From positions 62,001-126,000 of the forward strand of contig BBYL01000009.1 of NCBI GenBank assembly GCA_001570385.1: 64,000 nt of DNA. The letters run 5' to 3'. Positions 1-64,000 of the stretch are shown here, piece after piece (position 1 is the first letter of the stretch; the number at the start of each line of letters is the position of its first letter). The stretch is from Microtetraspora glauca. GTDB lineage: Bacteria; Actinomycetota; Actinomycetes; Streptosporangiales; Streptosporangiaceae. Both the position numbers and the translations under genes were made by a program. The notes beneath the pieces are model-generated. The model made no database searches and was not told where the DNA came from. It saw only the letters and a list, made by a program, of their open reading frames with translations.

Positions 1-1
1 C

Positions 2-352
2 GTCAACCTCTCCAGCACCTCCGCGCTGGGTAACCGCGGTCAGGCCAACTACTCCGCGGCCAAGGCCGGTATCCAGGGCTTCACCAAGACCCTGGCCATC
101 GAGCTCGGGAAGTTCGGCGTCACCGTGAACGCGATCGCCCCGGGCTTCATCGAGACCGAGATGACCGCCGCGACCGCCGAGCGGGTCGGCGTCACGTTCG
201 AGGAGTTCAAGGCCGCGGCCGCCGCGCAGATCCCGGTAGGCCGCACCGGCAAGCCGGAGGACATCGCCCACACGGTGTCGTTCTTCGTCAGCGAAGGGGC
301 GGCCTTCGTCTCCGGCCAGGTCATATACGTCGCCGGCGGCCCCCGCGCCTGA
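2..352 (+). CDS. SDR family oxidoreductase, C-terminal part (5' end outside window)
   Basis: The reading frame is open from the first bases of the window to the TGA at 350-352, so the start lies upstream. The visible 116 residues contain the SDR catalytic YSAAK (Tyr-x3-Lys) near the window edge, then [13 protein letters not shown], and end with the [10 protein letters not shown] tail typical of FabG-like 3-oxoacyl-ACP/3-hydroxyacyl-CoA dehydrogenases. The NAD(P)-binding N-terminus is not visible. The gene lies 28 nt before a MaoC-type hydratase, and both are followed by a crotonase and an acyl-CoA ligase, so a role in oxidation or reduction of a 3-hydroxyacyl-CoA is likely. Substrate specificity cannot be read from the sequence. 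Confidence 0.9.
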
Positions 353-380
353 GCGTGCGCCACGCAGGAGAGGAGTGACC

Positions 381-833
381 GTGAAGGTCTTCCAGGGCAT
401 CGAGGAGTTCGAGAAGGCGGTCGGCGTCCACTTGGGGTACAGCGACTGGCACGCCCTCAGCCAGGATCAGATCGACCTGTTCGCTGACGCGACGGGTGAC
501 CATCAGTGGATCCACGTCGATCAGGAGAAGGCGGCGCAGGGCCCGTTCGGCACCACCATCGCGCACGGCTACTTGACGCTGTCGCTCGTGCCGAAGCTGG
601 TCGGACAGGTCTACCGGATCGAAGGTCTGAAGATGGGGATCAACTACGGGTGCGACAAGGTTCGGTTCCCTTCTCCGGTTCCGGTCGGCTCTCGTGTCCG
701 CGCGGGCGTCAAACTGGTGTCGCTGATCCCCGGCCCGAGCGGCGTGCGGGCCGTCGCCCGCGTCAGCGTCGAGCGCGAGGGGTCGGACAAGCCGGCCTGC
801 GTGGTCGAGACGGTCACCCTCTTGGTGCCCTGA
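381..833 (+). CDS. MaoC family (R)-specific enoyl-CoA hydratase-like protein
   Basis: A 150-residue single hotdog protein. The hydratase signature is clear: FADATGDHQWIHVD, then GPFGTTIAHGYLTLSL, with the catalytic Asp and His of the (R)-hydratase family. This family adds water across 2-enoyl-CoA to give (R)-3-hydroxyacyl-CoA. The start was placed at GTG 381 (MKVFQGIEEF), which sits 5 nt after GGAG at 372-375. An in-frame GTG at 375 overlapping that motif would add two residues. The gene is probably co-transcribed with the SDR upstream, which would act on the hydratase product. The 346 nt to the next gene suggests a separate downstream transcription unit. Confidence 0.9.
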   Translation: MKVFQGIEEFEKAVGVHLGYSDWHALSQDQIDLFADATGDHQWIHVDQEKAAQGPFGTTIAHGYLTLSLVPKLVGQVYRIEGLKMGINYGCDKVRFPSPVPVGSRVRAGVKLVSLIPGPSGVRAVARVSVEREGSDKPACVVETVTLLVP

Positions 834-1179
834 TCGCGCAAGGGACCGAAGGCTCGGGAACGCCTGCTCTCGATCCCAGTTCGGCACCTGTCATGGCCGG
901 GCCGCACAAGGCGGCGAGGCGCCCGGCCTGGTACGTGAACGTAGCGGCCTGGCCTGCGACGTCTCAGCCCCCTTCAATGTCATGCCCTTGGCGACCTTGT
1001 CGGGGGCTCTGCCACCGAGTGCGCCGTGGCCTGGAGTTCGCGGTGCCCCATCCGCGTACCCGAAGTCGGAGCCCGGATGGACAAAGGGAGTGTCGGGCTC
1101 GTTCGCTCTCGACATGTGTCCGATGACAGGCCTGGCGACCCGCCAGTACTTCTTGAACGGACTCAGGACGAGGAGCGGA
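834..1179. other. Intergenic stretch of 346 bases
   Basis: No coding frame here has support. The + strand frame reaching back to 982 is only an upstream extension of the crotonase frame and does not resemble crotonase N-termini. No hairpin or obvious promoter hexamers were recognised. The stretch separates the SDR-MaoC pair from the crotonase-ligase operon and presumably holds the promoter of the latter. Confidence 0.4.
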
Positions 1180-1986
1180 ATGAAGAGTCATCAAGATCGG
1201 GAACCGGGATCGACGATTGAGTACGTGGCCCGGAACGGGGTGGCGCGGATCGCCCTCAACCGCCCGAGTCGGCTGAACGCCGTCACCCCGCAGTTGGTAC
1301 GCGACCTGCTGGAGGCGATCGAGCAGGCGGATCGTGACCAGGCGCGGGTCATCGTGATCAGCGGACGGGGTCGTTCGTTCTGCTCCGGCTACGACCTTAA
1401 GCACGAGATGGTCGGAAGTCCGCCGGCCGACGAGCGCGTCGAACGGCTGCGCCGTATCCAGGCGCTCACCACGAGGTTGCGCGGGTCGGCCGGCTGCGTC
1501 ATCGCCCAGGTTCACGGATACGCGTTGGGGGCGGGCGCTGAACTCGCGTTCGCCGCCGATTTCGTCGTCGCGGCGGAGGACGCGGTGTTCGGGTTCCCCG
1601 AGGTGGAGGCCGGTCTGAGCGTGACCGGCGGCATCTCGGCCATCCTCCCTCGGCTGGTCGGACCGGCCCGGGCCCGGAGGCTGATGATCCTGGGGGAGCG
1701 GGTCGATGGGAAGCAGGCATACGAGATGGGCCTGGTCAGCCATGCGGCCGCCGACGGCGACGTTCCAGCAGTCGTGGATTCGCTGGCCGAGACGGTGCTG
1801 AGCCGGCCGAGGGTGGCCGTCGAGGGCGCGAAGCGACTCCTCGAACAGGGGACCTGGGCGGATCTGGACGGTGCGCTCGACGCAGAGGTGGGGTTCGCCC
1901 TCCGGGCGCAGGACTCCGGCGAGGCCCGTACCGCGCAGCAGAGTTTCGCCGCAGGTCGCGGCCTTCGAGTGGCGGGAGACGAGTGA
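1180..1986 (+). CDS. Enoyl-CoA hydratase/isomerase (crotonase) family protein
   Basis: A 268-residue crotonase-fold protein. The sequence IALNRPSRLNAV, the SGRGRSFCSGYDL oxyanion-hole segment and HGYALGAGAELAFAAD are classic for the family. FPEVEAGL carries a Glu at the usual catalytic region, so hydratase or isomerase activity is plausible. The start is ATG 1180 because AGGAG at 1171-1175 precedes it by 4 nt; the frame is open further upstream but the extra residues are unlike the family. The stop overlaps the start of the acyl-CoA ligase (TGATG), which indicates translational coupling. Likely role: hydration of an enoyl-CoA made after the ligase activates the substrate. Confidence 0.92.
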   Translation: MKSHQDREPGSTIEYVARNGVARIALNRPSRLNAVTPQLVRDLLEAIEQADRDQARVIVISGRGRSFCSGYDLKHEMVGSPPADERVERLRRIQALTTRLRGSAGCVIAQVHGYALGAGAELAFAADFVVAAEDAVFGFPEVEAGLSVTGGISAILPRLVGPARARRLMILGERVDGKQAYEMGLVSHAAADGDVPAVVDSLAETVLSRPRVAVEGAKRLLEQGTWADLDGALDAEVGFALRAQDSGEARTAQQSFAAGRGLRVAGDE

Positions 1987-3638
1987 TGACGGGGACCAGC
2001 GGCGATGACGCTGTCAAAGTGCAGGATCTGGCCACGCTGACACGGCGGGCGGCGAGGCTCTGGCCGCACCGGCGCGCGCTGAGGTTCGATCAGCGCGACA
2101 TCGACTACACGTTCGCCGAGCTCGACGAGCTGTCGGACCGCTACGCGGCTGTCCTCGGCGCCCTCGGGATCGGATACGGCGACCGGATCGCGCTGGTGTT
2201 TGACAACCGTCCGGAATATCCGCTGCTGTGGCTGGGCGCGGCCAAGATCGGCGCGGCAGTCGTGCCGGTGAACCCGAGATATTCGGTCAGGGAACTGACC
2301 CGGCTCTTGGACCATGCTGATCCCGCTCTCGTCGTGACCAGCTCCGACTATCTCGATCTCGTGCTCGCGTCGCCGGCCGGAGGCCGTCGCGTCGCCGTGA
2401 CCGACGCCGAGGGCGGGCCGGGAGTGATCGGTTTGGACGGCGTGGACGCCGCCGCGGGCCCCACTCCGGACCAGGCCGTTTATCCCGAGACCTTGGCCAA
2501 CATCCAGTACACCTCCGGTACCACGGGCCACCCCAAGGGGTGCATGTTGTCGCACGGCTACTGGACGACGATGGTGCGCAAGTACGCGGACGGGTTCCCC
2601 CATCTCGGCCCCGACGACGTCCTGCTCACCGCCCAGCCGTTCTACTACCTGGATCCGCAATGGAGCCTGGCGGCGTGCCTCCTGGTGGGGTCGTCGCTCG
2701 TCGTCCTGGATCGTTTCCATCCCACGTCGTTCTGGGACAAGGTGCGTACGTACGGCGTGACATACCTCTACTGCATCGGGATGATGCCGACCCTCCTGCT
2801 TCGTCAGCCGGAGAAGCCCACCGACCGGGAGCACTCGCTCCGCGCCGTCGCCTGCTCAGGCATTCCCAAGGACATTCATGCCGCGCTCGAGAAGCGGTTC
2901 GCGGTTCCCTGGTACGAGGGCTTCGGGATGACCGAGACCGGCGGCGACCTCCGGGTCCTTCCCGACGATCATGACGAGCTGGTGGGCACCGGGTGCGTCG
3001 GGCGGCCCAACCCGCATCGGGAGGCCAGGATCGTCGACGAGCGGGGCCGCGCCGTACCTCGTGGCGCCACGGGGGAGCTGATCCTGCGCGGCGCGGGCAT
3101 GATGGACGGCTACTACAGGGACGAGACGGCGACCTGTGCGGTGTTCCGCGACGGGTGGTTCCACACCGGCGACCTGGCGCGCATGGACGACCTCGGCCGG
3201 GTGTATCTGACGGGCCGCCTGAAGGACATGGCACGCCGCAGCGGGGAGAACATCGCGTTGAACGAGGTCGAAGCGGTGCTGTGCTCATCCGAACGGGTCA
3301 GCCAGGCGGCCTGCGTCCCGGTCGCCGACGACGTGCGGGGTGAGGAGGTCCACGCGTTCCTCGTCATCAACGGGGAGGTCGTCGGCGGGGAAGCGGAGGC
3401 CGCGGCGACGACTCTGGACGAAGTCGTCGCGCACGCGAGCGCGAACCTGGCACCCTTCAAGGTCCCGAGGTACTGGAGTTTCGTCGATCAACTGCCGCTG
3501 ACCCCGTCACAGCGGGTCGCCAAGGAGAAGCTGCGTGCCCTGCGGGTCACCGCGTTCGACCGCAGCACAGGGGAGCATGTCCGTCTCGGGTCGCCCTCGG
3601 CTCCACGCGGGCTCGTCTCCGAGCGAGCCGATGCCTGA
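1986..3638 (+). CDS. AMP-dependent acyl-CoA synthetase/ligase
   Basis: A 550-residue ANL-superfamily adenylate-forming enzyme. It carries the phosphate-binding motif YTSGTTGHPKG near residue 175, YEGFGMTET around residue 310, GWFHTGDLARMDDLGRVYL around residue 390 and the hinge/A8 segment GRLKDMARRSGENI. The C-terminal lysine of the A10 motif is present in SQRVAKEKLR. It activates a carboxylic acid to its CoA thioester using ATP. The order of motifs resembles CaiC-type ligases (carnitine/crotonobetaine-CoA ligase), but the true substrate is unknown. Start ATG 1986 overlaps the crotonase stop; GTG 1983 is an alternative. The next gene overlaps this one's 3' end. Confidence 0.92.
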   Translation: MTGTSGDDAVKVQDLATLTRRAARLWPHRRALRFDQRDIDYTFAELDELSDRYAAVLGALGIGYGDRIALVFDNRPEYPLLWLGAAKIGAAVVPVNPRYSVRELTRLLDHADPALVVTSSDYLDLVLASPAGGRRVAVTDAEGGPGVIGLDGVDAAAGPTPDQAVYPETLANIQYTSGTTGHPKGCMLSHGYWTTMVRKYADGFPHLGPDDVLLTAQPFYYLDPQWSLAACLLVGSSLVVLDRFHPTSFWDKVRTYGVTYLYCIGMMPTLLLRQPEKPTDREHSLRAVACSGIPKDIHAALEKRFAVPWYEGFGMTETGGDLRVLPDDHDELVGTGCVGRPNPHREARIVDERGRAVPRGATGELILRGAGMMDGYYRDETATCAVFRDGWFHTGDLARMDDLGRVYLTGRLKDMARRSGENIALNEVEAVLCSSERVSQAACVPVADDVRGEEVHAFLVINGEVVGGEAEAAATTLDEVVAHASANLAPFKVPRYWSFVDQLPLTPSQRVAKEKLRALRVTAFDRSTGEHVRLGSPSAPRGLVSERADA

Positions 3639-4284
3639 GCCTCGCCTGAAGATCGCCGGCCACTCGATCCGGGCGTCGGACGCCTGGGTGCTCCTCCAGC
3701 TGCCACCAGATCTGGAGTTCATCGGATTCGACTACGCCGGCGATCTCAGCAACGACCCACCGGGCGCGAGCGACGTGGTGGAGTTACCGGACTTCGGTCG
3801 CCTGCTGCTGCTGGGCGTCTCGTTGAATCCGGACGATGTCCGCTCGTGCCTGATGGCGGCCGAGCAGGCGCCGTGGTCGTCCGTCCCAGGGGACGCCCGC
3901 CTCGCCGAGACACCGTACGGTGGTGCGGGGACGCCGTACGCCCATGCGACCCTGCTGTACCGGCACTTCCGCTACCGCCATCGGCTCGGGGTCACGATCG
4001 CGTCGGCGATCCTGCATCTGAAACGCCCCCACCTGGTGCCGCTGCTCAACGACCGGATCCTCGCGTTCTACAGCGAGCGGGCCGTCGACCTCGCCGCGTC
4101 CAGCATGAGCGAGTCACCGCTCTACTGGGAGGTCTTCCGGAGGGATCTGATCGACAGCGCCCCCGGGATCGACGCGCTACGGCGGAAGCTCGGCACCGCC
4201 GACGACGCGGTGTCACGCGCGTTGTCGCGGCTCAGCGATGTACGGCTCTTCGGCATCGTGGTGAACGGCGTCGCGGCGAGCTAG
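3631..4284 (+). CDS. Uncharacterised protein, possibly DUF6308 family
   Basis: A 217-residue protein without signal peptide or membrane helices. The start ATG 3631 lies inside the 3' end of the ligase gene (8-nt overlap), and the protein then aligns well with a soluble alpha/beta architecture. The stretch TLLYRHFRYRHRLGVTIASA followed by KRPHLVPLLNDR resembles actinobacterial proteins annotated DUF6308, recalled from memory and not checked. No catalytic motif is recognised. The overlap with the ligase indicates co-expression with the CoA-activation genes. It is followed by a 69-nt gap and the convergent PucR regulator. Confidence 0.7.
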   Translation: MPEPRLKIAGHSIRASDAWVLLQLPPDLEFIGFDYAGDLSNDPPGASDVVELPDFGRLLLLGVSLNPDDVRSCLMAAEQAPWSSVPGDARLAETPYGGAGTPYAHATLLYRHFRYRHRLGVTIASAILHLKRPHLVPLLNDRILAFYSERAVDLAASSMSESPLYWEVFRRDLIDSAPGIDALRRKLGTADDAVSRALSRLSDVRLFGIVVNGVAAS

Positions 4285-4353
4285 CGGCTCGTCACCGAAC
4301 CCTGACGGTTAATTGATCTCTGGCGATGATCCCGCCAGGCCGGCCGCGTCGCC

Positions 4354-5961
4354 CTAGAGTCCGGCTTGCAGGATGGCGTGCATCTGCAACGCGATCCCGA
4401 AGCTCAGCATCCATTCCGGGCTGCGCGGATCCTTCCCGGTCAGCTGGGCGACGCGATCAAGCCGGTACGAGAGCGTGTGCCGGTGTATGCACAGCTTTTC
4501 GGCAGTGGGTCCGGGACGGCAGCCCGTGTCGAAGAAGGCGGTCAGGGTGCTGACGAGCTCCGTGTTGTTGGCGGCGTCATGACTGATCAGCTCACCGAGC
4601 AGCGTGTCGGCGAACGGCCTCATCACGTTCTGCGGGTCCAGGCCCGCGAGCAGCCCCGGCAGGCCGAGCGAGGTGACGTCCCGGATCTGACCGGCCGTCT
4701 GTCCTGAGTACTGGCTGGCGGTCGCCGATTCGCGGATCGCCAGGGCCAGGCTCTCCGCGTCGGTCTTGGGCCGGCTGCGGCCGATCGTGACCCCCTTCCA
4801 CCCGCGGGCCTGGCATGCCTCGAGGAAAGTCTCGGGCACTGTGCTGTCGACCGGCTGAACCAGGCAGAAGATCTTTCCCTGCAGGCCGCCGACGATGGGT
4901 CTCGTGCTCGCCGCCGCGATGTCCTCGAGCAGGGTGAACGCCCGTATCTCGGGAGTGCTCCGGTCGAGCCGCACCGCGAGGACCCGATACCCCTCGGCGG
5001 GTTCGAGTCCGAGCCCGCGCAGCGCGAGCGCCAGCTCGCCGTGGTTCATCGACCCGTCCACCGCGGCGCGCAGGAATTGCTCGACCGTGGAGCGCTGGGC
5101 GTCGCGCCGGGACTTCTCCCGCGCGAATCGGAGCAGCATGGCCGAGCGGGCGCGCTCGACCAGGACGAGCTCGGCGGAGGTCAGCCGACGGTCGCCGACG
5201 TACACGATGGAACCTTCGACCTGGTCGTGCAGGCCTACGCCGACCAGGACCGCGAAGCGGCCGTCGCTCAACTCGATCTGCGTCGTGTCGATGGGGGGAG
5301 ACGTCCTCAGCACGGCTTGGAGCTCGGTAGGCACGCTCAGGCTGCGCCGGCCGCGGTGACTCCACAAGGAGACGATGACGCCTGTGTAGTCGACGAACAT
5401 CGCGTCGAACCCGGACACCTGGCGGGCGGTCAGTTTCAGGATCGTTTCCAGGTCGGCGCCCGCCATGACCGCGGCGACGAGCGAATCGTGCAGTTTCAGG
5501 ATCCGGGTCAGACTCGTCCGACGGAGAGTCTCCACGAGCCGCAGCAGGTCCCGTACGTAGGTCACGGCGTCGACGGGGCGCGGGCAGTACGCCAGGGAGA
5601 GCCCGGACGTCGCGGCGTCCGCCGTGAGAGCCGGTCTCGCCTCGGCCGTCTCCATGCCGACCACCACGAGGGTCCCGGCGGGGCGGGGCAGCTCGCGGAC
5701 CCTGGCGAGGGCGGCCGGGAGGGCGGCAGTGTCCACGACCAGGATCTCCCCGCGTCCGTGGAAGGCCGACGGCTCCGCGGCGACGGCCTCCACGGGGAGC
5801 GCCGCGTCGGCGGTCTTCTGGATGAACGTCGTCGGGTGTTCGAGCGCGCTCAGCGCCGCGGACGAGGACACGTCGAACACACTGGATGTGCTGGCGTGCG
5901 TCAAACGTATCTCTCCCTGCGTGCTGTGCTGTCGGCTGGAACCCGTCACGACCTGGGCCAT
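4354..5961 (-). CDS. PucR family transcriptional regulator (CdaR-type)
   Basis: About 535 residues. The N-terminal part contains a ligand-sensing PucR-like region (FHGRGEILVVDTAAL to about residue 190), the middle holds a GGDEF-like CdaR domain, and the C-terminus has the PucR helix-turn-helix: CRPGPTAEKLCIHRHTLSYR followed by LDRVAQLTG. Such proteins usually activate purine, amino-acid or polyamine catabolic genes in response to the substrate. The gene is divergent from the ABC importer operon and separated from it by about 400 nt with a large inverted repeat, so it is the obvious regulator. The start at ATG 5961 is uncertain: GTG 5964 is adjacent, and the frame is open up to 6204 with atypical sequence. 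Confidence 0.88.
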   Translation of the reverse strand: MAQVVTGSSRQHSTQGEIRLTHASTSSVFDVSSSAALSALEHPTTFIQKTADAALPVEAVAAEPSAFHGRGEILVVDTAALPAALARVRELPRPAGTLVVVGMETAEARPALTADAATSGLSLAYCPRPVDAVTYVRDLLRLVETLRRTSLTRILKLHDSLVAAVMAGADLETILKLTARQVSGFDAMFVDYTGVIVSLWSHRGRRSLSVPTELQAVLRTSPPIDTTQIELSDGRFAVLVGVGLHDQVEGSIVYVGDRRLTSAELVLVERARSAMLLRFAREKSRRDAQRSTVEQFLRAAVDGSMNHGELALALRGLGLEPAEGYRVLAVRLDRSTPEIRAFTLLEDIAAASTRPIVGGLQGKIFCLVQPVDSTVPETFLEACQARGWKGVTIGRSRPKTDAESLALAIRESATASQYSGQTAGQIRDVTSLGLPGLLAGLDPQNVMRPFADTLLGELISHDAANNTELVSTLTAFFDTGCRPGPTAEKLCIHRHTLSYRLDRVAQLTGKDPRSPEWMLSFGIALQMHAILQAGL

Positions 5962-6248
5962 CACGATCTGTGAACTCCCTGTCGCCTGCGGCGCGCCTGG
6001 GGTCCTGCCGTGCAGCCGACGTCCACCGGTCGGCACCGGTACTTTAGCGTTCTTACCCAAAGCGCCGCGAAGGTGGACAGAACGCCCGCCAGGCCCGATG
6101 GCCATCCTGACAGTGTCCGCGGTGCGAGCGGAAGCGCCGGACGCACCGATCGCTCCGTTTCGCATTGGCCACTTGGCCATGTACGCGCCGTCGAGACTGT
6201 CCATCCGTCGGCTGACGTGATCCGGGCCACGTGTGACTCTCTTACGAC

Positions 6249-6289
6249 CGATCCATCGCGGCGACGCCGGTCGTCGCCGCGATGGATCG
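6249..6289. promoter_or_regulatory. Perfect 17-bp inverted repeat in the 404-nt divergent region
   Basis: Arms 6249-6265 and 6273-6289 are exact reverse complements (CGATCCATCGCGGCGAC on the left) with a 7-nt loop GCCGGTC. The repeat ends 76 nt before the start of the lipoprotein gene. It can be a dimeric regulator operator, for example for the PucR protein, or a very stable 5' leader hairpin. The rest of the gap (5962-6248) shows nothing else that is recognisable. No U-tract follows, so a simple intrinsic terminator is less likely. Confidence 0.6.
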
Positions 6290-6365
6290 TGACAAGCCGC
6301 GCAGGCCGGCGCCCGGAGGGGCGGGTGGCCGGCTGCCGCACTGACTCACCAGCGGGAGATCAACC

Positions 6366-7448
6366 GTGATGAGAAGAATGTCCACGAGAGCATTACTGCC
6401 CCTTCTACTTGTTCCGGCGGTGGCGCTTTCGGCGTGCTCGACCGGCAACGCCTCGGACGGGGCCGACGACGGCACGACCACCGTCCGTCTCATGGCCTAC
6501 GCGACCGGCGGATTCAAGGAAAAGTACGTCAAGGCGGTCATCCAGCCTTTCGAGGCCGCGCATCCGAACATCAAGGTGGAGTACGACCCGGTCGTCTCGT
6601 CCGCGGAGATGCTCGGCAGGCTGCGCACCCAGAAGAGCAACCCGACGATCGACGTTGTGATCATGGACCTGTCGGTCGCCGAGAGCGCCAACAAGGAAGG
6701 CATCTTCACGCCGCTGGACCCCGCCGCGGTCCCCAACATGAAGGACCTCAGCGAGCATGCGAAGGTGCGTGACAACTTCGGTCCGGGCGTCACCTTCGAC
6801 AACCTGGCGCTCGTCTACAACACCGAGGCCGTGACCACTCCGCCGACGTCGTGGAACGACCTGTGGGACCCCGCCTACAAGGGGAAGATCTCGATCAGTG
6901 CTCCGCCGCAGCTGGACGGGATCGGGCTGACCGTCATCCTGAGCAAGATCCTGGGCGGGGACTACACGACGTCCATCGATCCGGCGATCGAGCGTCTGCG
7001 CAAGCTGGCGCCGTCCGTTCAGACGTGGAACCCCCAGCCGGACACGTACACGCTGGTCAAGTCCGGTCAGGTCAACCTGGCCCTGGCCTGGAACGCGCGC
7101 GCCCAACTGCAGCATGACCAATCCAACGGCGCATTGGATGTAGTCCTTCCGAAGGAAGGCAGCATCATGCAGGTCAACACCATCAACCTCGTCAAGGGCA
7201 GCAAGCGGGCGAGCGACGCGCAGACGTTCATCGACTACGCGCTGAGCCCCGAGGCGCAGGCCCTGTTCGCCGCGGAGATGTTCTACGCGCCGACCAACAC
7301 GCTGGCCAAGGTCGACGACGAGGTCGCCCAGCGGACCGTGATGACGCCGGAAAAGCTCAAGACCATGATCGCAGTCGACTGGAACCGGCTCGCCGAGCAG
7401 CGTGCCCAGTGGACCGAGATCTGGCGCAAGGACGTCATCTCGCAATAG
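6366..7448 (+). CDS. ABC transporter substrate-binding lipoprotein (PotD-like)
   Basis: A 360-residue lipoprotein. A positively charged N-terminus and hydrophobic core end in the lipobox LSAC, giving a lipid-anchored Cys at residue 24. The mature part is a type-2 periplasmic-binding fold of the spermidine/putrescine (extracellular solute-binding family 1/8) kind: TFDNLALVYNTEAV, PPTSWNDLWDPAYKGKIS and the C-terminal FIDYALSPEAQALF are typical. It would capture the substrate outside the membrane and deliver it to the two permeases downstream. GTG 6366 is used because GGGAG at 6354-6358 lies 7 nt before it; ATG 6369 is also possible. Confidence 0.92.
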   Translation: MMRRMSTRALLPLLLVPAVALSACSTGNASDGADDGTTTVRLMAYATGGFKEKYVKAVIQPFEAAHPNIKVEYDPVVSSAEMLGRLRTQKSNPTIDVVIMDLSVAESANKEGIFTPLDPAAVPNMKDLSEHAKVRDNFGPGVTFDNLALVYNTEAVTTPPTSWNDLWDPAYKGKISISAPPQLDGIGLTVILSKILGGDYTTSIDPAIERLRKLAPSVQTWNPQPDTYTLVKSGQVNLALAWNARAQLQHDQSNGALDVVLPKEGSIMQVNTINLVKGSKRASDAQTFIDYALSPEAQALFAAEMFYAPTNTLAKVDDEVAQRTVMTPEKLKTMIAVDWNRLAEQRAQWTEIWRKDVISQ

Positions 7449-7473
7449 TTCCGGGCAGATCCAGGAGTCCAGT

Positions 7474-8541
7474 GTGGAAGACGCGTATCTCGCACTTAGC
7501 AAACTGACCAAGACATATCCGAACCAGTCCCGCTCGGCCGTGCACGACGTCGACATCGACGTCGCGCGTGGCGAGTTCATCTCGCTGCTCGGGCCGTCGG
7601 GTTGCGGCAAGACCACGACGCTGCGCATGATCGCAGGTCTGATCAGCCCCACATCCGGCCACATCCGCGTCGACGGGACCGACATCACCAACCGCCCTGT
7701 TCACAGGCGAGACATGGGCCTGGTGTTCCAGTCCTACGCGTTGTTCCCACACATGTCGGTAGGAGAGAACGTCGACTTCGGGCTTCAGATGCGCCGTGTC
7801 GCCAAGAGCGATCGGCGGCGTCGTGTCGCCGACGCCCTCGACATGGTTCACCTGGCACACCTCGCGAACCGCCGGGTGAGCCAGCTCTCCGGCGGGCAGG
7901 CCCAGCGCATCGCCCTGGCGCGGGCGTTGGTGATCGAGCCCACCGTGCTGCTCCTGGACGAGCCGCTGAGCAACCTCGACGCGAAGTTGCGTGAGGAGCT
8001 TCGCGTCGAGATCCGGCGGATCCAGCAGGAGACCGGGATCACCACGGTGTTCGTCACGCACGACCAGGACGAGGCGCTGGCGATGTCCGACCGGCTGGTG
8101 GTGATGTCCGAGGGCCGCGTCGAGCAGGTAGGCGAGCCGTGGGCCGTCTACGAGACCCCGAAGAACAGGTTCGTCGCGGACTTCATCGGACGGACCAACA
8201 TGTTCGACGGCCGGGTGGCCGGCCGAAGCGACGGCGTACTGCGACTGGAGGCCGAGGGGCTCGGGACCCTGTCGGTACGCGCCCAGCAGACCGACCGGGC
8301 GACCGCCACCGTGATGGTCCGGCCGCACCGGGTGCGGATCGATCCCGCAGAGCAGATGGCGAACGAGCTGAAGGGGCGCGTCGTCCAGTCGAGCTACCTG
8401 GGCGACGTCGAGTCCGTCGTGATCGACGTCAACGGCGTACGCGTCTTGGCGGAACGTACGCACAGCGGCCGACCGCTGACAGTCGGCGCCACGGTCGGCC
8501 TCGGATGGGGTGACGCGGATGCCTACGTCATCCCGCAGTAG
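7474..8541 (+). CDS. ABC transporter ATP-binding protein (PotA-like)
   Basis: A 355-residue ATPase with Walker A GPSGCGKTT near residue 40, Q-loop VFQSYALFPH, signature LSGGQAQRIALARAL, Walker B VLLLDEPLSNLD and switch His in VFVTHDQ. The C-terminal third is a TOBE domain (VMVRPHRVRI region), as in polyamine, iron and sulfate importers. GTG 7474 follows AGGAG (7463-7467) by 6 nt; the longer open frame from 7402 lies inside the lipoprotein gene. Its last codons overlap the first permease. It energises the importer on the cytoplasmic face. Confidence 0.95.
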   Translation: MEDAYLALSKLTKTYPNQSRSAVHDVDIDVARGEFISLLGPSGCGKTTTLRMIAGLISPTSGHIRVDGTDITNRPVHRRDMGLVFQSYALFPHMSVGENVDFGLQMRRVAKSDRRRRVADALDMVHLAHLANRRVSQLSGGQAQRIALARALVIEPTVLLLDEPLSNLDAKLREELRVEIRRIQQETGITTVFVTHDQDEALAMSDRLVVMSEGRVEQVGEPWAVYETPKNRFVADFIGRTNMFDGRVAGRSDGVLRLEAEGLGTLSVRAQQTDRATATVMVRPHRVRIDPAEQMANELKGRVVQSSYLGDVESVVIDVNGVRVLAERTHSGRPLTVGATVGLGWGDADAYVIPQ

Positions 8542-9394
8542 CGAGGGCGGCACGCGCAGGGGGGCGGCGGCCGCCCTGCTCGCCCCCGGGCTGCTGGCAC
8601 TCGGGGTCAGCTTCCTCGTGCCCCTGGTGTGGCTGGCCCGCATGTCCCTGAACAGGACCGTCGGACCGGCCGAGCTCCAGACGGCCGTGAGCCTGCGCTC
8701 CTACATCGACGTGCTGACCGACGACTTCGTGTGGGAGGTCGCCTGGCACACGCTGTGGCTCGGTGCCCTGGTCACCGTGCTGGCGGTCGTGGTGTCGTAC
8801 CCCATCGCGCTCTTCCTCGCGCGGACGCGCTCCCGCCTGCGCGGGCTGCTGATGGCGCTGGCCATCGCACCATTGTTGACGTCGTCGGTCGTACGGACCT
8901 TCGGCTGGCTGATCCTGCTCTCCGACGACGGCATCGTGAACTCGGCGCTGAGCGGGCTGGGGATCATCGGCGAGCCGCTCACGCTCACCAACAACGTCAC
9001 CGGCGTGGTCATCGCGCTCGTCGAGATCATGATGCCGTACGCCATACTCGCGATGATCGCCGGATTCGGCCGGGTCTCCAAGGACCTGGAGGACGCCGCC
9101 GGATCGCTGGGCGCCGGACGGCTGCGCTGCTTCGTCCGTATCACGTTCCCGCTGAGCCTGCCGGGTGTGCTCACCGGGGCGCTGATGGTGTTCGTACTGA
9201 CCGTCTCCGCGTTCATCACGCCGAGGCTCATGGGCGGTGGCCGGGTCTTCGTGATCGCCACCGAGATCTACGACCAGGCGACGACGACGCTGGACTGGCC
9301 ACGCGCGTCGGCCCTCTCGGTGCTCCTGCTCCTCCTCTTCGGCGTCTTCCTGGTCCTCTATCAGCGCCTCTTCCGCATGGTGGAAGGAAGGTGA
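8519..9394 (+). CDS. ABC transporter permease (PotB-like)
   Basis: A 291-residue membrane protein with about six helices and the EAA loop (EDAAGSLGAGRLRCFVRITF) that contacts the ATPase. It matches the first permease of polyamine/thiamine-type importers. ATG 8519 overlaps the 3' end of the ATPase gene by 23 nt and is preceded by GGATGGGG; GTG 8510 is the alternative. The two permeases presumably form a heterodimer. Confidence 0.93.
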   Translation: MPTSSRSSEGGTRRGAAAALLAPGLLALGVSFLVPLVWLARMSLNRTVGPAELQTAVSLRSYIDVLTDDFVWEVAWHTLWLGALVTVLAVVVSYPIALFLARTRSRLRGLLMALAIAPLLTSSVVRTFGWLILLSDDGIVNSALSGLGIIGEPLTLTNNVTGVVIALVEIMMPYAILAMIAGFGRVSKDLEDAAGSLGAGRLRCFVRITFPLSLPGVLTGALMVFVLTVSAFITPRLMGGGRVFVIATEIYDQATTTLDWPRASALSVLLLLLFGVFLVLYQRLFRMVEGR

Positions 9395-9399
9395 GCGGC

Positions 9400-10206
9400 A
9401 TGAGATCTCTCTCCGAGGCGATCTACCGAACGGTCGCCGGGATCCTGGTCGTCTGCAGCTATCTGTTCCTGCTGGCGCCGCTCCTCGTCGTCTTCGTCAT
9501 CTCCTTCGGCGCCAGTCCCACCATGGAATTCCCGCCCAAGGACTGGTCCCTGCGGTGGTACGCCGACCTGGCCGGCAACGGCGAGTTCATCGAGGGCCTG
9601 CGGGTGTCGCTGCTGCTCGGCCTGGTCGTGACGGTCGTCTCGCTCGTCGCCGGCGTCACCGCCGCTCTCGCGCTCACGCGGCACCGCTTCGGCGGACGCG
9701 ACGCCGTGATCGGCCTGTTCACCTCGCCACTGCTCCTGCCGAGCGTCGTCCTGGGCCTGGCCCTGCTGCTGGTGCTCGGGCCGGTGGGGCTCGTCGGCAC
9801 GTATCCCGGTCTGGTCGTCGCGCATCTCAGCCTGACCATTCCGTACGTGGTGCGCACTGTGATGATGAGCCTCAACGCGGTCGACCCCTCCTGCGAGCAG
9901 GCGGCACGGACCCTCGGTGCCGGTCCCGTCACGACGTTCCGCCGGATCACCCTGCCCCTGATCACGCCCGGCCTGGTCGCCGGTGCTGCGCTGTCGTTCA
10001 TCATCTCCTTCGACGAGGCCGTGGTATCGCTCTTCGTGGTCGGCACCGGCCGTACCACCCTGCCGGTGGTGGTGTTCCGCTACGTCTCCAACAACACCGA
10101 TCCGCAGGTCGCCGCGCTGTCGGTGGTCCTCATCGTGTTCTCCCTCGCGGCCGTCGCTTTGATCGAGCGGGCACTCGGTCTGAAGCGCGTGCTGAGTAAG
10201 GCCTGA
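9400..10206 (+). CDS. ABC transporter permease (PotC-like)
   Basis: A 268-residue membrane protein with about six predicted helices and an EAA motif (CEQAARTLGAGPVTTFRRIT). It belongs to the second permease type of polyamine-like importers. ATG 9400 lies 9 nt after GAAGGAAG, 5 nt downstream of the PotB-like stop. The same frame is open back to 8629, but that upstream part is only an out-of-frame reading of the first permease. The next gene begins 5 nt later, so the importer and hydrolase are one operon. Confidence 0.93.
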   Translation: MRSLSEAIYRTVAGILVVCSYLFLLAPLLVVFVISFGASPTMEFPPKDWSLRWYADLAGNGEFIEGLRVSLLLGLVVTVVSLVAGVTAALALTRHRFGGRDAVIGLFTSPLLLPSVVLGLALLLVLGPVGLVGTYPGLVVAHLSLTIPYVVRTVMMSLNAVDPSCEQAARTLGAGPVTTFRRITLPLITPGLVAGAALSFIISFDEAVVSLFVVGTGRTTLPVVVFRYVSNNTDPQVAALSVVLIVFSLAAVALIERALGLKRVLSKA

Positions 10207-10211
10207 CTTCT

Positions 10212-11207
10212 ATGACACAGATCATGACCGTGACCGGAGCCGTTGAAGGCGCACGGCTCGGCACCACCCTCATGCACGAGCACGTCTTCATCAACCTGCT
10301 GCGCGAGTACCGCGGCACCGGGCTGATCCAGGATCTCCCGCTGATGAGGTCGGAACTCGAGCGCTACCGGGAAGCGGGCGGCGTGACCCTGGTCGACGTG
10401 ACGTCCGCGGAGCTGACCTGGGGCGCGAGCCCCGACCCGGGTGGCATGTACCGCGCCCGGCCGCCGGCCTCGGCCGAGCACACGAGGGCACCGGACAACG
10501 TCGCCGCGCTGCACGAGCTGTCCGTCGCGACCGACGTGCGCATCGTCCTGGGAACCGGCCACTACCGCGATCCCTACCTGGCCTATGACGACTTCGACCG
10601 CAGGAGCGTGGACGCGATCTCCGAGCTGCTGGTCCGCGACCTGGTCGAAGGGTTCGCCGGAACGCGGATCCGGGCCGGACTCATCGGCGAGGTCGGCTCG
10701 GACCAGTGGTTCATCTCGGCCAGGGAGGAGCGCAACCTGCGCGCCTCGGCCCGCGCGTCCCGCCGTACCAACGCGGCGATCAGCACGCACGCGGCGCGAT
10801 GGCCGGTGGGCCGTCGGCAGCTCGACCTGCTGCTGGAGGAGGGGGTGTCGCCGGGCCGGGTCATCATCGGCCATTGCGACACGGTGAACATCCCCGAATA
10901 TCACCTCGACCTCGCGCGAAGCGGATGCTACGTCCAGTTCGACACGATCCGCCCCGGGGCGGAATTCGCGTTGAACACCCGCGTCTCGCACATCGTCTCG
11001 CTCATCCGCGCGGGTTTCATCGACAGCATCCTGCTGAGTCATGACGTGTGCGGCAGGGACCATTTGCACGCGTACGGCGGCGGCGGGTTCGACTATATTT
11101 CCCGGCATTTCGCGAAGAGGTTGGCGCAGGCCGGAGTGGACGCCGGAGAACTGGACCACATTCTCATCGAGAATCCGCGGCGGGCGCTGTCGGGGGAAGC
11201 CGGGTGA
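10212..11207 (+). CDS. Phosphotriesterase-family metal-dependent hydrolase
   Basis: A 331-residue TIM-barrel hydrolase of the PTE-like amidohydrolase branch. The metal ligands are all visible: H22 and H24 (MHEHVF), E160 in GLIGEVGSDQ at the position of the bridging Lys/Glu, H193 (ISTHAARW), H221 (IIGHCDT) and D278 (LLSHDVCG). Members act as lactonases, phosphotriesterases or amide/ester hydrolases. Here the context (importer, hydantoinase subunits, amine oxidase, thiolase) suggests opening of a lactone, lactam or ester ring in the imported substrate. Its TGA is embedded in the GTGA start of the next gene. Confidence 0.92.
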   Translation: MTQIMTVTGAVEGARLGTTLMHEHVFINLLREYRGTGLIQDLPLMRSELERYREAGGVTLVDVTSAELTWGASPDPGGMYRARPPASAEHTRAPDNVAALHELSVATDVRIVLGTGHYRDPYLAYDDFDRRSVDAISELLVRDLVEGFAGTRIRAGLIGEVGSDQWFISAREERNLRASARASRRTNAAISTHAARWPVGRRQLDLLLEEGVSPGRVIIGHCDTVNIPEYHLDLARSGCYVQFDTIRPGAEFALNTRVSHIVSLIRAGFIDSILLSHDVCGRDHLHAYGGGGFDYISRHFAKRLAQAGVDAGELDHILIENPRRALSGEAG

Positions 11208-12109
11208 CGGCGCCCGGCGACCCCGGGCAGGATCAGCTGATCGTGCGATATTCCGATCTGGACATCGCCGGGCATGTCAACAACGTCGCCTGGCTCAGGT
11301 TCGTCCACATCGGGGTGTCCCGCGCGGTCGCCTCATGGCGGGCGCCGGGAGGATCGGACCGGGACGGATCCGGCGAGGTCGCGTGGCGGCGGGCGGACAT
11401 CCGCTACCGGCGCGCGGTCCAGGCGGTGGGAACCCCGATCGCGGTCCGCGCCACCCCCGTCGAACGGCCGGAGGGCCTGATCGTCACCTGCGAGGTGGGC
11501 GCGGCCGGACCTGACGGTTGCATGACGGAGTGTGTGACGGCGGACGTCTTCCTCGGCCCGCCCGCGACGACCGCGCTCGAACCCGATGCGTCGAGCGCGC
11601 ATTGCAAGCCCGGGTCGGAGCCGTCCGCGCTCACCGGCCGATGGCCGTGGTCGCTGGCCGTTCCGGTACGCGTCGGCGACCGGGCGGGCGGCGGATCCCT
11701 TTCGCCCGTCGCGGCGGCGGACCTGCTACAGGAGGCGCGGCACGACGCGTTGTCCAACTGGCGGAACACCATCCGAGGTCGCCTCATCGTGGCCCGGACC
11801 ACGTTCTGCCTGGGACAGGCGGCGGTCGGGGCGGAGATACGCCTCGACTCCCGGTGTTCCCGCGTGGGCCGGGCCGCCGTCGAGCTGACCTCGCGCGGTG
11901 TCGATCCGGTCGACGGCGCGGTCGTGATCCGGTCCACCACGAGGATCGCCCGGCTGATGACCGATGCCGACCGAGCGGCCACCCCGTGGTCGGACGCCGA
12001 GCGTGCGCTGCTTCTGGACATGTGGACGAGTACGCGACCGGGCCGGCCCGGAACCGTGGCTCCAATTGGCCACGCCCCGTCGAGCGGTTGTGGACAGTTG
12101 GATATATGA
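11204..12109 (+). CDS. Double-hotdog acyl-CoA thioesterase-like protein
   Basis: A 301-residue protein with two hotdog halves. The first (residues about 5-130) has YSDLDIAGHVNNVAWLRFV, the 4HBT/acyl-ACP thioesterase active-site motif with Asp and Asn. The second (about 155-290) has LLQEARHDALSNWRN and is more divergent. Two fused hotdog domains are typical of acyl-ACP/acyl-CoA thioesterases. The start is GTG 11204, coupled to the hydrolase stop and preceded by GGGGGAAG; the frame upstream of it is a reading of the hydrolase gene. It would release CoA from an intermediate or clear a dead-end thioester. Confidence 0.82.
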   Translation: MTAPGDPGQDQLIVRYSDLDIAGHVNNVAWLRFVHIGVSRAVASWRAPGGSDRDGSGEVAWRRADIRYRRAVQAVGTPIAVRATPVERPEGLIVTCEVGAAGPDGCMTECVTADVFLGPPATTALEPDASSAHCKPGSEPSALTGRWPWSLAVPVRVGDRAGGGSLSPVAAADLLQEARHDALSNWRNTIRGRLIVARTTFCLGQAAVGAEIRLDSRCSRVGRAAVELTSRGVDPVDGAVVIRSTTRIARLMTDADRAATPWSDAERALLLDMWTSTRPGRPGTVAPIGHAPSSGCGQLDI

Positions 12110-12206
12110 CCTAACAACTCCGGCTCATACAGTTGCGAAAGTCGACGAAAGAATCTGAACCCGACAACCCTGAGCGCGATGTCTTACGGAGAATTAGGGA
12201 AACCGG

Positions 12207-14252
12207 ATGTACCGACTTGGAATTGACACTGGCGGCACGCATACAGACCTCGTATTGCTGGATGAAGAGACCGGAAATATATGGGTCGAAAAGGTTCCGT
12301 CGACCCCCCGGCGAATAGTCGACGCGGCGCTGTCCGGAGCCGCGCGAATCCTCGACAAGGCGGGCGCCGCGCCCGGGGACGTGCACACGATCGTCTACGG
12401 GACGACCGTCGCGGTGAACATGATTCTCCAGGGAGAGCGCATCTCAGCGGGCCTGATCACGACCGCCGGATTCGGCGACGTCCTGGAGGTCGGGAACTCT
12501 TATCGGAGCGGCAACATCTACGACGTCCAGTGGGAGCCCAGCCGGCCGGTCATCGAACGCCGCCACTGCTTCGAGGTGCGCCAGCGCCACGACTTCCGCG
12601 GACACGAGCTGGAGCCGCTCGACGAGGAGCAGGTACGCCGCATCGCCGCGGCCGTCAGGGAACTGGGCCTGGAAAGCGTCGCCATCTGTCTGCTGCACAG
12701 CTACACCCAGCCGGCCCACGAGGTGCGCGTGGCCCAGATCCTGGCCGAGGAGGCGCCGGACATCCCGCTGTCTCTCTCCTCGGTCGTGAGCCCGCGCATC
12801 TCCGAGTACGACCGAGCGAGCACGACCGCGCTCGACGCCTACGTCAAGCCGAAGCTGAGCGCGCACTTCGTCGACTTCGCCGAGCAGACGGAGACCGCCG
12901 GCTTCGGCGCCACGTTGCTGACCATGCAGGGGAGCGGCGGCACGTTCAGCCTCCGGCAGGCCGCGGAGAAACCGATCCGGGTCGCCAACTCGGGGCCGGT
13001 GGCCGGCGCCATCGCGGGCTCCTACTTCGCGGCCGAGGTCGGATGCGCCAACGTCATCACGTACGACATGGGCGGCACCAGCACCGACCTGGCGGTGGCG
13101 ATCGGCGGGGACCCCATCGTCGTGCCCCGCGACGAACTGCTCGGCCACCCGATCCAGATGTCGAGCATCGAGATCACCCCCATCGGGTCCGGCGGGGGAT
13201 CGATCGTCTGGATCGACGAGGGCGGCGCGCTGCGGGTCGGACCGGACAGCGCGGGAGCCAGCCCGGGGCCGGTCTGCTACGGCGCCGGTGGAACGCGGCC
13301 GACTCTGACCGACGCGGCCGTGGTCACCGGGCGGCTCAACCCGGACTACTTCCTCGGCGGGCGTCAGCGGCTCGACCGGCAGGCCGCGCACGACGCGCTC
13401 GCGCTGTCCAGGAACGACACCGACGACTGGGACCCCGAGCGCTGGGCCGCCGGGGCGATCGCCATCGCCGCGGCCGACAGCGTCCGCGCGATCCGGCGAG
13501 TGTCCATCGCCCGCGGGCTTGACCCGCGTGATTTCGCGATCGTCGGTTTCGGCGGAGCGGGCGGCCTGATCGTCAGCGACGCCGCGCGCGAACTCGGCAT
13601 CCCCACCGTGGTCATCCCGCCGAACCCCGGCAACGTCTCGGCGATGGGCCTGCTGCTCGCCGACCAGAGCTGCGACGCGGTCGCCTCGCGCCTCTGTCCG
13701 CTGGACGAGGTCGAGGTTGGCGCGCTGAACGAATGGTTCGACCAGCTCGAGGCCGATGCGGCCAAGGAACTCCTGTCCGAAGGCATCGCGATCGACCGGA
13801 TCACCATCGCGCGGACCGCGGAGATGCGATACCGGGGCCAGAGCTTCGAACTCGTCGTGCCCTTCGAGAAGGGGTACGGCGGCCAGGCGCTCGACCACCT
13901 GGCCGCGTCCTTCCACCGGCTCCACGAGCAGCGCTACGGCCACGCCTCCCCGGGCGACCCGGTGCAGCTGGTGAGCCTGCGGGTGTCCGCGGTCGCCGCG
14001 ACGGCCAAGCCCGCCTTCCCGCGCCTGCCGGACGCCGCCACCTCCCGCGCCGACGAGGCGCTCAAGGAACGGCGCCAGGTCGTGTTCGGCGAGCGGGTGG
14101 ACACCCCCGTCTACGACCGTGCGCTGCTGCGGCCGGGCCATGTCATCGAGGGGCCCGCGATCATCGAGGAGCCGGGCAGCACCACCGTGATGTGGCCCGA
14201 CCAGAAGCTCTCCGTGAGCCCGATCGGCACGCTCGTGCTCACCACGCGCTGA
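12207..14252 (+). CDS. hyuA: Hydantoinase/oxoprolinase family protein, subunit A
   Basis: A 681-residue ASKHA-fold ATP-binding subunit of the HyuA / N-methylhydantoinase A family. The N-terminal RLGIDTGGTHTDLVL and the internal YDMGGTSTDLAV are the nucleotide-binding signatures, and GFGGAGGLIVSDAARELGIP is a well-conserved C-terminal block. HyuA with HyuB hydrolyses cyclic amides (hydantoins, 5-oxoproline) with ATP; related complexes carboxylate ketones such as acetone and acetophenone. It is 97 nt after the thioesterase and 43 nt before hyuB. The gene symbol is by family and does not fix the substrate. Confidence 0.93.
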   Translation: MYRLGIDTGGTHTDLVLLDEETGNIWVEKVPSTPRRIVDAALSGAARILDKAGAAPGDVHTIVYGTTVAVNMILQGERISAGLITTAGFGDVLEVGNSYRSGNIYDVQWEPSRPVIERRHCFEVRQRHDFRGHELEPLDEEQVRRIAAAVRELGLESVAICLLHSYTQPAHEVRVAQILAEEAPDIPLSLSSVVSPRISEYDRASTTALDAYVKPKLSAHFVDFAEQTETAGFGATLLTMQGSGGTFSLRQAAEKPIRVANSGPVAGAIAGSYFAAEVGCANVITYDMGGTSTDLAVAIGGDPIVVPRDELLGHPIQMSSIEITPIGSGGGSIVWIDEGGALRVGPDSAGASPGPVCYGAGGTRPTLTDAAVVTGRLNPDYFLGGRQRLDRQAAHDALALSRNDTDDWDPERWAAGAIAIAAADSVRAIRRVSIARGLDPRDFAIVGFGGAGGLIVSDAARELGIPTVVIPPNPGNVSAMGLLLADQSCDAVASRLCPLDEVEVGALNEWFDQLEADAAKELLSEGIAIDRITIARTAEMRYRGQSFELVVPFEKGYGGQALDHLAASFHRLHEQRYGHASPGDPVQLVSLRVSAVAATAKPAFPRLPDAATSRADEALKERRQVVFGERVDTPVYDRALLRPGHVIEGPAIIEEPGSTTVMWPDQKLSVSPIGTLVLTTR

Positions 14253-14295
14253 GCGCCTCCCTCCGAACGAGACCCTAGACAGGAAAGAGAAGTTC

Positions 14296-16110
14296 GTGAA
14301 CTCAGCGGATACGCGAGACGTCGCCGAAGGCCACGGCCTGGATGTGGTGACCGTGGAGGTCATCCGGAGCGCGCTGGAGTCTCTCGCGGAGCAGATGACC
14401 GAGACGATGACGCGGACGAGCTACTCCCTGCTGCTGAAGGAAGGGAAGGACTGCTCGTCGTCGATCTTCGACGCGGGTGGCCGGCTGGTCGCCGAAGGGG
14501 CCAACGTGCCGGTGCACCTCAACGCGCTCGGCCCCTGCCTCAAGGGCATGCTGAAGCACCATTTCCCGCCGGAGACGCTCGTCCCCGGCGACGTCATCCT
14601 CACCAACGATCCGTACGTGGACGGCAGCGTCGGGGCCCACCACACGGCCGACTTCATCGTCTACGAGCCGGTCTTCTGGGGCGGCGAGCTGGTCGGCTTC
14701 TCCACGATCTTCGCGCACCTGGCGGGGGCCGGCGGTCTGGATCCGAACGACTGGCACACGAGCATCTTCGAGGAGGGCCTGCGGATCCCGCCGGTCAAGC
14801 TGTACTCCGGCGGCGTCCTGGACGAGGACCTGCTCAAGCTGATCCTGACGAACACCAGCGTGCCCTACGCGCAGCGCGGTGATCTGCTGGCCCAGGTGTC
14901 CGGGGCGCACGTGGGCGCCGACGGCTTCCGCCGCCTGCTGGACCGGTACGGCCGCGACGTCGTGCTGAGGGCGGTCGACGCGCAGATCCAGTACGCCGAA
15001 CGGCGCACCGCGGAGTACATCCGGCGGATCCCGGACGGCGTCTACCGGGCGGAGAAGCTACTGCTCGAAGACGGCAGCATGGGCGGTCCGGTCCGGCTGC
15101 GGCTCGCCATGAAGGTCACCGGTGACCGGATCACCTTCGACTTCACCGGCTCCGACGAGCAGATCGCCGGGCCGATCAACTGCCCGAAGTCGGCGACCAT
15201 CTCGGCCTGCCTGTTCGGGTTGCTGGCGATGATGCCACCGGACATCCCGAAGAACCAGGGACCGGCCAACCTGGTGACGATCGACGCGCCCGAGGGCTCC
15301 ATCGTGAACCCGACCCCGCCCGCGGCCGTCTACCAGCGGATGGCGGTGACGCACCAGATCGTGGACATGATCTTCGAGGCCATGGCCGAGGTGCTGCCGG
15401 ACGCGGTGGTGGCCAACTCGTGCGGTCTCATCTACGGTCGCGGGTCCGCGGTGAACACCACCACCCACCCGGACGGCGGCGACATCTCGGCCCGCCAGGA
15501 GTGGCGGATGGGCACCGGTCCCAGCACCGGCGGCCTCGGCGCCCGGGCGAGCCGGGACGGCCTGAGCGCGATGCCGGGATGGATCACCAACGTGGCCAGC
15601 CCCTCCATCGAGAGCTCCGAGTGGGAAGCGCCCGTGCTGTACCGGTCGAAGGCCCTGTACACCGACTCCGGCGGGGCCGGCCGATGGCGCGGCGGCCTCG
15701 GCCTGAGACTGAGCTGGCAGGTCAAGGGCGAGGCCGCGCGGTTCTCGCACACGTCGCAGTACTCCGCCATCCCGCCGAAGGGCCTGTTCGGCGGGCACAG
15801 CGGCGCACCGAGCCGATGGGTCGTCAACGAAGGCGGGGAGTCCGAGCAGGTGCTGCGGTACCAGACCGGCCCGACGATGAGCCTCGACCGCGACGACATC
15901 GTCACCCTGTACACGCCCGGCGGTGGCGGGTACGGCGACCCGCTGGACCGGGATCCGGCCCGGGTGCGGGTCGACGTGCTCGACCGCAAGGTGAGCGTCG
16001 AGGCCGCGCGGGACCGCTACGGCGTCGTGTTCACCGACGCCGGCGAGGTCGACGAACCGGCGACCGCCGAGCGGCGGGCCGCCCTCCGCGCGGCGCGGAG
16101 CCGGGCATGA
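14296..16110 (+). CDS. hyuB: Hydantoinase/oxoprolinase family protein, subunit B
   Basis: A 604-residue partner of HyuA. The N-terminal EVIRSALESLAEQMTETMTR, then ILTNDPYVDGSVGAHHTADF with the conserved Asp and His residues, and the C-terminal GGGGYGDPLDRDP are hallmarks of the HyuB domain. GTG 14296 follows AGGAAAGAGA. The complex is predicted cytoplasmic and ATP-dependent. Only two subunits are encoded, as in hydantoinases and oxoprolinases, whereas acetone and acetophenone carboxylases need additional subunits not seen here. Its stop overlaps the FAD oxidoreductase start (ATGA). Confidence 0.93.
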   Translation: MNSADTRDVAEGHGLDVVTVEVIRSALESLAEQMTETMTRTSYSLLLKEGKDCSSSIFDAGGRLVAEGANVPVHLNALGPCLKGMLKHHFPPETLVPGDVILTNDPYVDGSVGAHHTADFIVYEPVFWGGELVGFSTIFAHLAGAGGLDPNDWHTSIFEEGLRIPPVKLYSGGVLDEDLLKLILTNTSVPYAQRGDLLAQVSGAHVGADGFRRLLDRYGRDVVLRAVDAQIQYAERRTAEYIRRIPDGVYRAEKLLLEDGSMGGPVRLRLAMKVTGDRITFDFTGSDEQIAGPINCPKSATISACLFGLLAMMPPDIPKNQGPANLVTIDAPEGSIVNPTPPAAVYQRMAVTHQIVDMIFEAMAEVLPDAVVANSCGLIYGRGSAVNTTTHPDGGDISARQEWRMGTGPSTGGLGARASRDGLSAMPGWITNVASPSIESSEWEAPVLYRSKALYTDSGGAGRWRGGLGLRLSWQVKGEAARFSHTSQYSAIPPKGLFGGHSGAPSRWVVNEGGESEQVLRYQTGPTMSLDRDDIVTLYTPGGGGYGDPLDRDPARVRVDVLDRKVSVEAARDRYGVVFTDAGEVDEPATAERRAALRAARSRA

Positions 16111-17429
16111 CGGCCGTGCGCGCGGACACGGGGGGAACGGCTTCGGGGCCGGCGGTCGTCGTCGGCGGCGGCGTGGTCGGGCTCTGCGTCGCGTGGGAAC
16201 TCGCCCGGCGGGGTCACCAGGTCGTCGTCCTCGAACGGGACCGCGTCGGCAGCGGAGCGTCCCGCGGGAACGCGGGGGAGATCTGCTCGTCGATCGTCGG
16301 TCCGCTGTCGCAGCCCGGCATCGTCGGCACCACGCTGAAGAACATGTACCGCAAGGACAGCGCCCTCTACGTTCACCCGGCCGCGGCGCTGACCATGGGG
16401 ACGTTCCTCCTAAAGATGGCGCGGAACGCCACCGCCGAGCGCTTCCGCGCCGGGGTGCGCGCGCTGGCCATGCTGGGAGCCGACACGGACGACCGGTTCG
16501 CCGCACTGTCGGACGGCGGGGTCGGCGTCGAGGTCACCAAGGGGGAATACCTGTACCTCTTCCCCTCGCGAGAGCGGGCCGAGCGGAAGCGGGCGTTCCT
16601 GCGCGAGCACTATCCGGTCGACCGCGACCTCGGCGAGATCCTGGACGGGCCGGAACTCCGGGCACTGGAGCCGTGCCTGGGCGAGCGCGCGAGATCCGGG
16701 TTCGTGCTCTCCGGCCAGGCGCGGGTCGACCCCGGCGCGTTCGTGGACGCGCTCGCCGACGCTCTGCGCGCCGGCGGGGTCGTGATCCATGAGGGCGCCC
16801 GGGTGACGCGCGTCGTGTCGTCGGGGCGCGAGGTACGCGTCGAGTCGACGGTCGACACCTTCGCCGCGGGGCACGTGGTCATCGCGGCCGGCGCCGGTTC
16901 GGCCGAGCTGACCGGAGACCTGGGGTTCGATCTCCCCATCCGTCCGGGCAAGGGATACAGCTTCGGCATCGCGCCCGCGGCCCCGCTGACCCGAGTGCTG
17001 AAGCTGGAGGAGGCCCACGTCGGCGCCGTCCCCTTGGGCGCGGGCGTGCGCATCGCGGGGACGATGGAGTTCGACGCCCGGGACGACAGGTTCAACCGCG
17101 GCCGGATCCGGGAGGTCGTCAACGCGGCGGCGCCGTACTTCACCGGCGTCGAGTGGTCGCGGCGCACGGCCGAATGGATGGGGCCGCGCCCGATGACCCC
17201 GGACGGGCTCCCGTTCATCGGGGCCGCGCCCGGCCGGTCACGGATCTTCCTGGCGACCGGTCACAACATGCTCGGTGTGATGATGGCCCCCTCGACCGCC
17301 CACCTGCTGGCGCGGCTCGTCGACGGCCGGGACGTCCCGGAACTGCGGCCGTTCGACCCCGCCCGCGCCGCGCGGCGCCGTGCGGCGCGTCCGGTCAGCC
17401 CGGCGGCGTCGCGACGGAGGGGGGCGTAG
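16107..17429 (+). CDS. FAD-dependent oxidoreductase, D-amino-acid dehydrogenase (DadA/DAO) type
   Basis: A 440-residue protein with an N-terminal Rossmann FAD motif (VVGGGVVGLCVAWELARRG), the conserved GSGASRGNAGEI turn and the C-terminal GRSRIFLATGHNMLGVMMAP flavin-contact block of DadA. Enzymes of this group oxidise D-amino acids, N-methyl amino acids or other amines to imines that hydrolyse to oxo acids plus ammonia. Placement directly after hyuAB fits oxidation of the amino acid released by ring opening. The start ATG 16107 overlaps the hyuB stop; the frame is open back to 15420 only as a shadow of hyuB. The tail is Arg/Ala-rich. Confidence 0.9.
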   Translation: MTAVRADTGGTASGPAVVVGGGVVGLCVAWELARRGHQVVVLERDRVGSGASRGNAGEICSSIVGPLSQPGIVGTTLKNMYRKDSALYVHPAAALTMGTFLLKMARNATAERFRAGVRALAMLGADTDDRFAALSDGGVGVEVTKGEYLYLFPSRERAERKRAFLREHYPVDRDLGEILDGPELRALEPCLGERARSGFVLSGQARVDPGAFVDALADALRAGGVVIHEGARVTRVVSSGREVRVESTVDTFAAGHVVIAAGAGSAELTGDLGFDLPIRPGKGYSFGIAPAAPLTRVLKLEEAHVGAVPLGAGVRIAGTMEFDARDDRFNRGRIREVVNAAAPYFTGVEWSRRTAEWMGPRPMTPDGLPFIGAAPGRSRIFLATGHNMLGVMMAPSTAHLLARLVDGRDVPELRPFDPARAARRRAARPVSPAASRRRGA

Positions 17430-18650
17430 ATGCCGGAGGCGGTCATTGTCGCGGCGGTGCGATCACCCATCGGCCGCGCGGTGAAGGGCTCGCTGGCGTC
17501 GATGCGGCCGGACGACCTGGTCGCCCAGGTCATCCGGCACGGCCTCGAACTGGTGCCGGAGGTCGCTCCGTCGGACGTCGAGGACCTGCTGCTGGGCTGC
17601 GCGCAGCCCGCGGGGGAGTCGGGCTTCAACATGGCCCGCATCGTGGCGATCCAGTTGGGGTTGGACGGGCTCCCGGGGACCACCGTCAACAGGTACTGCG
17701 GCTCATCGATGCAGACTACCCGGATGGCCTTCCACGCGATCAAGGCCGGTGAGGGCGAGGCGTACATATCGGCCGGTGTCGAGACGGTCTCCCGGTTCGC
17801 CCGGGGAACGGCCGACGGGTGGCCCGACACGCGAAACGAGATCTTTACCGCGCCGGGTGGGCGCACCGCACGACGTGTCGACGAACGGGTCCAGGGATGG
17901 GACGACCCGCGGGACCTCGGGCTGTTGCCCGACGCGCACATGTCGATGGGCCAGACCGCCGAGAACGTGGCCTGGTTGAAAGCGATCGAGCGGGAGGACA
18001 TGGACCGTTTCGCCGTACGCTCCCAGCGCCGCGCGGAGCAGGCGGCCGACACCGGATTCTGGGCGCGGGAGATCTGCCCGGTACGCCTGCCGGACGGACG
18101 GCTGGTCGCCGTCGACGACGGGCCGCGGCGCGGTGTCACGTACGAGGCGGTCTCGCGGCTGTCACCGGTGTTCCGGCCGGACGGCCGGGTCACCGCCGGA
18201 AACAGCTGCCCGTTGAACGACGGCGCGGCGATGCTCGTCGTGATGAGCGACGCGAGGGCCCGCGAGCTGGGACTCACGCCGCGGGCGCGGATCGTGGCGA
18301 CCGCCGTCAGCGCGTTGTCGCCGGAGATCATGGGCCTCGGTCCGGTCGAGGCGACACGCACTGTGCTGCGCCGAGCCGGGATGACGATGGCCGACATCGA
18401 CCAGGTCGAGATCAACGAGGCGTTCGCGGCGCAGGTGCTGGCCTGCCAGAGATACCTGGAGATCCCCGACGACCGGCTGAACGTGAACGGGGGCGCCATC
18501 GCCATGGGGCACCCGTTCGGCATGAGCGGCGCACGATTGACGGCGACCCTGCTGAACTCGCTGGAGTGTCACGACGGCCAGGTCGGGCTGCAAACGATGT
18601 GCACGGCCGGTGGACAGGGCATGGCCATGATTGTGGAGCGCCTCTCGTGA
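17430..18650 (+). CDS. Thiolase family protein (acetyl-CoA C-acyltransferase)
   Basis: A 406-residue thiolase with the nucleophile C90 in VNRYCGSSMQT, H361 in AIAMGHPFGMSGAR and the second Cys C391 in TMCTAGGQG, so all catalytic residues are present. It cleaves a 3-oxoacyl-CoA with CoA to give acetyl-CoA and a shortened acyl-CoA. It follows the DadA-like gene with no gap. Together with the acyl-CoA ligase and the crotonase, MaoC and SDR proteins at the left of the window it supplies the last step of a beta-oxidation-type path. It is the last intact gene of the operon; degraded DNA begins immediately after it. Confidence 0.94.
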   Translation: MPEAVIVAAVRSPIGRAVKGSLASMRPDDLVAQVIRHGLELVPEVAPSDVEDLLLGCAQPAGESGFNMARIVAIQLGLDGLPGTTVNRYCGSSMQTTRMAFHAIKAGEGEAYISAGVETVSRFARGTADGWPDTRNEIFTAPGGRTARRVDERVQGWDDPRDLGLLPDAHMSMGQTAENVAWLKAIEREDMDRFAVRSQRRAEQAADTGFWAREICPVRLPDGRLVAVDDGPRRGVTYEAVSRLSPVFRPDGRVTAGNSCPLNDGAAMLVVMSDARARELGLTPRARIVATAVSALSPEIMGLGPVEATRTVLRRAGMTMADIDQVEINEAFAAQVLACQRYLEIPDDRLNVNGGAIAMGHPFGMSGARLTATLLNSLECHDGQVGLQTMCTAGGQGMAMIVERLS

Positions 18651-18749
18651 GGCCAGCAGCAGCACCTGGCTGCCGCTCACCGCTGCCGGCTCCGGCTGCG
18701 ATGACCCGGACTTCGCCCGCGTCGGGAACAACGGCCGCCTCATGCATGA

Positions 18750-19107
18750 TCAGGACCGATTCGAGGGGGAGCCGGCCCCCTGCGGGCGGGAACTGGCCGT
18801 CACGTCGTTGACCGGGAAACACGCCGGTTGTCCGGTCAGGACCCGCACGGCTGGCCTCTTCGGGGGCGATGCGCCGCACCGTTGTGATGACCTCCTCGGA
18901 GTAGTAGGCGGCGTGGGGTGTGACGATCACGTTGGGAAGCCTGAGGAGGGGGTTGCGCGGGCGCCGATCGCGTAGTTTCGCAGGCTCCTCCTCGAGGTCG
19001 TCCCGCCCGACGCCGGCGATCCAGCCTTCGGTGAGTGCCTGGTAGATCGCCGTATCCTCCACGATGGGACCCGCGCGGCGTTGATGAGGATGGCGGTTGG
19101 CTGGGTG
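18750..19107 (-). pseudogene. Remnant of a D-2-hydroxyacid dehydrogenase (C-terminal-binding-protein type)
   Basis: Reading leftwards on the minus strand, three frames together give the C-terminal third of a D-isomer 2-hydroxyacid dehydrogenase: PTAILINAAR, then GPIVEDTAIYQALTEGWIAG, LLRLPNVIVTPHAAYYSEE with the catalytic His, and in a third frame AVLTGQPACFPVN before a stop at 18750-18752. At least two frameshifts are needed (near 19075 and near 18860). The N-terminal two thirds is missing and replaced at about 19107 by an IS5 fragment. It cannot make a functional enzyme. The intact gene's neighbour may have been the sugar-type permease now also broken at 19324. Confidence 0.75.
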
Positions 19108-19109
19108 AT

Positions 19110-19265
19110 CGACTCGCGCTGCAAGGCATCCTGTTCGTGCTCTACACCGCGATCCCGCGGGAGTTCCTGCCACAGGAGCTCGGGTTCAGCTCGGGGATGA
19201 CCTGCTGGCGGCGGCTGTGCGACTGGCATCAGGCCGGGGTGTGGGACAGGCTGCATCAGCTGCCG
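19110..19265 (+). mobile_element. IS5-family transposase fragment (N-terminal DUF4096-like part)
   Basis: The + strand encodes LALQGILFVLYTAIPREFLP followed by GFSSGMTCWRRLCDWHQAGV and WDRLHQL, which is the start of actinobacterial IS5-family transposases. Nothing before or after it continues the transposase, no catalytic DDE region follows, and no terminal repeats were seen. It is a different subtype from the nearly intact IS5-family element at 24243. Its left edge coincides with the break in the 2-hydroxyacid dehydrogenase remnant. Confidence 0.72.
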
Positions 19266-19323
19266 TCGGCCAGCTGGATTGGTTTGCCGAACACACCGGA
19301 CGTAAGGGGCTCTGCGGCACGGC

Positions 19324-20068
19324 TCAGCTCTTTGCGAGCCGGACGGGGAGCCGTAGGTGGAGCGAGGCCCAGCCGTCACGCTGGACCTTGTCCGCGAGTG
19401 CTGCGCCAGCGATGATCACGCCACTGATGATCTGCTGCCACTCGGTGCCGAAGCCGGCCATCTGCAGACCGTTGGACCGCACGCCGAAGAAGAGCACGCC
19501 GATGGCGGTGCCCAGCACTGTACCGCTGCCGCCCCGGAGACTCGTGCCTCCGATGAGCACGGCGGCCGCGGCCTGGAGCATGATCGAGTCGCCGACGGTC
19601 GGACCGGCCGATCCTGTACGCGAGGCGGCGACGATCCCGCCGAACGCGGCAGCGCCGCCCGATGGCGTAGACCGCGATGATCGTCCGTGAAACGTTGATG
19701 CCGGAGAGCCGGGCCGCGGCCGGGTTTCCACCTACCGCGTAGACGTCGCGCCCGAAGAGGGTGAACTTCAGGACGTATGCCGCGATCGAGAAGACCAGGG
19801 CGCAGCCGACCACCGGGACCGGGATACCGGCGATCCTGCCGAACGAGAACGTGTCGACCAGAAAGCTGGAATTGATCTCGACGGTTGTACCGCCTGACAC
19901 GAGCTTGATGAGGCCTGAGTGGAGCGTCATCGTGCCCAGAGTCACGATCATGAACGACAACTTGAGGCGGCCGATGAGCACGCCGTTGGTGACGCCGGCG
20001 ATGAGCACACCGAAGACCACGGTCGCGACCATGGCGAGCACGATGGGCCAGTGCAGTTCGTTGAAGCA
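19324..20068 (-). pseudogene. Truncated and frameshifted sugar-type ABC transporter permease (RbsC-like)
   Basis: From 20068 downwards the frame reads hydrophobic permease sequence: VLIAGVTNGVLIGRLKLSFM, VTLGTMTLHSGLIKLVSGGT and FGRDVYAVGGNPAAARLSGI. Near 19658-19664 a one-base change shifts the frame, and the last part (VGDSIMLQAAAAVLIGGTSL to LPVRLAKS) continues in another. The first membrane helices are absent; in their place the frame continues directly from a tyrosine-recombinase fragment. This family imports ribose-like sugars. No intact binding protein or ATPase is adjacent. Confidence 0.8.
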
Positions 20069-20572
20069 CACCGGTCCCTTGCTGCGGTCAGCGAGGAGTT
20101 TGGGCAGAAGCCGGGCGGTGCGGGTCTGCCAGACGATGATGTCGACGGCGCTGCCCTTGCGAGTGACGCGGGCGCGTCGGTTGCGCCGGTCCAGGTGTTC
20201 GATGTCCAGGTTGAGTATCTCGCTGGCGCGGGCGGCGGTCTCGTACAGCATCGTCCGCAGCGTTTTCTCCCGGAGTGGTGCCTCCAGGTTGAGCAAGGCC
20301 TCGATGTCGGCGACCGCCAGCGCGCGAGTGCGATCCGGGGCGCGGCCGCGCCGGCGGAGCCGCCGGGTCGGATCGGCCGTCAGCCATCCTTGGTCCATCC
20401 AGAAGGTCACCGCGGAACGTAGTGCGTCGAGGTGCCGGTTGGAGGTCGCGGGGACCCGACTGCTCCACTGGCGGATGAACCAGGTGGTGAGCCGGTCGAC
20501 GCCTGCTTCGTCATCGAGCTCGGCGAACCTCCAGGACCAGCGTGGTGTCGAGGCGCGAGAGCCGTACGTCGA
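20069..20572 (-). pseudogene. Truncated tyrosine recombinase/integrase, fused in frame to the permease remnant
   Basis: About 168 residues of a phage-type integrase: a SAM-like core-binding part (VPATSNRHLDALRSAVTFWM) and the beginning of the catalytic domain with the first Arg (LYETAARASEILNLDIEHLD). The sequence stops at SKGPV and, without a stop codon, becomes the permease (CFNELHWPIV). The HxxR box and the Tyr nucleophile are lost, so it is inactive. The fused frame is open from 20572 to about 19660, which could mislead automatic annotation into one chimeric protein. Confidence 0.75.
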
Positions 20573-20590
20573 TCCGCCGCGGTCCAGGCG

Positions 20591-21058
20591 GTGAAGACGC
20601 TCGTCACCGACGACAACAGCCGCGACTACGCGTGCGCCGTCGCCCACCTCGAAACCGCGCAGACCATCGCCGCTGACCACCCCAACAACCCGGCGTCGTT
20701 CTCCGCCCTCGCCGCGCACATCGACCACGCCCGCGAGCACCTCGACCACATCATCCACACCGACTGGGAGTTCAACGCCGCCAAGCGCCTGTCCGAACTC
20801 CGCACCCTCGCCACCGACTGGCTGAGCGCCGTCTCCGACGCCGACATCCGCGCCCTCGCCATCGGCCACGGCTTCCCCGCCGTCTACCTCGTCGGCACCG
20901 CCGTCGTCAGCGCCAACTCACTCCGCTGGTGGCCCAACCCCGGCTACGCGCCGAACACGGCAGGCAAGGACAACGCCATCAACGCCGCCCGCGAGCGCTT
21001 CACCAAGCGGCACCCCGACCTCGCCTACGTCTACGACGGAACCCCCTTCGTCGCCTGA
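20591..21058 (+). CDS. Hypothetical protein, 155 aa
   Basis: A soluble, His/Ala-rich protein starting at GTG 20591 (MKTLVTDDNSRDYACAVAHL). It contains the segment HIDHAREHLDHIIHTDWEF and ends YVYDGTPFVA. GC-rich third positions are consistent across the frame, supporting coding. No known domain is recognised. It is divergent from the integrase remnant, which suggests it was cargo of an integrated element. No clear Shine-Dalgarno sequence precedes the GTG, so the 5' end could have been lost at the junction. Confidence 0.5.
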   Translation: MKTLVTDDNSRDYACAVAHLETAQTIAADHPNNPASFSALAAHIDHAREHLDHIIHTDWEFNAAKRLSELRTLATDWLSAVSDADIRALAIGHGFPAVYLVGTAVVSANSLRWWPNPGYAPNTAGKDNAINAARERFTKRHPDLAYVYDGTPFVA

Positions 21059-21612
21059 CCCGGACGCAAACCCGCCCGCCCCGGCACCCTGCCGGGGCGG
21101 CCCCACCGGAAGGAACGCCGCTCCTGCGGCACGTACCGCCGGGGGAGGTCATACCGAGCAGACCGGCTCAGCGCTCTACCTCGCCGCGGTCAGACGGGAC
21201 CGGATCAGCCGCCATCCTTGGGTCCGGCGCCGACGAGGACGGCCAGGGCTACGCCGCGGCGATGGTCGCCCTCGCGGCGGCCCAGGCCGTGCAGCACGGG
21301 ACAACCGCGGCTGGCCATGCAGCGGGTCCGCCCGGCCCTGGCCGAGGCCCGCGCGAAGACAAGCAAGGCGCGCACGACGACCGGCATGGCACGCCCCCCG
21401 ACGGCGACCGGCCGCGATGGCGGTTGAGCCCGAAGAGGTCTCCCAGGCAGCTCTCCCCGCTGGCCCGCCGAGCGGCCGACCGGCAGAGCCAGGAGTAGAA
21501 CCTTGTATCGCTGCCCCGAGCCCCGTGCCTCCCAGCCGATCGACGTCGTCACGATCAACCGCTAAACAAAACAAGCTCTCAACTTCGATGAGCCACCATC
21601 GGTTGGGCATGG
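21059..21612. other. Stretch of about 550 bases without a supported gene
   Basis: Short open frames exist on both strands, but none shows a ribosome-binding site, a recognisable motif or consistent codon bias. A GC-rich inverted repeat near the end of the preceding gene (GCCCCGGCACCCTGCCGGGGC, about 21078-21099, given here as adjacent arms GCCCCGGCA and TGCCGGGGC) could terminate its transcript. The rest looks like decayed element DNA. Confidence 0.35.
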
Positions 21613-22284
21613 TCACTTCACGATCACGTCGAGTTCTACGCCCTTGCCGCCCGGAAAGAAGTAGTTGCCTGCCTTGTCGATCATCTTCCACGTGAGATGA
21701 CACCGGCCCGGATGCGATCCAGTCACCACCTCGGCGCTGACCACGACCTTCTGTTGCGGCGCGGTGTACGGGATGTCGTATCGCTTGTCCACCGGATGGC
21801 AAGATTCGTCATTGGTCGCGCTGATTACTGGTGCAAGGAAGCGGTGTGACCACGGCACCTTCCCTGAATTCCTCAATTCCCACTGCTTGTTCAGGGTGCG
21901 TTCCCGCGGTACTTCGGAGCCGTCGGGATAGGTCACGTCGAGAAGGATGTCTGAGGAATCGCCTCGAAGCGGATAGCCGCCCGTTCCGCTCAAGCCCATG
22001 CTGCTGCTTGCGGAGGGAGAGGTAGTCGCGGCTGAGCTACTAGGGTCGTCGCTCTGCGAGAGGATCGCTACGAGGACAGAGGCGATGGCGGCGATGACCG
22101 CGGCTGCAATACTCGCAATGCCTGCGTCGATGCGCGGCCTTCGGGTTCGGCGTCGGGGATTCACCCTTATATCGTCGCCATTCGCTCGCTGCAAATCTAT
22201 CGCTATGATCCCGTCCAGCGATTCAGCGACACCCGAACTCCCATTACAGTCTGCCCTAAATCCAAACAGCTCGAAGTCGGCCAT
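21613..22284 (-). CDS. Membrane-anchored protein with NBR1-type Ig-like domain
   Basis: A single hydrophobic helix (IASIAAAVIAAIASVLVAIL) follows an Arg-rich stretch, then a Ser/Thr-rich linker, then about 115 residues ending LDVIVK. The C-terminal part has the pattern of NBR1-type Ig-like domains in actinobacteria: KQWELRNSGKVPW, a proline/tyrosine core IPYTAPQQKVVV, and CHLTWKMIDKAG. Topology is probably N-in with an extracytoplasmic Ig domain. In other actinomycetes this module is often linked to a helix-turn-helix N-terminus, which is missing here, so the gene may be truncated. The start is uncertain (ATG 22284, or 22356), with no convincing ribosome-binding site. Confidence 0.6.
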   Translation of the reverse strand: MADFELFGFRADCNGSSGVAESLDGIIAIDLQRANGDDIRVNPRRRTRRPRIDAGIASIAAAVIAAIASVLVAILSQSDDPSSSAATTSPSASSSMGLSGTGGYPLRGDSSDILLDVTYPDGSEVPRERTLNKQWELRNSGKVPWSHRFLAPVISATNDESCHPVDKRYDIPYTAPQQKVVVSAEVVTGSHPGRCHLTWKMIDKAGNYFFPGGKGVELDVIVK

Positions 22285-22655
22285 CTGAGAGGATCGGTGT
22301 CCATAACACGCATTGCGTAATGTAGTTGACGATTCCTGTGAGGGTCTGCTGACCATAGTTGTGCGGACTCTGCCCTCTAGTGCAGCCTGTGGGGATTATG
22401 TGGCGTTGATACCAAATTTCCCCTATCTCTCGCCTCTCTGCATGTCCGAACGCAGAAATGACCAGCGGGAAGTACTGCCTCACCCGAATGCCGCAGGCCG
22501 GCGCGGCGGTTCCCCACGCCCCCCTCGCCACATCCAGTGGCGCGGGGGCGCGGCCAGGATACCCAGCGTCAAAGATGCTGTACTCCAGGCCCAAAGAGAT
22601 CTCACACGGCTGCTAGATGCTGACCCGCAGTCGAGGACCCCTCTAGGGAGAGCAC
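22285..22655. other. AT-richer intergenic stretch of 371 bases
   Basis: This divergent region between the Ig-like membrane protein and a secreted protein has visibly lower GC than its surroundings. No coding frame is supported. It presumably carries the promoters of both flanking genes. GGGAG at about 22643-22650 is the ribosome-binding site of the right-hand gene. Confidence 0.4.
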
Positions 22656-23162
22656 ATGCCCACGCTGCTCGAACATCCGCCAAAGAAGACGATCCCTACT
22701 AACCGCCCACGCATCTCCGTACTGGCGACCAGCATGCTCCTCGCGGGGATGGGCGCCATCGTGTCGGCGGTCCCCGGCGAGGCCGCCCACGCTGTCGCAC
22801 GCACCGCAGCGGCCGGGCCGGCCGCCGTAACAACGGTCGGCTACGCTGCGATGCACGCCGCAGGCTACGAGGCACGCACGTACATCAGGAGCGGCGGCTG
22901 CGAAGGCTGGGTCTACACCACAAAGCGCAGCGGCCACTGGCATGCCCAGGGTGTTCTCCGGTCGCGCTACAACCACTGCATCATGTACCTGGCACGGCGA
23001 CACGGCAGCGGTGGGTACGTTCAGGTCTCGCAGGAGCGCCGGGCCATCAACGAGACGGTGCGCACTGGCTACCACTGGGATGACCGGGGCTATCGCGCGC
23101 GGGTATGCATCCAGAACTACGACCACAAAGACGAGCAATACCGGTGCGGTAAAGGCGTCTGA
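22656..23162 (+). CDS. Secreted hypothetical protein, 168 aa
   Basis: ATG 22656 follows a GGGAG Shine-Dalgarno element. The first 45 residues form an extended signal peptide (basic TNRPR, hydrophobic ISVLATSMLLAGMGAIVSAV, AXA-like sites around GEAAHA). The mature part has four or so Cys (GGCEGW, NHCIMYL, RVCIQNY, YRCGKG), probably disulfide-paired, and is rich in Tyr, Arg and Gly. It has no recognised domain. Export and disulfides suggest a small extracellular factor. It is intact despite lying among broken elements. Confidence 0.65.
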   Translation: MPTLLEHPPKKTIPTNRPRISVLATSMLLAGMGAIVSAVPGEAAHAVARTAAAGPAAVTTVGYAAMHAAGYEARTYIRSGGCEGWVYTTKRSGHWHAQGVLRSRYNHCIMYLARRHGSGGYVQVSQERRAINETVRTGYHWDDRGYRARVCIQNYDHKDEQYRCGKGV

Positions 23163-23548
23163 GAGCAAGCCCTGACGCAGCCTGACAAGTCAGTCCACGG
23201 CACCGTGTCGCCTGTGCTCGATCGGCCATGCTGTCAAGAATGCGGCACTTGTGCGCCCGGTACAGCCTGGCCAGCAAGACCGTCCGGGAGGTCGTCGCCG
23301 CTGCCGATGCCCCAATGCGTCCTCAGGCCAAGCCCCGAACAGTGGACTGGACCGGGTCGAATCCCTGCTCGCCCAAGGACTCGCCACCGGGGAAATCGCC
23401 CAACAGGTCGGCACCAGTGCGGATCCGCAGGACCTTGTGACAGCAGGCCGAGACGACGGGACCGCACAATCACGCCGAGACCGGACGATAACCATCCCTG
23501 CCCGAAATCTTCCCTTCGGCACGGCAACCAGCCGGACGGAGCAGCACC
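23163..23548. other. 386-base stretch with a degenerate helix-turn-helix remnant
   Basis: The + strand at about 23345-23430 reads LDRVESLLAQGLATGEIAQQ, which looks like a helix-turn-helix of the type found in actinobacterial replication/transfer or phage-associated proteins. It has no start, and its frame runs on past 23549 into out-of-frame sequence of the amidase gene. Nothing else is supported. It is best read as the stump of a gene. Confidence 0.3.
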
Positions 23549-24124
23549 ATGCACTTCGTCACCCGCAAGGAATGGGGCGCCCGCGCACCCCGCGGACCCC
23601 ACACCCCTCTCCCCACCGCACGCGGCGTCAAGGTCCACTACGAAGGCTCCACCGTCCCCACCGCCCTCCTCGCCGACCACGCCAAGTGCATCACCACCGT
23701 CCGCCAGATCCAGGCGTTCCACATGGACACCAACGGCTGGAACGACATCGCCTACAACCTCCTCGTCTGCCCGCACCGCTACGTGTTCGAAGGCCGCGGC
23801 GCCCCCATCCTGTCCGCCGCCAACGGCCCCGGCCTCAACAACGTGGGCAAGGTGCGGGTCGAGGTCTTCGGCGAGCTGGTCGGCACCGACGAGTGGAACG
23901 GAAAGAACCCCGGCAACCGGATAGAAATCGCCGCCGCGGACGGTAGTTGGGGCGTCGCCTTCGAAGGCGCCGGCCTTGACGCCTGGCATGAGGCCACATC
24001 CGAGTTGGAAGGCGTCGGTGAAATGCGGGAGATCTACGACCCGCAGATGAAGTGGAAGTCCCGGTGGACGGTCGGCGGGATCACGTTCAAAGCCGGGCGG
24101 GCCCGGCGGCGCCCACCCCGCTGA
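23549..24124 (+). CDS. Chimeric peptidoglycan-recognition/amidase N-terminus fused to unrelated sequence
   Basis: Residues 1-93 match the N-terminal half of actinobacterial N-acetylmuramoyl-L-alanine amidase/PGRP proteins: MHFVTRKEWGARAPRGPHTP, GVKVHYEGS with the first zinc His, FHMDTNGWNDIAYNLLVCPH and FEGRGAPILSAANGPGLN. From about residue 94 the sequence changes to KVRVEVFGELVGTDEW... and WGVAFEGAGLDAWHEA, which does not resemble the rest of that family and lacks the second zinc His/Cys. The protein is therefore unlikely to be an active amidase. ATG 23549 is preceded by a weak GGAG. It is intact as a reading frame but probably a recombination product. Confidence 0.55.
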   Translation: MHFVTRKEWGARAPRGPHTPLPTARGVKVHYEGSTVPTALLADHAKCITTVRQIQAFHMDTNGWNDIAYNLLVCPHRYVFEGRGAPILSAANGPGLNNVGKVRVEVFGELVGTDEWNGKNPGNRIEIAAADGSWGVAFEGAGLDAWHEATSELEGVGEMREIYDPQMKWKSRWTVGGITFKAGRARRRPPR

Positions 24125-24238
24125 TTGACCGCAGCCGAAGCGGGGTGGGCTGGGAGGCACGATCCCCGTCCCTGAAGGCGTGCCCGTCGCCGAAGTGAAG
24201 GCCGGCCCGCGCAAGCACCGCAAGCTCATCCGCGGCGA

Positions 24239-24265
24239 CTAGGGCGCGTATTCAGTTGTGATCAA
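24239..24265. repeat. Left target duplication and inverted repeat of the IS5-family element
   Basis: CTAG at 24239-24242 is followed by the left terminal repeat 24243-24265, beginning GGCGCGTATTC and ending TTGTGATCAA. It matches the reverse complement of 25316-25338 at 19 of 23 positions, with all four mismatches clustered at positions 10-13 of the repeat. Confidence 0.75.
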
Positions 24266-24800
24266 GGGATGGTCCGGGCGAGGTCTTTGATCCAGATCAT
24301 CGCGGCACGAAGGTGGAGACCGGCGAGGTAGCTCTCGGGAGTCTTGTCGTAGCGGGTGGCGATGCCACGCCATGCCTTCAGCTTGTTGATCAGGCGCTCG
24401 ACGGTGTTCCGCTCCTTGTAGAGGTCGGCGTCGTGACGGACGGGTCGGCCGCCTTTGCTGCCCTTCTTCTTCCGGTTGGCGGCCTGGTCTCTCTTCTCCG
24501 GGATGACAGCCTCGATGCGACGCTTCCGCAGATAAGCACGGTTGCCGCGGGAGGAGTAGGCCTTGTCCCCGGCAACCGCGTCGGGCCGGGTGCGGGGACG
24601 ACCGACGGGCCCCCGGACCCGAATCTTCTTGAGCACCGAGATGAACTGCGGGCTGTCCGCGGCCTGCCCCGCAGTCAAGACGAACGCCAGCGGGCGGCAC
24701 TTCCGGTCGGCGGCGAGGTGGATCTTGCTGGTCTGCCCACCCCTCGATCGTCCGAGCAGGGCAGCTTTCAGCCGGAGTTTGTGCCGACGCCGGATGCGTC
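24262..24800 (-). CDS. IS5-family transposase, second frame (DDE C-terminal part)
   Basis: The open frame runs downwards from about 24800 and contains GRSRGGQTSKIHLAADRKCR, PLAFVLTAGQAADSPQF, VAGDKAYSSRGNRAYLRKRR with a catalytic Asp, and ERNTVERLINKLKAWRGIAT with the catalytic Glu. It ends at 24262. There is no good start codon at its beginning. In this family the part is made by programmed ribosomal frameshifting from the first frame, whose 3' end overlaps it between about 24768 and 24800. No obvious slippery heptamer was identified. Confidence 0.8.
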
Positions 24801-25265
24801 GCCGTTCTTCCCGTTCGGGGTCATTTGCGGCGTCCTGGCCGTCTTGTCCTTCCGGGCCGCCCCCTTTTGCCGGGCCTTTTCCTCCTGCTCGGCGGCCTTC
24901 TCCAGGGCGGTGACGACGTCCTGGTCGAGGTGCATCCCGGCAGCGTCGTGGTGGGCCCGGGCGGTGGTGGAGTCGACGCTGACGAGGGACACGTCCACTT
25001 CACCGCGTTTCGCGGCTTCCGCGATCAGGCCCTCCAGCAGGGCTTCGAAGACGCCGGCGTCCCTCCACTGCCGGAAGCGGTTGTGGACGGTCGGCCAGGC
25101 GCCGAACTCCTTGGGCATCTCCCGCCACTGCGCGCCCGTTTTGAACCGCCAGATCACGCCCTCAAACTGCTGTCGCAGCCGCTCAGGGTAGGGGCCGAAC
25201 CCGCCGATTGGCAGGTAAGGCCTGATGAACTCCCACTCTTCGTCCGTCAGTTGAACCCGCGTCAC
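24768..25265 (-). CDS. IS5-family transposase, first frame
   Basis: A 165-residue protein beginning MTRVQLTDEEWEFIRPYLPI, with FKTGAQWREMPKEFGAWPTV typical of the DUF4096 N-terminal domain, and VSVDSTTARAHHDAAG carrying the first catalytic Asp. The start at 25265 (GTG) is just inside the right inverted repeat. A charged linker (KAAEQEEKARQKGAARKDK) leads to the frameshift region. Confidence 0.82.
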   Translation of the reverse strand: MTRVQLTDEEWEFIRPYLPIGGFGPYPERLRQQFEGVIWRFKTGAQWREMPKEFGAWPTVHNRFRQWRDAGVFEALLEGLIAEAAKRGEVDVSLVSVDSTTARAHHDAAGMHLDQDVVTALEKAAEQEEKARQKGAARKDKTARTPQMTPNGKNGDASGVGTNSG

Positions 25266-25315
25266 ACAAGACGACCTACCGGATCACATCCCCCCATACG
25301 GGCGGATCCCACAGA

Positions 25316-25342
25316 TTGATCACAATCCGATACGCGCCCTAG
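25316..25342. repeat. Right inverted repeat and target duplication of the IS5-family element
   Basis: The right terminal repeat occupies 25316-25338 (TTGATCACAA ... ATACGCGCC) and is followed by the CTAG copy at 25339-25342. Confidence 0.75.
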
Positions 25343-25394
25343 TGGGAACTCGTCTTCGACGACGAGCAGGACGCCTGACCTACGCTTCGCTGCT

Positions 25395-25583
25395 TCAGCA
25401 GTTCGAGCAGTAGCCGAGCCGGAGCTTCCCCTTTGTCGTCGCCGTCTTGCACGCCTTGCACTTCGCGGGCTGCTCGGCGATTGGGCGGCTGGACTTCACC
25501 AGCTTCCGCTCCCACGCGTACTGCTTGCGGTTGCCGGGCTTACGGCCTGTCCGGCGGCCGCCGTGGGTCACGTCGCGAGCCAT
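25395..25583 (-). CDS. Small Cys-rich protein with a zinc-ribbon-like C-terminus, 62 aa
   Basis: From ATG 25583 the protein reads MARDVTHGGRRTGRKPGNRK, then a basic linker, then CKACKT and CSNC at the C-terminus. The two Cys pairs about 17 residues apart form a probable zinc ribbon. The protein is very basic, as expected for a nucleic-acid-binding factor. The same frame is open to 25895 but the additional residues look non-coding. No strong ribosome-binding site was seen. Its role is unknown. Confidence 0.45.
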   Translation of the reverse strand: MARDVTHGGRRTGRKPGNRKQYAWERKLVKSSRPIAEQPAKCKACKTATTKGKLRLGYCSNC

Positions 25584-25713
25584 GATCTCGACGCTACCGG
25601 TGCGGCTGTCGGTGTTGCTGGATAACTGCGAGAAGGCCACCGCGCCCGCGAGGCAGGCCGATATAACAAGGACGCGGGGGTGGGAGAGTCTCGCCGCCCC
25701 CACCCCCGCCTGA

Positions 25714-26124
25714 TCAGCCCAACCAGAAAGCGGCGAGCGACCACTCCTCGGCGTAGCTGGTGGAGCCATCGTGTGGCAGGAACTCTGTGGGTGCGATGTA
25801 TCCCTGGCCGGGCTCAAGCCGGATGCGCAGGCAGCGCAGCGGGTGGCCGTCGGCGACGTACCGGCGCACGTCGTCGGTGTGCGGGTAATGCTCATCCTGG
25901 GCCTGGTTAGGGGTCTGGCAGATCTCCATGATGTCCCGGTCGGCGACCAGGAGATAGCGGTGGCCGGGCCCGTAGTTGAGGCAGAGCCGCCGCTGGCTGT
26001 GCTCCCGGATGGCGTACGGCAGCCGGTCCCAATCCTGCTGCCGATTCGCGCCTACGACCGCGCCCGGTACGCCTTGGACCGGCACCCGGCCACCCGTCTG
26101 GTTTCCTTCGTCGCCGCCGTCCAC
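25714..26124 (-). CDS. Hypothetical protein, probably N-terminally truncated
   Basis: The C-terminal 105 residues look coding and structured: RLPYAIREHSQRRLCLNYGP, HRYLLVADRDIMEICQTPNQ and HPLRCLRIRLEPGQGYIAPT, ending AAFWLG at 25714. The first 30 residues are Gly/Arg-rich and do not look like a natural start. A related reading continues upstream in another frame to about 26297. The terminal block resembles the end of small beta-barrel (cupin-like) proteins, but that is only an impression. No function can be assigned. Confidence 0.4.
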   Translation of the reverse strand: MDGGDEGNQTGGRVPVQGVPGAVVGANRQQDWDRLPYAIREHSQRRLCLNYGPGHRYLLVADRDIMEICQTPNQAQDEHYPHTDDVRRYVADGHPLRCLRIRLEPGQGYIAPTEFLPHDGSTSYAEEWSLAAFWLG

Positions 26125-26319
26125 GACGACCTCGACCGCTGAGAATCAGGTGCCCATCGCCGCCCGGGCGGGCACTGACACAGGTCTACGTTTCCGCTGG
26201 TAGGACGCCTGAACTCAACACCTGACTGAGGGGCAATGCGAGCAATTCTGCCCGAGTGACGAAATCCCATGATGTAACAGGGTGAACGGGGCTTCACCCC
26301 GAAGCGTGGACACCGGTGG

Positions 26320-27060
26320 TCATACGGCGAGCGGCACCTTATCGAATGGACGCTGCTCGTACTCGGTCGGACTGAGATAGTCGAGAGCGGAGGGTCTCCT
26401 TCGGGTGTTGTAGCGGATGATCCATCGGAAGACGGCCAAACGGGCGGCGTTGGCGGTTAGCCAGTGCCGGGCCCCCTGAAGCGTCTCGCGTTTGAGGGTG
26501 GCGTTGAATGCCTCGGCCGCGGCGTTGTCGGCGCTGCTCCCCACAACACCCATCGATTGACGCACCCCGAGCCCCTTGCACAGGGCTGCGAACTCGGCGG
26601 AGGTGTATTGCTTGGGTTCAAGGGATCGGAGTGAAAGATCGCCCCGGTCAGGCTGCCGCGCGTCGCCTGGGCGGCCCGGAGTGCGTCTGCGACCAGCTCG
26701 GTGCGCATGTGATCGGCGATCGACCAGCCCGCCAAGCGGCGTGAGTGCAGGTCCAGCACGGTCGCCAGATAGAGGAACCACCGTCGGCCAGCGGCAGGTA
26801 GGTGATGTCGCCGACGTAGCGCCGGCCGGGCGCGGGCGCGGTGAAGTCACGCTGGAGCAGGTCGGGCACCTTCTGGTGCGACGGCTCGCTGACAGTGGTG
26901 CGCACCTTCCTGCGCAACCGCAGCCCGGCGATGCCGAAGACACGCATCACCCGTGTCACCCGCTTGCAGTTGACCTGCCGCCCCCGGGCACGCAGTTCGG
27001 CAGTGACCGGCCTTGGGGGCCATCGGTACAGCCGTTGGCGCAAAAAGCCCTTGATCATGG
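26320..27060 (-). pseudogene. IS3-family transposase (OrfB, integrase core), frameshifted and 5' truncated
   Basis: Three frames read in turn give an IS3 OrfB. From 27060: VTAELRARGRQVNCKRVTRV, MRVFGIAGLRLRRK and YVGDITYLPLADGG with a catalytic Asp. From about 26765: LDLHSRRLAGWSIADHMRTE. From about 26630: YTSAEFAALCKGLGVRQSMG, SADNAAAEAFNATLKRE with the catalytic Glu, and YLSPTEYEQR. At least two frameshifts are required. The 5' part and OrfA are missing; the serine recombinase gene begins 4 nt beyond. No terminal repeats were recognised. Confidence 0.82.
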
Positions 27061-27063
27061 TCG

Positions 27064-28056
27064 CTAGCTGCGGGTCTCCGCGTTCGGGTGGGGCTGGGCC
27101 TGGAGGCGTTCGCGGAGGTCGATCTCTTCGGGGGTGAGCGGGTCCTCGGGGCGGCGGATGCGTACGGGCTTGGGCCTGAGCGGCAGGCCGTCGTCCACCG
27201 TGGCGGCCTCGGCTTCGGCCAGGGCCCGGTAGAGCGAGGCGACCGATGGGGACTTGCCCGCGTTCTTCCCGACCTTGATGGTGAGTTTCTTTGCGATCTC
27301 GGGGACGGGGACGCCCTTGTCCTTGAGTGCGACGGCGAAGGTGAGCATGTCGTCGTCGATGACCTTCGGGCGTCCTCCGTGGTTGCCCTTGGATGCGGCG
27401 ATGACCTGGCCTTCGAGGGTCTTCTCCCGGATGTAGTCGCGCTCGATCTGCCCGGCGACGGCGAGGACAGCGAAGAACATCGCGCCCGTGCCGTTGGGGT
27501 CGTAGATGCCGGTGAGCGGGCCGGTGAGGAGTTCGAGCTGGATGCCGCCGGCCTGGAGTTCGGCGGACAGCGTCATCAGCTCGGCGGCGTTGCGGGCGAG
27601 GCGCTTGAGTTCGTGGACGGTGAAGATGACGGGGGTCTCGGGCGCGGCCTCCTTGAACTGGTGGGCCAGCGCGAGCGCCTTCTCCAGCTCGGGCCGGACC
27701 TTGACCCGGGTGCTGATTTGCTCGGAGAAGACTTTGTGGCACTCCGCCCGGCGGAGGGCTTCGAGCTGGCTCGCCAGTTCCTGCCGGGCGGTCGACGTGC
27801 GGGCGTATCCGATTCGCACCGGCCGCTCGGTGCGGGGCGCGGGCCCCTGCTTCCATGCGCGGCCGGGACCGCGGTCGGCGGGCACCGGGATCTCCAGTTC
27901 CTCGCGGAGTGCGGGGACGAGAACGAAGCGCGGGGTGTGGTACTTCGCGGCGGTCTTGCCGCCCCGGGTGCGGCAGGCGCTGCCGGCGGGCGCGTCACAG
28001 TTCGGGCAGTCGTGACGTTCTACCGCCAATGCGGCCTGATCGGGTGTCAAATCCAT
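27064..28056 (-). CDS. Serine recombinase (resolvase/invertase family) with N-terminal zinc-binding segment
   Basis: A 330-residue intact protein. Residues 17-40 contain C17, C20, C28 and H40 (CPNCDAPAGSAC ... YHTPR), a zinc-finger-like unit. The resolvase domain starts at residue 80 with RIGYARTSTARQ, where S88 is the nucleophile, and includes HELKRLARNAAELM and AGQIERDYIREKTLEG. A Hin-like helix-turn-helix follows (GKSPSVASLYRALAEA). It probably acts as the resolvase of the Tn3-type unit whose transposase lies at 30733-33635. The DNA just upstream has several repeated motifs that could be its site. The start ATG 28056 has only a weak ribosome-binding site. Confidence 0.88.
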   Translation of the reverse strand: MDLTPDQAALAVERHDCPNCDAPAGSACRTRGGKTAAKYHTPRFVLVPALREELEIPVPADRGPGRAWKQGPAPRTERPVRIGYARTSTARQELASQLEALRRAECHKVFSEQISTRVKVRPELEKALALAHQFKEAAPETPVIFTVHELKRLARNAAELMTLSAELQAGGIQLELLTGPLTGIYDPNGTGAMFFAVLAVAGQIERDYIREKTLEGQVIAASKGNHGGRPKVIDDDMLTFAVALKDKGVPVPEIAKKLTIKVGKNAGKSPSVASLYRALAEAEAATVDDGLPLRPKPVRIRRPEDPLTPEEIDLRERLQAQPHPNAETRS

Positions 28057-28059
28057 GAC

Positions 28060-28190
28060 GGCACTCTCTCAGAAGTGTCTCGCACAACGTGCGGGTTTCG
28101 AGAGGACTTTTGCGAATGGCCACCTGGTGAAACGTGACCGCTTCCGGGCCTCTCGCAGAACTCTCACAGATGACCATTTGTGAGAAGTGG
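28060..28190. other. Repeat-rich stretch upstream of the recombinase, candidate res site
   Basis: The motif AGAAGTG occurs at 28071 and again at about 28184. An inverted repeat TCTCACA (28162-28168) / TGTGAGA (28179-28185) lies at the right end, and further CTCGCA/CTCTCA half-sites lie between. Tn3-type resolvases bind three such subsites next to their own gene. The spacing is irregular, so this is a suggestion only. Confidence 0.25.
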
Positions 28191-28256
28191 GGCCCGGGCG
28201 CGTACTCCCGGACGAGACGTATGCGAGGGAACGGCACACCCCCGATGGAAGAAAAG

Positions 28257-28316
28257 TTAACCAAATGCTTGACTATTCGCTGCCGGCATCGAATAGTTAG
28301 GCGCATGCTTAACCAA
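28257..28316 (+). promoter_or_regulatory. ArsR-gene promoter with overlapping palindromic operator
   Basis: TTGACT (28269-28274) and AATAGT (28292-28297) are separated by 17 nt, a good sigma-70-type promoter. The palindrome ACTATTCG (28272-28279) / CGAATAGT (28290-28297) lies exactly over both hexamers, with a 10-nt centre. TTAACCAA repeats flank it at 28257-28264 and 28309-28316. The start codon at 28305 is only 7 nt after the -10 box, so the transcript would be leaderless. Autorepression by the ArsR-type protein is the natural reading. Confidence 0.6.
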
Positions 28317-28658
28317 GCTGGTTCGTTGGACCGGGTGTTCCAAGCGCTGGCGGACACAACTCGCCGGGAGATCGTTGCGCGGTTGATCCGCGGGCCTGCC
28401 TCGGTCAGTGAGCTGGCGCGGCCGCTCGCCATGTCGCTGCCGGCGGTGATGCAGCACCTACAAGTACTGGAGGCGTGCGGACTGGTCCGGTCCGAGAAAG
28501 CCGGAAGGGTACGCACCTGCCACATCGAGCCGGGTGTGCTGCGAATGGCCGAGGACTGGATCACTGCGCAGCGCACTGCCTGGGAACACCGCCTCGATCG
28601 CCTCGGCGACTACCTGACCGAACACTGCGACAGCCCAGATCAAGGGAGCACACAATGA
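28305..28658 (+). CDS. ArsR-type winged helix-turn-helix regulator
   Basis: A 117-residue protein of the ArsR/SmtB fold: FQALADTTRREIVARLIRGP, then the recognition helix region SVSELARPLAMSLPAVMQHL and the wing GLVRSEKAGRVRTC. No metal-binding Cys cluster is present, so it belongs to the non-metal group commonly paired with SRPBCC (AHSA1) proteins. ATG 28305 was chosen because the domain starts there and the promoter -10 box lies just upstream. The stop overlaps the SRPBCC start (ATGA). It probably represses the three-gene cassette. Confidence 0.88.
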   Translation: MLNQAGSLDRVFQALADTTRREIVARLIRGPASVSELARPLAMSLPAVMQHLQVLEACGLVRSEKAGRVRTCHIEPGVLRMAEDWITAQRTAWEHRLDRLGDYLTEHCDSPDQGSTQ

Positions 28659-29116
28659 CCGATCACGTGGTCACGCATGCCACGTTCACCCTCGAACGCC
28701 TCTACGCGGCCTCACCGGCCACAGTGTTCGCCGCGTGGGCCGACCCCGAAGCAAAGGCCCGCTGGTTCGCCGGCCCCGACGCCGAGCACGAGCTTGATTT
28801 CCGCGTCGGTGGGCGGGAGGTCAACCGCGGCCGCTCCGACAGTGGCGCGGTGCTGACGTTCTCGTCCTGCTACCGCGACATCGTCCAGGACGAGCGGATC
28901 GTCTACACCTCCACTCTGTCCGAGGGGCAAGACCTTGCGACAGTGTCGCTGACGACGGTGCAGTTCTACCCCGAGGGTGGTAGCACCCGGCTGCTACTCA
29001 CCGAGCAGGGCACCTTCCTCGATGGCCGCGAAGAACCACGCTGGCGGGAGCAGGGCACCGGCAAGTGGCTTGACGCGCTCGCCGCCGAACTGCTGCGAAG
29101 CATCAAGCAACAGTGA
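28655..29116 (+). CDS. SRPBCC (AHSA1-like) domain protein
   Basis: A 153-residue protein with the AHSA1/START-like fold: LYAASPATVFAAWADPEAKA, RWFAGPDAEHELDFRVGGRE and WREQGTGKWLDALAAELLRS. Proteins of this kind bind hydrophobic ligands in a deep pocket; in ArsR-linked operons their exact role is usually unknown. Translation is coupled to the regulator at its 5' end and to the MFS gene at its 3' end. AGGGAG lies just before the start. Confidence 0.88.
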   Translation: MTDHVVTHATFTLERLYAASPATVFAAWADPEAKARWFAGPDAEHELDFRVGGREVNRGRSDSGAVLTFSSCYRDIVQDERIVYTSTLSEGQDLATVSLTTVQFYPEGGSTRLLLTEQGTFLDGREEPRWREQGTGKWLDALAAELLRSIKQQ

Positions 29117-30579
29117 TGACCACGAGCGACCCTTCGCAGAATCGACGTTGGCGGGTGCTGGCGCTGCTGGGCACGGCGTTCTTCATGACCATTCTGGACG
29201 GCACCAGCCTGCTCACCGCTCTGCCCGCGATCGAACACCACCTTCGCCTGCACGGCCCTGCCATCCAATGGACCGTGACGGCCTACGCGCTGGCCTTCAG
29301 CGGACTGCTGTTGTTATGCGGCCGCGCTGCGGATCTGCTGGGCCGTCGGCGGGTGTTCATCGCCGGGATGGTGCTGCGGGTCCTGGCCTCGCTGGCGTGC
29401 GGGCTCGCTCCATCCATCCAGACCCTGGTGGCCGCCCGTGCACTCCAGGGCGTCTCGGCCGCGATCATCGCTCCGGCCACGTTGTCGATGGTCATGAACA
29501 CCTTCCCCGAAGGGACCGAGCGGAACAAGGCGCTCGGTATCTGGGGCGGACTCGGCGGGTTCGGCGCCACAGCCGGTCTACTACTGGGCGGCATCATCAC
29601 CGACATCCTCGGATGGCAGTGGGTGTTCTGGATCAACGTCCCGGTCGGGACTCTCGTGCTGGTGCTCGCCCCCGCCCTGCTGCGCGAAAGCCGGGACCGA
29701 GCACGCTTCCGTTCCTTCGATATCCCTGGTGCGCTGACCATCGCCCCAGCACTCGTCCTGCTCGTATACGTGATCACCCGGGTGCCGACATCCGGGTGGG
29801 CGAACGGACAGACCATCGGGCTACTGGCCGCCGTGGCCGTACTGGTCTGGATGTTCATCCTGATCGAGAAGCGATCGGTGGCCCCGCTCGTTACCTTCCG
29901 GGCGCTGCGCTCGCGCATGCTGATCGGCGGCAACATCCTCCTGCTCATCGCCGGCATGACCGTCGACGGCATGCTCGTCACCCTCACCTCTTTCGTGCAG
30001 CAGGTGCTCGGCTGGTCGGCGGCGCAGTTCGGGCTGGCGACCGCGATGATGACCGTCACCGCGGTCGCAGGCGCCCTGCTGAGCCAACGAGTCGTGACCA
30101 GGATCGGCCTGGGGCGGGTAGCTGCCGCCGGGACCGTTCTGCTCGGTTGTGGCTGCCTGCTGCTCACCCGCATACCGGCCAGTGGCGCGATGAGTCTTCT
30201 GCCGGCCGCCCTGTTCTTGTTCGGGGCGGGAATGGGCGCCGCCACGGTATGCGCACAGATCGCCGCGCTGACCGGCGTCACCGAAAAGGACTCAGGCATG
30301 GCCGCCGGCCTCGCCGACACCTCCTTCGCCGTCGGCACCGCCCTCGGCACCGCCATCTGCACCAGCGTCGCCGCCGCCCGCACGTCCGCGATCGGTGGTC
30401 CGACACCGCTCGCACTCACCACCGGGCAGCATGCCGCGTTTGGGGCAGCTGGCGTCTTCGCCGCTCTCGCCTTGATCACCGCGTTGACGCTCCTCAGCAA
30501 GCGATCCGGCCTATCCCGCAGTGTGTCGGCAGACGCAAGCGAGAACGTACCTACCAGGGCACCGTCAACCTCACCTTGA
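29116..30579 (+). CDS. MFS transporter, DHA2-type drug exporter
   Basis: A 487-residue membrane protein with about 14 helices. It shows motif C-like GTAFFMTILDGTSLLTALPA, QWTVTAYALAFSGLLLL, and motif A in CGRAADLLGRRRVF. Sequence and length match the EmrB/QacA (DHA2) group that exports drugs and organic cations with proton antiport. ATG 29116 overlaps the SRPBCC stop; GTG 29113 is the alternative. As part of an ArsR-controlled cassette inside a transposon-like unit it is a likely resistance determinant, ligand unknown. Confidence 0.9.
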   Translation: MTTSDPSQNRRWRVLALLGTAFFMTILDGTSLLTALPAIEHHLRLHGPAIQWTVTAYALAFSGLLLLCGRAADLLGRRRVFIAGMVLRVLASLACGLAPSIQTLVAARALQGVSAAIIAPATLSMVMNTFPEGTERNKALGIWGGLGGFGATAGLLLGGIITDILGWQWVFWINVPVGTLVLVLAPALLRESRDRARFRSFDIPGALTIAPALVLLVYVITRVPTSGWANGQTIGLLAAVAVLVWMFILIEKRSVAPLVTFRALRSRMLIGGNILLLIAGMTVDGMLVTLTSFVQQVLGWSAAQFGLATAMMTVTAVAGALLSQRVVTRIGLGRVAAAGTVLLGCGCLLLTRIPASGAMSLLPAALFLFGAGMGAATVCAQIAALTGVTEKDSGMAAGLADTSFAVGTALGTAICTSVAAARTSAIGGPTPLALTTGQHAAFGAAGVFAALALITALTLLSKRSGLSRSVSADASENVPTRAPSTSP

Positions 30580-30732
30580 TCTACGGGACACACCCTGGCT
30601 CCCTCCTGGCGTGATTCCTGTTCCGCATTCCATGGAGGGCCGGACCCGAATCCGGCGACAAGGCCCCAGCCTCACCAGCGAACCCCTGCGCCGAGGTCCT
30701 CGGTGTCGCTGCGGGTGCGGACGGCACCCGGC

Positions 30733-33635
30733 TCACTCCTCCTCTCCGTCGTCATCGTCGAGGTCGACGGCGTCCGGGTCGCGCAGGGGCCGCAGGCCAT
30801 CGACGGGCTGGGAGGCGGTGAAGCTGTAGCGGCCCAGGCAGTTCAGATTCTTGTGCTTGAGCGGGGACAGCCGGGCGATGTCCTCGTCCCTGGTGTCGTG
30901 GCCCTCGGCGCGCAGCTGGGCGACGGCGGCGTCGATGTAGCGTGTCGTCCACAGGACTACCGCGTTCAAAACCAGTCCCAGTGACCCTAGTTGATCTTCC
31001 ATTCCGTCCCGGTAAGCCTGGTGGATGGTGCCCTTCTTGCCGTGGCAGATGCGGACATGGCTGGTGACCAGAGAGCCGGCCACCCGCAGCATGTCCGGCC
31101 ACGCGGTGAGCACCTTCTTCACGTTCACCTTGCGCGCGATGGCCTCCAGCGGCCCGTACCCGCCCACCGTCTCGGCGCCGAGCATCTGGGCCTTCCAGAA
31201 TCGCTGGTCCTGAAGGTCCTTGAAACGCGGGGAGAAGCGGTAGCCGAGCATCTTGAAGATGCCGAACACCATGTCCGAGTAGGATGCGTTGTCAGTGGCA
31301 ACCATCTCCGGCTTCACCCCGCCTGCAAAGCGTCCAGGATGAACAGCGAGTCGCGCGGGGTCCCGGGCACCACCATCTGCCCGATCCCGATGACCTGGTC
31401 ATTGATCGCGTTCAGCCAGGTGATGCCCTTCTTCTTCGCGAAGTACTTGGGGCTCGGAGATGCGTTGATCGTGCGGACGGGGACGACGAAGCGCAGGCCG
31501 TCGACGGAGGCGAGCAGCCCCTTGCCCCAGAACTTGACGACCGGCACCTTCGCCTGGGCCTCGATCAGGGCGGCGTTCGCCGCGGCGATGGTGTCGGCGC
31601 GCCAGGTAGTACTGGTCGACGTGGACCAGACGGGAGCGGGTCAACGCCTCGGAGTTCGGGTTGATGACCGGGGTCATCCCGATGTTGCACGCCTCGCTCA
31701 CCAGCAGCGCCACCACGGAGGTGGTGAGGTCCTTCATGCGGGTCTTGCCGTCGCCCAGGTGCACAAAGGCGTCCAGGAACCCGGTCCAGGCATGCACCTC
31801 GAACAGCAGGTCCGGCAGATCGACCTTCGGGAGCATCTTCTCGACCCGTTTGCGCAGCCAGTTCAGCGACTTCGGCTCACCCAGCGCGTGGAGCTTCTCC
31901 ACGTTCAGCTTCGCCCGCCCATTGGGCTGCACCTCGACGCTGATCTTCGCGTCGGCGCCGGCCTCCTCCAGCCGCTCGGCCATCTGCTTCCACGCTGCGT
32001 CCAACACCTCGACCAAGTCCTTGAGATGCTGCTCGGCGTCCTCATCCAGGCTCAGGCCCGCCAGGACATCCTCACGCACCGCCTCCCACTCCTTGCCCTG
32101 AAGCAGGCGGGCACGCGGGTCGGACCAGCGGTGCGAGGGGGAGGCGTAGATGTCGCGGCGCTTGAGCGCCCAGAAGAGCTGCTCCAGCACGCAGACCACG
32201 TACGCGTCCCGGTCCACTGCTCCCTCCGGCAGCTCCGCGTTCGCATACACCGCCTACGCCACGCGGGCGGCACCAGCTTGTCGTCAATCTCCCGCGGGAG
32301 CAGCGGCTTCTCGCTCACCCTCCGGCGGGCCAGAGCCGGGAGCCGCTGCACCCCGGTCAGCACGCGCCTGCCACCGGTCGCCGCCCCGAGCATGGAGCTC
32401 TCGCCCAGCAGCGACAGGAACGGCCTTACTGTGTTGTAGCGCAGCGCCAGCGCGCTACGCATGGCGCTCTCCGCGGAGTCGTCGTCCTCCGGCACCAGGC
32501 TCACCACCGTGGCCGCCGCGCTGGACAGCTCGGCGCGGGGCGCGATCTCCTCCAGCAGCTCCAACTCCTCGATGAACACCTTCGAGACCCTGGCCGTGAT
32601 CCGAGCCGCTCTCTCCAGCTGCGGCAGCGTCGAGAGCCGTTCCTTGTCCGTGGCCAGCTTCGCCCGGTTGATCAGCCTCGTCGCCATCAGCAACTCGAAC
32701 AGGTCCAGCGCGTCGTCGATCGCCTTCGCCTCCAGGTGGCGCATCACCGCGGTGAGCATCGCCTTGCGCTTCGGCTCCGACGTCCGCTCCAGCTTCGGCG
32801 CCTTCGTGCCCAGCCCGTACCGGGCCAGCGCAGCCAGCCGGTTCGGCGGGACCTTGTTCAGCTTCACCCTCCCCAGCTGGAACGCGGCGATCTCATCGAC
32901 CCGTTGCAGCGCAGCCTTCATCGCAGTGCCCGTGGTCCTCGTCGGCGGCCGGCGCAGCGTCTCCAGGTACGAGTACCGCTTGCCCTCCGGCGTCTTCAGC
33001 GTGGCCACCAGATCACCGGGCAGAGCCGGGTCGGCCCGGCGTGCGGCCTTGGCGACCGTGATGTGCAGCCGCTTCTCCGCGGCCATACGAACCTCGGCCA
33101 CCTGCCGCGCCAGCACCGAGACGCCCGGCAGCAGCACCCGGTTCCGGCGTAGCCAGCCCACCGCATGGTCGAACAGCGCCTTCGGCCCCTCCGCGTGCGC
33201 CGTCCACGCCCGCCCGTGCAGGAACGCCCGGAACTTCCGGCCCATCGCATGGTCCTCGAACGGGTGGCAGCCGTACGCGTCGCGGATCTCCCACGCATGC
33301 TCGTACGCCGTCTTCAGCCGCTCGGTGTACTCCTTGACGCAGGAGACATCCTCGATCCCCAGCTGCTCGGCCAAGTGTTCCACCACCGGCCACGGCACAT
33401 CCAGAGGGTCCTCCAGGAACAGCCCGATGGACCGGACCATGCAGATCTGGAGGGCGAAGCCAAGGCGATTGTGATCCCCGCGCCGCTTCGCGATCAGCTT
33501 TCGGTCCTCGTCATCCAGGAAGAAGAACCGCTCCAGCTCAGGCTTCGTCGGCTCCTCAGCGAACTTTCCGTACGCCTCAGCCTGCTCATCAGATAAGAAT
33601 TCGACCGCCACGCCCGGACCGTAGCCAGGCCCCAC
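30733..33635 (-). pseudogene. Tn3-family transposase (TnpA), about 967 codons, three frameshifts
   Basis: Four consecutive reading frames together give a full-length TnpA. 33635 to about 32258: FLSDEQAEAYGKFAEEPTKP to EKPLLPREIDDKLVPPAWR. Then to about 31605: VYANAELPEGAVDRDAYVVC to LVHVDQYYL. Then to about 31320: MPVVKFWGKGLLASVDGLRF with ILDAL. Then to 30733: VKPEMVATDNASYSDMVFGI, HVRICHGKKGTIHQAYRDGM and LNCLGRYSF. The catalytic Asp/Glu residues lie in different frames. The third break also lacks about four codons. The protein cannot be made without repair. Confidence 0.9.
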
Positions 33636-33903
33636 CCATGATCGAGGATCTTTCCCTGAACCCCAGCACCGGACCGGATCACTGTGTTAGGTGACCAAGA
33701 TCAACTGCTTAGCCAACGGCTGTACCGATGGTCCCCATGGCCGTACCTCCTGCCCGCAGCACTGGACGCTCTCACGCAGGCGATACATCCACGGCCTGAA
33801 GCCACCCACTCCCGCAGGGGGCTTAATGTCACTGGCCGTTCTATTGCTGCTCAAGCCGCGTGACCCACATCTTCCTTAAGCGTCACACCAGGTTACTTCG
33901 CGC

Positions 33904-34161
33904 TTGGGCGTAGCTTCGGGAGTCCTGGGCCATGCCGAGCGGCAGCGCGAGGCCCTCACCGCGGCTTACGACGCTTGGGTGCTCGCCATCACCACCACGG
34001 CGGAGGATGCCCGAGCCCGTGCGACCCGAGCCGAGTCGGAGGTTGACGCGGAGCGGGCCGAGCGGCTCAAGGTCGCGGAGCGGGCTGAGCGGCTGCAGGC
34101 GGAGCTCGACCGAATGCGCGCCGCCGAGGAGATCCCGGCGCGTGGCCGCCGGAAGGAGTGA
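33904..34161 (+). CDS. Small coiled-coil protein, possibly a gene remnant
   Basis: About 85 residues, mostly Ala/Glu/Arg heptads: TAEDARARATRAESEVDAER then KVAERAERLQAELDRMRAAE. The frame opens at a TAA at 33877, and the only start is TTG 33904. After the stop at 34159-34161 the same frame continues with plausible protein sequence (WAALAKAAERARGRGLPLQL) to about 34296, so a nonsense mutation in a longer gene is possible. The style resembles the coiled coil of the next gene, of which it could be a duplicated fragment. Confidence 0.35.
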   Translation: MGVASGVLGHAERQREALTAAYDAWVLAITTTAEDARARATRAESEVDAERAERLKVAERAERLQAELDRMRAAEEIPARGRRKE

Positions 34162-34469
34162 CCGCGAACGACGCCGTTCACCTGTGACCGGTGGGCGGCG
34201 TTGGCGAAGGCGGCGGAGCGGGCCAGGGGCCGCGGCCTGCCGCTGCAGTTGGTGATGGTGCGACTGGCGGTCGAAGAGCTGTTCCCCGCGCCGTAGAGCC
34301 CCGCCCCAGGCCCCGTCTCCAGGGGAGGCTCCCACCTGTTTCGCGAGTGCGCAAGGTCACTTGCGGGAATTAACAATCTCCCAAGTGATCCACATGAACC
34401 GGCGCGCAAGATTTCGCCGTTTTTGATTATTGGTTTCCAGAAATCCAGAAATTGCTAGAGTGATCGCCC
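34162..34469. other. Intergenic stretch of 308 bases
   Basis: The left half may be an in-frame continuation of the preceding broken frame. The right half (about 34350-34465) is clearly AT-richer (TTTTTGATTATTGG around 34420) and is the likely promoter region of the long coiled-coil gene. Confidence 0.35.
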
Positions 34470-35663
34470 GTGACGACCTCTCCGGCGGCGACGCCGTGCA
34501 AGCACTGCGGCATGCCCATCGAGCAGCGGACCGGCCGGGGGAGACCCCGGGAATACTGCGCGGAGGGCGACTGCCAGTCGGCGGCCAAGCGCGAGCGCGA
34601 ACTGCGCCGCGCGACCCCGGGACTCGAAGGCGCGCTGGCCCGGGCCGAGGATCTCTACGAGCGCATGGAGAAGGGCCTGGCCGCCGCGATCACACCGCTC
34701 GCACAGGTGCTGGCCGACGAGCTCAGCCCCGCCGGGGTTGAGGCGAGGCTGAGCGCGGTCCAGGCCGAGGCGCACACCCGCGTCGCCATCGCCCGCACCG
34801 AGCGGGAGCAGGCGTTCGAGCAGGTACGGCTGGCCCACGAGGCGACCGAGGAGGCCAGGAGGGAGACGGAGGAGGCGCGCCGCCGGACCGAGGAGGCCCA
34901 CGCCGAGCGTGACACCGCGTTCGCCGACGCGGAGACCGCCAGGGAACAGGCGCTGGCGGCGCTGCGCGAGGCCGCAACGACGGAACGGGTGGCCAGGCAG
35001 GCGGCCGAGGAGGCCCGCAAGCGGGCCGATCTGGCCGAAACCGCCAGGGACCAGGCGCTGCACGAACTCGCCGAGCACACCGAGCGGGCCTCCGCGGAGG
35101 TACGGCAGGCGCAGGCGGACGCCGCACAGGCGAACCAGGAGCGTGAGCGGGCCCAGGCCGAGGCGGTCGGCGCCCGCGCCGAGGCGGAGATGGCACGGCG
35201 CGCGCACAGGGAGGCCGAACAGGCCAGTGCGGCGGCCATCGCACGGGCCCACGCGGCCGAGGCCGAGCGTGACCGCGCCGTCACCCGCGCCGACGGCGAA
35301 CGCGACCGGGCGGAGGCTGCGGAGTCGGCCCGCGCGCTCGCGGCCGCGGAGACCGCGCGCGCCCAGGCAGAGGCCGCGCGGGCCGGGGCGGAGGCGCGTG
35401 CCGCGGCCGAGGAGCTGGCCAAGGCCGCAGACCAGGCCGGTACGGCCGCCGCTGAGCGGGAGCGGCTGCAGGCGGAACTCGCCCTGGAGCGGGCACGGAT
35501 GCAGGATCTCCGGGCGCAACTCGACGCGGCCAGGGCGGAGGCGGCGCAGCTACGCGAGCGCGCGGTCGCGGCCGAGTTCCGGGCGAGGCACCACGAGGAG
35601 GGGGCCACCGGGAACGCGAACGCGGGCGATCAGGGCCAGGCCGAGGCCCCCGGGGCGCGCTGA
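34470..35663 (+). CDS. Long coiled-coil protein with N-terminal Cys4 motif
   Basis: A 397-residue protein. Residues 10-35 carry C10, C13, C30 and C35 (CKHCGMPIEQ ... REYCAEGDC), a zinc-ribbon-like unit. Residues about 60-385 are almost uninterrupted Ala/Glu/Arg heptads, forming a rod of roughly 300 residues. No membrane helix is present. The layout (small DNA-binding head, long alanine-rich rod) resembles KfrA-type plasmid proteins and other actinobacterial coiled-coil DNA-associated proteins. A role in DNA organisation or partition is inferred only. GTG 34470 has no strong ribosome-binding site. Confidence 0.7.
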   Translation: MTTSPAATPCKHCGMPIEQRTGRGRPREYCAEGDCQSAAKRERELRRATPGLEGALARAEDLYERMEKGLAAAITPLAQVLADELSPAGVEARLSAVQAEAHTRVAIARTEREQAFEQVRLAHEATEEARRETEEARRRTEEAHAERDTAFADAETAREQALAALREAATTERVARQAAEEARKRADLAETARDQALHELAEHTERASAEVRQAQADAAQANQERERAQAEAVGARAEAEMARRAHREAEQASAAAIARAHAAEAERDRAVTRADGERDRAEAAESARALAAAETARAQAEAARAGAEARAAAEELAKAADQAGTAAAERERLQAELALERARMQDLRAQLDAARAEAAQLRERAVAAEFRARHHEEGATGNANAGDQGQAEAPGAR

Positions 35664-35751
35664 TCCGGAACGGCATCGGGACCCATCCCGCAGGTCCGTC
35701 CTCGGCGGAGGCAGGCCGGCGGTAGGGCGGGTGCCATAGACGAACGTGTCA

Positions 35752-36432
35752 TCAGTCCCGGACCGGATGGGTCTCCGATGGTTGCGGAGCCGGGTCGCGG
35801 TCCGGCGGCAGAAGGCAGAAGAGCACGGTGGACAGGGCTCGCTCGATCGTCTCGGTGTTCACCTTCTCGGGGTCGGCGAGGTGTTCGTTGGTCAGGCCGT
35901 TGGTCAGACAGTGCAGGATCAGCGCGGCCAGGTCGGGGTCGACGGCCGGGCGGGCGCCGGTGCGTTCGGCGGCCTCGGCGATCGATCTGGCCGCCCCTTC
36001 CCGCTGCGTTCGGCGCATCGGGGTGAGCACCGACCGGATCCGGTCGTCGCGGGCGGCGCGGGCCGCGAACTCCAGGCCGAAGTACCCCCGGCGGGTGTCC
36101 CCGACGATCCGCCGGGTGACCAGAGAGGAGACCCGCGCGATCAGCGTGGGCAGCGCGCTGGTGTCGCGGATCTCCGTCATCACGGCGGCCAGTTCCGTCT
36201 CGGCGCCATCGCTGAGGACGGCCGCGAACAGCTCCTGTTTGCTGCCGAAGTTCGAGTAGACGGCGCCTTTGGTGAAGCCGGCGGCGTGGGCGATGTCCTC
36301 TAGCCGGGCGTCGACATAGCCGCGCTCGGCGAACACCCGCGCCGCCTCGGCCAGCAGTCGGCGGCGCACCTCTTCGCGCGGAACGCGGCGGGCGGGGCTC
36401 GGCGTCTGATCATCACTCACAGGAAATAGCAT
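35752..36432 (-). CDS. TetR family transcriptional regulator
   Basis: About 226 residues with an N-terminal TetR helix-turn-helix (RLLAEAARVFAERGYVDARL, then FTKGAVYSNFGSKQELFAAV) and a helical C-terminal ligand domain. The start is ATG 36432, directly beside a palindromic operator; GTG 36420 (MSDDQTPSPARR) is the alternative. The gene is divergent from a lipoprotein gene with only about 70 nt between them, so it probably represses itself and that gene. Confidence 0.88.
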   Translation of the reverse strand: MLFPVSDDQTPSPARRVPREEVRRRLLAEAARVFAERGYVDARLEDIAHAAGFTKGAVYSNFGSKQELFAAVLSDGAETELAAVMTEIRDTSALPTLIARVSSLVTRRIVGDTRRGYFGLEFAARAARDDRIRSVLTPMRRTQREGAARSIAEAAERTGARPAVDPDLAALILHCLTNGLTNEHLADPEKVNTETIERALSTVLFCLLPPDRDPAPQPSETHPVRD

Positions 36433-36458
36433 ACTCAAAGTACTCAATACTTTGGGTA
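36432..36458. promoter_or_regulatory. Palindromic operator between the TetR gene and the DUF4097-type lipoprotein gene
   Basis: TACTCAAAGTA (36432-36442) and TACTTTGGGTA (36448-36458) are inverted copies with one mismatch around a 5-nt spacer. The AT-rich composition stands out from the surroundings. Size and location fit a TetR dimer site covering both divergent promoters. Confidence 0.6.
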
Positions 36459-36502
36459 TCGTGCGAGGTGTCATGCACTCTTATCTCTCTAGGAGACCTC
36501 TC

Positions 36503-37252
36503 TTGACGACCTCTCGATCCCTCGTGTTGACAGCGTCGGCGCTGGTCCTCCTCGCCGGGTGCGGCGTTTCGGCGGACGAGGCACAGCCGGAGAAACGGAG
36601 TTTCGCGTTCGCCCAGGACCGGCTGAGCATCGCCAAGGGCAGCGGCGACCTGGACATCAAGCCGGGCGAAGTCGCCGACGTCCAGGTGAGGCGGTGGTTC
36701 TCCCGATGGTCTGTGCTCGGCGGTGATCCGAAGACGACGTGGGACCTCAAAGACGGCACGCTCACGCTGGCCACTGACTGCGTGACGCTCATCGGCGGCT
36801 GCGACGTGCGGTACGAAGTCGTGGTGCCCGCGGGAACGGCGCTCACCGTCGAAGGAGACAACGGGAGGGTCTCGGCGTCGGGGTTCGGCGCCGGGCTGCG
36901 GATCCGTACCGACAACGGAGCGATCTCCGTCGCCGACGCTTCAGGACCGCTCAGCCTGGAGAGCGAGAACGGCGAGGTGCGTGCCACGGGCACCAGGTCG
37001 GGCCAGGTGGACGCGGTCTCCGGGAACGGCGCGATCCACCTCGCGTTCGCCGCCGTTCCCGACCAGGTCGCCGTGCGGACCGACAACGGCGCCGTCACGG
37101 TCGAGGTGCCCGACGCGGCTTACCAGGTCAAGGTGAAGGGCGGCAAGGACGTACGCGCCGACGTACGCGAGGACGCGACCAGCCGGCACGTGATCACCGC
37201 CACGAGTGACAACGGGCGGATCACCGTACGTCCCGCCGGGCCGGCGAGCTGA
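36503..37252 (+). CDS. DUF4097-type beta-repeat lipoprotein, TTG start
   Basis: A 249-residue exported lipoprotein. TTG 36503 is preceded by AGGAG at 7 nt, and the protein then begins MTTSRSLVLTASALVLLAGC, an ideal lipoprotein signal with Cys at residue 20; the ATG at 36473 gives a poorer signal. The mature part repeats short beta strands of the pattern TVEGDNGRVSASG, IRTDNGAISVADA, LESENGEVRATG, AVRTDNGAVTVEV, as in the DUF4097/adhesin-like beta-solenoid family. It is probably anchored on the outer face of the membrane. Expression is likely controlled by the divergent TetR. Confidence 0.85.
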   Translation: MTTSRSLVLTASALVLLAGCGVSADEAQPEKRSFAFAQDRLSIAKGSGDLDIKPGEVADVQVRRWFSRWSVLGGDPKTTWDLKDGTLTLATDCVTLIGGCDVRYEVVVPAGTALTVEGDNGRVSASGFGAGLRIRTDNGAISVADASGPLSLESENGEVRATGTRSGQVDAVSGNGAIHLAFAAVPDQVAVRTDNGAVTVEVPDAAYQVKVKGGKDVRADVREDATSRHVITATSDNGRITVRPAGPAS

Positions 37253-37257
37253 TCGCC

Positions 37258-37353
37258 GTGCGCAAGAACTACATCGACTGGCTCAGGAACCTCGGCATCC
37301 TCTTCCTGTTCCCCCAGGGTGTTCGACGATCCGCCTTCCCGTGCGCGCGCAGA
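37258..37353 (+). pseudogene. Stump of an acyltransferase-3-type membrane protein
   Basis: GTG 37258 opens a 31-codon frame reading MRKNYIDWLRNLGILFLFPQ, which is the characteristic first helix of acyltransferase family 3 proteins, where DWLR precedes the hydrophobic segment. After this the frame breaks into basic sequence and a stop at 37351-37353. Only the first 20 or so residues are family-like, so the rest of the gene has been deleted. Confidence 0.5.
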
Positions 37354-37385
37354 TGATGACTCCACATGAGCCGGATGCGCGCGGG

Positions 37386-38078
37386 CTACCTCGGGCCGCG
37401 TGAGCGCGGCACGACCAGTCCCGTCTCGTACGCGGTGACGACCGCTTGGGTCCGGTCGCGCAGCCCGAGCTTGCTCAGCACGCGGCTCACGTGTGTCTTC
37501 ACGGTCTCCTCCGTGACCGTCAACCGGCTCGCTATCTCCGGATTGGACAGGCCCTCGGCGATGAGCCGCAGGACCTGCGTCTCGCGAGGGGTGAGCGCGC
37601 TGAGCGCGACCGTCGGCGTGGCCTCGGGCCTCGGACGCAGGTGGGCGAACTCACTGATCAGGCGGCGGGTGACGGCCGGGGCCAGGAGCGCTTCGCCCGC
37701 GGCGATCACGCGTACCGCGTCGAAGAGCCGCTCCGCGGTGACGTCCTTGAGCAGGAACCCGCTGGCTCCGGCGCGAAGCGCGTCGTAGACGTACTCGTCC
37801 AGGTCGAACGTGGTCAGGATGAGGATGCGCGGCTCGGCCGTCGCGGATCCGGCGAGCCGCCGGGTGGCTTCGATGCCGTCCATGCCCGGCATGCGGACGT
37901 CCATGAGGACGATGTCGGGTGACAGCTCGCGGCAGAGCCGTACCGCCTCGGCACCGTCGGAGGCGGCGCCGACGACGGTGAAGTCCGGCTGCGTGTCGAG
38001 CAGTTCGGCGAATCCGGTGCGAACCACCGGGTGATCGTCGGCGACGACGATCCGGACGGCAGGGGACTGCGGACTCAT
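37386..38078 (-). CDS. LuxR/NarL-type response regulator
   Basis: A 230-residue two-domain regulator. The receiver has VVADDHPVVRTGF, the phosphoacceptor Asp in IVLMDVRMPGMDG, and Lys in GFLLKDVTAERL. The C-terminal LuxR helix-turn-helix is LTPRETQVLRLIAEGLSNPE to ETVKTHVSRVLSKLGL. It starts at ATG 38078, overlapping the stop of its kinase gene by 4 nt. It is likely to control the ABC exporter genes that begin at 39495 on the opposite strand. Confidence 0.93.
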   Translation of the reverse strand: MSPQSPAVRIVVADDHPVVRTGFAELLDTQPDFTVVGAASDGAEAVRLCRELSPDIVLMDVRMPGMDGIEATRRLAGSATAEPRILILTTFDLDEYVYDALRAGASGFLLKDVTAERLFDAVRVIAAGEALLAPAVTRRLISEFAHLRPRPEATPTVALSALTPRETQVLRLIAEGLSNPEIASRLTVTEETVKTHVSRVLSKLGLRDRTQAVVTAYETGLVVPRSRGPR

Positions 38079-39367
38079 GCGGCCGTCTCCTCCTTTCCGG
38101 GTAGGCGGGCTTCGACGAGGAAGCCGCCGCCGGCGGCGGGGCCGGTGCGCAACCTGCCGCCGACGGCCGCGGCGCGCTCTCGCATGCCGGACAGCCCGTG
38201 ACCGTCGGCAGGGGCGGCCGCGGACGGGCCGGGTCCGTTGTCGCGGATGAGCAGCCGCAGGGCGTCGCCGGCGTAGTGCAGTTCCACGTCGACGGCGGCG
38301 CCCGGCGCGTGGCGCCGGGCGTTGGTGAGGGCTTCCTGGACGATGCGGTAGGCCGCGAGTTCGACGCCGGGGTCGAGCGTGACCGGAGGGCCGTTGAGGA
38401 TGAGGCGGATGCCGGTCCCGGACGCGTCCCGTGACTCGTCGAGCAACTCGTTGAGCTCCTGCAGGCGCAGGCCGGGCTGAGGTCGCAGGTCCGCCGCGTC
38501 TGCCTGCGCGTCCTCGCGCAGCACACCGAGCAGCCGCCGCATCTCGGTCAGCGCCGCCCGGGCGGTGTCGCCGATGGCGGACAGCCGCTCCGCGCCGGCG
38601 GCCGGCATCCCGGGGGTGGTCAGCCGGGCCGTCTCCGCCTGCACGGAGACCATGGAAATGTGGTGGGCGACGACATCGTGCAGTTCGCGGGCGATGCGAG
38701 CGCGTTCGCCGCGCGCCGTGTGTTCCAGCAGGCTGTCGGCGATGACCTGCCGGGCGGCCGTGTTCTCCAGCGCCTCGCTGTGTGCGCGCCGCGCGATTCC
38801 GGCCATCGCCGCCGCGGGGGCCAGGGACGCCAGCAGCAGGGTGAGGACCCGCGCCTCGCCGCCCGCCGTACCGGCGAGTGCCAGGACCGGGTACGGCACG
38901 GCGAGAAGGACCGCGAGCAGGTACGAGCCGCTGCGGCCGAGCCGGTACCCGGCGACCAGCTGTGCGCCCAGGCCCGCCACGGTCAGCGTCTGGAAGGCCG
39001 TGATCGACAGCACGATCGTCGTGGAGATGACGACGGCGGCGGCGGCCGGCTGCGCCCACAGCAGCGCCAGGGGAAGCGTGGTGGCCAGGCCGAGCAGGCC
39101 GAACGCCACGACGTACAGCGCGGCGCCGGTGGACTCGACCGGTGGGGGTGTCCCGGCGTGCGCGATCGTCTCGCCCACCGGTCTGCTCACGGCATGCCCG
39201 AACGAACGCGCCAGCGGCGAACTCCGGGCGTGCACGATCGCCTCCGTCAGCGCGAGCACCGCCAGCAGGACGCCGGCCACGACGGGGGCGTGGGGAATCG
39301 CGGCGCTCCGCCGCCACCTGGCCGCCCATCCGCCGCTTCGGTCACCCGTTCGATCCACGCAGGCCAT
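38075..39367 (-). CDS. Sensor histidine kinase, NarL/DesK-type (HisKA_3)
   Basis: About 430 residues. The N-terminal half has about five hydrophobic helices without a large sensor domain. The dimerisation motif ARIARELHDVVAHHISMVSV contains the phosphorylated His, and the ATPase part has AYRIVQEALTNARRHAPG and DNGPGP/GLSGMRERA. Such kinases sense signals within or at the membrane. ATG 39367 was used; an upstream ATG at 39421 would run through the inverted repeat at 39393-39412 and is less likely. It pairs with the downstream response regulator. Confidence 0.92.
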   Translation of the reverse strand: MACVDRTGDRSGGWAARWRRSAAIPHAPVVAGVLLAVLALTEAIVHARSSPLARSFGHAVSRPVGETIAHAGTPPPVESTGAALYVVAFGLLGLATTLPLALLWAQPAAAAVVISTTIVLSITAFQTLTVAGLGAQLVAGYRLGRSGSYLLAVLLAVPYPVLALAGTAGGEARVLTLLLASLAPAAAMAGIARRAHSEALENTAARQVIADSLLEHTARGERARIARELHDVVAHHISMVSVQAETARLTTPGMPAAGAERLSAIGDTARAALTEMRRLLGVLREDAQADAADLRPQPGLRLQELNELLDESRDASGTGIRLILNGPPVTLDPGVELAAYRIVQEALTNARRHAPGAAVDVELHYAGDALRLLIRDNGPGPSAAAPADGHGLSGMRERAAAVGGRLRTGPAAGGGFLVEARLPGKEETAA

Positions 39368-39392
39368 TGTCGCGGCCGTCCCACCGTACTGG

Positions 39393-39412
39393 CATCCCTC
39401 GCGTGAGGGATG
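39393..39412. promoter_or_regulatory. Inverted repeat upstream of the histidine kinase gene
   Basis: CATCCCTC (39393-39400) and GAGGGATG (39405-39412) are perfect 8-bp arms around GCGT. It lies in the 127-nt divergent gap between the kinase and the ABC ATPase gene, so it is a candidate binding site for the response regulator. Confidence 0.5.
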
Positions 39413-39494
39413 GGACGTCACTCACACCAGCGACCGTGAAGATGGCTCGGTGGTGTGACGACCGCGCGTTCCGCCGTTACCTAATCTGCCTGGC

Positions 39495-40487
39495 GTGGAA
39501 GCAACCATCGAAGTCATCGGGCTGCGCAAACGATTCGGCCGGACCATGGCCCTGGACGGGATGTCCTTCAGGGTGACGCCGGGGCAGGTCACCGGCTTCG
39601 TCGGCCCCAACGGCGCGGGCAAGTCCACCACGATGCGGGTGATCCTCGGCCTGGACGCGGCCGACGAGGGCACCGCGCTGGTCGGCGGGCGACCGTACCC
39701 GAGCCTGCGGAACCCGCTCAGCCACGTCGGGGCGCTGTTGGACGCCGCGGCGCTGCAGCCGAGCCGCACCGGCCGCAATCATCTGCTGTGGCTGGCCCAC
39801 TCCCAGGGGCTGCCCGCCAGGCGGGTCGATGAGGTGATCGAGCAGGTCGGGCTGCGATCCGCGGCCCGGCGGAAGGCCGGTGGCTACTCGCTGGGGATGC
39901 GGCAGCGGCTCGGGATCGCCGCGGCGCTCCTCGGCGATCCACCGGTGCTCATGCTCGACGAGCCGGTCAACGGCCTGGATCCCGAGGGCATCGTGTGGAT
40001 CCGCGGCCTCCTGCGGTCGCTGGCCGCGGAGGGCCGCGCCGTCCTGATCTCCAGCCACCTGATGAGTGAGCTCCAGGACACCGCCGACCATCTCGTGGTG
40101 GTCGGCCGCGGCCGGGTCGTCGCCGACACCAGCGTGGCCGATCTGATCGCCACCGCCTCCAGCGGCCGGGTCACGCTGCGCACCACGGCGCGATCGGAGG
40201 CGATGACGGCGCTGGCGCACGCCGGCGCCACCGTCGCCGCCGGCGACCGCGACACGATCACCGTCTCCGGACTGGAGGCAGAGCGCATCGTGACGCTCCT
40301 CAACGCGAACGCGGTGCCGTTCTCCGAGGTCGCGGCCCATCGCGCGACGCTTGAGGAGGCGTACATGGATCTCACCAGGGACGCGGTCGAATTCCGCGCC
40401 GCCACCGGAGTAACCACCGGAACCGCCACCGGGGTCACCACCGGAACCGCCACTGGAGCCGCCGCTGGACAGGAGGCGGCCCGATGA
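39495..40487 (+). CDS. ABC transporter ATP-binding protein (export/bacitracin-lantibiotic type)
   Basis: A 330-residue ATPase: Walker A GPNGAGKSTT, signature YSLGMRQRLGIAAALLG, Walker B VLMLDEPVNGLDPEG and switch LISSHLMSEL. The family (CcmA/LanF-like) drives export of peptides, drugs or lipids. GTG 39495 is the start. The C-terminal tail after residue 300 is unusual: it contains ATGVTTGTATGVTTGTATGA, encoded by a 24-bp tandem repeat. It overlaps the following permease gene, so the three genes form one exporter operon. Confidence 0.92.
   Translation: MEATIEVIGLRKRFGRTMALDGMSFRVTPGQVTGFVGPNGAGKSTTMRVILGLDAADEGTALVGGRPYPSLRNPLSHVGALLDAAALQPSRTGRNHLLWLAHSQGLPARRVDEVIEQVGLRSAARRKAGGYSLGMRQRLGIAAALLGDPPVLMLDEPVNGLDPEGIVWIRGLLRSLAAEGRAVLISSHLMSELQDTADHLVVVGRGRVVADTSVADLIATASSGRVTLRTTARSEAMTALAHAGATVAAGDRDTITVSGLEAERIVTLLNANAVPFSEVAAHRATLEEAYMDLTRDAVEFRAATGVTTGTATGVTTGTATGAAAGQEAAR
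40401..40448 (+). repeat. 24-bp tandem repeat inside the ATPase gene
   Basis: Two 24-bp units (40401-40424 and 40425-40448), each beginning GCCACCGG and ending ACCACCGGAACC, differ at two positions and are followed by a partial third copy. They encode the peptide repeat ATGVTTGT in the flexible C-terminal tail. The copy number may vary between strains. Confidence 0.8.
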
Positions 40488-42055
40488 GCAGCGGCACCGT
40501 CACCCCTTACCGCTCGGGCCTGCGAACCGGGCGCGACGGCTTCGCCCAACTGGTGCGCGCGGAGTGGACCAAGTTCCGCACAGTACGCGGCTGGCTGATC
40601 GGCATGATGGTCGCGGCGCTGGTCATCGTCCTGCTCGGGCTGCTCTCCGCGTCGGGAAGCCAGACATCGTGCGGTGGTCCGAGCGATGTCTGCCCCGCCG
40701 TTCCGGTGGGGCCGGGCGGTGAGGCGGTGGAGGACAAGTTCTACTTCGTGCACCGGTCGCTGGCCGGCGACGGCGGCATCACCGTCCGGATGACCTCCAT
40801 GACCGGTCAGATCCGCCTGCCCGACATCACCCCGGGGACGCGGCGAGTCGTGCCTGGGGTCGAACCGTGGGCGAAGGCCGGCGTCATGATCAAGGACGGC
40901 ACACGGCAGGGGTCGGCCTATGCCGCGACGATGATCACCGGCGGGCACGGGGTGCGGATGCAGCACGACTTCACCGAAGATGTGGCCGGTCGTCCGGGCG
41001 GTGTCTCGGCGGCTTCCCCGCGCTGGCTGCGGCTGACCCGCTCAGGAGAGGAGCTCACCGGCTACGAGTCGGCCGACGGCGCGCACTGGACCAAGGTCGG
41101 CACCGCCCGGCTGGCCGGGCTGCCGGCCACGGTGCAGGTCGGACTCTTCGTCGCATCCCCGGGTGACCTGACGGTGAAGCAGACTGATCTCGGCGGGAGC
41201 ACCGTGCAGAACCGCTTCGCCGAGGCCACCGCCGCCTTCGACCAGGTCAGCCTGGAGGGCAAGGTGTCCGGCGGCGCGTGGAGCCGCGACGACATCGGGG
41301 TCACCCGGGAGCCCGACGGGTCGCCCCATCATCCGGGCGGAGTCGTCGAGTCCGGCGGCACCTTCACCGTCACCGGGGTCGGCGACATCGCGCCGCTCGC
41401 GGACGGCCAGACCATCGAGAGCACCCTCACCGGCGTGCTGACCGGCCTGATCGTGGTGATCGTGGTGGCGGTGATGTTCATCACCTCCGAGCACCGGCGG
41501 GGCCTGATCCGCACCAGCCTGCTCGCCAGCCCACGGAGAGGCCGGGTGCTGGCGGCGAAGGCCGTCGTGATCGCCGCGGTGACCTTCGTCGCCGGGCTGG
41601 CCGGGGCCGGTGTCGTGGTCCCGCTCGGCACGTGGATCCTGCGCGCGGGCGGCAACTACGTCCTTCCGGTGAGCCTGCTCACCGAATCGCGCGTCGTAGT
41701 CGGCGTCGCGGCGCTGCTCGCCGTGGCCGCCGTCTTCGCCCTCGCCCTCGGCGCCCTGTTCCGGCGCAGCGCCGCGGCGGTGACCGCCGCCATCGCGGCG
41801 ATCGTCCTGCCTCACATCCTGGCGACCGCCTCCGTCCTGCCCGCGGGCGCGGCGCAGTGGCTGCTGCGGCTCACCCCGGCCGCCGGTTTCGCGATCCAGC
41901 AGAGCATCCCGGAGTACCCGCAGGTGATCGGCCACTACGTGCCGCAGGCGGGCTACTATCCGCTGGCGCCGTGGGCCGGCTTCGCCGTGCTCTGCGGCTA
42001 CGCCGTGCTCGCTCTCGGCCTGGCCGTCTTCATGCTGCGCCGGAGGGACGTATGA
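40484..42055 (+). CDS. ABC-2-type permease with a large extracytoplasmic domain
   Basis: A 523-residue membrane protein. After a cytoplasmic start (LVRAEWTKFRTVRGW) comes helix 1 (residues about 38-58). Residues about 60-310 form a hydrophilic, beta-rich domain outside the membrane, with PWAKAGVMIKDGTRQGSAYA, HGVRMQHDF and GEELTGYESADGAHWTKVGT, resembling DUF1349/laminin-G-like folds. Five further helices follow. Ordinary permeases of this class have no such domain. The domain may capture the exported ligand or a cell-wall component. The gene overlaps the ATPase and the second permease genes. Confidence 0.82.
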   Translation: MSSGTVTPYRSGLRTGRDGFAQLVRAEWTKFRTVRGWLIGMMVAALVIVLLGLLSASGSQTSCGGPSDVCPAVPVGPGGEAVEDKFYFVHRSLAGDGGITVRMTSMTGQIRLPDITPGTRRVVPGVEPWAKAGVMIKDGTRQGSAYAATMITGGHGVRMQHDFTEDVAGRPGGVSAASPRWLRLTRSGEELTGYESADGAHWTKVGTARLAGLPATVQVGLFVASPGDLTVKQTDLGGSTVQNRFAEATAAFDQVSLEGKVSGGAWSRDDIGVTREPDGSPHHPGGVVESGGTFTVTGVGDIAPLADGQTIESTLTGVLTGLIVVIVVAVMFITSEHRRGLIRTSLLASPRRGRVLAAKAVVIAAVTFVAGLAGAGVVVPLGTWILRAGGNYVLPVSLLTESRVVVGVAALLAVAAVFALALGALFRRSAAAVTAAIAAIVLPHILATASVLPAGAAQWLLRLTPAAGFAIQQSIPEYPQVIGHYVPQAGYYPLAPWAGFAVLCGYAVLALGLAVFMLRRRDV

Positions 42056-42828
42056 GACGGGAACTGCGCGCGGAGTGGACGAAGCTGCGCACCGTAGCCG
42101 ACACCGGCCGGCTGCTGCTCGCCGTCATCGCGCTGACCGTGGCGTCGAGCGCGGCGGCGGCCGCGACCGTGTCCTGCCCGGCGGCGGGATGCGACCACGA
42201 CCCTGCCAAGATCAGTCTCATCGGGGTTCAGGTGGGCCAGGCGGCCGTCGCCGTCCTGGCCGTCCTGGCGATCACCGGTGAGTACGGCACCGGCATGATC
42301 CGCACCACCCTGGCGGCGATGCCGCGCCGGGGCACCGTACTGGCCGCCAAGGCGACCGTCCTCACCGGCCTCACATTGGCCGCCGGGGCCGTCGCCGTGC
42401 TCGGGTCCGTGCTGGCCGGGTGGCTCATCCTGCCCGGAAACGGTTTCACCCCGGCTCACGGCCACCCGTTCCTGTCCCTGTCCGACGGGCCGACGCTCCG
42501 CGCGGCCGTCGGCTCGGTCCTCTACCTCGTGCTGATCGCCTTACTCAGTCTCGGCGTCGCCGCCGCCGTACGGGACTCGGCGACGGCCATCGGGGTGGTG
42601 TTCGTCCTGCTCTACGTCTTCTCGATCCTCCCCTTCATGATTTCCGACCCGGACTGGCAGAGGCTGCTCTGGCAGATCTCGCCGATGAACGCGGGACTCG
42701 CCGTCCAGGCGACCACGAATCTCTCCAGCCTGCCCCTCAGCCCATGGGCCGGTCTCGGTGTGCTCGCCGCATGGGCCGCCGCGGCTCTCCTGGGCGGGGG
42801 ATCGCTGCTGCGCGTACGCGACGCGTGA
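42052..42828 (+). CDS. ABC-2-type permease
   Basis: A 258-residue membrane protein with about six helices, beginning MRRELRAEWTKLRTVADTGR. The AEWTKLRT signature is that of actinobacterial ABC-2 permeases. It has only the normal short loop after helix 1 (with SCPAAGCDHDP), unlike its neighbour. ATG 42052 overlaps the preceding stop and is preceded by CGGAGGGA. It presumably forms the transport channel together with the domain-bearing permease. Confidence 0.88.
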   Translation: MRRELRAEWTKLRTVADTGRLLLAVIALTVASSAAAAATVSCPAAGCDHDPAKISLIGVQVGQAAVAVLAVLAITGEYGTGMIRTTLAAMPRRGTVLAAKATVLTGLTLAAGAVAVLGSVLAGWLILPGNGFTPAHGHPFLSLSDGPTLRAAVGSVLYLVLIALLSLGVAAAVRDSATAIGVVFVLLYVFSILPFMISDPDWQRLLWQISPMNAGLAVQATTNLSSLPLSPWAGLGVLAAWAAAALLGGGSLLRVRDA

Positions 42829-42928
42829 GCGACACGCCTCCGCCGTCCGGGTCACCCCTTCAGGAGTTCACCCAGGCTGGCGATGGTCAACCGCCGTGCG
42901 CGATGACGGCGGGGCCGGTCGGGAACGG

Positions 42929-43357
42929 TCACCAGGCCTTCGCCGAGCGCCCCAGGCCGGGGATGAGCACCGCGGCCACGATCAGGTGCATTCCGCCCAG
43001 CGCCACCATGCCCGCGGTGTCGACGGCGGCGAGTGGTCCGGTCAGCGACAGCGCGAGCGCCACGATCGCGATGACCGTCCAGGTCCGACCCGGCCGCTTC
43101 AGCAGGCGTTCCAGTAACGCGAGCAGCGCCCAGGCCGCGAGACCGGCGACCAGGCTCGCCGCGGCGACCGAACCCGCCCCGACGGACTGGATCGCCCCGT
43201 CGAGTCGGACGGTCAGTCCGATGCCGGCCACCGGGCCGACCAGCGTCCAGAGAACGAGTGCCGCGACCGTCGCACCGGCCACGGTCAGTGCCCGCCGGAT
43301 GGCGGTGCGGCCGGTACGCCCCGGTACGGCTTGAGTGGAAGTGGTTTCGCGTAACAC
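42929..43357 (-). CDS. Four-helix membrane protein (DUF6069-like)
   Basis: A 142-residue protein with four hydrophobic helices (for example LTVAGATVAALVLWTLVGPV and LVAGLAAWALLALLERLL) and little else. GTG 43357 follows GAGAGG at 7 nt; the longer frame to 43450 lacks such a site. The pattern agrees with actinobacterial DUF6069 proteins, as recalled. Function unknown; it may be an accessory membrane factor. It is convergent with the exporter operon. Confidence 0.7.
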   Translation of the reverse strand: MLRETTSTQAVPGRTGRTAIRRALTVAGATVAALVLWTLVGPVAGIGLTVRLDGAIQSVGAGSVAAASLVAGLAAWALLALLERLLKRPGRTWTVIAIVALALSLTGPLAAVDTAGMVALGGMHLIVAAVLIPGLGRSAKAW

Positions 43358-43695
43358 GCCTTTTCCTCTCTCTACTTGGAGGACGGGCGGGCCTTCTCGT
43401 GGCCATCCACTGATGGCGTCTGCGGCCGGTCCCGTGTGGTTCACGCGCAACAGCGTCGCCGTCGAGAGGTGGTCGCCGCATCGGACGCGTGGCCGCGGCG
43501 AGTTCGACCCCGGTAGAGCCGAGCTACGACTTTGGTCGATGTCGCGCGCATGCCGAGCGGGACCAGCGGGGCCACGCGCGTCGACACCCTGATGTCGCAG
43601 GACGTGCCGGCCGACCGGCGCGGCCTGACCCGCTGTTCTGGCAGCACATGCGCCCCGGCCACAGTCGGGGCTCCCTACGTGGTCGTCCTCTGACG
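43358..43695. other. Intergenic stretch of 338 bases
   Basis: Both strands carry short Arg-rich open frames without start signals or recognisable motifs. The part next to 43357 must hold the promoter of the membrane protein, since the kinase gene ends at 43696 on the same strand. No terminator hairpin was identified. Confidence 0.35.
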
Positions 43696-44805
43696 TTAGG
43701 GAAGGTCCGGATGAGATCCGTGCGCGAACCGCACGGTGATGGACAGGCCGCCTTCGGGGCGTGCGCTGGTCGTGAGGGTGGCGTGGTGAGCTCGGGTGAC
43801 GGCATTGACGATGGCGAGGCCGAGGCCGTAGCCGTCGCGGCGACCGTGACGATGGGAAGCCAGTTTTTGGAAGGGTTGGAACAGGCGCTGGACCTGGTCG
43901 CCGGGGATCACCGGCCCGGTGTTGGTGACCGTCAGGGCGACCTGCGTGCCGGAGGTCTGAGTGGTGATCTCGACGTGTCCGTCTGGGTGGTTGTGGCGGA
44001 TGGCGTTGTCGATGAGGTTGGCGACGAGGCTTTCGATCAGTTTCGGGTCCCCGGCGGTAACTGCGGGCGCCAGGTGTTCGGCGAGGTCGACGCCTGTCTC
44101 CGTTGCTTGGTCGCGGCGGGAGGCGAGCACTCCTTCGACGATGTGGGCGAGGTCGAGGGTGTCCCAGCGGGTGACGCCGCGTTCGCTGGTGGCCAGGGTG
44201 AGCAGTGCGTGGACGAGCCGCTCCTGGTGCGCGCCGAGAGCGAGGGCCTCCTGGCAGGCCGAGCGCAGGGTGTCGGTGTCAGCGTCGGGGTCGGCGAGAG
44301 CGACCTCAAGGAGGGTGCGCAGGCCGGCGAGAGGGGTGCGCAGCTCGTGGGAGGCGTTGGCCACGAAGTGGCGTTGGGCGTCGAAGGAGGCTTCAAGGCG
44401 GGCGAACAGGTCGTCGAGGGTGTGGCCGAGTTCGGTCAGCTCGTCCGTGGGCTCGCCGAGGTCGAGGCGCCGGTGGAGGTTGCCGGCGGAGATGATTTTG
44501 GCGGTGGCGGTGATGGCGCGCAGCGGGTGCAGGAACCGGCCGGCGACGTACCAGCCGAGAGCCAGCGCGATGGGAATCAGAACGACCAGGGCGACGGCGG
44601 ATCCGGCGAGGAGTTGGGGCAGGCTGATCCCGGGCCCGGTTTCGGTGACCGTGGTCGATGAGGGAGGGCCGTTGGGTCTGGCTGCCTGGATGCTGGCGAG
44701 CGGAATGTCGACGAGGACGAGCACGAAGACTCCGGCGGCGTAGATGCCCGCCGCGTAGGCGAGTGCGAGCCGCAAGGACCTTCTGGCGAGCCGCCGGGTG
44801 GTCAT
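43696..44805 (-). CDS. Sensor histidine kinase, OmpR-partner type with HAMP domain
   Basis: A 369-residue membrane kinase. Two helices (residues about 10-35 and 65-90) flank a short extracytoplasmic loop of about 30 residues, then HAMP (RFLHPLRAITATAKIISAGN), the His box in FVANASHELRTPLAGL, and ATPase boxes LVANLIDNAIRHNHPDG and GYGLGLAIVNAV. A loop this small suggests that it senses through another protein, for example an ABC permease. The start ATG 44805 overlaps the stop of the response regulator gene. Confidence 0.93.
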   Translation of the reverse strand: MTTRRLARRSLRLALAYAAGIYAAGVFVLVLVDIPLASIQAARPNGPPSSTTVTETGPGISLPQLLAGSAVALVVLIPIALALGWYVAGRFLHPLRAITATAKIISAGNLHRRLDLGEPTDELTELGHTLDDLFARLEASFDAQRHFVANASHELRTPLAGLRTLLEVALADPDADTDTLRSACQEALALGAHQERLVHALLTLATSERGVTRWDTLDLAHIVEGVLASRRDQATETGVDLAEHLAPAVTAGDPKLIESLVANLIDNAIRHNHPDGHVEITTQTSGTQVALTVTNTGPVIPGDQVQRLFQPFQKLASHRHGRRDGYGLGLAIVNAVTRAHHATLTTSARPEGGLSITVRFAHGSHPDLP

Positions 44806-45464
44806 GACGGTCCGATGCGGTAGCCGCCTTCGCGGATGGTCTCGATCACGGGAGGGTCGCCGAGCTTGGCCCGTAACCGGTGCATGGTGTGCTTGACGGC
44901 GCTGCTGAAGGGGTCGGCGGCCTCGTCCCAGACGCGTTCCAGCAGTTCCTCGGCGGAGATGACCAGGCCGGGTACGGCGAGCAGGCATTCGAGCAGGGCG
45001 AACTCCCGGGGGCTCAGGTCAAGGCGCCGGCCGGCCCGGGACGCGATACGGCGGGCCGGATCGAGGGTGATGTCCCCGCATGCCAGGGTGGGCGGTAGTG
45101 GTGGGGTGGCGCGGCGGGCCAGGGCACGGACGCGGGCGACCAGTTCGGCGAACGCGAACGGCTTGGGGAGATGGTCGTCGGCGCCGAGGCTGAGCCCGTC
45201 GACGCGGTCCTCGATCGTGCCGGAGGCGGTGAGCATCAGTATGCGGCTCTCGCAGCGGCCGTGGGCGAGTCGCCGGCAGATCTCGTCCCCGTGGACGCCA
45301 GGCAGGTCGCGGTCGAGGATCACCACGTCGTAGCGGGTGACGGCCAGCCGGTCGAGGGCGGCGGTTCCGTCCAGGACGACGTCGACGGCCATGCCCTCGC
45401 GGCGCAGCCCGGTTCCGATGGAGCGGGCGAGGACCTCGAAGTCTTCGACGACGAGGACCCTCAC
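44802..45464 (-). CDS. OmpR/PhoB-type response regulator
   Basis: A 220-residue regulator with receiver (MRVLVVEDFEVLARSIG, phosphoacceptor Asp in DVVILDRDLPGVHG, Lys in DHLPKPFAF) and a winged helix C-terminus (LDLSPREFALLECLLAVPGL, FSSAVKHTMHRLRAKLGDPP, IREGGYRIG). GTG 45464 is the start. The 139-nt gap to the divergent permease gene at 45604 holds a 22-bp inverted repeat, the obvious binding site. The kinase gene follows in the same operon. Confidence 0.93.
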   Translation of the reverse strand: MRVLVVEDFEVLARSIGTGLRREGMAVDVVLDGTAALDRLAVTRYDVVILDRDLPGVHGDEICRRLAHGRCESRILMLTASGTIEDRVDGLSLGADDHLPKPFAFAELVARVRALARRATPPLPPTLACGDITLDPARRIASRAGRRLDLSPREFALLECLLAVPGLVISAEELLERVWDEAADPFSSAVKHTMHRLRAKLGDPPVIETIREGGYRIGPS

Positions 45465-45536
45465 CGCCGCCCACCGCCGGTCGTCGTGCGGGCGGGTCGG
45501 CCGGGTTGACGTGCCATGTCTTCACGATGCCAGATG

Positions 45537-45583
45537 CCCGGTTCCAGCCGGGTCGCAGCGGCTGCGACCCGGTTGGAACCGGG
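45537..45583. promoter_or_regulatory. 22-bp inverted repeat between response regulator and solitary permease
   Basis: Arms 45537-45558 and 45562-45583 are inverted copies with one mismatch in 22 and only 3 nt between them (left arm begins CCCGGTTCCAGCC, right arm ends GGTTGGAACCGGG). Its right end is 20 nt before the permease ATG at 45604, which suits an operator over the permease promoter. The adjoining OmpR-type regulator is the likely ligand. Confidence 0.65.
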
Positions 45584-45603
45584 TGCTCCGTACAACCGTC
45601 GGC

Positions 45604-47121
45604 ATGAATCCATTCACGCCTTACCGATCCAGCCAGCGGGCCGAGCGGGGCGGCTTCTCCCAGGTGCTGCGCGCGGAGTGGACCACGTTCCGCACCGCGC
45701 GCGGCTGGGTGCTCTCCATGGCGTTCTCCGTGCTGGTCACCGTGTCGCTCGGATTGCTGATCGCCGGGGGCGTCCGCAGCACGTGCGTGACCGGGAAGGG
45801 TGAGGGCCCCTGCCCCGCGCCTTTGCTGGGACCCGATGGCACGGCGGTCAGGGACAAGTACTACTTCGTGCACCAGCCGCTCAGGGGGAACGGCGGCATC
45901 ACCGCCCGTGTGTCGGACATGACCGGGCAGATCCGGCTGCCGGACGCCGTACCCGGGGTGCGCAACGTCACGGAGGGGGTGGTGCCGTGGGCGAAGGCCG
46001 GGCTCCTCGTCAGGGAGAGCCTCAAGCAGGGCACACCGTATGCCGCCGTCATGCTCACCGGAGATCACGGCGTGCGGATGCAGTACAACTACATCCACGA
46101 CGTGGCCGGCGGTCCTCACAATGGCCCGCAGTGGCTGCGGCTGACCAGGTCGGGCGACACCATCAGCGGCTACGAGTCAGACGACGGCAAGACGTGGACC
46201 GAGGTCAGCACTGTCAAGCTGACCGGACTGCCGGAGACGGTCGAGATCGGGCTGTTCGCCACCTCGCCAGGCGCGCTGTGGGATATGGCGCAAGCCTTCG
46301 CCCAGGTCACCGCCACCTTCGACCAGATCACGCCGCAAGTCGCGAACGGTTCGTGGCGCCGCGACGACGTCGGCGTCTCCATGGAGTCCGACGGCACGAC
46401 CCCGCATCACCCGGGCGGGGTCGTCGAGTCCGGCGACAAGCTCATCGTGACCGGGGGTGGTGACATCGGGCCCGCCACGGTGGAGGGTGGTGTACGCGCC
46501 GACCTCATGCTGATCGGCGGGGCCGTGGGGTTGATCCCGGTGCTCGTGGTGGCGGTCACGTTCTTCACACGAGAACACCGGCGCGGGCTGATCAGGACCG
46601 GCCCGCCGGTCGCGCCGCATCCGGCGCGGCTGCTGGCGGCCAAGGCCGCGGTGGTCGGCGCGGTCGCGTTCGTGGCGGGGCTGGTGACCTCGGGGGTCGT
46701 GGTCCCTGTCGGCCTGGCGATGTTGCGTGCGAATCAGAACCCGATCCAGCCGATCACCCTGGCGACCGAGTCGCGGGTGATCGTCGGCTACGCGGCGCTG
46801 ACGGCGGCCGCCGCCGTGCTGGCTCTGGGCCTCGCCGCGCTGGTCAAGCGGGCCGTCGTCGCCGTCGGGCTGGCCATCGCGCTGGCCGTCGTGCCCTACC
46901 TGCTGGCGACCGCGGGCTTGGCGCCGTGGCTGCTGACGATCACCCCTGCCGCCGGGTTCGCGATCACGCAGAGCGTCCCCACGTTCGCGCATGTGGACGT
47001 GGGCCCGTCACTGGTCGGGGGCTATTACCCGCTCTCGCCATGGGCGGGTTTGGCCGTGACCTGCGGATATGCCGCCTTCGCCCTCGGGGCGGCGATAGCC
47101 GTACACCGTGCATCCCTCTGA
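45604..47121 (+). CDS. Solitary ABC-2-type permease with a large extracytoplasmic domain
   Basis: A 505-residue paralogue of the permease at 40484. It shares the start (LRAEWTTFRTARGWVLSM), the external domain (residues about 55-300; PWAKAGLLVRESLKQGTPYA, HGVRMQYNYIHDVAGG, GYESDDGKTWTEVSTVKL) and the C-terminal helices (GYYPLSPWAGLAV). No ATPase gene is adjacent, so it may use the ATPase at 39495 or act as a sensor for the divergent two-component system. ATG 45604 was chosen; the upstream frame is a shadow of the regulator gene. Confidence 0.8.
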   Translation: MNPFTPYRSSQRAERGGFSQVLRAEWTTFRTARGWVLSMAFSVLVTVSLGLLIAGGVRSTCVTGKGEGPCPAPLLGPDGTAVRDKYYFVHQPLRGNGGITARVSDMTGQIRLPDAVPGVRNVTEGVVPWAKAGLLVRESLKQGTPYAAVMLTGDHGVRMQYNYIHDVAGGPHNGPQWLRLTRSGDTISGYESDDGKTWTEVSTVKLTGLPETVEIGLFATSPGALWDMAQAFAQVTATFDQITPQVANGSWRRDDVGVSMESDGTTPHHPGGVVESGDKLIVTGGGDIGPATVEGGVRADLMLIGGAVGLIPVLVVAVTFFTREHRRGLIRTGPPVAPHPARLLAAKAAVVGAVAFVAGLVTSGVVVPVGLAMLRANQNPIQPITLATESRVIVGYAALTAAAAVLALGLAALVKRAVVAVGLAIALAVVPYLLATAGLAPWLLTITPAAGFAITQSVPTFAHVDVGPSLVGGYYPLSPWAGLAVTCGYAAFALGAAIAVHRASL

Positions 47122-47132
47122 CTCCACCGATC

Positions 47133-47156
47133 CGACTCCACCGATCGGTGGAGTCG
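47133..47156. repeat. 24-bp perfect palindrome with an extra half-site
   Basis: CGACTCCACCGA (47133-47144) is followed directly by its reverse complement (47145-47156). The half-site GACTCCACCGATC also occurs just before, at 47120-47132. It starts 12 nt after the permease stop and lies before a membrane-protein gene. It could be an operator for the downstream gene or a hairpin ending the permease transcript; no U-tract follows. Confidence 0.55.
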
Positions 47157-47278
47157 CTCCACCGTGTGAGCGAGCGGCCGATTCCACCGCCCGCTCGGAA
47201 GATCGGGCGATCCGCATGAGGTGCCTCCGTTGCGACGCTGATTCCCGTCGGCGAACGAAGAGACGGAGGCACACTGAA

Positions 47279-47638
47279 ATGCGCAATGTGGTCTGGCTGA
47301 TCAGCGGGTACGCCGCGGTCAGCCTGCTGACGCTGGTGGCGATGATCGTGTTCCGGCACGACGCGACGATGGTCACCGCCGCGGTCTGGATCCGCGGCAC
47401 CATCGTCGCCGCCGCCTCGCTGGTCACGCTGTTCCTCGCGGTCCGGGCGGCCCGCGGCGACCGCCGGATGCTGCTGCGGCTGCGCGTCGTCACCGCGGTC
47501 ATGCTGGTCGCGATTGTGGTGATCATCGCGCTGCCCGGCACGTTCCCGCTCTGGTTCAAGCTCGAGCAGGGCGTCTGCGGCCTGCTCCTGCTGGCCGTCG
47601 TCGTGCAGATCAACCGGCGCCGGGCGGTCCGGCCGTGA
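47279..47638 (+). CDS. Four-helix membrane protein, unknown function
   Basis: A 119-residue protein made of about four hydrophobic segments (VVWLISGYAAVSLLTLVAMI, IRGTIVAAASLVTLFLAV, VVTAVMLVAIVVIIAL, CGLLLLAVVVQI). ATG 47279 follows GGAGGC at 8 nt. A long-range stem TGCCTCCGT / ACGGAGGCA (47222-47230 and 47263-47271) covers this ribosome-binding site and could regulate translation. It lies 73 nt before a histidine kinase gene on the same strand and may belong to that operon. Confidence 0.65.
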   Translation: MRNVVWLISGYAAVSLLTLVAMIVFRHDATMVTAAVWIRGTIVAAASLVTLFLAVRAARGDRRMLLRLRVVTAVMLVAIVVIIALPGTFPLWFKLEQGVCGLLLLAVVVQINRRRAVRP

Positions 47639-47711
47639 GTGCGGTGATCGAGGTGGAGAACCTCCACGAGAGCCGTGGCGGCTAGATTGTCCCGCTGGGA
47701 GTAGGTGCGCG

Positions 47712-48977
47712 ATGCAGAGTTGGCAGATGGCCGGGCCGGCGGGCTGGGAACAGCGGTTGCGACCCATGGTCACCGTGGTTCCGTACGTGCTGCTGGCCGT
47801 CATGGCCGCCCTGACCATCGCCTTCAAGCACGACCGGCCGGGCTCCCTCGCCATCGACCTCGCGCTCTGCGCGGCGGCCGCGGTGTGGACCCTGGCGCTC
47901 TTCACGCTGCGTCCGGCATGGCGCGACCGGATCGGCCTGATGGGTATCTTCCTGGCCGGCCTGATCCTGTTCGGGCTGGTCATGGTCCTGCGCAATCCGT
48001 GGTTCGGCTTATACACGCCGGCGCTGTACTTCTACGCGTACCGGATCATCGGCTGGCCGCGCGAGCTGTACTTCATCGCCGGCGTGGGGGTGGTGGCCGG
48101 CACTGCTCAGTCGGCCGGCCTGGACACCGGTTCCTGGGCCGGCCGACTGGAGTACCTGGGGATCCTGGTCGTCAACATCGCGCCGATGTGCCTGCTGGCC
48201 TGGATCGGCGAGATCGGCGCGCGGTACTACGCCTCCCGGGAGGCGGCGCTGCGCGAGGCCCGGGAGGCCAACGCGCGGCTGGCCGCGGCGCTGGCCGAAA
48301 ACGCGGCGCTGCAGGAACGGCTGGTCGAGCAGGCCCGCGCGGCCGGCGTCCTGGACGAGCGGGCCCGGATGGCCCGGGAGATCCACGACACCCTGGCCCA
48401 GGGCCTCACCGGCATCGTCACCCAGTTGCAGGCGGCCGAGCACGCGGCCGACGACCCCGCCGCCTGGCGCCGGCACCACGCGGCGGCGACCGCGCTGGCC
48501 CGGGAGAGCCTGACCGAGGCGCGGCGCTCGGTGAATGAGTTGCGCCCGGAGCCGCTGGAGACCGGCCGCCTGGCCGACGCCGTCGCCGAGGTGGCGGCCA
48601 CGTGGTCGGCCCGCCACGGCATCCCGGCCCAGGTGACCATCACCGGCGAAACCCGCAGCATGCGTCCGGAGGCCGAGGTCGCCCTGCTACGAATCGCCCA
48701 GGAGGCCTTGGCCAACGTCGCCAAGCATGCCGGCACCGCCAGCCGCGTCGGTCTCACCCTTTCCTACATGGACCATCAGGTGGCCCTCGACGTCCGCGAC
48801 GACGGCCGCGGTTTCGACCCGACCGCACGGGTCGAGCGCGACGGGGGCTTCGGGTTGGTGGCGATGCGGCAGCGGATCGAGGCGTTGTCGGGCACGTTGC
48901 AGATCGAATCGGAGGTGGGGGGTGGGACCGGGATCTCGGCCTGCCTGCCCGCCGAGGCGCCGGAGGTGTTTTCGTGA
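47712..48977 (+). CDS. Sensor histidine kinase, NarL/DesK-type (HisKA_3)
   Basis: A 421-residue kinase. About five N-terminal helices (residues 20-170) are followed by a coiled segment (REAREANARLAAALAENAAL), the His box RARMAREIHDTLAQGLTGIV and the ATPase domain with LLRIAQEALANVAKHAGTAS, DDGRGFDP and GFGLVAMRQRIEAL. The full set of catalytic boxes is present. GTG of the response regulator overlaps its stop. The signal sensed is unknown. Confidence 0.93.
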   Translation: MQSWQMAGPAGWEQRLRPMVTVVPYVLLAVMAALTIAFKHDRPGSLAIDLALCAAAAVWTLALFTLRPAWRDRIGLMGIFLAGLILFGLVMVLRNPWFGLYTPALYFYAYRIIGWPRELYFIAGVGVVAGTAQSAGLDTGSWAGRLEYLGILVVNIAPMCLLAWIGEIGARYYASREAALREAREANARLAAALAENAALQERLVEQARAAGVLDERARMAREIHDTLAQGLTGIVTQLQAAEHAADDPAAWRRHHAAATALARESLTEARRSVNELRPEPLETGRLADAVAEVAATWSARHGIPAQVTITGETRSMRPEAEVALLRIAQEALANVAKHAGTASRVGLTLSYMDHQVALDVRDDGRGFDPTARVERDGGFGLVAMRQRIEALSGTLQIESEVGGGTGISACLPAEAPEVFS

Positions 48978-49624
48978 GTGACCCGATCAAGCTGCTCGTC
49001 GCCGACGACCACCCGGTGGTACGGGACGGGCTGAGCAGCATGTTCGCCCGCGACCCCGAGTTCACCGTGGTCGGCGAGGCGGCGGACGGGGCCGAGGCGG
49101 TCCGGCTGGCCGAGGCGCTCGGGCCGGACGTGATCCTGATGGACCTGCGGATGGCCGGCATGGACGGCGTCACCGCGATCGGCGAGCTGGCCCGGCGCGG
49201 CGTACCGGCCCGGGTGCTCGTGCTGACCACCTACGACACGGACAGCCACGTGCTGCCCGCGATCGAGGCCGGCGCCACCGGCTACCTGCTCAAGGACGCG
49301 CCGCGGGACGAACTGCTGCGCGCCGTACGCGTGGCCGCCCGCGGCGAGGTCGCGCTCTCACCGTCGGTCGCCGCCCGCCTGATGAGCCGGCTGCGCGCCC
49401 CGGCGCCGTCGACCGGCCCGTTGAGCCGGCGCGAGCTTGAGGTGCTGCGCCTGGTCGCGGCAGGCCACACCAACCGGGAGGCGGCCGCCCGGCTGTTCAT
49501 CACCGAGGCCACGGTCAAGACGCACCTGCTCAACATCTACGCGAAGCTCGACGTCAACGACCGTGCCGCCGCGGTCGCGGAAGGTTACAACCGCGGCCTG
49601 CTCGCTGCTCCCGAGCGTCCGTAA
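48974..49624 (+). CDS. LuxR/NarL-type response regulator
   Basis: A 216-residue partner of the preceding kinase. The receiver has LLVADDHPVVRDGL, the phosphoacceptor Asp in VILMDLRMAGMDG and Lys in GYLLKDAPRDEL. The LuxR helix-turn-helix is LSRRELEVLRLVAAGHTNRE to EATVKTHLLNIYAKLD. GTG 48974 overlaps the kinase stop by 4 nt (GTGA). Target genes are not evident nearby apart from the membrane protein gene upstream. Confidence 0.93.
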   Translation: MSDPIKLLVADDHPVVRDGLSSMFARDPEFTVVGEAADGAEAVRLAEALGPDVILMDLRMAGMDGVTAIGELARRGVPARVLVLTTYDTDSHVLPAIEAGATGYLLKDAPRDELLRAVRVAARGEVALSPSVAARLMSRLRAPAPSTGPLSRRELEVLRLVAAGHTNREAAARLFITEATVKTHLLNIYAKLDVNDRAAAVAEGYNRGLLAAPERP

Positions 49625-49642
49625 ACCGTCCCCCCGTCTTGT

Positions 49643-50242
49643 CTAGGCGGGAGGGCAGGTCCGGGAGGCGATGGACAGCAGGGTGAGGGCGGCTTGGCGG
49701 GCGTGATCGCCCGCGCCCACCGCATCCTGATGTGCGGCGACGACCGTGGCGCCCTCAACCAGGATGAGCAGCTGCCGCCCCAGGAGGTGCGGATCGGCGG
49801 CTCCGGCTCGTTCGGCGATGCCGGTCAGGAGCTCCAGGTAGCGGTCGAGATGACGCGCGGTGATGGCGCGTACGGCCTCGACATGGTGCTGGGCGGCCGC
49901 GTTCAGCATCGCGCAACCACGGAAAACCGGCTCGTCGTACCACTGCCGCAGGGCGTCGAACACCGCGGTGAGCTGGTCGCGGGGATCGTCCCCGGCGGCA
50001 GCGGCTGCCCCGGCCAGCCACCGCGTCACCTGTTCACTGCGCTTGTGGAGAACCGCCTCGATGAGCCCGTCCTTGGTGCCGAAGTGCCGGTAGAGGGTCT
50101 CCTTGGACACGCCGACGCGGGCGCATAGCTCGGCGACGCCGACGCCGTCGAGTCCGCGCTCGTACAGCAGCGGCATGGCCGCTTCGACGATGGTGGCGCG
50201 GGTGCAGGCCGGGTCGATCGTCGACCCTTTCGCGACTGGCAT
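49643..50242 (-). CDS. TetR family transcriptional regulator
   Basis: A 199-residue repressor with IVEAAMPLLYERGLDGVGVA, then VGVSKETLYRHFGTKDGLIE as helix-turn-helix, and a helical effector domain with RGCAMLNAAAQH. It is divergent from a small open frame, an MFS exporter and a hydrolase, with two copies of a GTACCG-TCGGTTCGA site in between. Repression of the MFS operon is the simplest model. Confidence 0.9.
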   Translation of the reverse strand: MPVAKGSTIDPACTRATIVEAAMPLLYERGLDGVGVAELCARVGVSKETLYRHFGTKDGLIEAVLHKRSEQVTRWLAGAAAAAGDDPRDQLTAVFDALRQWYDEPVFRGCAMLNAAAQHHVEAVRAITARHLDRYLELLTGIAERAGAADPHLLGRQLLILVEGATVVAAHQDAVGAGDHARQAALTLLSIASRTCPPA

Positions 50243-50251
50243 GAGAGAGAT

Positions 50252-50305
50252 GGTACCGCTCGGTTCGATCGGCTGCTAGCGTCGAGATCGTACCGATCGG
50301 TTCGA
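50252..50305. promoter_or_regulatory. Two TetR-type operator copies
   Basis: GGTACCGCTCGGTTCGA (50252-50268) and CGTACCGATCGGTTCGA (50289-50305) are direct repeats centred 37 nt apart, and each contains the palindromic core ACCG-N2-CGGT. They sit between the TetR start (50242) and the divergent operon, so they are probable binding sites for that repressor. Confidence 0.6.
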
Positions 50306-50319
50306 CCTTGGAGCTTTCG

Positions 50320-50463
50320 ATGACAGACCCGCTTGCCGCCCACCCGCCTCGCGACACGGACATTTCGGCCACCACGCCCGCGATGACCTTCCTCGTCGCC
50401 GAGATGGATGGGGCCGGCGAATCGTGGCGGCCGGCCGGGCTCGCGCCCCTGCGGTACCCATGA
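50320..50463 (+). CDS. Small open frame (47 aa) coupled to the MFS gene
   Basis: ATG 50320, 6 nt after a GGAG at 50310-50313, opens a 47-codon frame (MTDPLAAHPPRDTDISATTP ... GLAPLRYP) that ends in an ATGA overlap with the MFS start at 50460. The peptide has no membrane helix or recognised domain. It may be a genuine leader whose translation is coupled to the exporter, or the stump of a former first gene. Confidence 0.45.
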   Translation: MTDPLAAHPPRDTDISATTPAMTFLVAEMDGAGESWRPAGLAPLRYP

Positions 50464-51584
50464 GGGCGCTGCGGCTGGCTTTCGGCACCGCCTCCGCGCT
50501 CGGGCTCGCGCGGTTCGCGTACGGCCTGCTCATCCCGGCCATGCGCGACGACCTGGGCTGGAGCCTGACCGAAGCCGGGGTGATGAGCGCCGCCAACGGG
50601 CTCGGCTACCTGGTCGGCGCACTGGTCACGCCCGCCGTCCAGCGCCGGCTCGGCGCCACCGCCACCTTCCGCTGGGGGATGGTTCTCACCGCAGTGGCAC
50701 TGGCCGCCACCGCGGTCAGTGGTGACTTTCCGGCGCAGCTGGCCGCGCGGGCCGCCGCCGGGATGGCGGGGGCACTGGTGTTCATCAGCGGTGGGGTGAT
50801 CGCGGCGCGCGTCGCGACCGGCATCGCCTCCAGCACGCCCATCGTCGTCTACTTCGCCGGTGCCGGGCTGGGCATCGTGTTCAGCGGCGCGACCATCCCG
50901 GCGCTGGGTGATCACTGGCAGTTGGCGTGCGCCGGCCTCGGCGCCGCCGCGGGTCTGGCGACACTGGTCAGCTGGTCCGCCGCACGTACCGATGAGGGTG
51001 AAGACGCCCCGGCCGGCAGTGTGCGGATGCTTCCGCTGTGGCGGATGGCCCTGGCCTACCTGCTGTTCGCCGCCGGATACATCACGTACATCACCTTCCT
51101 GTCCGCCTACCTCGCGGACCGGCACGCGTCGATCGCGCAGGTGACGCTCACCTGGACAGTGCTCGGGCTGGCCGTCGTGCTGGCGCCTTTCCTGTGGAGT
51201 CGGCCCATCACCGACTGGCCCGGCGGCAGGGCCCTCGCCGCGCTGCTCGTGCTCCTCGCCGGTGGAGCGGCGCTCGCCCTGGCGTCCTCGGCACTGCCGG
51301 TCGTCCTGGCCTCCGCGGTCGTCTACGGGGCGACGTTCATGAGCGTGCCCGCCGCCGTCACCGCGCTCATCAAGGCGAACACGCCGCCCGCGGAATGGAC
51401 GGCCACGCTGGCGGCCTTCACCACGGTGTTCGCCGCCGGTCAGACCGCCGGACCGTGGCTCGCCGGGCTCCTCGCCGATCACACCTTCACCGGCGCCACC
51501 CTGGCCTGGACCGCCGTCCTGTGCGCCGGAGCCGCTCTGATCGCCACGACCGCGGGTCGTTCGCGCGTGGCCGCAACGCCCTGA
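50460..51584 (+). CDS. MFS transporter (YbfB/YjiJ-like)
   Basis: A 374-residue membrane protein with about 11-12 helices. The N-terminus FGTASALGLARFAYGLLIPA with the ARFxYG motif and GWSLTEAGVMSAANGLGYLV match the YbfB/YjiJ group of major-facilitator permeases. ATG 50460 overlaps the preceding small frame; an upstream GTG at 50424 has no ribosome-binding site. It is controlled by the divergent TetR and is probably co-transcribed with the hydrolase 48 nt downstream. The exported compound is unknown. Confidence 0.88.
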   Translation: MRALRLAFGTASALGLARFAYGLLIPAMRDDLGWSLTEAGVMSAANGLGYLVGALVTPAVQRRLGATATFRWGMVLTAVALAATAVSGDFPAQLAARAAAGMAGALVFISGGVIAARVATGIASSTPIVVYFAGAGLGIVFSGATIPALGDHWQLACAGLGAAAGLATLVSWSAARTDEGEDAPAGSVRMLPLWRMALAYLLFAAGYITYITFLSAYLADRHASIAQVTLTWTVLGLAVVLAPFLWSRPITDWPGGRALAALLVLLAGGAALALASSALPVVLASAVVYGATFMSVPAAVTALIKANTPPAEWTATLAAFTTVFAAGQTAGPWLAGLLADHTFTGATLAWTAVLCAGAALIATTAGRSRVAATP

Positions 51585-51632
51585 CCCCCGGACTGTTCGA
51601 CAACCATTTCGATAACCATAAGGAGTACGACT

Positions 51633-52298
51633 ATGGCAACCTTCGTTCTGATCCCCGGCATGTGCCACGGCGGCTGGTGTTTCGACGAACTCGCCGAACG
51701 GCTGCGCGCCCACGGACACCGCGCCCACCCGCTGACGTTGACCGGACTCAGCGAACGCGGCCACCTGCTGCATGGCGGAGTGAATCTCGACACGCACATT
51801 CAGGACGTGACCGGGGTACTGGCGGCCGAGAACATCCACGATGCCGTGCTGGTCGGCCACAGCTACGGAGGAATGGTGATCACAGGAGTCGCCGACCGCA
51901 TGCCCGACCGGGTGAACGCCCTGGTGTACCTGGACGCCATGGTGCCCGGGGACGGCGACTCCTGCTGGAGCCTGGTCACCGATCGGGAGCGACAGTGGTA
52001 CACGGACGTGACCGCGAGCGGCTACGCGGTACGACCACTGCCGTTCTTCGACACCCGGGCCACACCCCACCCGCTCGCCTCGCTGTTCCAGCCGATCCGG
52101 TTGGCCGGTGACCTCACGCAGGTCCGGCGCCGGATCTACGCGTACGCCGCCGGGTGGGACGGCGAATCTCCGTTCACCCCCGTATACCAACGGCTGCGCG
52201 AGGATTCCGCGTGGACGACGTACGCGCTCGACGGCGGGCACAACCTCATGCGGGACGCGCCGCTGGAGGTGCTGAAGATCCTGCTCGACGCCGGCTGA
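51633..52298 (+). CDS. Alpha/beta hydrolase
   Basis: A 221-residue protein close to the EstA/salicylate-esterase-like plant and bacterial group: FVLIPGMCHGGWCFDELAER, nucleophile S77 in LVGHSYGGMVITGVAD, and H203 in LDGGHNLMRDAP. An Asp or Glu in between completes the triad. It is short but complete. AAGGAG at 51619-51624 precedes ATG 51633. It may hydrolyse an ester that is also the MFS substrate. Confidence 0.9.
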   Translation: MATFVLIPGMCHGGWCFDELAERLRAHGHRAHPLTLTGLSERGHLLHGGVNLDTHIQDVTGVLAAENIHDAVLVGHSYGGMVITGVADRMPDRVNALVYLDAMVPGDGDSCWSLVTDRERQWYTDVTASGYAVRPLPFFDTRATPHPLASLFQPIRLAGDLTQVRRRIYAYAAGWDGESPFTPVYQRLREDSAWTTYALDGGHNLMRDAPLEVLKILLDAG

Positions 52299-52372
52299 CC
52301 TCGCTCACCCGGGATCCGGCAACTCTCCTGCGGATCAGGCGTTGGAGACACCTTCGGACGGCAGGCGCCCCG

Positions 52373-52972
52373 TCATGGGGCGCGGCCCGCGTCGGCATCG
52401 CTCGCATGTGCCGGCCAGTTGCGGAGCGCCACGTCGACGGTGTCGAGCACCCGGCTCCAGGATTCGTCCGCGCCGCGAGGATGATGGCGGAAGCCGCCTG
52501 CCTGTTCCAGGCTCACGAACCCGTGGAAGGTGCTGCCCAACAACCGGACCGCGTCGGTCTGGTCGGGCTCCGCGAGTGAGTAGCCCCGGAGGATCGCCCG
52601 CGTCATGTCCGAGTGCCGGCGCGCCGCACTCGCTTCAGCGGTCTCCGGGTCGAGTTCGACCTGCGTCGCCGTGTACCTGCCGGGGTGTTCCTTGGCGTAG
52701 TCACGATAGGCGTTGGCGAAGGCGACCAGTGCGTCCTTGCCCGCCCGGCCGGCCAGCGCCGCCGCGACTCGGTCGGCGAGCTCGGCCAGCGCCAGCACGG
52801 CCACCCGAACCCGTAGCTCGTGCGCGTTCCTGATGTGTGAGTACAGACTCGCGTCCCTCACGCCGAATCTGCGCGCGAGCTCGGAGACGGTGACGTTCTC
52901 CAATCCCACCTCGTCGGCCAGTTCGGCCGCCGCCTCAGCCAGCCGTTCGACGGTCACTCCGGCACGCGCCAT
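52373..52972 (-). CDS. TetR family transcriptional regulator (WHG/TetR_C-type)
   Basis: A 199-residue regulator: VERLAEAAAELADEVGLENV, then helix-turn-helix ELARRFGVRDASLYSHIRNA, and an effector domain with ARRHSDMTRAILRGYSL and LLGSTFHGFVSLEQAGGF. The start is ATG 52972; the frame upstream of it (to 53128) is a reading of the divergent gene. Direct GCAATATAC repeats lie just upstream. It probably controls itself and the divergent FBP-type gene, though the hydrolase downstream (convergent) is also near. Confidence 0.88.
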   Translation of the reverse strand: MARAGVTVERLAEAAAELADEVGLENVTVSELARRFGVRDASLYSHIRNAHELRVRVAVLALAELADRVAAALAGRAGKDALVAFANAYRDYAKEHPGRYTATQVELDPETAEASAARRHSDMTRAILRGYSLAEPDQTDAVRLLGSTFHGFVSLEQAGGFRHHPRGADESWSRVLDTVDVALRNWPAHASDADAGRAP

Positions 52973-52998
52973 GGGCACCCTGCTTCCTAGGACTCCTA

Positions 52999-53032
52999 GC
53001 AATATACATAATGAGTTGCTGCCGCAATATAC
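52999..53032. promoter_or_regulatory. Direct repeats GCAATATAC in the divergent promoter region
   Basis: GCAATATAC occurs at 52999-53007 and 53024-53032, 25 bp apart (about two and a half helical turns). The AT-rich segment is conspicuous between a TetR gene and the divergent zinc-protein gene. It may be a regulator site or the core promoters. Confidence 0.4.
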
Positions 53033-53051
53033 GGTGGATAGCTTTTCGGCT

Positions 53052-53537
53052 ATGAGACCGATTTCCGAGCGCGAGATCCGCGCCTCTTTCGTCAACTGCA
53101 CCAAGGGCGAGGCCAAACGCCTCGTCATACCCAGGGACCTTGACGCGCGGCCATGGGACGACCTGGACTTCCTCGGCTGGCAAGACCCCTCATTCCCCGG
53201 CCGTGCCTACCTGGTCGCCGAGCACGGTGACCGGCTGGTCGGGGTGGCGCTGCGACGGGCCACCCCGCATGCCGGACATGCGCGGCGCAGCATGTGTTCG
53301 CTCTGCCTGACCACGCACACCGGCGATGGCGTGGCGCTGTTGACCGCCCGCCGCACCAGCGGCGACGGCAACTCCGTGGGGGCCTACATCTGCACCGACC
53401 TGGCCTGTTCCCTCTACCTGCGTGGCAAGAAGGACGTCGGGCCAGGTGGGCGGATGCCCGAGTCACTCACACTCGAAGAGAAGATCGACAGGACCGCGGC
53501 CAACGTGACCGAGTTCCTCCAGAAGGTGACCCAGTGA
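53052..53537 (+). CDS. FBP-domain protein with treble-clef zinc finger (EF-G-binding type)
   Basis: A 161-residue protein. MRPISEREIRASFVNCTKGE and DFLGWQDPSFPGRAYLV are typical of actinobacterial FBP (C-terminal treble-clef zinc finger) proteins. The zinc Cys are C82, C85, C114 and C119 (MCSLC ... CTDLAC). Homologues bind elongation factor G on ribosomes and some confer fusidic-acid protection; whether this one does is not known. The start ATG 53052 lacks a strong ribosome-binding site. It is divergent from a TetR gene. Confidence 0.88.
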   Translation: MRPISEREIRASFVNCTKGEAKRLVIPRDLDARPWDDLDFLGWQDPSFPGRAYLVAEHGDRLVGVALRRATPHAGHARRSMCSLCLTTHTGDGVALLTARRTSGDGNSVGAYICTDLACSLYLRGKKDVGPGGRMPESLTLEEKIDRTAANVTEFLQKVTQ

Positions 53538-53585
53538 TCGACGTCCCCATCGCGCCCGGCCTCGCGCGTCGGGGGTGCGACGCCG

Positions 53586-54497
53586 TTACAGCGGCTCGCC
53601 GAGCGGTCCGTAGCCGGCCTCCAGGGCGGAGGCCCAGTGGGCGGCGAAATCCGGCTGCGTGCCGTCGGCGTCGGTGAACCCGTACTCCTTGTACAGATCC
53701 CAGGTGGCCAGCGCCCGCCCGGTCCTGCGCATGATGTCGGGATCCGCGGCCAGCGCGGCGACCGCCCGGCCGAGGTACGCCGGTGTCTCGGAGTGGGCGA
53801 AGTTGGGGTCCTTCGCCGCGCCGTCCCGCCAGTTGTCCTCGGTGACCCCGAAGTGGTCGAGCATCGCCTCGGAACGGAGGAAACCCGGCGTGATCGCCAA
53901 GGCCGCCACGCCGTACGGCTTCAGCTCGGCCGCCTGCGCGACGGCGAGGCGGATCACCGCGGCCTTCGCCAGATCGTAGAAGAACGACCCGCGGTAGCGG
54001 GCGGTGTTGCCGTCGGTGACCTCCACGACCAGACCGGTCCGGCACGTGACCATCAATGGAAGCGCGTGACGGCTGGTGATCACATGGGTCTCGACCGCCT
54101 GACGCAGCAACCGCAGGCCGGTGTCCAGGTCCTGCTCCCAGAGCGGGTGCTCCCAGTCGGTCAACGGGTCGCCGCCCCACACGGAGTTGACCAGGATGTC
54201 CAGCCGCCCATCCTGCTCGGCCGCGATCCGGTCAACGAGGGCGCGGACCTCATCCGGGCGGCTGTGGTCGGTCCGGATCGGGATGCCGACGCCGCCGGCG
54301 GCGGTGATCCGCTCCGCCGTCTCTTCGATCGTCTCCGCACGCCCCAGGTCGGAGCGTCCTGCGGCGCTGCTGCGGCCGGTGACGTAGACCGTCGCGCCCG
54401 CGGCGCCGAGTTCGACGGCGATGCCCCGCCCTCCGCCCCGGGTGCCCCCGGCCACCAGGGCCACCTTTCCGGCGAGTGGCGGTGCGTCGTACATCAT
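53586..54497 (-). CDS. SDR family oxidoreductase
   Basis: A 303-residue short-chain dehydrogenase. GKVALVAGGTRGGGRGIAVE is the dinucleotide site; the catalytic Tyr/Lys lie in FFYDLAKAAVIRLAVAQAAE; PYGVAALAITPGFLRSEAM follows. It is longer than classical SDRs through a C-terminal extension (DLYKEYGFTDADGTQPDFAA). GGGAGG lies 4 nt before ATG 54497 (7 nt before the second ATG 54494). The start overlaps the end of the TetR gene, so the two are one operon. Confidence 0.92.
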   Translation of the reverse strand: MMYDAPPLAGKVALVAGGTRGGGRGIAVELGAAGATVYVTGRSSAAGRSDLGRAETIEETAERITAAGGVGIPIRTDHSRPDEVRALVDRIAAEQDGRLDILVNSVWGGDPLTDWEHPLWEQDLDTGLRLLRQAVETHVITSRHALPLMVTCRTGLVVEVTDGNTARYRGSFFYDLAKAAVIRLAVAQAAELKPYGVAALAITPGFLRSEAMLDHFGVTEDNWRDGAAKDPNFAHSETPAYLGRAVAALAADPDIMRRTGRALATWDLYKEYGFTDADGTQPDFAAHWASALEAGYGPLGEPL

Positions 54498-55108
54498 GAT
54501 TCCTCCCGATCGATGCTGTCGTTCAGGTGAGGGGACAGCACGGTGGCGACCTCCCGCCGGAGCCGCTGCGCCAGCGTGCCCTGACGGTCGAGCGCCCAGG
54601 TCAGGCCCGCACCGGCGACGATCGCCTGTACGGTCCCGGCCAGGGACGCGGCATCGGTTCCGGCGCGAAGCTCGCCCGCCGACACGGCCTCCGCCAGCAG
54701 TGCCTCGATCGCCCGACCCTGGGCCAGATGAACCGCCAGGGCGTGCTCGTGGAACTCCGGATCCGTGAGGTCGATGCACAGGAACGCCAGATGGTTGGCG
54801 AAGGTCTCGGGCGTGGCCATCTGGGCCATCGACTCCGTCACCAGCGCCTCCAGGGCGGCGAGAGCCGAACGGTGCTCCCGCCGTACGCGCTCGGGCAGTG
54901 CGTCGGCGTACTTCGCGGAATGCTCGGCCAGCGCCAGGAGCAGGCCGCGCTTGGACCCGAAACGCTGCACGAGCGTGCCGGGGACCAGCCCCACCTCGCG
55001 TGCCACGAACGAGAGGGTGAGCTTCGCGGGGCCCACCCTGCCGATCACCTCGGCCGCCGCGCGCAAGATCGCCGCGTCGTCGATCCCTCGGGGACGTCCT
55101 GCCACCAC
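54494..55108 (-). CDS. TetR family transcriptional regulator
   Basis: A 204-residue regulator: AAILRAAAEVIGRVGPAKLT, then VAREVGLVPGTLVQRFGSKR as helix-turn-helix, and a ligand domain. GTG 55108 follows GGGGAAG. It is co-transcribed with the SDR gene that overlaps its stop and is likely autoregulated through the palindrome immediately upstream. Confidence 0.9.
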   Translation of the reverse strand: MVAGRPRGIDDAAILRAAAEVIGRVGPAKLTLSFVAREVGLVPGTLVQRFGSKRGLLLALAEHSAKYADALPERVRREHRSALAALEALVTESMAQMATPETFANHLAFLCIDLTDPEFHEHALAVHLAQGRAIEALLAEAVSAGELRAGTDAASLAGTVQAIVAGAGLTWALDRQGTLAQRLRREVATVLSPHLNDSIDREES

Positions 55109-55120
55109 TGCTTCCCCTCA

Positions 55121-55146
55121 TTAATAAATGCCTGTTCATTTATTAA
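55121..55146. promoter_or_regulatory. AT-rich palindromic operator upstream of the TetR-SDR operon
   Basis: TTAATAAATG (55121-55130) and CATTTATTAA (55137-55146) are perfect inverted repeats around CCTGTT. It is only 13 nt upstream of the TetR start codon, the usual place for an autorepressor site. Confidence 0.7.
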
Positions 55147-55300
55147 ATCGGTCCCCGGGCCGTATCGCAAGCCGGGATGTCCGCCGCGTGGCCGAGGAGC
55201 TGATGGTCAGCTCGCACGTCTGGCCACCATCTGGGGCCCCGGTAGCAATCGCGGAAAATCCAACAATCACTGACCTGCGATTACTCACTACAAGGGCCCT

Positions 55301-55471
55301 GTGCGGCGCGTGGGAGGCCGTTCCCTCCCCGCCCTGCGTGAGGTCGTCGGCAAGGCGGCGACCGGCCATCTGACTCTGCCCGTCCGGACGTTCCCTCTAC
55401 GCGAGGCCGTGGCCGCTCATCACGTTGTCGAGAGCGGCCACGTGCGCGGCAAGGTGGTCCTCATCGTCTGA
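55301..55471 (+). pseudogene. C-terminal stump of a zinc-type (MDR) alcohol dehydrogenase / quinone oxidoreductase
   Basis: The + strand frame reads RSLPALREVVGKAATGHLTL then PVRTFPLREAVAAHHVVESG and HVRGKVVLIV to a TGA at 55469-55471. That is the final helix and strand of medium-chain dehydrogenases. Nothing upstream continues the family, so about 250 N-terminal codons are missing. Confidence 0.65.
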
Positions 55472-55612
55472 CCCATCGTCACGAAGCAGGATCGCTCATG
55501 GCTGAGCTGGGGACCCGCCCCTCGGCGCGGTGCGCGACTCGGAGAAGCACCGGGCCGCGCCCAGCGTGCCGGCCGACGCCGAACGGCGCCGCGCCTGACC
55601 CGCTCCCTCCCG

Positions 55613-56812
55613 TCACAGGGTCCCGGGGAAGCCGGGGAGCACGAGGTTGAACCAGTGCTGCGCGGTGTAGGTGGTGAGCTTCCTGGCCTTGCCAGTCTTG
55701 ACGTTCACCGCGTAGGCCGTGAAAGGAACGTACGGAGGGTCGAGGCTCGGGGCAGGGGCGTTGACGTCGCTCTCCTTGCACACAAAGGGCCTGGCGAGGG
55801 CGGTGATCTCCTGAGGGCCGGTCCAGCTGCGCAGATAGACAAAATTGTCGGTCATGGACAGGCCCCGCACGGGGACCCTCCGGAGCACCTTGCCGGTTTC
55901 CGGGTCCAGGTGCACAAGATCCTCACCGCTTCTCAAGCATCCGGTGCCGCGGACCTCCACGCTCTCCACCGCGACGATGCTCTTCCCATCGGGACCGAGC
56001 CCGCCGACCAGGTAGTGCCCGGCGACGTCGACGGTCCTCGCGTTGCCCGCCGTGGACGTCTGCCAGAGGTGGCTGATGGTCTGCAGCCGCGTCTTGGGCG
56101 CGTACTCGGCCAGAGTGATCGTGTCGCCGCCCGGGGACAGGCCGATGGGGTTCCAGCCGTTCGGCAACGGCCTGACCATGCGCTCGCGCATGTCGAACAG
56201 CATGGCCGGGTCCTTCAGCGGCGGTCTCTTGGTGAATGCCACGAAGCGGCCGTCGTCTGACAGCAGGAGATGGGCGATGCTGCCGAGCCAGGCTCTGGGC
56301 ACCTTCGTCGGGGCCGTCACTACCGCTCCGGAGGCAAGGTCGCGCACCGCGAAGGTGCCGGCCTCGGCGTCGTAGTAGGCGATCTTGCTTCCGTCCCGGC
56401 TGATCGCCAGGGGGCTTGTCCGCCCGGAGTCGGAACCGCGCAATGCCTGCGCCACGCGGTAGGTCTTGCCGCTCCGGGTGACCACCCGCCAACCGCCGTC
56501 CACGCACCCGGGCGGCACCTTGCCGTCCTCCGGCTGGCAGAGGGTCATATAGGCGTGGCTCAGCGACTCCACCCCGCGTGCAGGCAGGTCGGTCACCGTC
56601 CCGTTCCCGGGCTCGGTGGCCGCGTCCGGCTCCGCCGGCAGCAGTCGTACGGCGGCCGTCGCGGCGAGCGCGATGGCGATGACCGCGGCGGCTGCCGCGA
56701 TCGGGACGACCCTGCGCCGCCGCAGCTCGCGGGTTCTGATCGTGCGCTCGGTCAGGTCCACCTGGGGCGCATCGTCAGCCATGTCGTTCAGCGCGTCTCG
56801 AAGCCAGGTCAT
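55613..56812 (-). CDS. Membrane-anchored beta-propeller protein coupled to a sigma factor
   Basis: A 399-residue protein. The cytoplasmic N-terminus (MTWLRDALNDMADDAPQVDL) and one helix (VVPIAAAAAVIAIALAATAA) lead to an extracytoplasmic WD40/TolB-like propeller: PLAISRDGSKIAYYDAEAGT, LLLSDDGRFVAFTKRPP, IGLSPGGDTITLAEYAPKTR, VGGLGPDGKSIVAVE. The first codons overlap the sigma-factor stop (ATGA). In this arrangement the N-terminus may bind and hold the sigma factor like an anti-sigma factor, although no zinc HxxxCxxC motif is present. Confidence 0.82.
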   Translation of the reverse strand: MTWLRDALNDMADDAPQVDLTERTIRTRELRRRRVVPIAAAAAVIAIALAATAAVRLLPAEPDAATEPGNGTVTDLPARGVESLSHAYMTLCQPEDGKVPPGCVDGGWRVVTRSGKTYRVAQALRGSDSGRTSPLAISRDGSKIAYYDAEAGTFAVRDLASGAVVTAPTKVPRAWLGSIAHLLLSDDGRFVAFTKRPPLKDPAMLFDMRERMVRPLPNGWNPIGLSPGGDTITLAEYAPKTRLQTISHLWQTSTAGNARTVDVAGHYLVGGLGPDGKSIVAVESVEVRGTGCLRSGEDLVHLDPETGKVLRRVPVRGLSMTDNFVYLRSWTGPQEITALARPFVCKESDVNAPAPSLDPPYVPFTAYAVNVKTGKARKLTTYTAQHWFNLVLPGFPGTL

Positions 56813-57336
56813 CGGTGTGCTCCCTTCAGGTCTTCCATTTCGGCGAACTTCGGCGCCAGCTCCGGCGCGAGCGCCCGTAACCGGGCGAGTGCATGGTGGG
56901 CCTGGCTCTTGACGGTGCCGATCGAGCAGCTCAGCAGCTTCGCGGTCTCGTGCTCGGTGAGGTCCTCGTAGTAACGCAGAACGATCACCGCCCGTTGCCT
57001 GGGCGGCAGCTGCGCGAGCGCCTGCCGCATGGCGAGCCGGACGATCGTGGACTCCTCGCTGGAGTGAGACCGCTCCGGCGGCTCGGCGCTCGGCAGTTCG
57101 GTCGTCCTGACCAGCCGACGGCGCCAGGAGATGTACTGGTTGACCAGCGCCTTTCGGGCATATGCCTGAGGGCTGGCGACGTGCGCCAGCTCGGGCCAGC
57201 GCCCGAGCACCTTGATCAGCACGCTCTGCAGCAGGTCCTCGGCGAGGTGGGCATCTCCCGTGAGCAGGTACGCCGTCCGCATCAGCGACCGCTGGTGGGC
57301 GGCCATGAACTCACGGAAGCTGTCATTGTGGTCCAA
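56809..57336 (-). CDS. SigE-family ECF RNA polymerase sigma factor
   Basis: A 175-residue ECF sigma factor of the Streptomyces SigE-like group. Region 2 is FREFMAAHQRSLMRTAYLLT with HLAEDLLQSVLIKVLGRWPE; region 4 is LPPRQRAVIVLRYYEDLTEH with SIGTVKSQAHHALARLR. It starts at ATG 57336. Control is likely by the coupled membrane protein downstream. Confidence 0.93.
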   Translation of the reverse strand: MDHNDSFREFMAAHQRSLMRTAYLLTGDAHLAEDLLQSVLIKVLGRWPELAHVASPQAYARKALVNQYISWRRRLVRTTELPSAEPPERSHSSEESTIVRLAMRQALAQLPPRQRAVIVLRYYEDLTEHETAKLLSCSIGTVKSQAHHALARLRALAPELAPKFAEMEDLKGAHR

Positions 57337-57535
57337 GGAAACTCCTCTCGCCCGTTACCGACGTCGGCGAGCGGGTGAAAGGTTGGGCCGGATCGGCCGG
57401 GACTCTTTCCAGGTCTTGGTGCACTGAATAGTGATGCCATGTGATGGCTGCGTACTTATGGTCGCCGTGGATCCGTTCCTGGGCAGTCTGGCGGGGTCAT
57501 GCGGTGCCGGGGATGTGACCTGGAAATCCTGAGCG

Positions 57536-58228
57536 TCACGCCGACGGCCGGGCGAGTTTGGCGGCGACGGCGTCGAGGACCCAGTCCAGGCCGGTCGCGA
57601 AGGACGTCTCGGCGTCCACCTCCGTGCCGTCGTGCACGACCTTGGCCAGCGCGGGGAAGCGGCCCGTGGCCAGCACCCTGCTCACATACGGGCCGTAGGC
57701 GCGCTGCCAGTCGCGCTTGGACAGGCCCGTGGCGCGCTCGGCCCGCAGGTTCGCGATCTCGCGCCTGATCGCGCCAGTGAAGTAGGCGCTGACGGTCTCC
57801 ACGGCGCGCATGACGGTGTCGAGGTCGGCGAGGCCGTCGAGGGCGGCCAGCGTGGCCTCAGTCACGGCGAGGGCGTTCGGGCCCAGGGTCGGACGGCCGC
57901 CGAGCAGGTCGGCCAGCCATTCGTGACGGAGAGTGGCCTGCCTGGTGCGGTCGGCGTGGGTGCGCAGCACCTCCCGCCAGTCGCCGGGCTGCTCCTCGGG
58001 GAGGATCTCGGCGTGGACCTCGTCCACCATGAGGTCGAACAGCTCCTCCTTGGTGGAGATGTATTGGTACAGCCGCATCGGGCCGACGTCCAGCCGGGCG
58101 GCGACCTTGCGCAACGACACCGCCTCCAGCCCGCCCTCGTCGGCCAGCGCGATGGCGGCGGCGACGATTCGCTCCCGGTCGAGCGGCGCGGGGCGAGTCG
58201 GCGGCTCCGGCCGGTCCCACACAGTCAT
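57536..58228 (-). CDS. TetR family transcriptional regulator (TetR_C_1 type)
   Basis: A 230-residue regulator resembling the tetracycline repressor class: REERIVAAAIALADEGGLEA-like start (actual DRERIVAAAIALADEGG), helix-turn-helix RKVAARLDVGPMRLYQYIST, and a C-terminal domain with ALAVTEATLAALDGLADLDT. It is divergent from an FAD monooxygenase gene with an inverted repeat between them. A ligand related to the monooxygenase substrate is likely. Confidence 0.9.
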   Translation of the reverse strand: MTVWDRPEPPTRPAPLDRERIVAAAIALADEGGLEAVSLRKVAARLDVGPMRLYQYISTKEELFDLMVDEVHAEILPEEQPGDWREVLRTHADRTRQATLRHEWLADLLGGRPTLGPNALAVTEATLAALDGLADLDTVMRAVETVSAYFTGAIRREIANLRAERATGLSKRDWQRAYGPYVSRVLATGRFPALAKVVHDGTEVDAETSFATGLDWVLDAVAAKLARPSA

Positions 58229-58247
58229 GGATACATCGTACTGTTGC

Positions 58248-58278
58248 GATACACCGTATCGGCAAAATACAGTGTATC
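58248..58278. promoter_or_regulatory. Inverted repeat between TetR and FAD monooxygenase genes
   Basis: GATACAC (58248-58254) and GTGTATC (58272-58278) are perfect arms 17 nt apart, directly before the monooxygenase ATG at 58282. A related half-site ATACATCGTA lies at 58231-58240. Together they look like a TetR operator region serving both promoters. Confidence 0.55.
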
Positions 58279-58281
58279 CAT

Positions 58282-59442
58282 ATGAGACACCGTATCGCCG
58301 TGATTGGGGGCGGGCCCGCCGGCCTTACCTTCGCCCGCGTCCTGCACCGGCACGATCACCCCGTCACCGTCCTCGAACGCGATCCCGCCCGCGACGCCCG
58401 TCCCCCGGGTGGCACGCTGGACCTGCACGAAGAGCTGGGCCAGCTCGCGCTGGGCAAGGCGGGGCTGCTGGCGGAGTTCCAGGCGCTGTCCCGTCCCGAG
58501 GGGCAGGCCATGCGCATCCTGGACACGGATGGGACCGTCCTCCGCGACTGGCAACCCCGTCCGGATGACCGGGCCAATCCCGAGATCGACCGCGGGCAAC
58601 TCCGTGACCTGCTGCTCGGCCCTCTGGACGTTCGGTGGGGGCGGGGCGTGACGGAGGTGGTGCCGGGGACCCGGGATGGCGTGCTGGTCCGTTTCGCGGA
58701 CGGGCGACAGGCGACGTTCGACCTCGTGGTCGGCGCGGACGGCGCCTGGTCCCGGGTCCGCCCGGCAGTCTCGCCCGCGACGCCGCACTACACCGGCATC
58801 ACCCTGGTCGAGACCTCCCTGGACGACGTCGACACCCGCCACCCCGACCTCGCCCGGCTGATCGGCGACGGCTCCATGGCTGTATTCGGCGTGAACCGCA
58901 ACCTCGTCGCCCAGCGCAACAGCGGCGGCCACGTCAAGGTGTACGCCCAGTTCCGTGCGCCGCTGGACTGGCACACGAACCTGGACCGGCATATGGGCCT
59001 GAACCAGCGCGCAGGCCTGGACCTGGCCGACGTCGAGGCCGTGCGATCAAGCCTGCTGGCTCTGTTCGACGGCTGGGCCGCTCCCGTCCTCGACCTCCTC
59101 CGCCACGGCACCGCTTTCGTCCACCGCCCCCTCTACGTCCTGCCCGTGTCCCACACCTGGGCCCACGTCCCCGGGGTGACGCTCCTGGGCGACGCCGCGC
59201 ACCTGATGCCCCCATTGGGGGTGGGCGCGAACCTTGCGATGCTGGAAGGCGCCGAACTCGCCGAGTCCGTCACCGCCGCCCCCGGCCCCGGCGATCTGGA
59301 CGAGGCCGTCCGCGCCTTCGAGCAACAGATGTGGGCACGGGCCGGCAGGTGGGCCAAGATCACGATGGCCGGTCTGGAACGCCTCGTGAGCCCGGACCCC
59401 ACCGAAGCCCTCGCCCTCTTCGACGAAGTTCAGCCATCCTGA
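58282..59442 (+). CDS. FAD-dependent monooxygenase (TetX/PHBH-like)
   Basis: A 386-residue class A flavin monooxygenase: RIAVIGGGPAGLTFARVLHR (FAD site), the DG-motif region LVVGADGAWSRVRPAV, and VTLLGDAAHLMPPLGVGANL with the GD-motif. Length, divergent TetR and motif spacing resemble TetX-like tetracycline-inactivating enzymes, but sequence alone cannot say whether it acts on tetracyclines or on other aromatics. ATG 58282 follows the operator with little leader, so a leaderless or short-leader transcript is likely. Confidence 0.9.
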   Translation: MRHRIAVIGGGPAGLTFARVLHRHDHPVTVLERDPARDARPPGGTLDLHEELGQLALGKAGLLAEFQALSRPEGQAMRILDTDGTVLRDWQPRPDDRANPEIDRGQLRDLLLGPLDVRWGRGVTEVVPGTRDGVLVRFADGRQATFDLVVGADGAWSRVRPAVSPATPHYTGITLVETSLDDVDTRHPDLARLIGDGSMAVFGVNRNLVAQRNSGGHVKVYAQFRAPLDWHTNLDRHMGLNQRAGLDLADVEAVRSSLLALFDGWAAPVLDLLRHGTAFVHRPLYVLPVSHTWAHVPGVTLLGDAAHLMPPLGVGANLAMLEGAELAESVTAAPGPGDLDEAVRAFEQQMWARAGRWAKITMAGLERLVSPDPTEALALFDEVQPS

Positions 59443-59607
59443 CTGCCAAACGCAAGAGCACCAGCAGCTCGCCACGACTTCACGGGGCAGCACGGCACCG
59501 CCGCGGTTCCTTCTGGCAGATACCGCCCGCCATACGAACTCCGCCACGGGGCGGTGAGACGGGCAACCGAACGGCCGGCGGCGTTAGCGAGCCAGGGTGG
59601 GCGGGGC

Positions 59608-61111
59608 TTACCGCGTCGAGACGGCGCCGTACGCGGGCCGCGGCGCGGGCCGGCAATCCTGGGAGCAGCCTTCGAACCGGGCCGAGTCGACGGGCGTGAA
59701 CGACGTCGGCGGCACGCCCTTCAGCGCGCCGATCATCGTGTCCTTCCAGATCGGCCCGGGAAGCGTGGCCCCGGCCACCGCCCCGTAGTACCGCCCGCCG
59801 ATCGTCACCCCGATCAGCTTGTGCTTCTGGGCGCCGCGCGGGTCCCCGATGCTCACCGCGGCGGCCAGGTCCGGGGTGAACCCGGCGAACCACGCGGCGG
59901 CGTAGTCGTCGGTCGTGCCGGTCTTGCCCGCCGCGTCGCGCCCGATGCCGCCCACCCCGCGCATCGTGCCCTTGGTGAGCACGCCGGTCAGCACCTCGGC
60001 CGTGGCGTCGGCGATCCCGGGGTCGAGCGCCTGGCGGCACTTCGGCCGGTACGTGGTGGCCTTTCCGCTTCGGTCGGTGATCCGGGTGATCGCCATCGGC
60101 GCGCAGTAGGTGCCGCGCGCCGCGATCGCCGCGTACGCGTTGGCCACCGTCACCGGGTCCATCTCGTTGATGCCGAGCGTGAACGTCTCGTACTCCTGCA
60201 GCCCGCGACCGTCCGACCGGCGGATACCCAGCGACTTGGCCGTGGTGACCGACTCGCAGAGCCCCACCCGCTGCTCCAGTTCCATGAAGAAGGTGTTCAC
60301 CGAGCCCCAGGTGCCGGTCCGCAACGTCTTCCACCCGGGGGAGCCTTCGTCGTTGGTGACCGTGTGCGTCGGGTCGCCGATGTTCTCGTCCTTGCAGGTC
60401 GTGAACGTCGAGTAGCCCGGCGCCCGGTACCCGCGCTCAGGCCGTCGTCGAGCTTCATGCCCTTCTTCAGCGCGCCGATCAAGGTGAAGGTCTTTAACGT
60501 GGAGCCCGCCTGGAACCCGACTCCGCCGCCGTGCGCGGCGTCCGCCACCAGGTTGTACGAGATCTCGTTCCTGGCCGTGTTGTTGCCGTACGGCTTGCTC
60601 GCCGCCATGGCCCTGATCGCTCCGGTGCCCGGCTGGACCAGTGCCTGGGAGGCGACGGGGTCGTCGGAGGCGTGCACATACTTCTTGATCGCCTGATCCG
60701 CGGCTGCCTGCATGGCCGGGTCGATCGTGGTCCTGATCGTACTTCGGCACGACCGCCGAAGCGCGCCTCGAGATGCTCAACCGCGGCGGCCTGCGCCATG
60801 CTCGTAGAAGCGATAGTCCTCGATCGCGACGATCGCCGTCTTCATGACCTCGGCGATCTTGTCGAAGCCGACGACCTCCCGGTACTCCTCGTAGAAGCGC
60901 GCGATCTCGCCCCCCTTGGCGTCCTGCACGATCGTGACCTCGGCCGGCGGCGGCTCGACGAGGTCGACCGGCCTGAGGTCCACCGCGTCCGCCGCCGACA
61001 TGAACCCGAGAGCCGCGCTTCCCCGGCCGGGGCCACGATCCCCGCCGCGAGCACGCCCGCTGCCGCGCTCGCGGCGGCGAGCCGTACGATCTTCGTTCCC
61101 CGACGCGACAT
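59608..61111 (-). pseudogene. Bifunctional penicillin-binding protein (class A), deleted and frameshifted
   Basis: Pieces in three frames give a class A PBP. From ATG 61111: MSRRGTKIVRLAAASAAAGV, a membrane anchor. After a frameshift near 61015: VTIVQDAKGGEIARFYEEYR and IVAIEDYRFYEHG, the start of the transglycosylase domain. At about 60790 most of that domain is deleted. From 60713: MQAAADQAIKKYVHASDDPV, GVGFQAGSTLKTFTLIGALK with the transpeptidase Ser. After another frameshift near 60435: SVNTFFMELEQRVGLCES and DAAGKTGTTDDYAAAWFAG with the KTG box. It is coupled to the secreted gene upstream but cannot be functional. Confidence 0.88.
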
Positions 61112-61371
61112 CAGAGCCTGCCGAGCCCGCGGGCCGGGACGGTGTCGCTCGGGGTGATGGCCGCGCCATACAGCTGAGCGACGGCCAGGCCGTCCTTGAC
61201 GTGCTTGTCGGTGACCGGCGAGTCGGGCTTGAGCTCGGCGGACGGCTGCGCCCGTACGGAGGCCGCGGCCGAGGCCGTGCCCGCGCCGAGCACGCCACCG
61301 GCAAGGAGCGAGATCGTCGATGCGATGGCTTCCCACGCTGCCGTGAGCGGGCGGGTGCGGAGGTTTCGCAT
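61111..61371 (-). CDS. Secreted small protein preceding the broken PBP gene
   Basis: An 86-residue protein from ATG 61371, 6 nt after AAAGGA. A signal peptide (MRNLRTRPLTAAWEAIASTI ... GAGTASAAAS) is followed by about 50 residues without Cys, ending TVPARGLGRL. Its TGA overlaps the PBP start (ATGA), so they were one operon. No domain is recognised; a role connected with cell-wall synthesis is possible. Confidence 0.6.
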   Translation of the reverse strand: MRNLRTRPLTAAWEAIASTISLLAGGVLGAGTASAAASVRAQPSAELKPDSPVTDKHVKDGLAVAQLYGAAITPSDTVPARGLGRL

Positions 61372-61476
61372 GTGATGTCCTTTGCCTGTCATTCGTGAAG
61401 GCAGGAGCAAAGCAGACCCGATCAGACGATGTCCAATAGTGATATCGGCGCGAAATCAATGTTCAATTCCATATAA

Positions 61477-61700
61477 ATGCTGGTCGCAACACTTCTGGAG
61501 AGCCTTGTCAGGGCAGACGGAACGGATGCGGATGTGGCCGCGCTGTGGGCGGCGGTGGAGGAGGTCACGCCCCGGGCGGCGGCGCTGAGCGCGGCGGCCA
61601 CGGACGCGAGCAAGATCGCCCTTGTCGATACGGCTGCCCGCCGGTCCCTCGACCCCGAAACCGGCCGGCCTCGCCGCGCTCACTGCCGCGCCGCCGTCCG
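61477..61700 (+). pseudogene. Possible fragment of a Tn3-type transposase
   Basis: The + strand reads LLESLVRADGTDADVAALWA then AVEEVTPRAAALSAAATDAS and decays after about 61680. The segment VEEVTPRAAALSAAAT resembles LEEIAPRAELSSAAAT in the Tn3-family transposase at 30733-33635. There is no proper start or end. The rest of the 340-base gap (61372-61476) holds nothing recognised apart from the promoter region of the secreted protein gene. Confidence 0.3.
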
Positions 61701-61710
61701 CCATGGGGCA

Positions 61711-62466
61711 CTAGCTGGTGGCGCGCCAGGTGAGGGAGAGACCGGTCACGGCGCGTTCGGTGCGGATCTCCATCATGGTGCCCAGGATGGTGGCATGGTC
61801 GGACACGACGGGAACGGCGTCGGGCGTATAGGTGATCCTGGTGCTGACGAGCACGGCGCTGCCCTCAGGCTCGTGAAGGCGGCGTGCGGCGGCGGGGTCG
61901 AGCAGGCCGGGCCGGACCACCTCGGACGCCCGGGCGACCGCCACTCCCGCGTCGGCGAGCGCCGTGTAGAGGGAGACAGTGGTGAAGTCTCGGTCGCGGA
62001 TCTGGTCGGCCACCGGCTGGCGGACCCAGGACACCTGGTGAACGGCGGGACGGCCCGCGAACTCGCGGATCCGCTCCAGCCGCAGGGCTGTGTCGCCGGG
62101 ACGCAGCCGCAGCTCCGCCGCGATCCGGGCGGGGGCTCGGCGCAATGCCCGCCCGGCCACCACGGTGCGCACGTCGTGGCCCTGTTCCCGCAGATCGTCG
62201 GCCAGACTGCGGAGCGAGCCGAGCTGGTACGCCAGGTGGGGCGGGGCCACGAACGTGCCCTTGCCGGGCCGCTGCACGATCAGCCTTTCGTCGCTGAGTT
62301 CTCGCAACGCCTGGCGCAGCGTCATGAGGGTCACCCCGTAGGAGGCGCTCAGCTCCCGTTGCGGGGGCAGGGCCTCCCCGGGGGAGTAGTGTCCCGACCG
62401 GATCTTCGCGGCGAGGTCGGCGGCGATGGCGCGGTATCTCGTCTCGTGCCCGGCGTCGGGGGTCAT
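61711..62466 (-). CDS. GntR family regulator with UTRA domain (HutC type)
   Basis: A 251-residue regulator. The winged helix is TRYRAIAADLAAKIRSGHYS, then GVTLMTLRQALRELSDERLI with VQRPGKGTFVA. The UTRA effector domain (residues about 90-245) contains LERIREFAGRPAVHQVSWVR and LVSTRITYTPDAVPVV. It starts at 62466 (ATG), 9 nt downstream of the trpA stop on the same strand, so it may be the last gene of a trp operon. The effector is unknown. Confidence 0.9.
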   Translation of the reverse strand: MTPDAGHETRYRAIAADLAAKIRSGHYSPGEALPPQRELSASYGVTLMTLRQALRELSDERLIVQRPGKGTFVAPPHLAYQLGSLRSLADDLREQGHDVRTVVAGRALRRAPARIAAELRLRPGDTALRLERIREFAGRPAVHQVSWVRQPVADQIRDRDFTTVSLYTALADAGVAVARASEVVRPGLLDPAAARRLHEPEGSAVLVSTRITYTPDAVPVVSDHATILGTMMEIRTERAVTGLSLTWRATS

Positions 62467-62475
62467 CGTGGTGCG

Positions 62476-63273
62476 TCACTCCTGGTCGAGGGCCCGGCGC
62501 AGGGTCGCGAGGAAGGCCCGCAGGTCGTCCGGCCCCGCCCCGTCGAGCACCCGCCGCATGACCGCGGCGCCGACCACCACGCCGTCGGCGTACCGGCCGG
62601 CCTCCCGCGCCTGGTCGGGCGTGGAAATGCCAAATCCTAGCAAGACCGGCCGGTCGGTGCCGCGTCTGATCCGCGCGGTGAGCTCCGCGGCCGAGGCGGC
62701 GAGGGCGGCCCGCTCGCCGGTGGTGCCCATCAGCGACACCGCGTAGACGAATCCCCGGCTGCGGCGCGAGATCTCCTCAAGCCTCTCGCGCGGCGTCGCC
62801 GGCGACGCCAGCAGGACCAGTTCGACCCCGGCGGCGGCGGCCACGTCCGTCATCTCGTCCGCCTCGTGCACCGGCAGGTCGGGCACGATCAGACCGCTGA
62901 CGCCGGCCCGGCGCAGCGCGGCGCAGAACGCCTCGGGCCCGTCATGCAGCACCAGGTTGTAGTAGGTGCTGGCGACCAACGGCACGCCCAGGTCCCGGAC
63001 CTCGGCCAGGTCGGCCAGGATCCGGCGGGTGCTCGCCCCCCGGGCCAGCGCCGTGTCGCTCGCCTGCTGGATGGTGGCGCCGTCGAGCGTGGGGTCGGAG
63101 AACGGCAGGCCGAGCTCGATCGCGTCCGCGCCGGCTTCGACGAACGCTTTCAGGTACCGCGTCCAGCCGGGCGTGACACCCCCGGTGACGTACGGCATGA
63201 GCAGACCGCGACCGGTGTCCCGGCGGGCACGCAGGTGGCGTTCGACCGCGCCCGGGGCCAGGATGTTCGTCAC
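62476..63273 (-). CDS. trpA: Tryptophan synthase alpha subunit
   Basis: A 265-residue TIM barrel that cleaves indole-3-glycerol phosphate to indole and glyceraldehyde 3-phosphate. The catalytic residues are E53 in [11 protein letters not shown] and D64 in [10 protein letters not shown]; phosphate-binding blocks [12 protein letters not shown] and [20 protein letters not shown] are present. GTG 63273 overlaps the trpB stop by 4 nt, so alpha and beta are made in a coupled manner. Compared with E. coli TrpA the loop PTLDG replaces PVADG, a tolerated change. Confidence 0.93.
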
Positions 63274-64000
63274 ACCAGCTCCTTCAGGGTAGAGATGTCC
63301 TTGTCGCCCCGGCCGGACAGCGTCATCAGGACCGTCGATCCGGCGGGCAGGTCGCCGCCGCCCGCCGCGCGGATCACCCAGGCGAGGGCGTGCGCCGATT
63401 CGAGCGCAGGGACGATGCCCTCGGTGCGCGCCAGCCGTACCGCCGCGCCGACCGCCTCATCGTCGGTCACCGTGACGTACCGGGCCCGGCCCAGGTCGCG
63501 CAGGTGGGCGTGCTCCGGGCCGACTCCCGGGTAGTCGAGCCCGGCGGCGATGGAGTGCGCCTCGACGATCTGCCCGTCGTCGTCCTGCAGGAACAGCGAG
63601 CGGCAGCCGTGGAGGACGCCGAGCCTGCCACGGGCCGCCCCGGCGCCGCCCTCGGCCTCGACACCGACGAAGCGCGCCGAGGTGTCGGCGAAGCCGGCGA
63701 ACGTGCCGGCCGCGTTGGAGCCACCGCCGACGCACGCGACCACGTGGTCCGGCACGCCGGTCCGCAGTTCGGCGGCACACTGCCCGCGGGCCTCGTCGCC
63801 GATGACCCGCTGGAACTCCCTGACCATCCACGGGTACGGATCCGGCCCGATGACCGAGCCGACGCAGTAGTGGGAGTCGCCGGTGACGCCCACCCAGTGC
63901 CGCATGGCCTCGCTGGTCGCGTCCTTGAGCGTGCGGCTGCCCGTGGTGACCGGGATCACCTCGGCGCCCAGCATGCGCATCCGGAAGACGTTCAACGCCT
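63270..64000 (-). CDS. trpB: Tryptophan synthase beta subunit, C-terminal part (5' end outside window)
   Basis: About 243 residues of TrpB, open to the window edge. The sequence includes [40 protein letters not shown], the PLP-phosphate loop [47 protein letters not shown] and LSGRGDKD. The N-terminal third with the PLP Lys is beyond the window. TrpB joins indole and serine to form tryptophan. The stop at 63270-63272 overlaps the trpA start. Confidence 0.93.

Follow-up and report, generated by a model that had tools for sequence, protein, structure and literature searches.

A very probable decayed transposon of an actinobacterial Tn3-family subgroup with an efflux-type operon between res and tnpA in Microtetraspora glauca

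In the genome of Microtetraspora glauca, a serine recombinase gene, a three-gene cassette and a broken Tn3 transposase gene lie side by side. This raises the question whether they form a single transposon, where its limits are and how the cassette came to lie inside it. We analysed a stretch of 64 kb around these genes (the window, to which all positions refer unless another locus is named). The initial annotation had proposed a Tn3-like unit with the order resolvase, res, cargo and transposase, and relatives with the same order, with ends and with 5-bp duplications bear this out. Based on our data, 27008-33743 is very probably a decayed element from an actinobacterial subgroup of the Tn3 family with a variable slot between res and tnpA, which is filled here by a self-contained efflux-type operon.

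Results

Limits and ends of the element

The element extends from 27008 to 33743, and both limits are marked by terminal inverted repeats:

27008..27047 (+), left terminal inverted repeat with the tip CGGCCTTGGGG; inner box altered
33708..33743 (-), right terminal inverted repeat; inner box 2 bp short
26320..27007 (-), fragment of an IS3-family transposase (rve_3/rve_2), truncated by the left end of the transposon

The segments 27008-27039 and 33712-33743 are 94% complementary over 32 nt, while the other longest inverted pairs within the same 10 kb reach only 72-79%. The statement of the initial annotation that there were no convincing terminal inverted repeats is therefore superseded by this pair, although at that stage it had rightly kept the limits undefined. 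As proof of the unit it had named a 35-45 bp match between the borders together with a 5-bp duplication; matching ends are present, but the duplication is not, as the outer 5-mers are unequal (GTGAC on the left, TACCT on the right). A gapped alignment of both ends comprises 55 columns, and comparison with the 38-bp repeat of the relatives gives 32/38 ungapped, with damaged inner boxes on both sides. Among 250 family genomes, the family end is present in ten including that of M. glauca itself, and a reversed control pattern gave 0 matches.

Similarity to IS3 ends at 27006-27011, beside the left tip (12 plasmid matches listed), and a looser pairwise alignment with two of these 12 extends to 27026-27034. 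The missing half of the IS3 gene had no match in the own genome in a search run without a positive control. The right flank (33744-34460) matched nothing among the plasmids but the family end itself, and its last ~100 bases match all three same-genus genomes searched.

Relatives, target duplications and tip sequence

In a blastn search of 72,556 plasmids, 26900-33850 had matches in 348 records, 276 of which belong to Streptomyces. From 30 matches listed, we inspected 19 plasmid relatives and used 13 for the comparison of modules. The common order is end, serine resolvase, res, cargo, oppositely oriented Tn3 transposase and end. In all 13, the recombinase and tnpA modules match the window and the intervening stretch does not. 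The initial annotation had named a separation of recombinase and cassette from Tn3 transposases in all relatives as evidence against the unit; for the recombinase, these 13 relatives show the opposite.

The inverted repeats of the relatives are 38 bp long and mostly finish with CGCTAAG, CGCTGAG or CGGTGAG; the inner box of the Tn3-family element Tn4430 ends in CGCTAAG as well. With the tip set at CG, exact 5-bp duplications flank 11/16 elements, in comparison to 0/16 for each of 16 other offsets. Locus L131, which has two candidate left ends and was tested separately, adds another duplication, giving 12/17 elements overall. This count leaves out L020, whose left flank is too short, L027, in which the outer end on the left has diverged, L128 and L129, in which we found no pair of ends, and the single-end loci L031-L037.

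The CG at the tip is found in all mapped relatives except for the damaged right end of L028, with variants such as CGGCC, CGCCC, CGGGT and similar. For the Tn3 family, the outer box 5'GGGGT is described as highly conserved (PMC9579193). Where GGGG is present in the ends of the relatives, it begins at position 8, and it is absent there in L024-L026. Ends beginning at GGGG were rejected, since in GGGG-bearing elements the sole offset with 5-bp duplications lies 7 bp further out. The outermost tip of the window element and its subgroup hence lacks GGGG(T), a feature that we regard as highly conserved rather than defining.

The own genome also contains an unrelated second Tn3-family element (L148 3215-11010, corresponding to C9:148215-156010), with ~40-bp ends starting GGCCCCCCACTCGGG, ACGGC on both flanks and a tnpA spread over several frames. 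Its tip is likewise without GGGG, and such tips are therefore not unique to the subgroup described here.

Besides complete elements, the family ends occur in other settings. L020 (2771-2820) and L028 (2767-2816) each carry two near-copies of the transposon end head to head within the cargo region, ~50 bp in size and resembling a miniature end-only element. L031-L037 have one good family end each and no TnpA or TnpR match nearby; perhaps they are solo ends or small non-autonomous elements. Left of the window element, a 1.1-kb stretch (24240-25342), whose longest plus-strand frame has no Pfam match, is 85% identical to one that the L017 element carries between its left end and its tnpR.

One insertion or a hybrid of two elements

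Identity between the left and the right end of the window element is 0.85, and either end reaches 0.85-0.875 with the ends of other elements. An argument for one insertion from the match of the window ends was therefore dropped. As the duplication is absent and the ends are no more alike than to those of other elements, a single insertion is not proven, and the data are compatible either with one insertion that later lost one of its flanks or with a hybrid of two elements. In the latter case, two neighbouring family copies in the same orientation would have recombined, at res or by homology, with deletion of the interval and one end retained from each. We regard this as possible, though it is not the explanation that we favour. 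Apart from the ends and the absent duplication, it would fit the different flanks, with IS3 on the left and nothing recognisable as IS3 on the right. However, an adjacent deletion or an intramolecular transposition would be a simpler loss with the same outcome, and spacing and gene order are normal. The duplication is also missing in 5/17 relatives, which the hybrid would likewise accommodate.

Decay of the transposase

The transposase gene is broken:

30733..33611 (-), tnpA pseudogene of the Tn3 family with pieces of PF13700 and PF01526; three frameshifts, two in-frame deletions

The family assignment is based on these two domains in the window pieces and on the intact TnpA of L016, which scores 826 bits with NF033527 (cut-off 500). 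Alignment with the latter places frameshifting indels near 32256, 31603 and 31324, in agreement with the three frameshifts reported at the outset, and adds two in-frame deletions that had been missed, one of 48 nt (near 32556) and one of ~190 nt (near 31051). The larger one removes L016 residues ~873-937, including the stretch aligned with E881 of Tn4430 (residues D679/D751/E881; PMC9579193), and would thereby take out the presumed catalytic glutamate.

Missing duplication, damaged inner ends and broken transposase together make the window copy look immobile on its own. Mobility with an intact subgroup TnpA supplied in trans has to be considered as well. L030 (1526-6850) has the subgroup ends and a 5-bp duplication (GAGAA) around an MFS gene, a regulator-like frame and insertion-sequence-like frames, with neither a TnpA match (at 1e-8) nor a TnpR match; family ends can therefore probably be moved in trans. 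For the window element we nevertheless consider this unlikely, because both of its inner boxes are damaged and the own genome offers no intact TnpA of this subgroup: of its Tn3 pieces (11 PF01526 matches, four of which are the window's own), those outside the window resemble the subgroup only as short fragments. Within 30 kb past the right edge of the window, several Tn3 transposase remnants of different subgroups are located on the same contig (C9 129662-154226).

Resolvase, res and the cargo slot

The left module and the adjoining slot comprise the following features:

27064..28056 (-), tnpR, serine resolvase with an N-terminal zinc-finger domain (PF00239 6.4e-24, PF24623 2.3e-11)
28060..28186, res region, from repeats and an alignment with 11 relatives; conservation ends at the border of the last dyad
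28162..28185, putative res site I, TCTCACAGATGACCATTTGTGAGA; dyad in the window and 11 relatives
28187..30723 (+), cargo slot, without similarity to the transposon relatives and occupied here by the operon

For tnpR, dN/dS is 0.09-0.14 in comparison with five near relatives and 0.44 with L021; the zinc finger was found in 5/10 relatives' recombinases scanned. The repeats seen earlier beside the recombinase gene turned out to be the res region, as ~130 bp ahead of tnpR are conserved in 11 relatives up to a dyad of the TCTCACAGATGNNCATTTGTGAGA type at 28162-28185. We take this dyad to be res site I because of its position at the far end from tnpR, as in the general layout of Tn3 res regions. A resolvase with a PF00239 domain and adjacent conserved dyads are thus both present, as expected for Tn3, and recombination at this site is predicted (for the res layout see also PMC7157771).

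In relatives spanning it, the left module has its border at 28185-28192, and the right module begins at 30724-30764; the most distant relative, L027, aligns over 27344-27816 only. With the left module ending at the res dyad and the right one beginning close to the stop codon of the transposase gene, the operon sits in a slot of varying content. The relatives carry MFS and TetR genes (L016), a SpoIIE phosphatase (L018), a protein kinase (L019), an alpha/beta hydrolase (L020, L028), merB and a regulator (L021), ABATE/MBL/ester cyclase genes (L022), DUF305 and copper-binding proteins (L023) or an ABC transporter with a two-component system (L026); further relatives carry others, and the cargo of L017 is unannotated. 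The sharp border may mark no more than the limit of functional conservation. According to PMC7157771, passenger genes are generally located at a distance from the transposition module unless they are toxin-antitoxin pairs, and measured against this description a slot of varied content directly at res is a notable departure.

The cargo operon

The slot of the window element contains three genes and a putative control region:

28256..28313 (+), putative promoter-operator, TTGACT 36 nt ahead of the arsR ATG within nested inverted repeats
28305..28658 (+), ArsR-family regulator (HTH_20 5.7e-12; NF033788; nearest solved chain 3f6o)
28655..29116 (+), SRPBCC (AHSA1-like) protein (PF08327 3.1e-20; nearest solved chain 3q64)
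29113..30579 (+), DHA2/EmrB-like MFS efflux transporter (PF07690 4.9e-49; nearest solved chains EfpA)

All three frames are open, as already noted in the initial annotation, and neighbours overlap by 4 nt. With TIGR00711, the transporter reaches at best 197.1 bits and stays under the cut-off of 230.2; EfpA structures match at 1.5e-52. TTGAC is found at -36/-37 from the arsR start inside inverted repeats in 12/12 loci (window and 11 others; L051 left out), and these conserved nested repeats around TTGACT are suggestive of autorepression by ArsR.

Spread of the operon and selection

A tblastn search with the MFS protein yielded 80 loci that were kept, 12 of which have ArsR, SRPBCC and MFS together (L038-L042, L044-L046, L048, L050, L051 and L073, the last with a partial MFS). 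At the DNA level, the cassette is 96.8% identical to L038 (Microtetraspora malaysiensis), 94.3% to L039 (Streptomyces sp. MJM8645) and 88.2% to L040 (M. fusca). L039 retains the junction of cassette and tnpA, L040 that of res and cassette with the outer half of res site I, and L038 has tnpA 3' fragments to the left of the cassette. The cassette, too, is thus not always found apart from the transposon. Next to the right flank, the window encodes a long coiled-coil-like protein (34470-35663) with no Pfam or NCBIfam match; L048 has a DNA relative of it at 20506-21405, ~9 kb past its copy of the cassette.

These data also bear on the idea that the operon is native to the chromosome and just happens to be flanked by unrelated remnants of transposons. 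Cassette DNA matches (E<=1e-100) in 27/297 family genomes and 17/68 genera, several over ArsR-SRPBCC only, and many Streptosporangiaceae-type genomes thus have it without this backbone. We nonetheless judge a native operon very improbable, as it fits exactly between res and tnpA and one junction each is retained in L039 and L040. In addition, the cassette shares 97% identity with a different genus and 94% with a Streptomyces, but 89% with the same-genus genome G118, which its coordinates indicate to be that of M. fusca; this pattern fits transfer of the cassette better than descent. A second intact copy within a complete element of the subgroup was not found; in L048 a 37% TnpA adjoins the cassette, but a search for paired ends there found none. 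L040 further bears the cargo-side half of res site I, with similarity beginning ~1 base from the dyad centre. Conceivably, though this is doubtful, the CG-tip subgroup exchanges its cargo when the resolvase recombines res site I, with the cargo-side half-site travelling along.

In six comparisons, dN/dS was 0.10-0.26 for ArsR, 0.31-0.40 for MFS and 0.32 to 1.37 for SRPBCC, where the top value stems from very few changes. With a neutral expectation from site counts alone, the branches of L039 (18 N/23 S, p=1e-4) and L038 (6 N/13 S, p=2e-4) deviate, and the comparisons point clearly to purifying selection on the operon across relatives. The initial suggestion of selection for the cassette consequently holds over the clade; on the window's own branch it cannot be shown (5 N, 4 S, p=0.21 on the same expectation), and this part was dropped.

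Discussion

In the favoured reading of a decayed subgroup member, TnpA would pair two 38-bp ends and transpose the element by the replicative (cointegrate) route of the family, generating a 5-bp duplication, and the zinc-finger resolvase TnpR would resolve the cointegrate at res. ArsR most likely binds the nested repeats that cover the -35 box and thereby represses its own promoter. A hydrophobic small molecule is the most likely ligand of the SRPBCC protein, and this ligand would be exported by the DHA2-like pump. In the window copy, the transposition machinery is probably dead and the operon is still open.

Among known systems, Tn4430 is comparable with regard to its TnpA (structures 7qd4-7qd8), which is similar over residues 24-1031, and to its 38-bp ends (PMC9579193). 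It differs in that it is described with the tyrosine recombinase TnpI (PMC7157771) instead of a serine resolvase and with a GGGGT outer box (PMC9579193) instead of CG tips. Tn4556 of Streptomyces fradiae, compared by its published description, is a Streptomyces class-II element with 38-bp ends, 5-bp duplications and two passenger genes between tnpA and tnpR; in contrast, PF00589 is reported for its TnpR and a position beside the right end for its res (PMC6403206). PMC7157771 likewise describes foreign genes in the module beside res, in Tn3-family elements whose toxin-antitoxin genes adjoin it, whereas here the res-side position is used by pumps, merB, kinases and hydrolases. A literature search of titles and the starts of abstracts, with subscription papers mostly outside its scope, gave no description of the subgroup, its end sequence or the cassette.

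The element is ordinary in kind, and its points of interest are the variant tips and the cargo slot on the res side. With these data, limits, ends and cargo slot are now given for a Tn3 subgroup found on plasmids, whose cargo in actinomycetes includes pumps, mercury genes, kinases and hydrolases. Judging from its sequence relatives, the cassette appears to be an efflux-type operon common to different actinomycete orders, and the subgroup is a test case for how strongly a Tn3 transposase depends on the bases at the tip.
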